Positions 1 through 38,187 of a stretch of DNA of 38,187 bases are shown here, one piece after another. The stretch is from Candidatus Colwelliibacteriota bacterium. Lineage in GTDB: Bacteria; Patescibacteriota; Minisyncoccia; UBA6257; Colwellbacteraceae. A model generated the notes under the pieces. That model saw only the letters and a program-made list of their open reading frames with translations, was not told where the DNA came from and did no database searches. Where the stretch lies: positions 1 to 38,187 of the forward strand of contig DAIDMW010000005.1 of the NCBI GenBank assembly GCA_027448785.1, read 5' to 3'. Position numbers and translations under genes: made by a program. Every line of letters starts with the position of its first letter. The stretch's first letter is position 1.

Positions 1-40
1 GATACCGGAAGTATAATAAAAAATCGCCGGGAGATAAATA

Positions 41-131
41 TTAAGCGCAAAGCTTAAAGCGCAAAACGCAAAATAATGATCCTAACGAACCGCGTTATTG
101 TTTTTCGCTTTTCGCTTTGAGTTTTGCGCTT
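41..131. repeat. Type-B long inverted repeat, copy 1
   Basis: Left arm 41-77 is made of words like GCGCAAAGCTTAAAGCGC; right arm 94-131 is its imperfect reverse complement (GCTTTGAGTTTTGCGCTTA). The centre (about 78-93) is unpaired. The same A/G-rich and T/C-rich arms recur at six other places in the window. Together with the next entry it fills the space downstream of the prepilin gene stop (minus strand). It may fold as a transcript 3'-end stem; there is no clean U-tract. Confidence 0.8.
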
Positions 132-219
132 AGCAGCCGACGGCCAGTCACTATCCACTAGTCACTAGTCGCTAATCCCTACCCACTAGTCTCTAGTGGC
201 TGCTTTAAGCTTTTAGCTT
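132..219. repeat. CTAGT-rich repeat spacer joined to type-B repeat
   Basis: The stretch carries repeated CACTAGT/CTCTAGT words (about 150-200), flanked by GCAGCC at 132 and GGCTGC near 197, so it can form its own hairpin. It ends in TTTAAGCTTTTAGCTTTT, which runs into the prepilin gene stop. A related CTAGT spacer (GCGACTAGTGGCCAGT) lies in the centre of the copy near 18400, so this seems to be a variable module of the same repeat family. Confidence 0.6.
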
Positions 220-1455
220 TTACGGCTTCTCCGCGTTGTAGATCGCCTGGACCTGAGCGGCGGTCAGGGCCGTATCAAAAACGTAAGACTTGCTGATTTC
301 CCCTCCGTAGAAAAACTGCGAGCTGGACTTGGCGCCCATCTTCGCCGTGTCGGACATGCTCCAGCTATTTCCGGTATTGGTAGTTAGAGCCGCGACCTGC
401 CCATCAACGTAAATCTGCAAGCTACCGGCATTGTCCCCATTCCTTACCGCGGCGACCATATGCCATTTGCCGTCGTTGTAAGTATTCTGCGTCTGTTCCC
501 ATTGCGTCGTGCTCCCCTGCACCGTGGCGGCCACGATGTTGCCGGAGTTCATGATCATCAAAAAGTTGTGGGTTGAAGTCGCCTGATTTACTAATATTCG
601 CATATCTTGACTGGTATTTGAGGTATTGATCCACGCGATAAAAGTGGCGTTCAGGTTGTCGAAGTTTGCCGGAGTGCCGAAATCGACATAATCATCCAAC
701 CCGTCGAAAGTCAGGCATGTTTTCGTGTCGAAGCAGTTGCCGGTCCAAACCGGCGTATCGGTAGTCGCCGAAAGCGTCCCGTTATTTCCCCATCCCGAAT
801 TATCGTAAGCGGTCAGACCCGTTCCTTCGGTCAAAGGCCAGTAAGCGACCATTCCGTGAATGAATGGCGTTAGCGTCAGGTTTGTGCCCACCTCGTAAGC
901 TGAGGGATCTGGTCCGCCATCCGCGGCGGCATAGGCCTGATAGTTATTGGACTCGAAGCGAGCGGTCAATTCATAGTATGTCCCGTTGGTAGCGTAAGTG
1001 TAATATTCGCCGGACGAGGTCGTGTTTACGGGATCGACGGGCAGGACCGGCAGCGGTGATCCGGTAGTAACGTTCTGGAATTTTATAGGCAACCAGCCCG
1101 ACCCGTTCGTCTCCTGTAATGTAGTCGTTGAAACGCAGTTATAAGTCCATCCGGACGGTAGAGCCGGAAGGCCGAGCGAGGAACAGGTTGAAGTGGCGCC
1201 GGAGGCTAGCGTCGGATCCGGCACAGAGACATAAACCACATCAGCCGTTCCCAACGCGGTATTGCCGTTGGCCATATACTCGCCGATCGCGCTGTTTAAT
1301 TCCTTTATATCCTGCAGCCTCGTCGAATCGCGACCTTGCGCGATCATCTGCTGCGGATTTAGGACTAAAACGACAGTCGCGGCCAGAATTCCGATGATGG
1401 CGATAACGATCAGAAGCTCGATTAGAGTAAAAGAATCGGCTTCTCGCCAACGCAT
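220..1455 (-). CDS. Prepilin-like protein with C-terminal LamG domain
   Basis: This is a type IV pilus or pseudopilin-class protein of 411 residues, likely cleaved by prepilin peptidase and displayed at the cell surface. Residues 1-8 (MRWREADS) are a short charged leader. Residues 9-33 are the class III prepilin hydrophobic segment FTLIELLIVIAIIGI, with Glu at +5; the residue before the cut is Ser where Gly is usual. After a pilin-like region (to about 200), residues 202-411 resemble a concanavalin A-like LamG domain (MVAYWPLTEGTG, FDGLDDYVDFG, WHMVAAVRNG, QIYVDGQ). A TTG at 1581 and ATGs at 1521 and 1503 also open the frame, but 1455 gives a normal short prepilin leader, and the TTG at 1581 overlaps a TATAAT box. 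The fusion suggests a minor pilin that binds glycans or another surface ligand; that role is inference. Confidence 0.85.
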   Translation of the reverse strand: MRWREADSFTLIELLIVIAIIGILAATVVLVLNPQQMIAQGRDSTRLQDIKELNSAIGEYMANGNTALGTADVVYVSVPDPTLASGATSTCSSLGLPALPSGWTYNCVSTTTLQETNGSGWLPIKFQNVTTGSPLPVLPVDPVNTTSSGEYYTYATNGTYYELTARFESNNYQAYAAADGGPDPSAYEVGTNLTLTPFIHGMVAYWPLTEGTGLTAYDNSGWGNNGTLSATTDTPVWTGNCFDTKTCLTFDGLDDYVDFGTPANFDNLNATFIAWINTSNTSQDMRILVNQATSTHNFLMIMNSGNIVAATVQGSTTQWEQTQNTYNDGKWHMVAAVRNGDNAGSLQIYVDGQVAALTTNTGNSWSMSDTAKMGAKSSSQFFYGGEISKSYVFDTALTAAQVQAIYNAEKP

Positions 1456-1582
1456 AAAAATATTCCGTCTCGACCGCAGATCCGCAAGCTTATTCAAAAA
1501 CATCTTCGATGGGACAACCATTTTTTTGATAAATGGTCTTGTTTCGCAGATTAACTGATTTAAAAGCGCGCTTCGTCTCAAA

Positions 1583-1588
1583 ATTATA
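1583..1588 (-). promoter_or_regulatory. Candidate -10 box for the prepilin gene
   Basis: The minus strand reads TATAAT here, just downstream of the terminator of the preceding gene. No convincing -35 is visible 16-18 nt upstream. If used, the transcript starts near 1576, so translation must begin at one of the internal ATGs rather than at the TTG at 1581. Confidence 0.4.
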
Positions 1589-1610
1589 ACTTAGGGCTAA
1601 TCATTTAAAA

Positions 1611-1657
1611 AGCCCGCCACGGCTTAGATTTTTTTACAATCTAAACTTTGGCGGGCT
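1611..1657 (-). terminator. Rho-independent terminator after the 92-aa gene
   Basis: Stem AGCCCGCCA (1611-1619) pairs with TGGCGGGCT (1649-1657); an inner stem TTAGATT/AATCTAA extends it. On the minus strand the hairpin is followed by TTTTTAAATGA. It lies 5 nt after the stop of the gene at 1662-1940. Confidence 0.85.
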
Positions 1658-1661
1658 GATT

Positions 1662-1940
1662 TTAGGTGAGGACCATAATGTTAACGTGGAGCTCCCGTTC
1701 CAAATCACGCAGCCTCCTGACCCGTATCGAGGTAGCCAGAAGCGTTCCATAGATGCGGTAAAGGGTAGTCGAGAGCATTTGCGCCGTCTCAGGGTCGACG
1801 TCGGCTCGGGGATGATCAAATTCGCGATAGAACCTCTCAATCTCGTCGAACAAGTCATCGATATCCGACTCGATTGCGTCTACACTGTACTCAACGTGCT
1901 CGCGAATCTCCGATGCCATCCTCAAAACCGCGTCCGACAT
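1662..1940 (-). CDS. Small hypothetical protein, acidic and helical
   Basis: A 92-residue protein I do not recognise. It is rich in Glu/Asp and Arg with heptad-like spacing (residues 8-40 and 60-85), so it is probably an all-helical cytoplasmic protein, perhaps a coiled-coil dimer. It has no Cys, no signal peptide and no membrane segment. The start is fixed by a strong ribosome binding site (GGGAGGTG, about 8 nt before ATG), unlike the neighbouring core genes. It follows the 207-aa gene by 27 nt on the same strand and is closed by a clear terminator, so the two probably form a two-gene operon. Confidence 0.8.
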   Translation of the reverse strand: MSDAVLRMASEIREHVEYSVDAIESDIDDLFDEIERFYREFDHPRADVDPETAQMLSTTLYRIYGTLLATSIRVRRLRDLERELHVNIMVLT

Positions 1941-1967
1941 TTTAAAGCACCTCCCTAACCGACACGA

Positions 1968-2591
1968 TCACGCGACCTTTCGCTTGCGCACCAAGTAGTG
2001 GTCATCGGAGTGCCACGAATTACCGTCGAACGGCGGCAATCCAAGCATTACTCCTTTTTCGCCTCCAGAAACAACCGCCGTTTGAGCAACGCGCCAATAT
2101 CTGCCGTTCGGATCCCAGATTGGTTTCAAAGCCACAACCGGCAAGCTGCGGACCACCTCAGGGTACTGGATAGCGAAAGCCAGAAGTTCCACATAGGAAA
2201 GCGATTCTAGGCCTTGTTCGTGCATGACGGTTACAGCGCTATTCGAGTCCGCCGCCGTGCCTAAATGCAGCAAAGCGACCTCTTTTTCGTCGCAACCGTC
2301 TAGCTGTCGCACCGAGCAAATTCTAGGGACATTCTCGTTAACAAGCGCATAACGTCCGAGGGCCAGCCTGTCCTTTAAGGAAAGGGTGTTGTCGATCCGC
2401 AGGGGGAAAGACCTCATAACCGGCTTTGGTTCGAGGCGGAGCTTGGCGCGGAAATAATTCCGCTCAACCTTCCGCACACTGACCATGTCGGCCTCGAGTA
2501 TGTCCATTATCAGTTCTCTCTTCTCTTCGGGGATGGCGGAGAACAAAAAGTCCTCGAAGACGTCAAAACGCTCCTCTCCTCGTTCTTCCAC
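1968..2591 (-). CDS. Hypothetical protein, first gene of a two-gene operon
   Basis: A 207-residue soluble protein with no family I can name. The N-terminal third is acidic and helical (EERFDVFEDFLFSAIPEEKR); the rest is mixed alpha/beta with a conserved-looking C-terminal end containing WDPNGRYWRVAQ and a Trp/His/Asp-rich stretch (NSWHSDDHYLVRKRK). Translation starts at GTG, chosen because GAGAGGAGG lies 6-9 nt upstream. The next gene (92 aa) follows after 27 nt. The minus strand just upstream (TTTACA near 2650, TATTCC 17 nt later) could be its promoter. The strong ribosome binding site sets it apart from the flanking core genes. Confidence 0.75.
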   Translation of the reverse strand: MEERGEERFDVFEDFLFSAIPEEKRELIMDILEADMVSVRKVERNYFRAKLRLEPKPVMRSFPLRIDNTLSLKDRLALGRYALVNENVPRICSVRQLDGCDEKEVALLHLGTAADSNSAVTVMHEQGLESLSYVELLAFAIQYPEVVRSLPVVALKPIWDPNGRYWRVAQTAVVSGGEKGVMLGLPPFDGNSWHSDDHYLVRKRKVA

Positions 2592-2655
2592 AATAATCCT
2601 CCTCTCACAAAGGGGCAGTCTTTATGGAATACTACAAAGGGAAATGTTTGTAAAC

Positions 2656-5169
2656 CTACTCCGCCGCCGCAAGAGAAAACTCCTTGCCCTGGGCGCTTAT
2701 CGCCACTTTTTCACCCTTCTGGATTTCGCCGCTTAAAATTTTTTCAGCCAAAACGCTCTTTAACTTATCCGAGATGACGCCCCTAAGCGGCCTAGCGCCG
2801 AAAGCCGGATCGTACCCCAGCTCCACCAGGAGCGCGAGCGCCTGGTCGTCGCATTCAAGCTCGATATCCTGGCTCTCCTTGAGCGAGGCGGCCAGCTCTT
2901 TGACCTGCAATTTGGCAATCGACTTCAGATCGTTCGGAGAGAGCGACTTGAAAATTATTATCCCGCTGAAACGGTTTAAAAGCTCCGGGCGAAAAATATC
3001 GGTCAGCTTACGCTTCAGATAGTCGGCGATCTCCTCCATGCTCTCTCCAGCGTTAAGGGAGCTGTTGATAATGTCCGAATGGGCGTTGGATGTCGCAATG
3101 ATAATGGTATTCTGAAAATCGGCCACGCGTCCCATATTATCGGTCAGCCGGCCGTCGTCGAAGACCTGTAGGAAAAGGTTGAGAATTTCCGAATTGGCTT
3201 TTTCAAACTCGTCCAGCAGAATCAGGCTGTACGGCCGCTCTATGATGCGGTCGGTCAATTCTCCGGAAACCGATCCGTCGGGAGAGCCGATGAAGCGGTA
3301 GATGCTTTGCTTATCCTGGTACTCGGACATATCGAAACGCACCATCGAGTCCTCCGAGCCGAATTGGACCGAGGCCAGTATCTTCGCCAATTCGGTTTTC
3401 CCAACACCGGTAGGTCCGACGAAGAGGAAGGTGGCAATCGGCCCGCCCTTGCGGCTCAACCCGCTGCGGTACTCGCGCAAGGCCCGGGCGACGGCGGTCA
3501 CCGCCTGCTCCTGGTCGATCAATCTTTCGTGAATGGTTTGCTCTAGATTAAGAAGCGTCTGCGCTTCTTCCTGCCCCGGGCGGTGAATGGGAATGTTAAT
3601 CCTCCTCTCGGCGATGGCGACAACATCCTCCGCCCTCAGTATTTTGCTCTGCCGGTGGCTGGCGTCGGCTAGCGCTTCTTTCAGCAGATCGTCAGCTGAG
3701 GAGGGAAGTTTTTTATCGCCGAAATAGCGGTGCGCCACCTGCACCGCGGCCTTGATGGCGGCGTAAGAAATTTTTATCCGGTAGCTTTGCTCGAGAAGCA
3801 GGCTGTCGTAAACCAAAACCCGCTCCGCCTCGTCCTGGTCCAGCTCGCGCACGTTTATCACCTGGAAAGCGTCGGCAAAAGAGTTGTTCGGCTCGATAAA
3901 CTGCTTGTACTCCTTCGGGTAGGTGGTGGCTATCGTCGGAAAATCGTTCGAGGTCAAGTAAGGGATCAAAATGTCCGAAGCGCTTAATCCTTTGCCGCCC
4001 GCGGTCTTGGTCAGATTATGAATGTCGGGAACGAAAAGAATGATATTGCCCGCGGCGTAGATCTCGGAGAATACAGCCTTCACCCTGGCTTCCAGCTCGG
4101 CCTGGTCGGCATTGGACATCAAGGCGCTCACATCGAGAGAAACGAGACGCTTGTCGAAAAGCGGCGCCGGTACCTCGTCCTGGCTGATCATCGACGCCAA
4201 GTGGCCGACAATCGTCTCCTTTCCAACTCCGGGCTCGCCGACCAAAATCGCGTTCGGGCGGTTCGGACGCGAAATAGTATCCAGCAAGCGCTCGTACTCA
4301 TCCTCGTGGTTAATCAGGAAGCCTGCGCGCCCGGCGCGCGCCAGGTCGGTCAAGTCGACGCTAAAACGATCCAGAACCGGCGTCGGTCTGGCGGTCCAGG
4401 CGCGGTTCATATAGCGGTGGCGGATACCGAACGGTTCGCTGCGGAAGCCGCCCAGAGCCGAAGGCAGGCGGCGGGGGCCAAAGGTGCGGCGAAAGCGTCC
4501 AAAGATGAGCGCCCGTTCCAAGTCGCCGGATTCGATTTCAAAAAGATCAAAGATGCTGTCGGTGGATTCGCCGCGCAAGTCGCGTAGCCCGGCAAAAACA
4601 TCAGCCGGCTCGATAAAGAGGCGCGCCGAGGAAAGCGCTTGGTTAGAGGCGGCGGCGGCCAATCCGGTCAGCTTCTCAGTAATCTCGTTTTTAGCCAGCT
4701 TTTTTCCGGACAAACTCTTACCGACTTTTTCCTTGAACTTCGCTTCAATTTCTTTCGGTTCGACATCCATCCTTAACAACGCCTCGCGCACGCCGGGGTT
4801 CAGAACCAAATCCAATCCCACATAGAGCAGCGGGTCGCCGCCGAAAGTCGCCGCGCGGCCATAGGCCGAAACAAGAACGCGCCGCGCCGCGGGAGTGAAA
4901 AAGTCGTCGAGGTTCGCTTTTCTTTTCCGCTCTATATTTCCTAAATTCTCGTTGCCGCTCCACAGGTGGACCGCTCCGTCGAGAACGAACAAGAACATCA
5001 GGGCGCCGATCCAACGCAGCAAAGGCCAGGTCGAAAGAAGCAGGATGACGGCAGTGACCGTAAACAGCACAGACCAGATCGAAACGAGTATCTCGGCGGC
5101 TATTCTTTCCGGCTGGGTTAATTTGAAGAGCGGCTCGTTATAGTAGATTTCCGTCGGTGTCTTTTTCAT
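2656..5169 (-). CDS. Membrane-anchored ClpC/ClpB-like AAA+ ATPase
   Basis: An 837-residue tandem AAA+ unfoldase relative. Residues 25-66 form two membrane segments, so it sits at the inner membrane. Residues 88-200 resemble a degenerate Clp N domain. AAA-1 has Walker A GEPGVGKE (311-318), with Glu for the usual Thr/Ser, and its Walker B reads IILFVPDIHNL (376-386), where active relatives have DEIH; it is probably non-hydrolytic. AAA-2 looks intact: GPTGVGKT (585-592), LILLDEFEKA (649-658), sensor-1 TSN (693-695), Arg finger in RPELLNRF (727-734), sensor-2 GARPLR (791-796). The IGF/VGF loop that docks ClpP, expected between sensor-1 and the Arg finger, is not seen, so it may act without ClpP. 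The upstream 113-aa membrane gene overlaps by ATGA. Family assignment is firm; substrate unknown. Confidence 0.93.
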   Translation of the reverse strand: MKKTPTEIYYNEPLFKLTQPERIAAEILVSIWSVLFTVTAVILLLSTWPLLRWIGALMFLFVLDGAVHLWSGNENLGNIERKRKANLDDFFTPAARRVLVSAYGRAATFGGDPLLYVGLDLVLNPGVREALLRMDVEPKEIEAKFKEKVGKSLSGKKLAKNEITEKLTGLAAAASNQALSSARLFIEPADVFAGLRDLRGESTDSIFDLFEIESGDLERALIFGRFRRTFGPRRLPSALGGFRSEPFGIRHRYMNRAWTARPTPVLDRFSVDLTDLARAGRAGFLINHEDEYERLLDTISRPNRPNAILVGEPGVGKETIVGHLASMISQDEVPAPLFDKRLVSLDVSALMSNADQAELEARVKAVFSEIYAAGNIILFVPDIHNLTKTAGGKGLSASDILIPYLTSNDFPTIATTYPKEYKQFIEPNNSFADAFQVINVRELDQDEAERVLVYDSLLLEQSYRIKISYAAIKAAVQVAHRYFGDKKLPSSADDLLKEALADASHRQSKILRAEDVVAIAERRINIPIHRPGQEEAQTLLNLEQTIHERLIDQEQAVTAVARALREYRSGLSRKGGPIATFLFVGPTGVGKTELAKILASVQFGSEDSMVRFDMSEYQDKQSIYRFIGSPDGSVSGELTDRIIERPYSLILLDEFEKANSEILNLFLQVFDDGRLTDNMGRVADFQNTIIIATSNAHSDIINSSLNAGESMEEIADYLKRKLTDIFRPELLNRFSGIIIFKSLSPNDLKSIAKLQVKELAASLKESQDIELECDDQALALLVELGYDPAFGARPLRGVISDKLKSVLAEKILSGEIQKGEKVAISAQGKEFSLAAAE

Positions 5170-5507
5170 GGCAAGTTGATGATTATTTTATACAGAAAAA
5201 AAGCCGGCAGAGCCGCCCAGGCCAGATAAATCGCCGCGCCGGCCGCCAATATGATCAGATAAAAAATCCCGCCTGCCAGCACGCGGAAAAAGCGGAAAAA
5301 AAATCCCAGGATATAGCCGACAACGCTTCGGTCCTGGTATAAAGGAGTGAAAAAAAGGCGGAAGTTGACCTTCAAAGCAAAGACTTGATCCAAACTCGCC
5401 AAAATCTCGAAGGTCCGGCTGGCGATCTGGCGAAAGCCGTCTCGGTACCAATGTCGCAAAAAACGGACCAATCCCTGCCAGAATCTCTGCGCCAAATAGC
5501 TAAGCAT
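5166..5507 (-). CDS. Small membrane protein coupled to the Clp-like ATPase
   Basis: A 113-residue protein with an amphipathic, aromatic and basic N-terminal half (residues 1-60) and one or two hydrophobic segments (about 64-84 and 86-110). Its stop overlaps the ATPase start as ATGA, so the two are translationally coupled and probably act together; it could be an adaptor or membrane tether. The start ATG lies 6 nt after a TATACT hexamer with no Shine-Dalgarno, suggesting a leaderless transcript. I recognise no named family. Confidence 0.8.
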   Translation of the reverse strand: MLSYLAQRFWQGLVRFLRHWYRDGFRQIASRTFEILASLDQVFALKVNFRLFFTPLYQDRSVVGYILGFFFRFFRVLAGGIFYLIILAAGAAIYLAWAALPAFFLYKIIINLP

Positions 5508-5513
5508 ATCTCA

Positions 5514-5519
5514 AGTATA
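5514..5519 (-). promoter_or_regulatory. -10 box placed for a leaderless start
   Basis: The minus strand reads TATACT, then TGAGAT (6 nt), then ATG at 5507. Initiation about 7 nt after the hexamer would put the 5' end on the start codon. A weak -35 candidate TGCTTT lies 17 nt upstream (5537-5542). Confidence 0.5.
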
Positions 5520-5590
5520 GAGCAAAACGTGGCCGAAAAGCACTATGGCAACAAAGTAAAGTTTAAAGCTTAGTACTTCGAATTTCGAAT

Positions 5591-6613
5591 TTACGCTTTT
5601 TTATCCTCGTCCCAGGTCAAGGTTCCGCTCTGGTACTCGGTAACGCGCGTCTCGAAAAAATTCTTCTCTTTTCTCAGGTCGATAATCTCGCTCATCCAAG
5701 GGAATGGATTTTCGGTTCCGTATACTTTAGGCAGGTTTATCCTCTCCAGCCTCCGGTCGGCGATATACTCCAGGTACTCCCCGATGGTTTCGGCGTTCAA
5801 TCCTAGAATGCCTCGCGGCAGGCAGTCCTTGGCGTAAGCGTACTCCAGCTCGACGCCACGCTTGATATTCTCTGTTATCTTTTGCTTGAACTCCTCAGTC
5901 CAGATTTCCTGGTTCTCCTGAACGATAGCGTTTATCAGCGAGCTCCCGAAAGCCAGGTGGACCGACTCATCGCGGAGAATGAACTGAAACTGCTCGCCGA
6001 CTCCGACCATTTTGTTTTGCCTGAGGAAGGAAAGCATCATAACGAACCCGGCATAAAAGAAAATCCCTTCCATAATGACGTAGTAGCCGACCAAGTCGTG
6101 CACGAAGCGTTGGACGTTTTCCGATCCGTCAGTAGAAAATCCGGAGTCGAGCACCGATTTGGTAATACTCACCACAAAATCATCCTTGTCCTTGATAGAA
6201 GGGATGTTGATATACATGTTGTAAACCTCGTCTGAAGAAAGGCCGAGGGTGTCGCAACAGTAGATGAAGCAATCGGTGTGAACCGCCTCTTCGAAAGCTT
6301 GACGCAGAAGATACTGCCGCGCCTCGGGATTGGTAATGTGGCGGTAGATGGCCAGAACGATATTGTTGGCGGTCAGACTCTCGGCAGTGGAAAAAAATCC
6401 CATGTTCCACATAATCATCCGCCTCTCGTCCTCGGTCAGCGCCGATTTGCTTTGCCACATCTCGACGTCCTTCTGCATATTAACCTCCTCCGGCACCCAG
6501 TTATTGGCGACGCCGGTCTTATAGAACTCCCTCGCCCACTTGTACTTGATGGGAAGGATTTTGTTCGGGTCGGTTACTTCGGAATTGAGTATTCTCTTTT
6601 CTTGGTTGCTCAT
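5591..6613 (-). CDS. nrdB: Ribonucleotide reductase small subunit, class Ic-type (Phe at radical site)
   Basis: The beta subunit of class I ribonucleotide reductase, which generates the oxidant used by NrdA to make dNTPs. In the 340-residue form, metal ligands are E78, E109, H112, E182, E216 and H219 (motifs FFSTAESLTANN, FEEAVH, IMEGIFF, LRDESVH). The residue four after H112, the tyrosyl-radical position of class Ia enzymes, is Phe116 (HTDCF). This and the overall sequence match the Chlamydia-type class Ic protein, which uses a Mn/Fe centre; the metal here is inference. The ATG at 6613 starts 4 nt after the nrdA stop. A TTG at 6652 in frame, with GGGGAGA upstream but inside nrdA, would add 13 residues. 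No clear terminator follows; a TTCGAAATTCGAA palindrome lies just past the stop. Confidence 0.95.
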   Translation of the reverse strand: MSNQEKRILNSEVTDPNKILPIKYKWAREFYKTGVANNWVPEEVNMQKDVEMWQSKSALTEDERRMIMWNMGFFSTAESLTANNIVLAIYRHITNPEARQYLLRQAFEEAVHTDCFIYCCDTLGLSSDEVYNMYINIPSIKDKDDFVVSITKSVLDSGFSTDGSENVQRFVHDLVGYYVIMEGIFFYAGFVMMLSFLRQNKMVGVGEQFQFILRDESVHLAFGSSLINAIVQENQEIWTEEFKQKITENIKRGVELEYAYAKDCLPRGILGLNAETIGEYLEYIADRRLERINLPKVYGTENPFPWMSEIIDLRKEKNFFETRVTEYQSGTLTWDEDKKA

Positions 6614-6617
6614 TTTA

Positions 6618-9365
6618 TTATTGACATGATTCGCATGTTTCTCCGACGACAAGAACGTCTCCCCGCTGCATTGGCGCCGTTTCTAGCGCAGGCGCCGCCG
6701 GCAGATCCTCAAACTTCTTATTGATGTCTAAAGTGCTCTTTTCGACAGCCGAGGCCCCCAAAGTGCGCAAGTAGTAAGTGGTCTTCAGCCCCATCCTCCA
6801 GGCGGTAAGATACACGTCGGAGATGAAGGAGCCGGAGTGGCTCGAGGTGAAAATATTCACCGACTGGCTTTGGTCGATCCATTTATTGCGGTAAGCGGCG
6901 TGCTTCACCAGCCAGGCCGGATCGATCTCGAATGTTTCCTGATACTTCAGTTTCAGGCGTAGCGGAATCTCGGGGATGAAAGATATGTTGCCGTCGAAGT
7001 ATTTTATCTTCTCCAACGTCCCTCGGTCCCACAAATCCAGTTTCTTGAGATCCTCCACCAGGTATTCGTTGATGACCGTAAACTCCCCGCTGAAGTTAGA
7101 TTTTACGTAAACGTTCTTGTAAATCGGTTCGATCGAAGGGTAAACGCCGGAGATATTGCTGATGGTTGCGGTCGGGGCGATGGCCATGCAGTTCGAATTA
7201 CGCATCCCGTATTTCTTGATGTGCTCGCGAACCGGCTCCCAGTCCATCCGCGAGGTGTAGCCGACTCCGGTCGGCAACCCTCTCTCTTCTTCGAGCATCT
7301 TGAAGGTGTCTAAGGGCAGTAAATTTCGCTCCCACTTAGATCCCTTGTAGCTTTCATATGCCCCCTTCTCCTTAGCCAACTCCGAGGAGCTTAGGATCGC
7401 GTGATAGGAGATAAACTCTTGTAACTCGTCGGAAAAAGCAACCGCTTCGTCACTGGCGAATCCGAGGTCCAGCTTGTAGAGCGCATCCTGCATGCCCATA
7501 ACGCCGAGTCCAACGGGGCGGTGGCGTAAGTTGGAGGCCTCCGCCTCGGGAGTGGGGTAAAAATTGATGTCGATGACGTTGTCGAGCATGCGCATCGCGG
7601 TTTTCACCGTTTTTTGCAGTAGCTCCTTGTCGAGCTTGCCGTTTGCGACGTGAGCCGCGACATTGATCGAACCGAGGTTGCAGACGGCGGTCTCCTCCTT
7701 TGAAGTGTTAAGCGTTATCTCGGTGCAAAGATTGGAGCTGTGAACCACGCCGACGTGATCCTGCGGCGAGCGGATATTGCACGGGTCTTTGAATGTTATC
7801 CACGGATGCCCGGTCTCGAAGAGCATTGTGACCATATGCCGCCACAAATCCTTGGCCGGCACCCTCTTCCAAAGATTAATCTTTCCCTCATCGGCCATTT
7901 TCTCATACTCGACATACTGTTCCTCAAATTTGCGACCATAGATGTGGTGCAAATCCGGAGTCTCATCGGGAGAAAAAAGAGTCCACTGGCCGCCTTCCAT
8001 CACCCGCTTCATAAACAGGTCGGGAATCCAGACCGCGATATTGGTATCGTGCGTGCGCCGCCGCTCGTCGCCGGTATTCTTCCTCAGTTCGATAAAGCTC
8101 TCTATGTCGTAGTGCCAAGCTTCCAGATATACGCAAGCCGCGCCGCGCCTTTTTCCGCTGCGGTTGATGGCGGCGGTAGTCGCGTCGACAATCTTTAGAA
8201 ACGGTATCACTCCCTGGCTTTGAACGTTGGTGCTTTTGATGAGCGCGCCTGTGCCGCGGATGTTCGTCCAATCGTTGCCGATGCCGCCGGACCATTTGGC
8301 TAGCTCCGCGTCGTCGGCAATGCACTTGAAGATGTGCTTTAAGTCGTCCTCGACGGTGGTTATATAGCAGGAGCTCATCTGCGGATGGGTGGTCCCGGAA
8401 TGAAACAAGGTCGGCGTCGAAGTTACGTAAAGAAGGTTTGATAAGACGTTGTAAAACTCGACGGCGGAAGCATTTTTGTCTTTTTCGTTTATAGAAAGAC
8501 CCATCGCTACGCGCATCCAAAAGTACTGCGGCGTCTCCAAGATGTTTTGCTCGTAATCCCTCAGGAAGTAGCGATCATACAGAGTTTGCATCCCAAGGTA
8601 GCGGAAAAGGTTGTCGCGGCCGAGATCGAGCGCCGCGGACAGCTTTTTAAAGTCATACTCGAGCATTTTTGGATCGATGCGGCCGATCTCCACTCCTTTC
8701 TTGATGCTGTTCTTCAGTCCCTCGCGGTACTTTTCGGCAAAACCGGATTCAAACTCATAAATATCAAGCACCTCTTTATAAAGCTCATTTGCCAAAAGTT
8801 TGGATGCTAAGCTCGAGAAAACGGGATCGCGCTCGATGCGCCCGCGGAAAGACATAAGAAGTGCCGTATTTATCTCTTGAGTAGAGATGCCGTCGTAGAT
8901 GCTCCGTTTACACTCATTTACCACTTCCGCAACGTCGACTTCCTCGCCTTTAAAAAGCGAGCGCAGCAAACCTTCAATCTCTTTAATATCGAACTTTGTT
9001 AGCGACCCGTTCCGCTTCTTGACCTGCAGCTCGCTCCTCTCGATCTTTTCCAACAGCTCTTCTTGCTTGTGCTTCCGTAAGTCTGCTCTCTCCTGGCGGT
9101 ATATGATGTATGATTTTGCAATATCAAAATAACCGTTCTCCACCAGCTTCTTCTCGACCAAGTCTTGGACTCGCTCCACTTCGGGAGTTTCATAAGAGAA
9201 CAAGTTTTCCAATTCCAAAACGACGCTGTCGGTAACGACAAGCGTCGCTTCTTTGTTCTCATCGCCGGTCACGGCCAGGAAAGCCTTGCTCACGGCCGAT
9301 TCTATTTTTGAGCGGTCGAAATCCACGATTCGTCCGTCCCTTTTCTTTATCTTTTCTATGCTCAT
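6618..9365 (-). CDS. nrdA: Ribonucleotide reductase large subunit with two ATP-cone domains
   Basis: The catalytic alpha subunit (915 residues) reduces ribonucleoside diphosphates. Two ATP-cone allosteric domains lie at about residues 4-95 and 113-200. The core has C333 (MSSCY) and C562 (AVCNLGS) as the redox pair, N545/C547/E549 (NLCTE) with the thiyl Cys547, the Tyr pair Y864-Y865 for radical transfer, and a C-terminal CESC pair (911/914) that exchanges with thioredoxin or glutaredoxin. It is first in an nrdA-nrdB operon. The ATG at 9365 has no Shine-Dalgarno; a TATAAT at 9445-9450 may drive it. I see no NrdR box pair upstream. Two cones suggest elaborate dATP control, as in some chlamydial enzymes. 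Confidence 0.97.
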   Translation of the reverse strand: MSIEKIKKRDGRIVDFDRSKIESAVSKAFLAVTGDENKEATLVVTDSVVLELENLFSYETPEVERVQDLVEKKLVENGYFDIAKSYIIYRQERADLRKHKQEELLEKIERSELQVKKRNGSLTKFDIKEIEGLLRSLFKGEEVDVAEVVNECKRSIYDGISTQEINTALLMSFRGRIERDPVFSSLASKLLANELYKEVLDIYEFESGFAEKYREGLKNSIKKGVEIGRIDPKMLEYDFKKLSAALDLGRDNLFRYLGMQTLYDRYFLRDYEQNILETPQYFWMRVAMGLSINEKDKNASAVEFYNVLSNLLYVTSTPTLFHSGTTHPQMSSCYITTVEDDLKHIFKCIADDAELAKWSGGIGNDWTNIRGTGALIKSTNVQSQGVIPFLKIVDATTAAINRSGKRRGAACVYLEAWHYDIESFIELRKNTGDERRRTHDTNIAVWIPDLFMKRVMEGGQWTLFSPDETPDLHHIYGRKFEEQYVEYEKMADEGKINLWKRVPAKDLWRHMVTMLFETGHPWITFKDPCNIRSPQDHVGVVHSSNLCTEITLNTSKEETAVCNLGSINVAAHVANGKLDKELLQKTVKTAMRMLDNVIDINFYPTPEAEASNLRHRPVGLGVMGMQDALYKLDLGFASDEAVAFSDELQEFISYHAILSSSELAKEKGAYESYKGSKWERNLLPLDTFKMLEEERGLPTGVGYTSRMDWEPVREHIKKYGMRNSNCMAIAPTATISNISGVYPSIEPIYKNVYVKSNFSGEFTVINEYLVEDLKKLDLWDRGTLEKIKYFDGNISFIPEIPLRLKLKYQETFEIDPAWLVKHAAYRNKWIDQSQSVNIFTSSHSGSFISDVYLTAWRMGLKTTYYLRTLGASAVEKSTLDINKKFEDLPAAPALETAPMQRGDVLVVGETCESCQ

Positions 9366-9444
9366 TGGTTTTTTAGAGGTTAGTTTTCCCGGGGTTGCTG
9401 TCTTAAGCTTCCCTGTTTTTTTCTCGGCCTTGTTTTAGTACTTC

Positions 9445-9450
9445 ATTATA
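9445..9450 (-). promoter_or_regulatory. nrdA: Candidate -10 for the nrdAB operon
   Basis: The minus strand reads TATAAT in the 196-nt gap between nrdA and the divergent glycosylase gene. No good -35 is seen, so the call rests on the hexamer and its position about 80 nt before the start codon. Confidence 0.35.
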
Positions 9451-9548
9451 CCCGACCGCTTCCCGCTATTCTGGGGAAAACTATTTTTAGCGGTGTATTA
9501 AAACGCCTTGCCAGCTCTTGACACTTAAACGCCAAGCGCTGACTGTTG

Positions 9549-9554
9549 TATACT
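9549..9554 (+). promoter_or_regulatory. -10 box placed for a leaderless start of the glycosylase gene
   Basis: TATACT is followed by TTGTGCA (7 nt) and ATG at 9562. A perfect TTGACA at 9518-9523 is 25 nt away, too far to pair with it in the usual way; no closer -35 is convincing. Confidence 0.45.
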
Positions 9555-9561
9555 TTGTGCA

Positions 9562-10221
9562 ATGGACAAGTCTGAGGAGTTGAAAAGGCTGGAAGAGGAG
9601 ACGCGTTCCGACGGCAATCTGCCGCTTTTGGAAGCCAGCTTGGTTTTCGGAGAAGGCGCATCCGGCGCTAAAGTTCTGTTTATCGGCGAAGCGCCTGGAT
9701 ACCACGAGGACCAGCAGGGCCGCCCTTTCGTCGGCCAGGCCGGAAAGCTTTTAGACAAGCTGATCGCCTCGGTAGGCTGGGAGCGAAAAGACGTGTATAT
9801 AACAAACATCGTCAAGCGCCGTCCACCCAACAACCGCGACCCCCTGCCGGAAGAGATAGCCGCTTATGCTCCTTATTTAAAAAGGCAAATCGAGATAATA
9901 GACCCGAAGATTATCGCCACCCTCGGCCGATTTTCAATGAACTACTTCCTGCCAGAAACCAAAATTTCCAAGGACCGCGGCAAGGCCTTCGTTTTGAAAG
10001 GGAAAATAATATTTCCTCTCTATCATCCCGCGGCTGCTTTGCGCTCGACGACGGTCGCAAACGACCTAACAGCCGACTTTGCCAAGCTACCAAAAGTTCT
10101 ACGCGACTATAGTAAGATAATCGCCTCCGTCTCCACCAAAAAAGGGGCCGAAAAGGAAACATCATCCTACCGCGCCAATCAAAAAGAAGCACGACCGGAA
10201 GAAAACACTCAACTGCTTTAA
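9562..10221 (+). CDS. Family-4-type uracil-DNA glycosylase lacking all Fe-S cysteines
   Basis: A DNA repair enzyme that removes uracil from DNA, 219 residues. Family-4 motifs are clear: GEAPGYHEDQQGRPFVGQAG (42-61), the VYITNIVKRRPPNNRDP stretch (78-94) and HPAAALR (155-161). Family 4 normally carries a 4Fe-4S cluster on four Cys. This protein has no Cys at all: the usual VKCRPP is VKRRPP (Arg86), the second is Tyr102 (EIAAYAPYL), and the N-terminal pair near residues 14-20 is absent. The fold must be held another way. A basic, low-complexity tail follows residue 188. The gene is divergent from nrdAB and has no Shine-Dalgarno. Glycosylase assignment is firm from the motifs; activity without the cluster is unknown. 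Confidence 0.9.
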   Translation: MDKSEELKRLEEETRSDGNLPLLEASLVFGEGASGAKVLFIGEAPGYHEDQQGRPFVGQAGKLLDKLIASVGWERKDVYITNIVKRRPPNNRDPLPEEIAAYAPYLKRQIEIIDPKIIATLGRFSMNYFLPETKISKDRGKAFVLKGKIIFPLYHPAAALRSTTVANDLTADFAKLPKVLRDYSKIIASVSTKKGAEKETSSYRANQKEARPEENTQLL

Positions 10222-10294
10222 AAAACTTCGTTCTAGGTGGCGAAGCAATAACTAGTTGTCCGTTAATTTAACCGCAGTATATTTAATTAAATTA

Positions 10295-10754
10295 TTACTT
10301 CACAAACCCCAAATACTTGTCCCAGAACTTTTTTTAAGCCGCCAATACTTATTAGCTTCTCCATTTACAGACGAATCGGAAAATTCACTTAGAGCCCGCG
10401 CTACCTTTAAATTGAGGTCTGGTTTTATAGGAGGAAGCTTGGACTTGGTAGCGACAAACTTTCCATTTTTTCTCCTAACCTTAACCACCACAGATCTCTC
10501 TCGATAATCCGGGCTTGAAATAGTTATACCTGTTGGAAATTTTTTACATCTCCTAGATAAGCGTTAAAGTATAATGCTCCGCATATATTGGTGAAGTCCT
10601 TCCGAGTTAACTTATCCCTTTTGAAATCTCTGACTGACTTCTTGTAGAAGATACCGGTTATCTGCTTAACGGTCGGCTTTTTGCGATCATTAAACCACAA
10701 CTTAACTAACGAAAGGGTAGAATATTTTTCCATCAACTTTCTAAATTCACTCAT
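10295..10754 (-). pseudogene. Frameshifted paralogue of the 122-aa protein at 21650-22018
   Basis: Two reading frames carry one protein. From ATG 10754 the first frame reads MSEFRKLMEKYS and includes GIFYKKSVRDFKRDKLTRKD and CGALYFNAYLGD, matching the intact copy (DIFYKAARDF, CDILYFDTYL), then stops at 10524. The next frame carries LSEFSDSSVNGEANKYWRLKK, matching MLKFSDPYGEEADDKWRLKE. A further -1 shift in a run of seven A (10329-10335) restores the family's C-terminus KFWDKYLGFVK. The first break lies near a run of six A (10540-10545). The region also has about 25-35 residues not in the intact copy. It could be a decayed gene, or one with programmed frameshifts or sequencing errors; decay is simplest. 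No function is known. Confidence 0.75.
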
Positions 10755-10770
10755 ATAAATAAACCACCAT

Positions 10771-10795
10771 GGATTAAGGAGGGACGTCCTTAACC
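10771..10795. other. Hairpin GGATTAAGGA / TCCTTAACC
   Basis: A near-palindrome just upstream of the pseudogene start and downstream of the 234-aa gene. Neither strand has a U-tract after it, so it is not a classical terminator; it could be an operator or an RNA end structure. The rest of 10755-10901 shows nothing else I can name. Confidence 0.4.
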
Positions 10796-10901
10796 AAGGT
10801 ACAAAACCCCACTTACTGTTTTGCTTCTGATCTTGTTTTTTATGGTATAGCGCCGACTCTGGAGCGTTAATGAGCTACCGCACCGATTGCAGCGTGGCGA
10901 T

Positions 10902-11606
10902 TCACCTATCGATTGACTTAACCGCGGTAACTGGGCCGCTTGAAGAAACAATAAAATCATAATCATAAAACCTGCTCCTCGATGGAATAACAATATTTTT
11001 ACGTCCGCCAAGCTCTTTGAGCGCCGCTTCGTCAATCAACTTAATCAATCCAAAGTTTTTAACCTTAGCGCGGCCGTATCGAATTCTTATATAGCCACCC
11101 ATACCCCTCAGGTAATACCCTATAGGCGTATATGTTTTTCTCTCTTTATTAGCACTATAACGAAAATGGTTGTTTCTCGCATGCAGGTTTCCCACTACCA
11201 ATAAATATTTTTCTCCTTCCCTAATGCGTTTCTTTATATTACTAGCGGTTTTAAGCTCGCCTTCATTCCATTTTTTCGCTTCATGCGTTATAGCCACAAC
11301 CTCTTTCCCCTGACTAAATAAATATTTGAACAGTTCAATATGCTCTTGCCCTATCAACCCACTGTCTGACACCCAAATTTCCTTTTTTAGTCCTTTATAC
11401 AATGGCTTTGAGTCTCCGTTTTTTAATGAACGCAGGCGTTTGTTCCAGCGCACCGGCAACTCCATGAATACCGTATCTATATCAAATTTATCAACAAAAA
11501 TTCGGATGACTTCAATATTAATTTTTGCGCCATGAACCTCCCCTAATACTATTAGGGGTTTACCGCTAAATTTATTTAATATGTTTTTCCAGGACGACAT
11601 AAACAT
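10902..11606 (-). CDS. TIKI/TraB/PrgY-superfamily-like protein, predicted metal-dependent
   Basis: A 234-residue protein with the paired GX2H signature of the TIKI/TraB/EreA-ChaN superfamily: GEVH at 22-25, an acidic FMELP at 47-51, and GNLHAR at 139-144. In TIKI proteases the two GX2H motifs and a Glu form the metal site; EreA-like members are esterases, so the exact chemistry is open. No signal peptide or membrane segment is obvious. Two ATGs (11606, 11600) can start it; neither has a Shine-Dalgarno. It begins 6 nt after the A/T tail of the terminator that ends the graspetide precursor unit, on the same strand, so readthrough could link them. A role in processing the peptide is a guess from position only. 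Confidence 0.65.
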   Translation of the reverse strand: MFMSSWKNILNKFSGKPLIVLGEVHGAKINIEVIRIFVDKFDIDTVFMELPVRWNKRLRSLKNGDSKPLYKGLKKEIWVSDSGLIGQEHIELFKYLFSQGKEVVAITHEAKKWNEGELKTASNIKKRIREGEKYLLVVGNLHARNNHFRYSANKERKTYTPIGYYLRGMGGYIRIRYGRAKVKNFGLIKLIDEAALKELGGRKNIVIPSRSRFYDYDFIVSSSGPVTAVKSIDR

Positions 11607-11611
11607 TATTT

Positions 11612-11653
11612 AAAATAAAAAGGGGCGCTGGTATAATTATACATACCAGCGCC
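11612..11653 (-). terminator. Strong terminator after the precursor peptide gene
   Basis: Stem GGCGCTGGTA (11624-11633) pairs perfectly with TACCAGCGCC (11644-11653). The loop region contains the palindrome TATAATTATA. On the minus strand the stem is followed by CCTTTTTATTTT. It lies 15 nt after the precursor stop. Confidence 0.88.
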
Positions 11654-11668
11654 GAGCTGAGTACTGCC

Positions 11669-11800
11669 TTAATCAGAGTCGTCAGGGTCGCTGCCCTTCC
11701 ACGTGGTCTTCGTAGCCGTACCGGCTGCGATGACTCGTGTCTCCTCCTCAGAAACCGGAGTTGCTATAAGCATAGCAAACACTTCTGGAACCAGATCCAC
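11669..11800 (-). CDS. Candidate graspetide precursor peptide (43 aa)
   Basis: A 43-residue peptide encoded right after the ATP-grasp ligase, 34 nt from its stop, with GTG start preceded by AAAGGGGGTGAG. Residues 1-27 look like a leader (MDLVPEVFAMLIATPV, then SEEETRVIAAG). The C-terminal 16 residues are packed with side chains used in graspetide macrocycles: Thr28, 30, 32, 33, Lys31, 35 and Ser37 as donors, then Asp38, 40, 41 and 43 as acceptors (TTWKGSDPDDSD). The segment T-W-K-G-S-D-P-D-D recalls the microviridin core T-x-K-x-P-S-D-x-E-E with one residue fewer. No PFFARFL leader motif is present. The gene is closed by its own terminator. That it is translated and modified is inference; position, ribosome binding site and composition all agree. 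Confidence 0.75.
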   Translation of the reverse strand: MDLVPEVFAMLIATPVSEEETRVIAAGTATKTTWKGSDPDDSD

Positions 11801-11834
11801 GACCTCACCCCCTTTCAAAGCCTTGTTGTTATGA

Positions 11835-12800
11835 TCACGCCCTCTTGGAGAGCAGTCTAACCATAGTTTGTAGAATAGGTTGGTGAGTCAACTCTTCTAC
11901 CCAAAGCCACTGACCGTTGGGGTTAATCTCAAGAAAAACATATTCCCCCTCTGGAGTACATATCAGGTCTATAGCACCGAAATGCAAGTCAAACTTGCGC
12001 ACGATTTCTAAACACTTGTCTTCAATGTCGCGCGGCAAAGCGTATGAAGTAACCGGCACTCTACCAAAAACCACCCCGTCTCTCCAATCAATTTTCGACG
12101 CTTCATCGCTTTGGGAATCAATCTTTGCGGAAAAGACAGCGTCGCCCACAACAGTTACCCGAACCTCGAAGGATTTTTCCACATACTCTTGGAATATTCC
12201 TCCGCTGTTACGGATAAGGTTAATGTCGTGCATCTCCTTTTGCGTCACTACAGTTGTAGGAACTCCCCAAACTGCATCACCGCTTCCAGGTTCGATGGTC
12301 GGAAACCGCAAGGTTTTATAGATCACCCTACCTTTACAAAAGCCAAAAAACCGTTCCACCTCTCTTGGAGAATTAGTGATAATCGTGCGAGGAGTTTTTA
12401 AACCAACGCTTCTAGCTAAGTTGAGTTGTAATCCTTTGTGACGAGACTGAGTTAATGCGGTAAGTTTACTAACCCAAAACGCGTCTCCCAAACCGAAATA
12501 GAGATGCTCTAGAAATTCTTTCAACTCTCGATCTGCAAACTTTCTTTGTCCAGCGTCAGCGACGTTGATCTTAATAGGTTCTGGGCGTCTATATAAGACG
12601 CTTCTAATCTCTGACAATTGAACGTCCTCTCCTTTTAAAGTAATTTTTCCACCATGCGGAGAGAAAAACGATAACTCTGCCCCATCTTCAAAGAAGTGAT
12701 CGGTGTCAAGTCGAACAATCGCTTCTCCTGCATTAATTAAAGCGCTCCCTACAACGTCACTGTGTACGTCTAAACTATTAGAGATTATCAGTACAGACAA
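11835..12800 (-). CDS. MvdD/MdnC-type ATP-grasp ligase (graspetide synthetase)
   Basis: A 321-residue ATP-grasp enzyme of the ribosomal-peptide maturase group, which uses ATP to join Ser/Thr or Lys side chains of a precursor to Asp/Glu, forming omega-ester or omega-amide rings. Group hallmarks: the pre-ATP-grasp domain (NSLDVHSDVV, RLDTDHF at 30-36, SVLYRRPEP at 67-75), the linker LTALTQSRHKGLQLNLARSV, VIYKTLR (159-165), QEYVEKSFEVRVTVVGD (204-220), KIDSQSDEASKIDWR (226-240) and EINPNGQWLWVEELT (291-305), with the Mg-ligand Glu/Asn. The TTG start at 12800 is set by AAAGGAGGAG 6-8 nt upstream. It is the first gene of a unit with the precursor at 11669-11800. Only one ligase is present, so an MdnC-like ester former is the best guess. 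Confidence 0.88.
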   Translation of the reverse strand: MSVLIISNSLDVHSDVVGSALINAGEAIVRLDTDHFFEDGAELSFFSPHGGKITLKGEDVQLSEIRSVLYRRPEPIKINVADAGQRKFADRELKEFLEHLYFGLGDAFWVSKLTALTQSRHKGLQLNLARSVGLKTPRTIITNSPREVERFFGFCKGRVIYKTLRFPTIEPGSGDAVWGVPTTVVTQKEMHDINLIRNSGGIFQEYVEKSFEVRVTVVGDAVFSAKIDSQSDEASKIDWRDGVVFGRVPVTSYALPRDIEDKCLEIVRKFDLHFGAIDLICTPEGEYVFLEINPNGQWLWVEELTHQPILQTMVRLLSKRA

Positions 12801-12850
12801 GACAGACTCCTCCTTTAGCGCAAAAGATCAGCTTAATTTGTAACCGCTTT

Positions 12851-12879
12851 AATTATTAATTATCTATTAGATAAGTCAA
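12851..12879 (-). promoter_or_regulatory. Candidate promoter of the graspetide unit
   Basis: The minus strand has TTGACT (12874-12879) and, 17-18 nt on, an A/T-rich -10 region (TTATTA, about 12851-12857). It lies between the antiporter stop and the ligase ribosome binding site, within a notably A/T-rich 97-nt gap. Confidence 0.5.
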
Positions 12880-12897
12880 TAAACTTACATAAGTAAA

Positions 12898-14562
12898 TTA
12901 GATATCCATAACCTTTAGATCCGCCTCCTTTCTAGCTAACAAGCCGCTTAATGCCGCATCTTCAGAGACAGCGCGGGCGATCTCCGTTCCGCCCAAAAGC
13001 CGCGGCAGTATGACGTAATCTGCACCCGCGGCGTAGAGCTTCTTCGCCTCAGACTCGCTTTCCGAGGAAACGACCACCTTGGCCGACGGATTAAAGCGTC
13101 TGACTAGATTCACCAGCAACATGCTATCCCGCTGATCGGGAATGGTCGAGATCACCAAAGAAGCCTTATCCACTCCCGCCGCCTCGCGGACGTCGCTGTC
13201 CGAGACGTCGCCGTAAATCGCTCTCACTCCCTCGGTTTTCAGCTCCTTAATCACCTCCGGATCCAGATCGACGACTACCACCTCTTCCTTGCGCTTCTCC
13301 AAAGCGCGCAGGATGCTGCGTCCCATCCGGTGCGCGCCGACGAGCACAACGTGTCCCGAAAACTCTTTTTGTTCCTCTTCGCCGTTTTCGCCTTTCCTCT
13401 CGAACTTCTCCAGAATATCTCTAAACAAGGAGTAGATAGTGGTGTCGAAGGTTATAAAGTAAGAGGAGATGAAGATAGAGATGATGGCCGCGATGGTTAT
13501 TAACGACAACACTCCCCCGCTGATTTCTCCCCAGGTCATCGCCAGGGCGGCGATGACCAAGCCGAACTCCGAAACCTGGCCCAAGGATAAGCTACTGTAA
13601 AAAGAAGTCTTGGCGCGATATCCCGCCGCGCTGGAAATCAGGAAAACAATAACCGGCTTAAGTACCAGCACTAGAAGAGTTATCGCCAAAGCCGGCCAGA
13701 TATAAGCAAGACCATGGTAAGAAAAAACATCCGCTCCCAATCCGACGAAGAAAAGTATGATGAAAAAATCTCTTAAAGGGCGCAGCTCGGCACGGATTTG
13801 CAGGTGTTCGGAGGATCCGGCGAGCGCCAACCCCGCCAAGAAGCCGCCGACCTCGATGGATAATCCGATCCACGGCAGGCTGGCGAGCATCGCCACACCC
13901 AGTCCCCAAGCCAGGCCGAAAAGATATATCAGCTCGCGCGACTTGCCTAAAAAATCCAAGACAGCCGGCATCAGCTTTGAAGAAAGCATCACCGCAGCCA
14001 CGAATATCAGTCCGCGCAATAAAGTGAAGGCCATCGGCCAGCTCACTCCCCCGCCGTTGCGTAAATCGGCGGCGACCATTAAAGCGATGATTGCCGCCAA
14101 ATCTTGCAGCAAAAGGACGCTCAGCGAGATGCGCCCATGGAGGCTGTTCAGCTCTTTCTTTTCCGAGTAGATTTTTACAACAACGATAGTCGAGGAAAAA
14201 GTCGCGGCGAGCGCGATGTAGGCCACAGCCTGGCCGTGAAAACCGAGCCAGCCCGCGACTAACATTCCGGCCAAAAAGGTTAAGGCCATCTGACCGAAAC
14301 CGATAAAAAGAGTCCGCCAGCCGGCCTTAGCCAGGGAGCGGAAGTCCATCTCCAGCCCGACGATAAAAAGAAGAAGAGCGATGCCGATGCTAGAAAGCTG
14401 ATTAAGTAGATTTAGGTTCAAAGCCTCGGCATAACCGAAGTAACCGATGATCAGGCCAGCGATTATAAACCCGGTAATGGTCGGCTGCTTCAAGAAGCTC
14501 ACTAAAAACGCGCACAAGGCGGCGAGGATTACGGCGGCAGCTATTCCGACAAACAAGCTCAT
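12898..14562 (-). CDS. CPA2-family cation/proton antiporter with RCK (TrkA-N) domain
   Basis: A 554-residue inner-membrane Kef/KefB-type transporter, exchanging K+ or Na+ for H+. Residues 1-380 hold about 12 hydrophobic segments with family motifs (PTITGFIIAGLIIGYFGY, GIALLLFIVGLEMDF, FSSTIVVVKI, SVLLLQDLAAII, EVGGFLAGLAL, FVGLGADVF). After a charged linker rich in Lys and Glu, residues 403-520 form a nucleotide-binding RCK domain (VVLVGAHRMGRSILRAL; VVVDLDPE; the acidic D binds NAD ribose), so transport is probably gated by NAD(H). ATG at 14562 has no Shine-Dalgarno. It is monocistronic by layout: repeats lie upstream and the graspetide promoter downstream. Ion specificity cannot be read from the sequence. 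Confidence 0.93.
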   Translation of the reverse strand: MSLFVGIAAAVILAALCAFLVSFLKQPTITGFIIAGLIIGYFGYAEALNLNLLNQLSSIGIALLLFIVGLEMDFRSLAKAGWRTLFIGFGQMALTFLAGMLVAGWLGFHGQAVAYIALAATFSSTIVVVKIYSEKKELNSLHGRISLSVLLLQDLAAIIALMVAADLRNGGGVSWPMAFTLLRGLIFVAAVMLSSKLMPAVLDFLGKSRELIYLFGLAWGLGVAMLASLPWIGLSIEVGGFLAGLALAGSSEHLQIRAELRPLRDFFIILFFVGLGADVFSYHGLAYIWPALAITLLVLVLKPVIVFLISSAAGYRAKTSFYSSLSLGQVSEFGLVIAALAMTWGEISGGVLSLITIAAIISIFISSYFITFDTTIYSLFRDILEKFERKGENGEEEQKEFSGHVVLVGAHRMGRSILRALEKRKEEVVVVDLDPEVIKELKTEGVRAIYGDVSDSDVREAAGVDKASLVISTIPDQRDSMLLVNLVRRFNPSAKVVVSSESESEAKKLYAAGADYVILPRLLGGTEIARAVSEDAALSGLLARKEADLKVMDI

Positions 14563-14642
14563 ATCTGCTGTATGCTTTTAACTCTAACGGAAAAGCCGCT
14601 TATTTCAAAACACCCAACAGGGCGAAAAGCAATGAAAATCCT

Positions 14643-14800
14643 AATATCGAAATACGAAACAGAGGAGAAATCCGAAATCTTAAATACTAAACCCTAAACA
14701 AATCACAAACTATAAATCCTAAATTACAAACACGGACGGGTTTGGAGTTTGTTATTTAATATTTCGAATTTGTTTCGGATTTAGGATTTCGTGCTTAGAA
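14643..14800. repeat. Type-A inverted repeat (AAATCCGAAAC family)
   Basis: The left arm (about 14643-14735) is built of words such as ATCGAAATACGAAAC, AAATCCGAAATC, AATACTAAACCC and ACAAATCAC. The right arm (14740-14800) is the imperfect reverse complement (TTTGTTATTTAAT, TTCGAATTTGTTTCGGATTTAGG). It fills most of the gap between the antiporter start and the tRNA, next to a type-B repeat. The remaining stretch 14563-14642 shows nothing else. Confidence 0.8.
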
Positions 14801-14802
14801 TT

Positions 14803-14890
14803 TAGCGCAAAGCGTAAAACGCAAAGCTTAAAAGAACGCCAACCGCTGGTCGTTAGTTATTTTGACTTTTGCACTTTTAGCTTTGCGCTT
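14803..14890. repeat. Type-B inverted repeat, copy 2
   Basis: Left arm 14803-14833 (TAGCGCAAAGCGTAAAACGC) pairs with right arm 14858-14890 (CACTTTTAGCTTTGCGCTTT). The centre reads GAACGCCAACCGCTGGTCG, similar to the centres of other copies. It abuts the encoded CCA of the tRNA-Arg on its 3' side. Confidence 0.8.
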
Positions 14891-14893
14891 TCT

Positions 14894-14970
14894 TGGTGCC
14901 CTCGGTGAGACTCGAACTCACAATCTCCGGCTTCGGAGGCCGATGTTCTATCCAATTGAACTACGAGGAC
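14894..14970 (-). tRNA. tRNA-Arg (anticodon CCG), CCA encoded
   Basis: The minus strand folds as a full cloverleaf. The acceptor is GTCCTCG/CGAGGGC with one G-U pair, the D arm includes GTTCAATTGGATAGAAC, the anticodon stem is TCGGC/GCCGG with loop CTCCGAA (anticodon CCG at 14934-14936), and the T arm is GTGAG-TTCGAGT-CTCAC. Discriminator A is followed by an encoded CCA (14894-14896). It lies 46 nt after the permease stop and may be read from that transcript. It decodes CGG, a codon used in these genes. Confidence 0.97.
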
Positions 14971-15016
14971 TTTTCGCGCTTATTCTCCCACAAGCCGCCC
15001 TGGGGCGCAATGGCTT

Positions 15017-16135
15017 CTAGTGATAGATCAGCTCATACAAAATACCGCCGCAGAACACCGCCAAAAGCAGCCAAGAGGAGGCGATAGCCGCCCAACCCAA
15101 CCTTTTTTTCTCCCGCCTGACCCTTCGCCAAAGCAAGACGATCAACACTCCCTCTATGGAAACGAATATCCCGCCGACGACGCCGATAAGGGCGATGAAG
15201 TTATTAAAGCCTGCGGCGTAAAGAAACATAGGTATCAGTGCGACCGCCAAACCTCCCAAAAAAGGCTTCTGCCGAGCGTCGAAAACTATCGTCTGATAAA
15301 TATTTTTTCCGATGACGGCGTAGGAGGTCAGCACCGCCAGCAATCCCAAAACTCCCACCAGCCACACCGCCTCGATCGGCAGCGTGGAAGCCAAGCCGAC
15401 GACCGAATCCTCCGTAACATTATTCGCCACCAAACCTACGACTCCAGCTATGAAAAACACGTATAAAATCGCGGGGAGCAGCGTTCCGACAACGACCGCC
15501 GGCCGCGCCAGTTTCAGCGCTTTGCTTTCCTTAAAAAACTTTACCAGAGGAGGAATCGCCGTCCGCCCCCAATAAGAGAACAGGATTACGCCGTACGGAA
15601 GGAAAGCATATTTCAGATCGGCAGCCTGCAGGATTACAAGATTGCCCAGCCCCTTGGCGCCGTAGCCGAAGATGACGAATATTATCGCGGCGATGCTCAG
15701 CGTGCCCAGCGTTTCAGCTAGCGCCAAGCGCTTGGTCTGCCAGAAAATTAGAATAGTCCCGATGGCCCAGGCGACAAGAAGTGCAGCCGGCTTCAGAGTG
15801 CCGGGAAGTATAAGCATAAAAAACCTCTCACCGAGGATGAGGTAAACGGTAAGCATTAACATCAGTCCGATCGGGCTGATAATGGTCGCTACCCACTCGA
15901 AGAATTTTCCAAGATACATCTTGGAAAACCCGACCAAGCGGTGCTCGCCAGGAGTGGACTCGACTACCTCGGCGTACATCAAGTGCGCCAAGGCGACGAT
16001 GGCCGCGAAGATCAGAAGATAAGCCGATCCGACCAGCCACCCGGATCGGGAAAAAACATACGGCAGAGCGAAAACCCCGGCGCCGATAATAGTCCCGGAT
16101 AAAAGACCGACCCCTAAAAGCAATTTTCTGAACAT
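15017..16135 (-). CDS. Amino-acid permease, aromatic/hydroxy amino acid (HAAAP) type
   Basis: A 372-residue inner-membrane transporter with about 11 hydrophobic segments. The N-terminus GTIIGAGVFALPYVFSRSG (residues 15-33) is the unwound substrate and ion-binding helix typical of the HAAAP/AAAP group (TyrP, Mtr, SdaC). Proton-coupled uptake of an aromatic or hydroxy amino acid is the family role; the exact substrate is not readable. In a cell with few biosynthesis genes this would be a scavenging route. The ATG at 16135 is preceded by a short AGCTGATTAGCT palindrome and no Shine-Dalgarno. tRNA-Arg follows on the same strand. Confidence 0.88.
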   Translation of the reverse strand: MFRKLLLGVGLLSGTIIGAGVFALPYVFSRSGWLVGSAYLLIFAAIVALAHLMYAEVVESTPGEHRLVGFSKMYLGKFFEWVATIISPIGLMLMLTVYLILGERFFMLILPGTLKPAALLVAWAIGTILIFWQTKRLALAETLGTLSIAAIIFVIFGYGAKGLGNLVILQAADLKYAFLPYGVILFSYWGRTAIPPLVKFFKESKALKLARPAVVVGTLLPAILYVFFIAGVVGLVANNVTEDSVVGLASTLPIEAVWLVGVLGLLAVLTSYAVIGKNIYQTIVFDARQKPFLGGLAVALIPMFLYAAGFNNFIALIGVVGGIFVSIEGVLIVLLWRRVRREKKRLGWAAIASSWLLLAVFCGGILYELIYH

Positions 16136-16174
16136 AAGCTAATCAGCTTTCGTTGTTAATTATGACAAGATATT

Positions 16175-16333
16175 AACGCAAGGCAAAGAAGTGCAAAATA
16201 ACGAAAACTCGAAATCCTAATCCGCCAGGCGGCGGACGAAATCCGAAACAAAGGTGAAAGCGCAAAGCGCAAAAGAATTGACGACTGACGACCTATCGTT
16301 GTTTTTTTGCTTTTAGTTTTTCGCTTTGCGCTT
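16175..16333. repeat. Composite repeat, copy 3 (type B with type-A core)
   Basis: It starts with a partial type-B arm (16175-16204), then type-A words (CTCGAAATCCTAA, CGAAATCCGAAAC) around the hairpin TCCGCCAGGCGGCGGA (16221-16236), then a full type-B hairpin: AAGCGCAAAGCGCAAAAG (about 16258-16275) against GCTTTTAGTTTTTCGCTTTGCGC (to 16333). The last base touches the stop codon of the SLOG gene (16334). Confidence 0.8.
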
Positions 16334-16936
16334 CTACAGCACTCTTTGTTCGCTGTCCGCCTTGTATTTTTCGATAACCACTAGGAGTTTGTCGATCATC
16401 GTCTTCGGGTCGGCTTCGTAAACCAGCTTGCCCTTCATCTCGTCGGCGCGGTGCGATTTTTCTACCAGAGTCTTCAACACCTCGTCCGTCTCCCATTCGC
16501 CCTCCAAAATGCCGATCGGCTTTTTGTCCTCGAAAGCTATGGTGAACTCGTTAATGGTCCCCATGCGCCCGCAGCCTTCTATCACCGCGTCGGCCGTCCT
16601 CGTCAAAAGCAGGTTGCGGCCGGAATACCCGGCGCCGGTATAAATGATGAGATCGTGATAGGCTATCGGCAGCTGGTAGACCTCGATGTGTTCCTTCTCG
16701 CTCGAAGCCGGCGAAATACCGACCACGATGCCGCCGGCCAGCTTCGCCCCTTTGGCCGCCCAAAAAGGAAAGCCGGTGGTCGCGCCGTCGACCAGAACCG
16801 CTCCGCGTTCGGCGATCTGCCGTCCTAGTTCCTCGGCTTTGCCAAAAGCGCTGTCGCCGCAGTGGCTCGTGTCCGCCGCTCCGGAAATACAGATTTTTAT
16901 CTTGGGAAAATGCTTCTTTTCTATCTCTGCTGACAT
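16334..16936 (-). CDS. SLOG/LOG-like Rossmann nucleotide-binding protein
   Basis: A 200-residue protein with the SLOG fold of the LOG/DprA/MoCo-carrier superfamily: KICISGAADTSHCGDSA (14-30), GRQIAERGAVLVDGATTGFP (38-57), and a phosphate-binding loop GCGRMGTINEFTIAF (121-135) in place of the strict PGGxGTxxE of cytokinin-type LOG enzymes. It therefore more likely belongs to the generic nucleotide or cofactor-binding branch than to a riboside hydrolase. It begins 14 nt after the beta-CASP gene stop and is likely co-transcribed with it. The stop codon abuts a type-B repeat. Confidence 0.82.
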   Translation of the reverse strand: MSAEIEKKHFPKIKICISGAADTSHCGDSAFGKAEELGRQIAERGAVLVDGATTGFPFWAAKGAKLAGGIVVGISPASSEKEHIEVYQLPIAYHDLIIYTGAGYSGRNLLLTRTADAVIEGCGRMGTINEFTIAFEDKKPIGILEGEWETDEVLKTLVEKSHRADEMKGKLVYEADPKTMIDKLLVVIEKYKADSEQRVL

Positions 16937-16950
16937 ATTTTTAAATTTTA

Positions 16951-18303
16951 TTAAACCAATTCAACCTCTTCGCCCGGAGCCGGAACCACCGCCTCGATTG
17001 CCAGTTCGTCCTTGATCTTCGCGGCCAAAGTCTTGCTGGAATCCTCGTCTCCCTGGACGACGAAAACTTTCTTTAATGATCCAACGGCCGGCTTAAGCCA
17101 TTTAAGCAGGCGTAGCTGGTCGGCGTGCGCGGAGTATCCGCCGATCTCCACTCGGCGGCAGCGCACCGCGACCTCTTGGTCCATAATGCGCACCGTCTGC
17201 GCCCCCTCGAGTATCTTCCGCCCCAAAGACCCCTCGGCCTGATAGCCGACGAAAAGAATGGTGTTTTTGGGGTCGGAAAGGTAAAGCTGCTCGTGCCGAA
17301 CGATGCGGCCTCCGTGCGACATACCCGATCCGGCAATGATTATCTTCGGCGCAGGAACGTCAGCGATGGCACGCGACTCTTCGGAGGTCAAAGTTACCTT
17401 CAGTCCCGGAAAGTTGAACAACGGGTCGCCCTTCTTAACCAACTTCTCCACGTCCGGATTGAACCAGTCCTCGTACCACTTGTAGACGGCGGTGAGCTTG
17501 ATCGCCAGAGGACTGTCCATAAAAACCGGCGTCGGCGGAATGCGCTTATTCCGCACCAACTCATCGATGGTTAGAAGAAGCTCTTGGGCGCGCTCCATCG
17601 CGAAAGCCGGTATCATCAACACACCTCCATCGCGGACGGTCTCTTCGATTGTATCCTCCAGCACCTCGCGGCTCTTTCCCAGCTCCTCATGGATGCGGTC
17701 TCCGTAAGCCGACTCGATTAAAGCGTACTCGGCGTCAGGAGCGACAAGCTCTCCTTCCTTGATAAGCGGCGGATTAACGTTTCCCAGGTCTCCGGAAAAC
17801 ATTACCCTTTTTCCATCGGCAAATACCTCGTAGGAGCAGGAACCGAGAATGTGCCCCGCGTCATGCGCGGCGATTTTTATGCCGTCGACGGAGACAGTTT
17901 CTCCGTAGTTTATCGTCTTCCACAGGGACATCGCCCCGTCCACGTCCTCCTTGGTGTAAAGCGGAGGAACCTCCTCCCGCTTCGCCTCGCGGAACAGGAT
18001 GTCCTCTGAATCGAGGAGCAGTTCCTTGGCAAAGTCCCTGGTCGGCGCGGTCGAATAGATCGGGCCGCGGTACCCGTCTTTATAAAGTTTCGGCAACCGA
18101 CCAGTATGATCGATGTGGGCGTGGGTGACGAAGACCGCTTTTATTTTCTGGACGTCGAAATTGAATTTCTCAAAGTTATTCCTCTCGGAATAGTGGGTCC
18201 CTTGAAAAAGTCCGCAATCCACCAGCATCTGGGTTTCCCCTGAAGTGATAAGATAGTTTGAGCCGGTAACCGACTCCGCTCCTCCTAAGAACTTTATCTT
18301 CAT
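16951..18303 (-). CDS. Metallo-beta-lactamase/beta-CASP RNA nuclease
   Basis: A 450-residue cytoplasmic Zn-dependent nuclease of the CPSF73/YSH1-like branch, acting on RNA ends. Metal motifs: H61-A-H63-x-D65-H66 (THAHIDHTG), DAGHILGS, SGDLGN. Beta-CASP motifs: MDSPLA (motif A), SGMSHGGRI (motif B region; Ser where Cys is usual) and GYSAHADQ (motif C), followed by an RMMBL tail (VFVVQGDEDSS). It is likely a mRNA processing or decay enzyme; RNase J is longer, so this is a paralogue class. First gene of a pair with the SLOG gene. A hairpin sits directly before its ATG. Confidence 0.92.
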   Translation of the reverse strand: MKIKFLGGAESVTGSNYLITSGETQMLVDCGLFQGTHYSERNNFEKFNFDVQKIKAVFVTHAHIDHTGRLPKLYKDGYRGPIYSTAPTRDFAKELLLDSEDILFREAKREEVPPLYTKEDVDGAMSLWKTINYGETVSVDGIKIAAHDAGHILGSCSYEVFADGKRVMFSGDLGNVNPPLIKEGELVAPDAEYALIESAYGDRIHEELGKSREVLEDTIEETVRDGGVLMIPAFAMERAQELLLTIDELVRNKRIPPTPVFMDSPLAIKLTAVYKWYEDWFNPDVEKLVKKGDPLFNFPGLKVTLTSEESRAIADVPAPKIIIAGSGMSHGGRIVRHEQLYLSDPKNTILFVGYQAEGSLGRKILEGAQTVRIMDQEVAVRCRRVEIGGYSAHADQLRLLKWLKPAVGSLKKVFVVQGDEDSSKTLAAKIKDELAIEAVVPAPGEEVELV

Positions 18304-18331
18304 AAGCAGTTTTTTATTTGTTTAACTGCTT
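18304..18331 (-). other. Hairpin abutting the beta-CASP start codon
   Basis: On the minus strand AAGCAGTT (18324-18331) pairs with AACTGCTT (18304-18311), leaving a 12-nt A-rich loop, and the ATG follows at once. It could limit ribosome access or mark a nuclease site in its own leader. Seen from plus it resembles a weak terminator, but no plus-strand gene precedes it. Confidence 0.4.
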
Positions 18332-18349
18332 TTTAGGATACAACAAAAT

Positions 18350-18451
18350 AGCGCAAAGCGAAAAGCTAAAAGCGAAGAATAGCAACTAGCGGTTAGAGAT
18401 TAGCGACTAGTGGCCAGTTCTTTTACGCTTTACGCTTTAAGTTTTGCGCTT
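18350..18451. repeat. Type-B inverted repeat, copy 4 with CTAGT centre
   Basis: Left arm 18350-18380 (TAGCGCAAAGCGAAAAGC) pairs with right arm 18419-18451 (TTTACGCTTTAAGTTTTGCGC). The centre holds GCGACTAGTGGCCAGT, like the CTAGT spacer near position 150-200. The right arm runs into the stop codon of the cysteine-rich gene. Confidence 0.82.
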
Positions 18452-20692
18452 TTATATCCCCAATTTCTTTAGGAACCCGCCGAAAGCATTCTCAATTAAC
18501 GCCGCCGGATTAGATTCCTGTAGGTTGGACTGGTAAACGTTGACGGTTGCCCGCTGAGAAGTTTCGGCATAACAGCTCGGATTCTGGGAGTATTGGTTAC
18601 GGACAGTTAAGGTATAGGTCGTGTTGGATAAGGGCGTTACCGAAACCTGACCGCTGTTGATCTGCATAGACGAATCCGCATTCATTGGCCATCCCGGGTA
18701 ATTATTGGTCGCTCCTCCGGGGTAGGCAAGATAATCAGTGGGAACCGCTCGCGAGGGCGAGTTGGAATACGTGAGAGGAACTTCCCACGTAAAGTAAGTG
18801 GACTTGTGGACGAGTATGTTAGAAGGGTTGGCGGTGAAGTTATTGATTGTCGGCGGCTGGATGACTGCGAGAGTATTAGATTCGCTTTGTGACGACGAAT
18901 TTATCGGCTGGCTTGCGGGAACTGTTCCGACATATTCGCAAGTCGAAGTCGGCACGCAATTCTTTCCACTGCTGTCGCACACGGTCGTCTGAACCTCCTG
19001 CCACGACGGCCTGGTCCAGTCGCAGGTGTATGGGTCTCTGGTGCAGGTCAGAGTGTAATCAGTGCTATTTGCCGGGACCGGAGGTGAGAAAGAACCTGAT
19101 CCTTGGTTGGTAAACGAGGCGGAGGATGACCAGCCGCCGGAAGACTTAACCGAGCAGGTACCGGGGTTGGATAAAGGTGAAGATAAGCTCCAGCCAACGG
19201 TCTGCGTTCCGCCACCGGGTTTACACTCGGTTACCGGCTGAGGAGTATAGTTGCTGCAGGAATTGGACGCCGTCGCGCTCCACGATAGAGTGTCGTTTAA
19301 CCCGACTCCATTAACGGGAATACAGGCTAAAGTCGGCGATCCCGCGCTTACGCCATTTACAGTAAACCTGGTTATAGAGATGTCGTTTCCAGTATTTGCC
19401 GGCGGAGGGGTGACTGAACCACAGACTGAATTACATGAGGCGTTGGGATAGCAGGTGCCGTTGGCCGCGTTGCAGGCGGAAATATTAGAATATTTCCCGG
19501 AAACGCAGGAATTGCTGCTACAGTAGTAATAAGTGTTAGAGGACGCAGCCGCACACTGTGGATCTTGTTGACAAGCGCTTTGGGTGGGATAACAAATTCC
19601 GGTGCTGGAAACTGCCGTTAAGGCGTTTTGACAGGCAGTTACGCTGGGATATAACTTGGAAGTCTGGGTGCAAACGTTCGGACCGCCCAGCGGAGTTTTG
19701 CAGTAATAATACTTCTGCGCGCCTTGATAATTAGCTGTGGCTGTTATATTTAGGTAAGACGGATCAGGAGTGATTGTGATAGTTGTCGATGTTGAATATT
19801 GGCGGTAAGCGCCGTCAGCATATTCCCAGTTATGAAAGGTGTAATCTTGCCCCCCACTGTTTTTAGAACTTGGGGCTGTTAAAGAAAATGAGTTGGGGCT
19901 AGTAAAAGCCTTACTAAAAGATGTACTAACTGGACCCCAAGGAGTAGTAATGTTAACGCCGCTAATTGGGGAAGAGTTTAAAGAAAAATTATACTGAGCC
20001 GGCGCCGGACAAGCTAACGACGATGTATATGTACAAATCGTTCCGGCGGCGGCGGCGCTTGTCGTATAACACTTAACCGTGTTTTTCTGATATGAACTAG
20101 CGCAGGTTCCATCATAGGGATAGGGACTTGGACACTTTCCCGTCCCCTCTGGACAACTGTAGTTGGCAGGCGCGGGAGTGGAGTAAGCTCCTGTCGACGG
20201 ATCTCGCGCGCAACAAATTTTGTATTGCCCGCCGATAGAGCAGGAACAACTACCGGCATCCAAAACAGAACTGGATCCGGTTTTATAAACCGCATTTGGT
20301 TGATATTTATCGGCGGTAGAACAGACTGCTGACAACCCCCATGACGACGGTATAGTTATTGCCCAGGAGCATTGCCTCCATGTGGAAGTCGAGGTTCCTT
20401 GAGTTAAAACACATACATACTCATACTTAGTCCAAGGGTTCCCAGCCCCGCAAGCCGGTGATCCAGGAGTTGGACATTCGCCGGAATTGTTAGCCGAGGG
20501 GCCATTATCACAAGTTGCACCAACCTGATGCGAGCTGTCGCAATAGGGTAAACTAGGCGATGTAGAAATAAGCGGACAAGTGTTGTAATTTCCTCCGTCC
20601 AATATCGGACGCGCAAAAACGACCTGACTACCTAAACTCGTAAGAGCGCTTACCGCTATTCCGATAATTGCAAAAACTAACTGTCTTCGCAT
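18452..20692 (-). CDS. Cysteine-rich secreted protein with Ig-like and InlB-like segments
   Basis: A 746-residue exported protein of unknown function. Residues 1-27 are a signal peptide (LVFAIIGIAVSALTSLG, cut near VVFA). The mature protein is rich in Cys, Ser, Thr, Tyr and Asn, implying many disulphides outside the cytoplasm. Residues about 235-325 resemble an InlB/Listeria-Bacteroides-type repeat (YTFHNWEYADG, STTITITPDPSY, ITATANY). Residues 330-425 are two Cys-rich units of the form YYYC(x)nC-K/S-Y-x-x-(V/I)-x-A-C-(x)n-CYP. Two Ig-like segments follow (about 430-540; PPTINNFTANPSNI onward, 612-722). It ends in FGGFLKKLGI. An adhesin or matrix protein is the likely class. No Shine-Dalgarno; a TACAAT lies 8 nt before ATG. 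Confidence 0.85.
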   Translation of the reverse strand: MRRQLVFAIIGIAVSALTSLGSQVVFARPILDGGNYNTCPLISTSPSLPYCDSSHQVGATCDNGPSANNSGECPTPGSPACGAGNPWTKYEYVCVLTQGTSTSTWRQCSWAITIPSSWGLSAVCSTADKYQPNAVYKTGSSSVLDAGSCSCSIGGQYKICCARDPSTGAYSTPAPANYSCPEGTGKCPSPYPYDGTCASSYQKNTVKCYTTSAAAAGTICTYTSSLACPAPAQYNFSLNSSPISGVNITTPWGPVSTSFSKAFTSPNSFSLTAPSSKNSGGQDYTFHNWEYADGAYRQYSTSTTITITPDPSYLNITATANYQGAQKYYYCKTPLGGPNVCTQTSKLYPSVTACQNALTAVSSTGICYPTQSACQQDPQCAAASSNTYYYCSSNSCVSGKYSNISACNAANGTCYPNASCNSVCGSVTPPPANTGNDISITRFTVNGVSAGSPTLACIPVNGVGLNDTLSWSATASNSCSNYTPQPVTECKPGGGTQTVGWSLSSPLSNPGTCSVKSSGGWSSSASFTNQGSGSFSPPVPANSTDYTLTCTRDPYTCDWTRPSWQEVQTTVCDSSGKNCVPTSTCEYVGTVPASQPINSSSQSESNTLAVIQPPTINNFTANPSNILVHKSTYFTWEVPLTYSNSPSRAVPTDYLAYPGGATNNYPGWPMNADSSMQINSGQVSVTPLSNTTYTLTVRNQYSQNPSCYAETSQRATVNVYQSNLQESNPAALIENAFGGFLKKLGI

Positions 20693-20700
20693 TTTTTATA

Positions 20701-20706
20701 ATTGTA
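20701..20706 (-). promoter_or_regulatory. -10 box placed for a leaderless start of the Cys-rich gene
   Basis: The minus strand reads TACAAT, then TATAAAAA (8 nt), then ATG at 20692. A TTTGCT lies 17 nt upstream (20724-20729). Confidence 0.45.
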
Positions 20707-20730
20707 TATAAAAATACATATCTAGCAAAC

Positions 20731-20759
20731 AGAAAACCGCGCTATTTTCATAGCGCGGT
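20731..20759 (-). terminator. Terminator after the 254-aa envelope gene
   Basis: ACCGCGCTA (20736-20744) pairs perfectly with TAGCGCGGT (20751-20759) around a 6-nt loop. On the minus strand TTTTCTGTTT follows. It lies 15 nt after the stop of the gene at 20775. Confidence 0.85.
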
Positions 20760-20774
20760 CCGTGAGTCGTTAAC

Positions 20775-21539
20775 TCACTTTGGTTCAGAAACATAAGAAA
20801 AGGCTACTCGCGTAGCGGCTAGAGTAGATTCCCAAGCTTTTGCTTGAGGCGAGTAGAGGCTGTATCCTACCAGAACGTTTCCGCTTAGCGTCTTTCCAGA
20901 CACAAGTAAACTTATGTTTGGATTAGACACCGTGGCCACAACCTCCCCTTTTGTGACCGATTGGCCAATTTTAACCAACACGTTGAGGCTATCTCCTACA
21001 TACAGGATTATGGCACCCTCCTGACGGTTCATCAAAGACGGAGTTGGGTCGACAAAAAAGCCGGAGGACGTTCCGCTCGCGACACCCGCAGCAACAACAA
21101 CCCCATCAATTGGCGAACGGAGTTCTGTTTTTGCAGGGAGGTTAAAGATGAGGTAGAAGTTCCTCCACCAACTAGGGGTAGTCGGAGTATCGCCCGGATC
21201 TTCGTACAGCAATCCCGTCTTCCAGTATGGATTACCGAGGATTTGCTCTCCCGCTGGAGCAGTAGTGCTCGTTGGGAAAGTTTGGGTCAGCGATGGCTGG
21301 GTAGGTTGAGTCGGCTTGGTGGGAGTAGTTGGCTTAGTGGGGTGCTTGACCTGCGTGACGCGAGGCTTCGACACCGGCACCGTAACGCTGGTTGTCGGGT
21401 ATAAGAATCTGTGCCAGAACGGCTTCGTTACATAGACGACTCCAGTAACGAACGCCACAACTATCAGAATGATGGCCGCGGTGGTTCCCAAAGAAGCCGG
21501 ACGTCCTCCCATCCCGTTTCGATGCTTGATCGCGGACAT
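20775..21539 (-). CDS. Membrane-anchored protein with degenerate LytM/biotinyl-like barrel
   Basis: A 254-residue protein with one N-terminal membrane segment (about 19-38), a Pro/Thr/Lys-rich wall-spanning linker (about 52-100, repeats of PTKPT), and an external domain with FNLPAKTELRSPIDGVVV, AIILYVGDSLNVLVKIGQSVTKGEVVATV. That pattern is a LytM (M23) or biotinyl/lipoyl-type beta barrel. M23 peptidases need two His and an Asp; none of the HxH or HxxxD motifs is present, so it is probably non-catalytic and may bind glycan or scaffold. ATG at 21539 is chosen because AAAGGAGGT lies 8 nt upstream; an ORF open to 21602 has no such site. It is related in layout to the proteins at 22437 and 23067. 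Confidence 0.75.
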   Translation of the reverse strand: MSAIKHRNGMGGRPASLGTTAAIILIVVAFVTGVVYVTKPFWHRFLYPTTSVTVPVSKPRVTQVKHPTKPTTPTKPTQPTQPSLTQTFPTSTTAPAGEQILGNPYWKTGLLYEDPGDTPTTPSWWRNFYLIFNLPAKTELRSPIDGVVVAAGVASGTSSGFFVDPTPSLMNRQEGAIILYVGDSLNVLVKIGQSVTKGEVVATVSNPNISLLVSGKTLSGNVLVGYSLYSPQAKAWESTLAATRVAFSYVSEPK

Positions 21540-21649
21540 GACCGCGACCTCCTTTCCTACATTCTTTTTTTGGTTCAGGGTCTGACCTAAGCTTGACAAC
21601 AAATTCCGGTTTTGTCAAGGGCGCATATTTTATGCATGAAAAAACTCTA

Positions 21650-22018
21650 TTACTTTACAAACCCCAAATACTTGTTCCAGAATTTCTCTTTAAGGCGCCA
21701 TTTATCATCCGCCTCTTCACCGTATGGATCGGAAAATTTTAACATGGCGGTTTTTATCCTCTCGTCTAAGTCATACGTTTCCGTGCGCTCACGGCTTTGC
21801 AAATAAGTGTCAAAATATAAAATATCACAGATGCCGGAAAACTCATCAATATCTATTTTTTTATCGCGAAAATCCCTCGCCGCCTTGTAGAAAATATCGA
21901 TTATCACCTCGGAGCTGGGATATTCGTGATTATTAAGCCATTGCTCAACTAAGATCGGGTCATAATACCTGCCTAGTAAATTAATAATATTACCGCCTCT
22001 GTATATTATTTTGGTCAT
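21650..22018 (-). CDS. Hypothetical protein, intact paralogue of the 10295-10754 pseudogene
   Basis: A 122-residue soluble protein, charged and mostly helical, with no family I can name. Characteristic stretches are VEQWLNNHEYPSSEVIIDIF, ARDFRDKKIDIDEFSGICDI, LKFSDPYGEEADDKWRLKEK and the end FWNKYLGFVK. The same blocks occur in the frameshifted copy 11 kb away, and 19 bases at the 3' ends are identical (21657-21675 versus 10302-10320), so the family has more than one member in this genome. DEFSGICDILYFDTYL suggests a helical effector or inhibitor, but nothing decides this. The ATG at 22018 has no Shine-Dalgarno. Confidence 0.75.
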   Translation of the reverse strand: MTKIIYRGGNIINLLGRYYDPILVEQWLNNHEYPSSEVIIDIFYKAARDFRDKKIDIDEFSGICDILYFDTYLQSRERTETYDLDERIKTAMLKFSDPYGEEADDKWRLKEKFWNKYLGFVK

Positions 22019-22036
22019 AATAGATTGCCGGGTAAG

Positions 22037-22331
22037 AGGGGTGGCAGCCCGACTCTTACTTACTTCTTGGGTTCGACGATCTTCTTAGGTTCGCCGTCCC
22101 TGCCGTGGATCGTTGTATGCAAACGACTCGTCTCGCCGCTCGGGCTTTCATCCCAGCTCGTATGAGCTCCGTCAACATGAGCTGTGACGTGCCTTCCGCC
22201 GTCAGGCTGGTCCACGCTTGTGGTCTTAACAAGCTCTGGACCCTCGCCGCTTTCTTTTGGTCCACTCTTACCAAAGAGCAAATCCCAGAGTCCCACCAAA
22301 AATTCCTCCTTTAAGTCAAACTGCCACCCCT
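22037..22331. repeat. 11-bp inverted repeats flanking a small gene
   Basis: AGGGGTGGCAG at 22037-22047 and its exact reverse complement CTGCCACCCCT at 22321-22331 bracket the 79-aa gene. The left copy also lies inside a local hairpin (GTAAGAG ... CTCTTAC, about 22032-22057). This could be a cassette boundary or a long-range RNA stem; chance cannot be excluded. Confidence 0.4.
22060..22299 (-). CDS. Small hydrophilic hypothetical protein
   Basis: A 79-residue protein beginning with a short hydrophobic piece (VGLWDLLFG) and then very hydrophilic, rich in His, Gly, Asp, Glu, Ser and Thr (GGRHVTAHVDGAHTSWDESP, LHTTIHGRDGEPKK). The start is TTG at 22299 (or the next codon, GTG), set by AAAGGAGG 6-7 nt upstream. 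A 72-aa frame in the other register (22056-22274) lacks a ribosome binding site. No family recognised; the strong site and low complexity suggest a highly expressed small protein. It is bracketed by inverted 11-mers. Confidence 0.65.
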   Translation of the reverse strand: MVGLWDLLFGKSGPKESGEGPELVKTTSVDQPDGGRHVTAHVDGAHTSWDESPSGETSRLHTTIHGRDGEPKKIVEPKK

Positions 22332-22436
22332 ATATTTAGTCAAATTTAAAACCAGCCCAATGTCAATTACAAAAATCTGCACGCTTCTTACGAATATGCG
22401 GAAAACCTACCGGCTCTAAGTTCCGGCGTGGCGGCG

Positions 22437-23063
22437 TTATAAATTGGAGAAATATTGTCTAGCTAAAGACAAACTAAACAAGAAAGTTTTTTGCTGCGGA
22501 TTATAAGTATTAAACGATACTATAAAATTATAGTTTCCTAACGGCTTCATAATCTGCGATCCAACAGTTCCTAACACTTCTCCGCGTTGTACATCTGTGT
22601 CTGGCCCTGGAGTAAAAGCAGCGTAAGCGGTAAACCACGGCGTTGAAGTGGTCGGGTGTTGAGTTTCTAGGTATTGTGGATATAACGTTCCGCTCTGGTA
22701 CTTTATCCCGCCTATGGTAACGCTCCCTAAATCTCCCGACGTTCTAAAAACTCCGGAAAAAGGGGCATAAATTTTAGCGGTCGACGGGAGATTAAAGGCT
22801 ACAAATTGATCGCCGTACTTGTCGCTTATTAACTTGCCTTGATCGCAGTACTGCTCGTCCAGAATAACGCAGGTGCTTAACCCGGGGGCGGTTCCAACCG
22901 ATGTCGCTGTAGTTGTAGCTTGGGTTTCGACAGCTGGCGGAGTACTGGTGGAAACCGTCGGAGCCTTAACTCTGTTAGCCCAAATGCTGTATCCGACCGC
23001 CCCGGCGACGATAATTATGAAGACTATGAGAAGGATTGCGACGCGTGCTTGTTTTTTTGGCAT
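22437..23063 (-). CDS. Membrane-anchored LytM-like protein, paralogue 2
   Basis: A 208-residue protein: basic N-terminus, one membrane segment (about 7-29), a Thr/Ser/Ala-rich linker (34-62), then an external domain with CVILDEQYCDQGKLI (66-80), FNLPSTAKIYAPFSGVFRTSG, VQRGEVLGTVGSQIMKPLGNYNFIVSFN. The last part matches the shape of the M23 C-terminal strand, but the catalytic His residues are missing. The CxxxxxxYCDQG motif is shared with the next gene upstream, so these two form a tight pair; the Cys may form a disulphide. It starts 3 nt after that gene's stop (operon). The stretch 22300-22436 downstream shows only the ribosome binding site region of the 79-aa gene. Confidence 0.75.
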   Translation of the reverse strand: MPKKQARVAILLIVFIIIVAGAVGYSIWANRVKAPTVSTSTPPAVETQATTTATSVGTAPGLSTCVILDEQYCDQGKLISDKYGDQFVAFNLPSTAKIYAPFSGVFRTSGDLGSVTIGGIKYQSGTLYPQYLETQHPTTSTPWFTAYAAFTPGPDTDVQRGEVLGTVGSQIMKPLGNYNFIVSFNTYNPQQKTFLFSLSLARQYFSNL

Positions 23064-23066
23064 AAG

Positions 23067-23636
23067 TTATTTCTGTGTCTTAAAATAGCTGTTCAAAATA
23101 TTCTGATCGATGACCCCCAGCCCTTCGGCATTAACGTCCTGGAAGTTTATCAAAAGGCTGGAATTACTGACCTGATCGATGATGTAGCCATCCGATTCGG
23201 CGACCGGCTGGCCGGCGCCAACCTCGCTTCCCAATTTTACCAAAGGTTTAAACTCCCCCATAAAGTAAAACAGAGTTGCCGTTGAATTCGAATTATAATT
23301 ACCCATAACCGAACCGTAGATATTTAGGGCTGAATTACTCTTCGCCACACCGCTGGCGCTGAACTTTCCGGCAAATGGAGCGTAAATTATCGTGCTACTC
23401 GGGACATTAAAGCCGAGGTAGGTCTGGTTATCGGGATAAGTCACCGGCTGGCCTTGATCGCAATACTTGGCCGGCAGAACCGCACATGGGCCGGGGCGAT
23501 TGAACGAAAACATATAGCCGGGGAAGTTGTCGTGGAGGATATAAACGTAAGCCAGCGCGCCGGCGATAATCAAAGCCGAAACGATTAATACGATTACTAG
23601 CGTTGGGTCGTTTTTAACCTGCGTCTCTGGCGGCAT
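23067..23636 (-). CDS. Membrane-anchored LytM-like protein, paralogue 1
   Basis: A 189-residue protein with one membrane segment (about 12-35), then CAVLPAKYCDQGQPV, FNVPSSTIIYAPFAGKFSASG, GEFKPLVKLGSEVGAGQPVAESDG and a C-terminal strand region SLLINFQDV. It is laid out like the protein at 22437, with which it shares the Cys-(x)6-YCDQG motif and the FN-(L/V)-PS-(S/T)-x-x-IYAPF block. No metal-binding His motif is seen, so peptidase activity is unlikely. First gene of a two-gene unit. A TATACT lies 14 nt before the ATG. Confidence 0.75.
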   Translation of the reverse strand: MPPETQVKNDPTLVIVLIVSALIIAGALAYVYILHDNFPGYMFSFNRPGPCAVLPAKYCDQGQPVTYPDNQTYLGFNVPSSTIIYAPFAGKFSASGVAKSNSALNIYGSVMGNYNSNSTATLFYFMGEFKPLVKLGSEVGAGQPVAESDGYIIDQVSNSSLLINFQDVNAEGLGVIDQNILNSYFKTQK

Positions 23637-23650
23637 ATTTTTATGCTTTC

Positions 23651-23656
23651 AGTATA
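23651..23656 (-). promoter_or_regulatory. Candidate -10 for the LytM-like gene pair
   Basis: The minus strand reads TATACT 14 nt before ATG 23636, which would leave a leader of about 7-8 nt. No ideal -35 is visible (TTGCTT lies about 20 nt upstream). Confidence 0.4.
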
Positions 23657-23713
23657 TCACAAAGAGAGGTGTGGAAAAGCAAAACGTTCTCTACCCGCAT
23701 CGGGAGTATTTTT

Positions 23714-24268
23714 TTAACGCTGTCTCGATTTCCGCGAAAGCTCTTTCTTCTTTAACCCTTCTTCAAATTCCTTTGCGCTATCGATAAAATCCTTTAACGG
23801 TGGTAAATTATATTTGCTTCTCAGCGCATCCACTCCTCGCCTATTTTTTACCTGACGCACCTTTAATTCACCTTTCTTATTAAATTTAAACTGGGTCCCA
23901 AATTTTTGCGGTTTCCCTTGGGCAATCAGTAATCTATCCATAAGGTAGGCGATGTGAGCTTTATTTATCTCTCCGGGATTACTCTTATTTATTTTAATCA
24001 ACATTCCCCTAGCCTTGCGCTGGAAAGCTCTGTCGTTGTTCGAGTGCTGGGCGATAAGCCAAGCGTTGTAGCTGGCTTTCTTGCCGACCAACGATACCGT
24101 AGGCCACCCGTGCTCTTCTACTATATTCTTTAATTCCTTGGTATTTTCATCGGTGATTTTTAGATACGCTGCCTCATCCGCACCGTCAACTTTGTCCCAC
24201 AAAAGTTTTTGAAAACTTAGGTCCCGCCTAGCCATCAAATTTATCTTTCTTGCTAAAACGGGGTTCAT
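23714..24268 (-). CDS. DUF6624-like protein
   Basis: A protein of 184 residues from the ATG at 24268 (186 from a TTG at 24274). The block VEEHGWPTVSLVGKKASYNAWLIAQHSNNDRAFQ, then AHIAYLMDRLLIAQGKPQKFGTQF, is the signature I associate with DUF6624 (conserved HGWPT, AWLIxQHxxxDxxFQ, YLxDRxLxxxGKPQxYGTQ). The family's biochemical role is not known to me; it is cytoplasmic by sequence. The C-terminus is basic (ELSRKSRQR). It starts 16 nt after the Mur ligase stop, so it probably ends the ruvA-mur unit. Confidence 0.8.
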   Translation of the reverse strand: MNPVLARKINLMARRDLSFQKLLWDKVDGADEAAYLKITDENTKELKNIVEEHGWPTVSLVGKKASYNAWLIAQHSNNDRAFQRKARGMLIKINKSNPGEINKAHIAYLMDRLLIAQGKPQKFGTQFKFNKKGELKVRQVKNRRGVDALRSKYNLPPLKDFIDSAKEFEEGLKKKELSRKSRQR

Positions 24269-24284
24269 ATTCAAAAAATAAAGT

Positions 24285-25472
24285 TTATTTTCTCGCCTGA
24301 ATCGCCTCCTCGGCCGTTTTCCGATCAGACCAAGGAACTTTCATGCCCTTGGCTTTGTGTAGGAAAGGTTCCGATCCCTTGCCGGTCACAACCACCCCGT
24401 CCCCCGGTTTGGCCAGCGAGATTGCCTTTCTTATCGCCTGCGCCCTATCGAGTATTTTTTCATATTTGTCCTGCGGAAAACCCTTGGCTTTCAGCCCTTC
24501 CTCTATCTCGTGAAGGATCTTCAGTGGATCTTCGTCGTAAGGATCCTCGTCGGTCAGTATCAGATAGCCGCAGTTCTGAGCGGCGATCTTTCCCATCTCG
24601 GGCCGCTTCCACTTGTCCCGCCCTCCGCCGGCCGATCCCAAGACGCAGATCAGCCTTCCTCCCGGCCGAACTTCCTCGGCCACTGTTTGATAGACCGCCT
24701 GGAGCGAGTCGGGTGTGTGGGCGTAATCGACGACCACCGTGAACGGCTCGCGGCTGACGAATTCCATCCTTCCATTTAAGCCCTTGAACTCGCGCATCGC
24801 CTTGGTTATCGTCTCCTCGTCCACGCCGAGCACGCGCAGCACCGCGACCGCGGCTCCAATATTCGTTTTATTAAACTCTCCGGCCAGGTTGGTTTTTGTA
24901 TCGCTCTTATCAAACAAAACCACCTTATTCTTCCCAGCGGCTTTAACAAACTCATCGGCGTACCTATCCTCTCCGTTAACAAACAAAGTTTTTTTCTTAG
25001 CGCTGTGCGATCGGTTTACATAGCGGAAGAAGCTTAGCTTGGCCTGCTTATAGTTTTCAAAACCTCCGTGCGACTCCAGGTGCTCCGGCTGGAGGTTCAG
25101 AAAGACCGCGCAATCGAACTCGATAAACTCGTGCCGGTGCTGGACGATTCCCTGCGAAGTTACCTCCAATAGCGCGTACTCGCACCCCTCCTTCGCTGCG
25201 CGGTGCATCACTTTCTGCAGCAGACCGCGGCCAGGCATCGTATTTCCTGTCTTATTAACCTCGGACTCGCCGCCGACCTTAATGCGCACCGAGGACACCA
25301 AAGCGGTTTTCTTGCCGGCGGCTTCGAGTCCGGCGTTGATGAGCTCCAGCGTCGTCGATTTGCCTTTGGTGCCGGTAACGCCGACGACGATCAACCTGCG
25401 CGAAGGGTTGAAGTTGGTAACCGCCGAAAACCAGGCGATCAGCCAGTGAAAAATATTGGTCAGCTTCGACAT
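24285..25472 (-). CDS. murE: MurE-like Mur ligase lacking the N-terminal domain
   Basis: A 395-residue ATP-dependent Mur ligase, closest to MurE (adds the third residue to UDP-MurNAc-L-Ala-D-Glu). The central domain has GVTGTKGKST (31-40), EVTSQGI (103-109), NLQPEHLESHGG (126-137) and KLSFF; the C-terminal domain has DYAHTPDSLQ (249-258), GSAGGGRDKWKRPEMG (279-294). MurE proteins are about 490 residues with an N-terminal UDP-binding domain; here the P-loop begins at residue 31, so that domain is absent. The DNPR motif that grips meso-diaminopimelate is TDEDPYDEDP (307-316), with Tyr in place of Arg. It may act on a different substrate or rely on a partner. It follows ruvA by 13 nt. Confidence 0.88.
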   Translation of the reverse strand: MSKLTNIFHWLIAWFSAVTNFNPSRRLIVVGVTGTKGKSTTLELINAGLEAAGKKTALVSSVRIKVGGESEVNKTGNTMPGRGLLQKVMHRAAKEGCEYALLEVTSQGIVQHRHEFIEFDCAVFLNLQPEHLESHGGFENYKQAKLSFFRYVNRSHSAKKKTLFVNGEDRYADEFVKAAGKNKVVLFDKSDTKTNLAGEFNKTNIGAAVAVLRVLGVDEETITKAMREFKGLNGRMEFVSREPFTVVVDYAHTPDSLQAVYQTVAEEVRPGGRLICVLGSAGGGRDKWKRPEMGKIAAQNCGYLILTDEDPYDEDPLKILHEIEEGLKAKGFPQDKYEKILDRAQAIRKAISLAKPGDGVVVTGKGSEPFLHKAKGMKVPWSDRKTAEEAIQARK

Positions 25473-25485
25473 AGATTTATAAAGT

Positions 25486-26064
25486 TTATTTTATTTTTTT
25501 CAGCGCGTCCTTCAACCGCTCGCCGAGCTTGGTGAGCTTGGGATCAATTTTTTCCACAGCATCCTTGACCGCCGTCCGCTTGTAACCCAAGGCCGATAAA
25601 GCCTCGACGATTTCCTGGTCGACGCCTTCCTCCTCCAGGCCCAGGGAAGAACTGATTTTTTTAACCTTAAATTTGTCCTTTAATTCCAGGATTATCCGCT
25701 GCGCCGTTTTCTTGCCGACGCCCTGCGCCTTCTCGATGATGTCGGATCTTCCCTGCGACACCGCGGCCGCGAGGCGGTCGGGAGAAGCTGCGCTCAAGAT
25801 ATTCAAAGCCATGCGGGGACCCACGCCGCTAACGGAAATTAACAATTTAAAAAGATCCAGTTCCTCCGCGCTCAAAAATCCAAAAAGCTCAAAGGCTTCT
25901 TCGCGATTGTAATATAGGTAGGTGAAAAAATGCGCCTCCGATCCCAAGCGCAGCTGGCGTACATACCTACGCGGCGCGAAAACTTTGAAACGCACCCCAC
26001 CAACTTCGATCTCCACCTCCCCTTCCGAATTAGAAACAACCTGCCCCGTTAATCCGCTGATCAT
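25486..26064 (-). CDS. ruvA: Holliday junction DNA helicase subunit RuvA
   Basis: A 192-residue RuvA, which binds four-way junctions and loads RuvB. Residues 1-62 are the OB fold (MISGLTGQVV, VGGVRFKVFAP); residues 70-140 hold the two helix-hairpin-helix motifs (ISVSGVGPRMALNIL, AQGVGKKTAQRIILELKDK); residues 145-192 are the flexible RuvB-binding domain III (DQEIVEALSALGYKRTAVKDA). First gene of a minus-strand unit with the Mur ligase. The ATG follows a TACAAT by 7 nt with no Shine-Dalgarno, indicating a leaderless transcript. ruvB and ruvC are not in the window. Confidence 0.96.
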   Translation of the reverse strand: MISGLTGQVVSNSEGEVEIEVGGVRFKVFAPRRYVRQLRLGSEAHFFTYLYYNREEAFELFGFLSAEELDLFKLLISVSGVGPRMALNILSAASPDRLAAAVSQGRSDIIEKAQGVGKKTAQRIILELKDKFKVKKISSSLGLEEEGVDQEIVEALSALGYKRTAVKDAVEKIDPKLTKLGERLKDALKKIK

Positions 26065-26071
26065 TGGCTGT

Positions 26072-26100
26072 ATTGTAGCCCATCGCCCAGGTGTTGCCTA
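26072..26100 (-). promoter_or_regulatory. ruvA: ruvA promoter, leaderless layout
   Basis: Minus strand: TAGGCA (26095-26100), 17 nt, TACAAT (26072-26077), 7 nt, ATG at 26064. Spacing is ideal for a housekeeping sigma factor, and the predicted start lies at or next to the start codon. Confidence 0.6.
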
Positions 26101-26110
26101 TCCTATTCCG

Positions 26111-26199
26111 AAGCGCAAAACTAAAAACTAAAAGCGAAAAACAACGATAGGTCACCAGCCGTCAGTTCTTTTTCATTTTGCGCTTTAATATTTGCGCTT
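26111..26199. repeat. Type-B inverted repeat, copy 5
   Basis: Left arm 26111-26141 (AAGCGCAAAACTAAAAAC) pairs with right arm 26167-26199 (CATTTTGCGCTTTAATATTTGCGCTT). This copy lies between the divergent ruvA and dksA-like genes, the only one of seven not next to a gene 3' end. Confidence 0.8.
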
Positions 26200-26213
26200 C
26201 TAAGTTATCCACT

Positions 26214-26256
26214 TTTACTAATCATCCCGGCTGATCAGGCCAGGATGTTTAGTAAA
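26214..26256. other. Hairpin upstream of the dksA-like promoter
   Basis: TTTACTAATCATCC (26214-26227) pairs with GGATGTTTAGTAAA (26243-26256) with one mismatch; the 15-nt loop contains CTGATCAG. No U-tract follows. It lies 84 nt before the -35 of the next gene and could be an operator. The rest of the 310-nt gap is the repeat and the two promoters. Confidence 0.45.
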
Positions 26257-26339
26257 TTAGTATCGCATAGACGAAAACTCTCATTTTTTCGCGATGTTTT
26301 TCCCCAAAGCTTTCAACGGATTGTAGAATGTTTAGAAAG

Positions 26340-26368
26340 TTGCTTTTCAAAGCAGCTCTACCTACAAT
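26340..26368 (+). promoter_or_regulatory. Promoter of the DksA/TraR-like gene, leaderless layout
   Basis: TTGCTT (26340-26345), 17 nt, TACAAT (26363-26368), 6 nt, ATG at 26375. This is the clearest example in the window of a promoter whose predicted start point lies on the start codon. Confidence 0.65.
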
Positions 26369-26374
26369 TAATTC

Positions 26375-26707
26375 ATGGCAGATGTTAAGGATTTAGAAAG
26401 ATATAAAGTCAAGCTCCTTGAGGAAAAAGAGAAGTTGGAAAAACAGGTAAAAGCCCTGCAGAACTACGACATGGGCAGCGACACTGACCACGGCGAAGAG
26501 GAGGCCGACGAATTGGAAGAATATATGAACGTCACCGGCGAAACCGCCCCGCTTCAGGCCAGGCTGGAGGATATTAACATAGCGTTGGACAAGTTAACCG
26601 AAGGCACCTACGGTATCTGCGAAAAATGCCGCAAGGAGATCGGCGCGGAGGTTTTGGAGGCCGTTCCCGAATCGCGGCTCTGCCAGAACTGTAAGTCGGC
26701 CGCGTAG
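26375..26707 (+). CDS. DksA/TraR-type zinc-finger protein
   Basis: A 110-residue cytoplasmic regulator of the DksA/TraR/YocK group, which binds RNA polymerase through its secondary channel. Residues 4-30 are a helical Lys/Glu-rich coiled coil; residues 35-50 are acidic (DTDHGEEEADELEEY); the zinc finger is C81-EK-C84 with C102-QN-C105 (YGICEKCRKEIG; RLCQNC). It is shorter than E. coli DksA (151) and nearer to the Gram-positive YocK/TraR size. No Shine-Dalgarno; the leaderless promoter lies directly upstream. A weak terminator follows. Confidence 0.9.
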   Translation: MADVKDLERYKVKLLEEKEKLEKQVKALQNYDMGSDTDHGEEEADELEEYMNVTGETAPLQARLEDINIALDKLTEGTYGICEKCRKEIGAEVLEAVPESRLCQNCKSAA

Positions 26708-26737
26708 GCCAGTGGCCCTCGTTTTTTGGGGTCTTTT
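26707..26737 (+). terminator. Weak terminator after the DksA/TraR-like gene
   Basis: A short GGCC-AGT-GGCC hairpin (26707-26717) is followed by CTCG, six T (26722-26727) and a second T run. The stem is only 4 bp, so readthrough into comM is likely. Confidence 0.4.
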
Positions 26738-26747
26738 TTTATTAGAA

Positions 26748-28265
26748 ATGCACCTATCTAGAGTTTTTTCGGCGGAATTGGTCGGCATCGAGGCCGGCCT
26801 CATCGAGGTGGAAACCGATCTCGGCGTCGGCCTTCATGAACTAAACATCGTCGGCCTAGCCGACAAATCCCTCTCCGAAGCCAGGGACCGCGTGAGCTCC
26901 GCCATCAAAAACAGCGGACTGAAACCGCCTAACCGCGAAAACCGCCGCATCACGGTCAATCTGGCCCCGGCCGATCTGAAAAAAGCCGGGAGCCATTACG
27001 ATTTAGCTATCGCGGTCGGCTATCTTCTGGCAACTGAGCAAATAAAATCCTTCGACACCGCCGACAAACTCTTTATCGGCGAGCTCGCCCTGAGCGGCGC
27101 CTTGCGTCCGGTGGCCGGAGCTTTGAACTTCGCCCTCCTCGCCCGCCGCACCGGCATCAAACAAATCTTCCTTCCTCTGGAGAATGCCAACGAGGCGGCC
27201 CTGGTCCGCGGCATAGAGATAATACCCGCGCCGAGCCTAGCCGCGCTTTTAAGCCATCTGGACGGCGTGTCGCCGATCGCCCCTAAGCCGGCCACCGAAT
27301 TCAAACCGGAATCGGCGGGAGGCATAGACATCTCGGAGATAAGAGGGCAGGAGGCGGCCAAGAGGGCGCTGGCGGTCGCCGCGGCCGGCGGGCACAATAT
27401 TCTAATGAGCGGCCCGCCCGGATCCGGAAAAACAATGCTGGCCGAAGCGATCAACTCGATCCTTCCGCCGCTGACGCTCCACGAATCGATCGAGGTTTCC
27501 AAAATTTGGAGCGCGGCCAACTTGTTAAGCGGCAAGTACCTGGCGCGCCGTCCCTTCCGCGCTCCGCATCATACCGCCTCGAGCGCGGCGATCGTCGGGG
27601 GCGGGCAGGACCCGCGGCCCGGCGAGATCAGCCTAGCGCACCGCGGCGTGCTTTTCTTAGATGAGATGCCCGAGTTTCGCCGCGACATTTTAGAATCCCT
27701 GCGGCAGCCGATGGAGTCGGGTTCGGTCACGATCGCCCGAGCCAAGCGCAACCTCGTCTTTCCGGCTAAGTTTATTCTGGTCGCCGCGATGAACCCCTGC
27801 CCTTGCGGCTATTTAGGCGACGAGGAGAAGGAGTGTAGGTGCAGCGCCTCGGAGATATGGCGCTACCAAAAGAAACTCTCCGGACCGCTATTAGACCGCA
27901 TCGACATCCAGATAACCGTCCCCCGCCTCAAGCTGGAAAGCATCCTCCAGCCGGCCTCGGGTTCGGCGGGCCTATGCGTGAAAATCCAGGCCGCGCGCGA
28001 GCGGCAAAGAGCGAGGTTTAAGAAAGCCGGCTTGCCATTCCTGACTAATTCGGAGATGAGTTCAAAGGCGTGCGAGCGGATGATCACGCTCGACCAGAAA
28101 GCCTTGTCCTTTTTGAAATCCGTCTTCGATCAGTCGCTGTTGGGCGCGCGCGGCTATTTTCGTTTGCTTAAGACCGCCCGCACCATCGCCGACCTCGAGA
28201 GCAAGGAAGGGGTGAGCGAGGACGAGCTGGCCGAGGCGTACCATCTGCGGCTGAGGGAAGGATAA
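26748..28265 (+). CDS. comM: ComM/YifB-family Mg-chelatase-like AAA+ protein
   Basis: A 505-residue hexameric AAA+ helicase relative that promotes branch migration during natural transformation in species where it has been tested. The N-terminal Lon-like domain (ELVGIEAGLIEVETDLG, LNIVGLADKSLSEARDRV, VNLAPADLKKAGSHYDLAIA) is followed by Walker A GPPGSGKT (222-229), Walker B GVLFLDEMPEF, the zinc-like MNPCPCGYLGDEEKECRC and a C-terminal helical lid (LGARGYFRLLKTARTIADLE). A GTG at 26712 opens the frame but sits in the preceding terminator, so ATG 26748 is preferred. The presence of prepilin and comM suggests DNA uptake. A type-B repeat begins 2 nt after the stop. Confidence 0.94.
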   Translation: MHLSRVFSAELVGIEAGLIEVETDLGVGLHELNIVGLADKSLSEARDRVSSAIKNSGLKPPNRENRRITVNLAPADLKKAGSHYDLAIAVGYLLATEQIKSFDTADKLFIGELALSGALRPVAGALNFALLARRTGIKQIFLPLENANEAALVRGIEIIPAPSLAALLSHLDGVSPIAPKPATEFKPESAGGIDISEIRGQEAAKRALAVAAAGGHNILMSGPPGSGKTMLAEAINSILPPLTLHESIEVSKIWSAANLLSGKYLARRPFRAPHHTASSAAIVGGGQDPRPGEISLAHRGVLFLDEMPEFRRDILESLRQPMESGSVTIARAKRNLVFPAKFILVAAMNPCPCGYLGDEEKECRCSASEIWRYQKKLSGPLLDRIDIQITVPRLKLESILQPASGSAGLCVKIQAARERQRARFKKAGLPFLTNSEMSSKACERMITLDQKALSFLKSVFDQSLLGARGYFRLLKTARTIADLESKEGVSEDELAEAYHLRLREG

Positions 28266-28267
28266 AG

Positions 28268-28394
28268 AAGCGCAAAGCTAAAAACTAAAAGCGAAAAACA
28301 AAAATGGGTCAAAATTAGAAGCGGGAAGCAAAAAACGTCAACCGGTCGTTAGTCGCCGGTTCTTTTACATTTTGCGCTTTTAGTTTTGCGCTTC
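28268..28394. repeat. Type-B inverted repeat, copy 6
   Basis: Left arm 28268-28300 (AAGCGCAAAGCTAAAAAC) pairs with right arm 28361-28394 (TTTTGCGCTTTTAGTTTTGCGC). The centre holds GTCAACCGGTCGTTAGTCG, like other copies, plus an extra GAAGCGGGAAGCAAAAAAC word. It separates convergent genes; 28395-28471 has only a type-A-like A/T-rich fragment. Confidence 0.8.
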
Positions 28395-28471
28395 CTTGTT
28401 TGCGCTAGCAAAACAAAATTAAATAGCCCGACTTTTGGTTGATTCGGAAAATTAAATTTAGAACTTAGAAT

Positions 28472-28846
28472 TTATTTCCCTTGGCTCTGTAAGCTGCGCA
28501 GCATGCTCACCGGAATATTAAACCTGTAGGCAATTGCCTGGAGGATAGCGCTGGTTCCCGAGTTAGCCGACGATCCGCCGCTGAACGCATCGCCTACTTT
28601 AATAGCCCTTCCGGAAGGGCTGGAGAAATTAACCAGCGATCCACCATCGATGTTAGCCAGCGCTAGATACGCATAGGGGTCGAGCGGAGAGTTGAGCGCT
28701 CCGTTGGCGTTAACCAGAGCGCCGTTTTCTATGTCCGCCACGACCGGAGTTGCCGCCGGCTGAGCCGTAACTGCGGCTTTGGCCGCTGGATGAGCGGCAA
28801 ATACTCCCGCCACCGTAAGAAAAAGAGCCAGCCCGATCGGGACCAA
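28472..28846 (-). CDS. Small exported protein of unknown function
   Basis: A 124-residue frame from a TTG, or longer: the frame is open upstream to about 28920 (RSWLGFAGRSARPWLNVPLV) without an ATG or GTG, so the true start is uncertain. The N-terminal hydrophobic segment (VPIGLALFLTVAGVFAAHPA) is a signal peptide or anchor. The rest is small-residue rich (DIENGALVNANGALNSPLDP, LANIDGGSLVNFSSPSGRAI) and ends IPVSMLRSLQSQGK. It may be a minor envelope or wall protein. It faces the comM gene and is divergent from pcrA. No family recognised. Confidence 0.55.
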   Translation of the reverse strand: MVPIGLALFLTVAGVFAAHPAAKAAVTAQPAATPVVADIENGALVNANGALNSPLDPYAYLALANIDGGSLVNFSSPSGRAIKVGDAFSGGSSANSGTSAILQAIAYRFNIPVSMLRSLQSQGK

Positions 28847-28931
28847 GGGGACGTTAAGCCAAGGCCTGGCGCTCCGCCCGGCAAAACCTAGCCAACTTCT
28901 TAAGTTTTGCGGTATTGTACTAATGCTTTAA

Positions 28932-30722
28932 ATGATACCAGGAAAGGGAGAAATCAATCAAGGCGGGTCGGAGATCAGGCTAAACCCCGACCAAATCGAA
29001 GCGGTCCGGCATGGAGAAGGGCCGCTTTTAATCGCGGCCGGAGCCGGAAGCGGAAAAACCCGGACCCTTACCGAGAGGTTAATTCACCTTATGGAGTCCG
29101 GGGTGCCTGGAGAAAGGATTGTCGCCATTACCTTCACCAACAAGGCCGCCCAAGAGCTGAAGAAGCGGGTGCTCTTAAGGCTGCCACGGCGCGCGGAGGA
29201 GGAGCTGCCATTCTTAGGAACCTTCCATTCGTTCGGCGCCAAAATCCTCCGCGAAGAGGCCGCCGCTTTCGGGAGGTCGCGAGGCTACTCCATCTTCGAC
29301 GAGGATGATTCGAAAAAGCTGGTAAAAAACATTATTAAGGCGCTTAATTTTTCCCAAGACAAGTATCCTGTGACGAAGGTCCGTCGCGACATCTCCGACA
29401 TTAAAAACGAGCTGACTCCGCTCGATGAGCTAAAGACAGAAATGCAAAAGATCTTCGAGGAGTACGAATCGGCTTTGGAAAAGCAGAACGCCTTCGACTT
29501 CGATGACCTCATCGAAAAGCCGGTCCTCCTCTTCTCCCGCAACCGACTTATCCTACAAAAATACCAGGACCGCTACGACTACATCCTGGTCGACGAGTTT
29601 CAGGACGTGAACACCTGCCAGTATCTCCTGATAAAACTGCTGGCTGAGAAGCATAAAAATTTGAACGTGGTGGGAGACGACAACCAATCGATTTTCAAGT
29701 TCCGCGGGGCGGACTTCCGCAACTTTTTAAGCTTCGAGAGGGACTGGCCAGGAGCGAAGATAATCAACCTCGGGCAGAACTACCGCTCGAGCGGCAATAT
29801 CGTTTCCGCTTCGGCGGCGGTTATCGAGAATAATAAGTTGCGCCGGAAGAAGGAGTTGTGGACCGGTAATCCCCCGGGCGCGCCGATAAGAATCGTAAGC
29901 GCTTACGGCGCGAGCGAAGAGGCGCAGGTCATCGCCGACGAGCTTTCAAAGCAGAGAGGCAAGGACACGGCCATTCTTTACCGCACCAACGCCCAGTCGC
30001 GCGCCCTAGAACAAGCCTTTAACTTTTCCTCGCTTCCTTACGAGATCTACGGCGGGCTGAAGTTTTACGAGCGCAAGGAGATCAAAGACATCGTGGCCGG
30101 CCTGCGTTACGCGGTAAACCCGCGCGACGAAATCGGACTGGAAAGATTGGACAAAAGCCTGCGCAAAGCCCAATTCCGCGCCTTGAAGGAAGGGCTTCCG
30201 GGTGCGGCTAAAAATATGAGCGCGGTAGAATTAATCGGCTTTTTCTTAAAAACCGCCGACTACCAAAACCTGCTCAAAACCAAGTTCGATAATTACGAAG
30301 ATCGGATGGAAAATATCGCAGAGCTCATCAATTTTGCCTCGGAGTTTGCGAGCTCCACTGAGCTCGTCGAAAGAATCTCCCTCTTGGAATCGGCCGACCT
30401 CGCCTCCAGCAAGAGCTCGGCCGCCAAGCTGGCCGCGCCGATAAAAATGATGACCATCCACCTCGCCAAAGGGCTGGAGTTCGACCAGGTTTATATCGTC
30501 GGGGTAACCGAGGGATTATTGCCGCACGAGCGCTCGCTCTACTCCCCGGAAGAAATCGAGGAGGAGAGAAGGCTGATGTACGTGGCGATGACCAGAGCCA
30601 GGGAGAAGCTGACTATCAGCTTCTACAGCCTTCCCTCCCGCTTCCTCTACGAAATCCCCGACAACCTACTTTCCTCCGAGGATCTGCCAACCATCGACGA
30701 GGACGGGGTAATAACTAAATAA
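28932..30722 (+). CDS. pcrA: UvrD/PcrA-type superfamily 1A DNA helicase
   Basis: A 596-residue 3'-5' helicase for DNA repair and replication restart. Motifs in order: Q motif LNPDQIEAV (17-25), Walker A AGAGSGKT (36-43), motif Ia ITFTNKAAQEL (66-76), Walker B VDEFQD (220-225), motif III GDDNQSIFKFRGA (248-260; Asn where Asp is common), motif IV NLGQNYRSS, motif V MTIHLAKGLEFDQVYIVGV, motif VI EEERRLMYVAMTRAREKL. PcrA is usually about 720 residues; the C-terminal RNA-polymerase-binding tail is missing, and the protein ends soon after motif VI. ATG at 28932 lies just past an A/T-rich stretch (TACTAA, then 8 nt). A composite repeat begins 1 nt after the stop. Confidence 0.95.
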   Translation: MIPGKGEINQGGSEIRLNPDQIEAVRHGEGPLLIAAGAGSGKTRTLTERLIHLMESGVPGERIVAITFTNKAAQELKKRVLLRLPRRAEEELPFLGTFHSFGAKILREEAAAFGRSRGYSIFDEDDSKKLVKNIIKALNFSQDKYPVTKVRRDISDIKNELTPLDELKTEMQKIFEEYESALEKQNAFDFDDLIEKPVLLFSRNRLILQKYQDRYDYILVDEFQDVNTCQYLLIKLLAEKHKNLNVVGDDNQSIFKFRGADFRNFLSFERDWPGAKIINLGQNYRSSGNIVSASAAVIENNKLRRKKELWTGNPPGAPIRIVSAYGASEEAQVIADELSKQRGKDTAILYRTNAQSRALEQAFNFSSLPYEIYGGLKFYERKEIKDIVAGLRYAVNPRDEIGLERLDKSLRKAQFRALKEGLPGAAKNMSAVELIGFFLKTADYQNLLKTKFDNYEDRMENIAELINFASEFASSTELVERISLLESADLASSKSSAAKLAAPIKMMTIHLAKGLEFDQVYIVGVTEGLLPHERSLYSPEEIEEERRLMYVAMTRAREKLTISFYSLPSRFLYEIPDNLLSSEDLPTIDEDGVITK

Positions 30723-30723
30723 A

Positions 30724-30961
30724 AGTGCAAAGCGAAAAGCGCAAAAGGCAAAATAACGGAAACCCTAATCCGCCGGCCGGCGGACTAATATCGAAATCCG
30801 AAACAAATTCGAAATACTAAATAACAAATCCCAAACACGTTCGTATTTCGTATTTGAAATTTGTTATTTGTGATTTGTTTAGGATTTAGGATTTCGAGTT
30901 TCGGATTTACCTAACTGCTGGCCGTTATTTTTTCGTTTTTAGTTTTTAGTTTTGCTTTTTT
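30724..30961. repeat. Nested type-B/type-A inverted repeat, copy 7
   Basis: The outer type-B arms are 30724-30759 (AGTGCAAAGCGAAAAGCGC ... AATAACGG) and 30922-30961 (CCGTTATTTTTTCGTTTTTA ...). Inside them lie type-A arms, 30785-30840 (AAATCCGAAACAAATTCG) and 30843-30909 (TTTGTTATTTGTGATTTG, GGATTTCGAGTTTCGGATTT). The perfect 16-bp palindrome TCCGCCGGCCGGCGGA is at 30769-30784. The whole unit could fold as one long hairpin of about 240 nt. It starts at the pcrA stop and ends at the rsmA promoter. Confidence 0.85.
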
Positions 30962-30966
30962 ATGGT

Positions 30967-30995
30967 TTGGATGGGACTCTTTTTTCCAATATACT
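30967..30995 (+). promoter_or_regulatory. rsmA: rsmA promoter, leaderless layout
   Basis: TTGGAT (30967-30972), 17 nt, TATACT (30990-30995), 7 nt, ATG at 31003. The -35 is weak but the -10 and spacing are good. Confidence 0.55.
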
Positions 30996-31002
30996 CTACA
31001 TA

Positions 31003-31806
31003 ATGGCGATAAAAAGGTTGGGACAGCATTTTTTGAAAGACGAGAGCGTCCTACGCAAGACCGCCGATATTTTGGAGATCGGCCAGGACGAAACCGTCGT
31101 CGAGATCGGTCCGGGCCATGGGGAGCTAACCAAATATCTCCTCCAAAAAAATCCCCGGCGGATTATCGCGCTGGAAAAAGACCCAAAGCTGGCCGGATCC
31201 CTTTATAAAAACCTGGGCTTAGGCAAAAACGACCCCCGGCTGGAAGTTATAACCGGAGATGCATTGGAGCTCCTCCCTGAATTATTAAAAAAGGGAGGGT
31301 TGGGAGAAAAATATAAGATCGCCGGCAACATTCCCTACTATATAACCGGGTATCTGCTGCGAATCGTCTCCGAGCTGGAACCCAAGCCGCGCCTCGTGGC
31401 TCTGGTCATCCAAAAAGAAGTCGCCGAGCGGCTGAGTGCCCTGCCGCCCAGGATGAACCTGCTCTCCGCGAGCACCCGCTTCTGGTCCGAGCCCGAAATA
31501 ATAAGGAGGATTGGCGCCAAGAGTTTCTCGCCACCGCCGAAGGTCGATTCCGCCTTGGTTTTATTCAAAACCCTAGACAAAAGGCCCGACATCGACCCGG
31601 CTGCCTATTATTCTTTTATAAGGAAGCTTTTTAAGCAGCCTCGGAAGACGATTTTTAACAACATCTCGGCCGGAGGGACACAAGAAGAAAGAGGTGAAAC
31701 AAAAACCAAACTTGCCGCCCTAGGCATTGAACTTAACCAACGCCCGGAGACGCTGGGCATCGAGGAAATAACCGGGTTGGCGCGTGAATTTCCAGAAATA
31801 AGGTGA
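31003..31806 (+). CDS. rsmA: 16S rRNA dimethyladenosine transferase RsmA (KsgA)
   Basis: A 267-residue S-adenosylmethionine-dependent enzyme that dimethylates two adjacent adenosines near the 3' end of 16S rRNA (A1518 and A1519 in E. coli numbering) during ribosome maturation. Motifs: KRLGQHFLKD (4-13), VEIGPGHGELT (33-43, SAM loop), ALEKDP (acidic ribose ligand), NIPYYIT (catalytic motif IV), FSPPPKVDSALV. An upstream TTG (30952) keeps the frame open but lies in the repeat; ATG 31003 gives the family's usual start and sits 7 nt after a -10 box. The VirB6-like gene starts 13 nt after its stop. Confidence 0.96.
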   Translation: MAIKRLGQHFLKDESVLRKTADILEIGQDETVVEIGPGHGELTKYLLQKNPRRIIALEKDPKLAGSLYKNLGLGKNDPRLEVITGDALELLPELLKKGGLGEKYKIAGNIPYYITGYLLRIVSELEPKPRLVALVIQKEVAERLSALPPRMNLLSASTRFWSEPEIIRRIGAKSFSPPPKVDSALVLFKTLDKRPDIDPAAYYSFIRKLFKQPRKTIFNNISAGGTQEERGETKTKLAALGIELNQRPETLGIEEITGLAREFPEIR

Positions 31807-31812
31807 TATTAT
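31807..31812 (+). promoter_or_regulatory. -10-like box before the VirB6-like gene
   Basis: TATTAT is followed by TTAAAAA (7 nt) and ATG at 31820, in the short gap after rsmA. No good -35; the gene could also be read from rsmA. Confidence 0.35.
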
Positions 31813-31819
31813 TTAAAAA

Positions 31820-34171
31820 ATGGCCAAAAAGCTCACAATTCTTCTGCTTATCGTCTCCGTTCTCCTTCTTTCAACAGAAAAAGCGTTTGCTTCGGAATCA
31901 GGAGTGGAGAGTCGCCTTAATCCAATTGCCAATACCAACGCCGGGACATCTGGTGTTTTATCCCAACAATCTGCAACAACCAACCCAACCGGCGGCAGGG
32001 TGGGGCAACTCAGCCCGGTTTCTAGTCCTTACAACCCCACCACTGCCCCATCTCAACCCCAGCAACCATCATCAGCAAATTTAAACTGCACGAACACCAC
32101 GTACAGCATAATGGATTATATCGGCACCGTCGCCGGTGGACTTATAGAGCTCGGCTTAGCGTCTACTGCCGCTGGAGCCACGCATTTTAGTATACTTGGT
32201 TTCTCTATTAATCTCAGCGAAGGGGCCACAACTGTAACTGATTTACTACTCAGACACTACACGCGCGCAATGCTTTGGGGAGTAATTGCCACATTGGCAA
32301 TTCTTATTATTGGGTATTTCTTTCAGTTTGCGCTCACTTTAAACACAGCGATTTTATCAACTCCAATTATAAAAGAGATATACACAATGTTATTGAACAT
32401 GGTTGATATTGGTTTCGTCATTGCGCTAATAGTAATGGCGTTTGCCACTATGTTCCGTAACGATAAGTATGGATATAAAAAGAATCTTCCTAAGTTTTTA
32501 GCGGCAGCTCTTTTGATAAATTTCGGCTTTTTCTTTGCTAAGGCTGCTATCAACGTTGGCGACACAATGACTAATGTATTTGCAGACGCAGTTTCCGGAA
32601 GCCAATATACGCCGAATTCTACCGCACTTCCCAGTAATTTCGGGACCGCCGCTTCATTGTTGGATGTTTTTAACGTAGCTTCTATTACCTGCAGCGTTAA
32701 TCAATACATAGATATTTCCAAATCAAACACAAGCGGCCTATTAGGCTTCTTCCTAACAATGCTACAACCTCTTATGTCGATATCTTTTGGCGCCGTCATT
32801 TCACTTCTTTGGGCCGCCACATTATTAGCCATAGTAATTGTGTTCTTAGCGAGATATGCGTTCCTTGTATTACTTGTATCGGTAATGCCGCTTGCCTGGC
32901 TTAGCTGGATATTTCCAGGAATAAAAATACCGTTATTAGGTGGTAAAGGAGGGACTTTTGAGGGTTGGTGGAGTCAATTCCTAAACTGGATCTTTATTGG
33001 ACCGCTTTTGATATTCTTGCTTTATATTAGCCGATCGATGACTAATTGGTTTACAGGAAACGCAACCGCGATATCAACCAGCCAAGGAGCATTGGTATTT
33101 TCATCCCAATTACTACTCCAATTAGTGATTATTTTAATAATCAACACGATCGGATTATTTGCTGCTATTAAGATGAGTGGTGCTGCTGGAGCGATGGTGG
33201 TAGCAGGCGTTGGCGGAGGGTTGGGTATTATTGCACAAAAAGTGACGAGCTACTCTGGAGGTTTAGCTGCTCGAGCTAAAATTAGAAGCGAGGCGTACGA
33301 AAAATCCAGCGCAGAGGCAGAAAAACAAGGAGATATATCAACCGCCCGTCTACACCGAACTCTTGCAAGGGGTTTTAGTATGACCAGTAGAACTCTTAGC
33401 GGAGTCGCGCTACCTCCTCAATATAGGGAAGTCTTGGGTCGGGCCGGTGTTAAAGTTCCGCAAGAAAAAGAATTTGATCTTTCTAAGTCTATTGCGGGGG
33501 CGGAGGGTAAGTACAAACAAATGATCTCCGCTGACGTTTTAAGAAACGCCAGGGTAGCGGCGAGAAATAGGATACAGGACCCGGTGCAATCGGCCGCTTT
33601 ACTTAAAAACCTCATCGACCGCAGGCAACTTAATAACTTAACTGACGCTGAGATTACTCCTTTACTAACAAGCGCCGCATCAGTTGGGGCTCAGAAAGAT
33701 ATTTTATCAGCACGACCAGATTTGGCCGCCGTTCTTGGAAAGAAAACCGCCGATCCGGAGGGGGTTAAGGATTACATGGACGAGGTGCGGAAAGCTGCTG
33801 CACGGATTAAGCCGGATAAGATTAGAGATGTCTTGATTCCTCCGCCACTCCCAACTACTACCGATGCTGAAAAAGCGCGAGCTAAACTTCTTGCCCCGCA
33901 CGAAGCCTTATTGCTTGGCCTAACTCCGCAACAAGTCGGCCAAAGGCTTAAAGCCGCAAGTCCTGAGGAACAAGAAAGTATCATTAAGGCAATTAAAGAT
34001 TTAAATAGCGCTGGTGGACGCGGAGGAGTTTTGGCCGCCAGTTATAAAGACAAGCCTGACGTTCTTCAGGATATCCAGGATCGCACGCAAAAATTAGTTA
34101 GCCATATGGAAAGAGGTGGATCAGGTAGGCGAGGAGATCCTGAATTAAAAAATATCTGGGACTCTTTCTAA
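31820..34171 (+). CDS. VirB6/TrbL-like type IV secretion membrane protein
   Basis: A 783-residue polytopic protein. Residues 1-25 are a signal peptide (LTILLLIVSVLLLSTEKAFA). A Pro/Ser/Gln-rich external stretch (30-85) is followed by about eight membrane segments between 95 and 475 (for example GVIATLAILIIGYFFQFAL, LLAIVIVFLARYAFLVLLVS, LLLQLVIILIINTIGLFAAI). The C-terminal 300 residues are cytoplasmic, charged and helical. This layout fits VirB6/TrbL channel subunits of type IV secretion, and PrgI and VirB4 genes follow within 4 kb. DNA here is clearly more A/T-rich than in the flanking rsmA and VirB4 genes, hinting at faster evolution or transfer. The next gene begins 3 nt after its stop. 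Confidence 0.75.
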   Translation: MAKKLTILLLIVSVLLLSTEKAFASESGVESRLNPIANTNAGTSGVLSQQSATTNPTGGRVGQLSPVSSPYNPTTAPSQPQQPSSANLNCTNTTYSIMDYIGTVAGGLIELGLASTAAGATHFSILGFSINLSEGATTVTDLLLRHYTRAMLWGVIATLAILIIGYFFQFALTLNTAILSTPIIKEIYTMLLNMVDIGFVIALIVMAFATMFRNDKYGYKKNLPKFLAAALLINFGFFFAKAAINVGDTMTNVFADAVSGSQYTPNSTALPSNFGTAASLLDVFNVASITCSVNQYIDISKSNTSGLLGFFLTMLQPLMSISFGAVISLLWAATLLAIVIVFLARYAFLVLLVSVMPLAWLSWIFPGIKIPLLGGKGGTFEGWWSQFLNWIFIGPLLIFLLYISRSMTNWFTGNATAISTSQGALVFSSQLLLQLVIILIINTIGLFAAIKMSGAAGAMVVAGVGGGLGIIAQKVTSYSGGLAARAKIRSEAYEKSSAEAEKQGDISTARLHRTLARGFSMTSRTLSGVALPPQYREVLGRAGVKVPQEKEFDLSKSIAGAEGKYKQMISADVLRNARVAARNRIQDPVQSAALLKNLIDRRQLNNLTDAEITPLLTSAASVGAQKDILSARPDLAAVLGKKTADPEGVKDYMDEVRKAAARIKPDKIRDVLIPPPLPTTTDAEKARAKLLAPHEALLLGLTPQQVGQRLKAASPEEQESIIKAIKDLNSAGGRGGVLAASYKDKPDVLQDIQDRTQKLVSHMERGGSGRRGDPELKNIWDSF

Positions 34172-34174
34172 AAA

Positions 34175-35023
34175 GTGAATATTTTAAACGTTCCAAGATC
34201 AATACGAGAGTGGTTTGGGTCTGATGCGGTATTAGATCAAATTGAGTCAATTAACACCTCTCTCAACCTTAATGAAAACGATTCAGGTATCGTCGTATTC
34301 GCTTTAGCTAAATTAGAGGTTAAAGAGTTGGGGTTGAACGAGTTTTATAATAACTTACGAACCAAACTTACCCCTCTCGCCGGCGAAGAAAAGACTAGGC
34401 AAGCCATTCAAACGATAAACGAGAAAATACTCGCTCCGATAAAAACCGACTTAATCAATTTTGGCGTCTTGCCCGCCGACTGGGCAGAGGCGGCCGCTCC
34501 AGCCGCCCAACCTACGGAGCCCGAGATTCCAACCGAGATAAAACAGCCCATCACCGCGGAACAGCCGGCCGGGGAATCAATAACGCCGCCATCGCCCGCT
34601 CAAACACAACCTGCAGAGCCTGAAATTCTAAGGCCATCCTTCAAAAATGAGCCGTTCGTTTTTCATCAGGCCGAACCAACAGCGCAACCGGAACAGCCGG
34701 CTTTCGGCATAGGATATAAAATAGCCGAATCGGCTGATGCGGGTATAAAAAAGCAGGAAACCCCGGCTGCAGAACCAGCGCCGCAAACTCCGCCGACCGC
34801 CGAATCTAAAACTCGGGTGGTCAACTACTCCGAGTTCCGCACCCCGATCGAGAAAACTGAAGCGGTCCAGCCGTCCGCCGAACCGACTCCGACAAACCAG
34901 CAAGCTGTCCCGGGAACCCTTTCGCAAAATGTAGTAAATCTAAAGAAAAACGGGCAAGCTTCCGCCGAACCCAGCGAAGAAAACGCTAAAAATACGATTA
35001 ATTTAAAAGATCTTCCTTTATAA
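34175..35023 (+). CDS. Pro/Glu/Gln-rich hypothetical protein of the secretion locus
   Basis: A 282-residue soluble protein starting at GTG, 3 nt after the VirB6-like stop. Residues 1-105 are a compact helical domain (VPRSIREWFGSDAVLDQIES, FALAKLEVKELGLNEFYNNL). From about 108 it is low-complexity and rich in Pro, Ala, Glu and Gln, with a Tyr/Arg-containing block VVNYSEFRTPIEKTE, and it ends NTINLKDLPL. The short C-terminal motif and disordered linker suggest a scaffold or a tethered ligand for another component. It is closed by a strong hairpin. No family known to me. Confidence 0.75.
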   Translation: MNILNVPRSIREWFGSDAVLDQIESINTSLNLNENDSGIVVFALAKLEVKELGLNEFYNNLRTKLTPLAGEEKTRQAIQTINEKILAPIKTDLINFGVLPADWAEAAAPAAQPTEPEIPTEIKQPITAEQPAGESITPPSPAQTQPAEPEILRPSFKNEPFVFHQAEPTAQPEQPAFGIGYKIAESADAGIKKQETPAAEPAPQTPPTAESKTRVVNYSEFRTPIEKTEAVQPSAEPTPTNQQAVPGTLSQNVVNLKKNGQASAEPSEENAKNTINLKDLPL

Positions 35024-35039
35024 TAAGTCGTGAAGATGT

Positions 35040-35070
35040 AGCGCCTCCTTTTAAAAGGAGGCGCTTTTGA
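35040..35070 (+). terminator. Perfect hairpin between secretion genes
   Basis: AGCGCCTCCTTTT (35040-35052) is followed directly by its exact complement AAAAGGAGGCGCT (35053-35065), so TTTTAAAA forms the loop; TTTT then GAG follows. It ends the Pro-rich gene or acts as an attenuator. The 3' arm contains AGGAGG, but the next ATG is 20 nt beyond. Confidence 0.75.
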
Positions 35071-35072
35071 GT

Positions 35073-35078
35073 TAATAT
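35073..35078 (+). promoter_or_regulatory. -10-like box before the PrgI gene
   Basis: TAATAT, then TTAACCA (7 nt), then ATG at 35086, immediately after the hairpin. It would restart transcription for PrgI and VirB4. The -35 zone overlaps the hairpin and is not convincing. Confidence 0.4.
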
Positions 35079-35085
35079 TTAACCA

Positions 35086-35718
35086 ATGCAGTTCCAGGTA
35101 CCGCAGTTTATCGAGACTGAAGACAAAATAATCGGCCCGTTAACCATCAGGCAGTTCCTTTACTTGGCGGTTGCTGGATTATTGGTCTTTTTCTCTTTTT
35201 TTATCCTGCAAACCTGGCTTTGGCTCTTGGTCACCGCCGTATTCGGAAGTATTGCGCTGGCCTTGTCTTTCGTTCAGGTAAACGGGCGTCCGATGTTGTT
35301 CTTCGCCATTAACGCTTTTACTTACGTCTGGGAGCCTCATTCTTACGCTTATGCCGAGGAAGTGATTGCGGTTACGGTCCCTGCCGCGCCATCTATGCCT
35401 AAGCTGGGCGCGGAAGCGCTGCCGCCGAGGCCGGAAGTGCCGGCTGTTCCAGCGCCAACGGCCCCAATGCCAGCCGTCACAACGCCAACTCCGGCCGCCG
35501 CTCCCACTTTTGCCCCAGTCACCGCCGCGGAGCGGGTGGTAAGCGGCGGGATCAAAGATTTGTGGGGAAGGCTTATGACAACCAAGACCGCCATCCCACG
35601 CCGCGAAAAGCCGCTGGCCGGAGAAGAGAAGACCCAGGAAGAGATCAAAGAAAGATATGAGATCGTGCGCCAGATAACCGGCGAAGGCGAGCTGGCAAAA
35701 AGAGTGGATTACAGATAA
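35086..35718 (+). CDS. PrgI-family membrane protein
   Basis: A 210-residue protein of the PrgI family, small membrane subunits found beside VirB4 in Gram-positive-type and CPR type IV secretion systems. The N-terminus MQFQVPQFIETEDKIIGPLT and IRQFLYLAVAGLLVFFSFF are typical; two membrane segments lie at about 25-44 and 47-65, followed by NGRPMLFFAINAFTYVWEPH. The second half is a Pro/Ala-rich linker (100-150) and a basic helical tail, longer than a minimal PrgI. It ends 2 nt before the VirB4 start, so the two are co-translated. It probably anchors VirB4 at the membrane. Confidence 0.9.
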   Translation: MQFQVPQFIETEDKIIGPLTIRQFLYLAVAGLLVFFSFFILQTWLWLLVTAVFGSIALALSFVQVNGRPMLFFAINAFTYVWEPHSYAYAEEVIAVTVPAAPSMPKLGAEALPPRPEVPAVPAPTAPMPAVTTPTPAAAPTFAPVTAAERVVSGGIKDLWGRLMTTKTAIPRREKPLAGEEKTQEEIKERYEIVRQITGEGELAKRVDYR

Positions 35719-35720
35719 AC

Positions 35721-38111
35721 ATGCCCAACAAAAAAGCAACGAAACCGAACTCGACCCAGCAATTCGTCGAAATCAAAGAAATAAAAGACGGCATAGTCCG
35801 CTTGAAAAACGGCGGTTTGAGAAAGGCCGTCTTAATTGACGGCTTGAACTTTAATTTAAAATCTGAGGAAGAACAAAACCTCATTATTTCCAGCTACCAA
35901 AACCTGTTAAATTCCATCGACTTTTCTCTGCAAATTATCGTCCACACCCGCAAGCTTAATATCGACGGCTACTTAAACGACCTGCAGGAACGCCAAGCTC
36001 AAGAAACCGACGAGGTGATGCAAAATCAGATCGGCGAATACATAAATTTTGTGGGATCCCTTATCGAAAGCAACTCGGTAATGGTCAAAAATTTCTTCGC
36101 GATCATCCCCTATGAGCCGCTTGCAATAGCCACTTTGCCTAAGGGAAGGAAGAAAAAGGAAGGAGCGGTCGCTGAACAAGACAATTACGAAATTTCCGCG
36201 CGGGACAGAGATCAATTGGAGGAGAGGACCGATCGCGTTATCTCGGGCTTGCGCCAAATAGGATTAAGGGCGGTGGCTTTGGAGGATAATGAGCTGCAGG
36301 AGTTGTATTTCGATTTTTATAACCCAGTCACCGTGGAAAAAGGCAGTGAAGGGGTTGCGGCAAGATTGTCAAAAAAAGCCAAAAACGAAGCGGATATAGT
36401 CGCGCCACAAAATATCGAGATCTCCCCTCTCAATATAAAAGTCGGGGAGAAGTTCGCCAAAACCCTTTTTCTCCTTGATTATCCCCGCTTTTTATCCAGC
36501 GACTGGTTCTCGGAGGTGATCAACTTTCCCGACCTGGTGGACATCTCTTTCTTTATCCATCCCGAGGACACGACTATCGCTTTGCGCAACCTGCGCCGCA
36601 AGTCCGCGCAATTCGAGTCGCAGATCATGTCTAATCAGGAAAAAGGATTGGTGCGCGACCCGGCACTTGAAACCGCCTATCAAGACGTCGAGTCTCTCCG
36701 CGACGCCCTTCAACAATCGCGCGAAAAGCTTTTTCAAGTGGGAATCTACATCACCATTTACGCCGACTCGCCCAGTGCTTTAGACAAGCTGGAATCGCAA
36801 ATAAATACTATTCTTGAAAGCCGGTTGGTCAACGTCCGTAACGCGAATTTTGAGCAGATTAAGGGATGGCAGAGCACGATGCCTATGGGAATAGATGTTT
36901 TAAGCATCAATAAAACGATGAACACCGGTCCGGTTTCATCGTTCTTCCCCTTCGTTTCTCTCGATCTCACTTCCGACAACGGCATACTTTACGGCATTAA
37001 TCGCAGCAACAACACCCTGATAATTTTTGACCGCTTCTCTTTGGAAAACGCCAATATGGTTATCTTCGCCAAATCCGGTTCTGGAAAAAGTTATGCCACC
37101 AAGCTAGAGGTCATACGCTCCTTGATGCTCGACACCAACTATATAATCATCGACCCGGAAAACGAGTACCAGGCGCTGGCTGAAGCAATGGACGGCACTT
37201 ATATTAAAATCGCCCTGAACTCCGAAAACCGCATCAATCCTTTTGATATCCCGATGGTGCCGCAGGACGAGGATGCGGGGGAGGTTCTTCGCTCGCACAT
37301 CGTCAACCTGACGGGATTAATGAAACTGATGCTAGGGACGATTACCGATCAAGAAGAAGCCCTTCTCGACCAGGCTATTATCGAAACCTACGCGGCGCGG
37401 GATATCACCCCCGAACGCGACTTTTCCAAAGCCCAAGCTCCCCTCTTAGAGGACCTGGTCGCGGTGCTGCGCGGCCTCTCCGGCGGAGAAGGAATGGCCG
37501 ACCGCCTTCTGCGCTTCGTTAAAGGCAGCTACGCCGGATTTACCAACATGCCGACCAACATCGACCTGCAAAACCGCTTGATAGTATTTTCGGTGAGAGA
37601 CCTGGAGGACGAGCTGCGTCCGATCGCGATGTATGTGATTTTAAATTTCATATGGAACACGATCCGCGCCGATTTAAAGAAGAGGATTATGATCATCGAC
37701 GAGGCCTGGTGGCTGATGAAATATCCGGACAGCGCCTCCTTCCTTTTCGGTTTGGCGAAGCGCGCCAGGAAATACTACCTAGGCTTAACCACCATCACCC
37801 AGGACGTCGAGGATTTCTTAAACTCGCCTTACGGCCGTCCGATCATCACCAACTCCTCGCTGCAGCTTTTGTTGAAGCAGGCGCCGGCCACGGTAGATGT
37901 CACCGGCAAGGCTTTTAACCTGACCGACGTCGAGAAAAACTACCTCCTAGAGGCGGATGTCGGAACCGGTCTTTTTATAGCCGGTTTAAAACGAGCCGCG
38001 ATCCAGGTTGTGGCCAGTTTCTCTGAGGATAATTTAATCACCACCAAACCTCAGAAAGAAGAGGTTGAAGCGGAAACGGAAAGCGACACAAACCAAGAAA
38101 GCGTTTCGTAA
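35721..38111 (+). CDS. virB4: VirB4/TraC-family type IV secretion ATPase
   Basis: A 796-residue cytoplasmic ATPase that powers type IV secretion or conjugative-pilus assembly. The N-terminal part (20-420) is the CagE/TrbE/VirB4 domain. The RecA-like motor has Walker A AKSGSGKSYATK (450-461), Walker B RIMIIDEAWWLM (655-666), and the sensor region GLTTITQDVEDFLNSPYGR (688-706), then LLLKQAP (716-722). The C-terminus is acidic (EEVEAETESDTNQE). The stop TAA shares its last A with the next ATG. No relaxase or coupling protein is in the window, so transport of DNA is not implied; a pilus or secretion role is equally possible. Confidence 0.95.
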   Translation: MPNKKATKPNSTQQFVEIKEIKDGIVRLKNGGLRKAVLIDGLNFNLKSEEEQNLIISSYQNLLNSIDFSLQIIVHTRKLNIDGYLNDLQERQAQETDEVMQNQIGEYINFVGSLIESNSVMVKNFFAIIPYEPLAIATLPKGRKKKEGAVAEQDNYEISARDRDQLEERTDRVISGLRQIGLRAVALEDNELQELYFDFYNPVTVEKGSEGVAARLSKKAKNEADIVAPQNIEISPLNIKVGEKFAKTLFLLDYPRFLSSDWFSEVINFPDLVDISFFIHPEDTTIALRNLRRKSAQFESQIMSNQEKGLVRDPALETAYQDVESLRDALQQSREKLFQVGIYITIYADSPSALDKLESQINTILESRLVNVRNANFEQIKGWQSTMPMGIDVLSINKTMNTGPVSSFFPFVSLDLTSDNGILYGINRSNNTLIIFDRFSLENANMVIFAKSGSGKSYATKLEVIRSLMLDTNYIIIDPENEYQALAEAMDGTYIKIALNSENRINPFDIPMVPQDEDAGEVLRSHIVNLTGLMKLMLGTITDQEEALLDQAIIETYAARDITPERDFSKAQAPLLEDLVAVLRGLSGGEGMADRLLRFVKGSYAGFTNMPTNIDLQNRLIVFSVRDLEDELRPIAMYVILNFIWNTIRADLKKRIMIIDEAWWLMKYPDSASFLFGLAKRARKYYLGLTTITQDVEDFLNSPYGRPIITNSSLQLLLKQAPATVDVTGKAFNLTDVEKNYLLEADVGTGLFIAGLKRAAIQVVASFSEDNLITTKPQKEEVEAETESDTNQESVS

Positions 38112-38187
38112 TGACCGATCCGATAATAACAGCTATCACCGCCGTACTTGGAATAAGCAGTTTTGGAAATATTTTAGGTTGGGCGAT
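38111..38187 (+). CDS. Start of the next secretion-locus gene (partial)
   Basis: The frame ATG ACC GAT CCG opens at 38111, overlapping the VirB4 stop by one base (TAATG), and runs to the window end. The 25 residues seen (MTDPIITAITAVLGISSFG...) are hydrophobic, like an N-terminal membrane segment. Coupling implies membership in the same operon; the product cannot be identified. Confidence 0.6.
   Translation, partial: MTDPIITAITAVLGISSFGNILGWA

Follow-up and report, generated by a model that had tools for sequence, protein, structure and literature searches.

Bacteria of the CPR are gene-poor, and most of them live on other cells. Makarova et al. 2022 (PMC8939145) reported graspetide loci from such bacteria, using a genome set that dates from March 2016: the text of that study divides CPR graspetides into two branches, gives the core signature TxxxTx(6-10)Dx(1-4)D, records Tiki/TraB proteins near some of the loci, and names host interaction and superinfection exclusion as possible roles. 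A 2026 RODEO survey (PMC13097080) delineates, in its section on them, two graspetide groups (27 and 42) in which candidate phyla are represented by many members; group 27 consists of the synthetase and precursor only, and group 42 often includes DUF6624, a recurrent graspetide partner. Since the idea of a CPR graspetide is already set out in these two publications, with CPR loci in the former and candidate-phyla groups in the latter, the locus analysed here is less novel than a preliminary description of this DNA had implied. What is added here are the particular precursor, exact linkage counts, an exchange signal and the tight link to a third gene.

The locus lies in the window, by which we mean the whole 38,187-nucleotide stretch of a Candidatus Colwelliibacteriota contig that was analysed; the source genome comprises 597 kb in 47 contigs and is estimated to be 100% complete. 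Its size, together with relatives named as Patescibacteria or Wolfebacteria, is the basis for assigning it to the CPR, and the bacterium is probably dependent on a host. The earlier claim of a graspetide ligase and precursor in a small CPR-type genome stands. The genes form a block (10222-12897) flanked by a kefC-like antiporter gene on one side and a uracil-DNA glycosylase-type gene on the other, and it is highly probable that this block makes a graspetide, using a ligase, a precursor composed of a leader and a core, and a dedicated hydrolase-fold partner.

The ligase gene (11835-12800, minus strand) encodes 321 amino acids from a TTG start with AAAGGAGG upstream, and its frame, read from 12800 to 11835, has no internal stops. 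All three motifs quoted for an MvdD/MdnC-type ligase in the preliminary description (SVLYRRPEP, EVRVTVVGD and EINPNGQWLWVEE) are present. The protein matches the NCBIfam profiles GRASP_SAV_5884 (2.5e-65), MvdD (1.2e-59) and MvdC (2.8e-54), with all three scores below the curated cut-offs, and it exceeds the cut-off of the Pfam MvdD pre-ATP-grasp family (PF21068). Its relatives in the PDB are 5ig9 (1.7e-40) and CdnC (7mgv, 1.3e-35), together with 5ig8 and AMdnB (7m4s). Judged by these profiles, the ligase is a member of the peptide-maturase family, as opposed to a non-peptide ATP-grasp enzyme, and its sub-threshold scores against the named NCBIfam families mean that it is not an orthologue of either MvdD or MvdC. 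Across 16 aligned CPR ligases K162, E212, R214, D238/R240, D278 and N293 are invariant and E291 is nearly so; the E-x-R and D-W-R motifs and the ATP-site lysine are thus kept in 16 of 16. From established knowledge of ATP-grasp enzymes we take these invariant residues to be those that bind ATP and Mg. A literature search for the DxR motif turned up no paper.

The source genome carries a single graspetide ligase. Only 22 of the 244 genomes of the order have one, and the system is therefore dispensable. The ligase tree groups the window in a clade of seven rows (SH-aLRT 94) with six relatives that likewise have the precursor downstream; CPR ligases overall are dispersed among other phyla, with weak support at depth. 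The end of one related locus (L016, 10634-10867) also carries a piece of another ATP-grasp ligase, a distant one with 28% identity.

Directly behind the ligase is the precursor gene (11669-11800, minus strand), a 43-codon ORF with its own ribosome-binding site (AAAGGGGGTGAG), a GTG start at 11800 and a stop at 11669, encoding MDLVPEVFAMLIATPVSEEETRVIAAGTATKTTWKGSDPDDSD; the program-made ORF list starts it further out, at a TTG at 11818 (49 aa). In the sister genome (G001, locus L015) this ORF is identical at 150 of 150 nucleotides, against 28 differences over the 966 positions of the ligase. The ORF is also conserved beside homologous ligases: in G209 (L016), with a ligase 53% identical, and in G204 (L119), with one 50% identical, precursors MEKEQIIEVFALLVAKEDPQDLSPKDVHGSYSKSTYKGTDRDDSD and MDPAQVFAALIATPPLDQCPLGGKATLTTWKGTDPDD, respectively, occupy the same position and have the same leader and core layout. 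The precursors of L018, L019 and L017 are shorter, start with E-[V/I/T]-F-A and end in D-D. The predicted leader (11720-11800, minus strand) contains the putative helix PEVFAMLIA, whose pattern [E/Q][V/I]FAxxxA is common to the precursors of L016, L119, L018 and L019; its agreement with the Phhx(1,2)h motif from the literature is no more than loose, PEVF having Glu at the first hydrophobic position. The predicted core, T28-D43 (11672-11719, minus strand), would begin after Ala-Gly; both this cleavage site and the ring pattern are our predictions. Candidate donors are T30, T32 and T33, and candidate acceptors D38, D40 and D41; the three nearest precursors keep T/S30, T/S32, T33, D38, D40 and D41. 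Residues T28, T32, D40 and D43 match the CPR branch-1 signature TxxxTx(6-10)Dx(1-4)D.

To put numbers on the association, precursor-like ORFs were counted with criteria fixed for all regions (a ribosome-binding site, 30-75 aa, an acidic end and Ser/Thr richness). Their density was 0.60/kb within 450 bases of CPR ligases; on the same strand at greater distances it was 0.10/kb, and on the opposite strand 0.011/kb, which makes them about 57 times denser beside CPR ligases, a ratio that serves as a guide and not as a test because the criteria were picked after examples had been seen. Such an ORF is present at 17 of 33 CPR ligase loci, two of these loci being the same sequence. Taken together, the sequence comparisons indicate that the 43-codon precursor gene is real. 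Its conservation in position and layout and its enrichment beside ligases also argue against a reading in which the ligase is a RimK-like enzyme that adds amino acids to another protein and the small ORF is spurious. The similarity behind that reading is weak (TIGR00768 2.7e-13; Pfam RimK 1.8e-4) and the peptide-maturase models score far better (2.5e-65); we rejected a RimK-type identity on these much weaker scores and hold the reading as a whole to be very improbable. Elsewhere, locus L117 (G075; 275-663 in reverse-strand coordinates) has two tandem precursor-like ORFs, with PFLLGF and PFTLSL leaders, beside one ligase.

The gap between the precursor and the third gene contains an intrinsic-terminator hairpin (11624-11653, minus strand) with a 12-bp stem followed by the T-rich CCTTTTTATTTT. 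Its folding energy of -23.4 kcal/mol (z = -4.5) bears out the strong terminator noted earlier. A hairpin separates the precursor from the third gene in the window and in L016, L119, L018 and L019, and one also follows the precursor in L013 and L017; the hairpin sequences of these six other loci differ. The candidate promoter placed in front of the ligase fared less evenly: a site TTGACT-16-AATAAT with 10 of 12 consensus matches is present (12852-12879, minus strand) and is nearly unchanged in the sister genome, but with 3 such sites found against 3.8 expected from shuffles, promoter-like sites here are not above chance.

The unit had been described as self-contained with two genes. This view needs correction, since a third, ligase-linked gene follows the terminator at 10902-11606 (minus strand) and encodes 234 amino acids. 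A single-sequence Pfam search and a PDB sequence search with this protein gave nothing significant, so it could be placed only through its homologues and a fold search. The alignments contain two GX2H motifs, G22-E-V-H25 (GEVHG) and G139-N-L-H142 (GNLHA); the AlphaFold model has a pLDDT of 91.8, and Foldseek matched it to EreC (2.2e-6), related Bacillus proteins and ChaN (8.1e-4). Among the seven family members, three match Pfam ChaN, of the Tiki superfamily (best 3.4e-7), and two weakly match the Pfam erythromycin esterase family (0.013). Both the motifs and the modelled fold are those of the EreA/ChaN/Tiki superfamily, and on this basis the third protein is predicted to have this fold and a hydrolase-like activity.

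The linkage of this gene to the ligase is tight. It occurs in 7 of the 244 genomes of the order, in all seven directly downstream of a ligase or precursor: homologues follow the precursor in L016, L018, L019 and L119, the L013 homologue follows the ligase, with the precursor upstream, and the G001 copy is split by a contig end. Co-occurrence of the third gene and the ligase alone gives a hypergeometric p of 1.8e-8, a value that overstates independence, as the genomes are related. In a class-wide draw G403 again shows a precursor-ligase-hydrolase arrangement; three weaker matches came from G335 (a divergent protein next to a ligase), G284 (at a contig edge) and G424 (a genome without a ligase). 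An apparently different downstream ORF in the sister locus L015 was dismissed: it falls inside an extra stretch of about 160 bases, after which the third gene follows at the contig end. This stretch (L015 6180-6340), between the terminator and the third gene, contains a palindrome, GCGGGCGTAAGCCCG, of which G001 has three copies and G000 one; it is perhaps a small repeat element.

Each lactone or lactam ring of a graspetide lowers the mass by 18 Da. As in characterised graspetides, the PEVFAMLIA leader helix of the 43-residue precursor would bind and activate the ligase, which would spend ATP on activating the side chains of Asp residues in the C-terminal core TATKTTWKGSDPDDSD. The activated Asp residues would then be linked to the hydroxyl groups of Thr/Ser, a Lys being a less likely partner, and the product would have up to three lactone (or lactam) rings (-54 Da). 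The hairpin behind the precursor probably lifts precursor output relative to that of the third gene. The third protein most likely acts on the peptide, either as a protease that removes the leader or as a hydrolase that opens esters for self-protection.

Many graspetides, to our knowledge, lack a known leader protease. A search of the source genome found no C39 leader peptidase, so the leader would either be taken off by another route or retained. For its removal the third protein is the best candidate: a Tiki-like hydrolase could cut after Ala-Gly, before the core, and free the ringed peptide. The two GX2H motifs with their conserved E/H residues and the Pfam matches to the ChaN/Tiki superfamily are consistent with this role, and leader cleavage or further maturation is what the text of Makarova et al. 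(PMC8939145) proposes for the Tiki/TraB proteins of CPR loci. However, the solved fold with the best E-value, EreC, is that of an esterase, the gene sits behind the terminator, and most CPR graspetide loci lack a third gene (15 of the 22 ligase genomes of the order); we hold leader cleavage to be a serious possibility just short of an even chance. Ring opening is a real alternative, because the protein is closest, among solved folds, to a macrolactone esterase and a macrolactone is also the expected product. EreC hydrolyses a macrolactone, and the third protein could likewise open ester rings inside the producer, for self-protection or turnover; a weakly expressed position behind a terminator might suit such a safety enzyme. 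Here the sequence matches point the other way, favouring ChaN/Tiki over Ere (3.4e-7 versus 0.013), and the breadth of the fold family leaves the substrate unfixed; we give ring opening a minority chance. A hydrolase-fold gene so strictly linked to the ligase provides a concrete candidate for a leader protease.

The flanks of the block speak to its origin. In four ligase-free relatives (G002, G004, G005 and G006) the antiporter gene directly adjoins the uracil-DNA glycosylase-type gene in convergent orientation, and the block has a GC content of 0.39-0.44 (0.54 for the precursor) versus 0.50 for the window. In the sister genome G001 the same locus has the same upstream neighbours. Synonymous divergence of the window from G001 reaches 0.29 in the antiporter and 0.24 in most of the third gene, compared to 0.07 in the ligase (p = 2.8e-8 against the antiporter; p = 8e-4 against the third gene) and zero in the precursor. 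The antiporter stop marks where the drop sets in, and the low stretch corresponds to window 11624-12897. Since the block is inserted between otherwise neighbouring genes, is AT-rich and has anomalously low ligase-precursor divergence, it looks acquired and mobile. The simplest reading of the low divergence would be a recent exchange of the ligase-precursor part, to which unusual synonymous constraint is the alternative. Low GC, together with the absence of the block from three other same-genus genomes, could also point to contamination or a decaying remnant and not a functional locus of the source genome. That explanation is scarcely credible: core genes flank the block on one contig, G001 has the same locus and upstream neighbours, and dN/dS relative to the sister genome is about 0.23 for both the ligase and the third gene, indicating purifying selection. 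At the block edge, two short ORFs (10300-10754, minus strand) appear to be fragments of a disrupted paralogue of 21650-22018, with 38% identity across 63 residues.

Elsewhere in the window, a DUF6624 protein is encoded at 23714-24274 (minus strand; Pfam 2.4e-19), with a second copy on contig C11. The family adjoins graspetide ligases in several related genomes, and in G071 a member (52% identical) lies beside a ligase-precursor-hydrolase block; ligases are enriched in genomes with DUF6624 (9 of 17 versus 22 of 244, p = 1.1e-6). The copy at 23714 was considered as a partner acting in trans and left out of the parts of the system, lying about 11 kb from the block here. Near it, at 20775-23636 (minus strand), three small membrane-anchored proteins are encoded in a row, two with weak similarity to M23 peptidases.

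Protease inhibition or action on the host, as suggested earlier for the product, is unsupported: the data hold nothing for or against it, and microviridin signatures are absent. Encoded in fewer than 10% of the order's genomes, apparently gained as a block and under purifying selection, the product is a candidate that can be tested for effects on hosts or rivals. In a broader scenario, which we consider unlikely as a whole, the locus would represent a CPR-specific graspetide subclass with an [E/Q][V/I]FA leader and a TTWKG[ST]DPDD core (the latter in the window and G204), whose Ere/Tiki-fold partner matures the peptide or opens ester rings as immunity, the module passing between related bacteria that depend on hosts, with the exclusion of rival episymbionts as one example of its use. 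With so short and well-defined a precursor, a test of the chemistry in E. coli does not require the organism to be cultured.

Collectively, the locus resembles the CPR loci of ATP-grasp branches 1 and 2 described in PMC8939145 in its CPR host, its single MvdD/MdnC-type ligase and its short adjacent precursor; the core signature fits, and a Tiki/TraB protein lies near some of the loci there. Unlike those loci as that text presents them, its leader is P-E-[V/I]-F-A and not Phh, and the order ligase-precursor-hairpin-hydrolase has no description in that text. It shares with group 42 of PMC13097080 the presence of the DUF6624 family in the source genome and differs from groups 27 and 42 in its Tiki/Ere-like partner, none being mentioned in the survey section on these groups. 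The ligase fold and catalytic motifs are like those of the microviridin enzymes (MvdC/MvdD, MdnB/MdnC), whereas the genome has one ligase and not two (for lactone and lactam); membership of the microviridins was rejected, as the precursor has neither the PFFARFL leader nor the TxKxPSDx(D/E)(D/E) core. The third protein has the fold and the GExH and GNxH motifs of the EreA/ChaN/Tiki (TraB) superfamily and, unlike that superfamily at large, belongs to a compact 234-aa branch tied to graspetide ligases.
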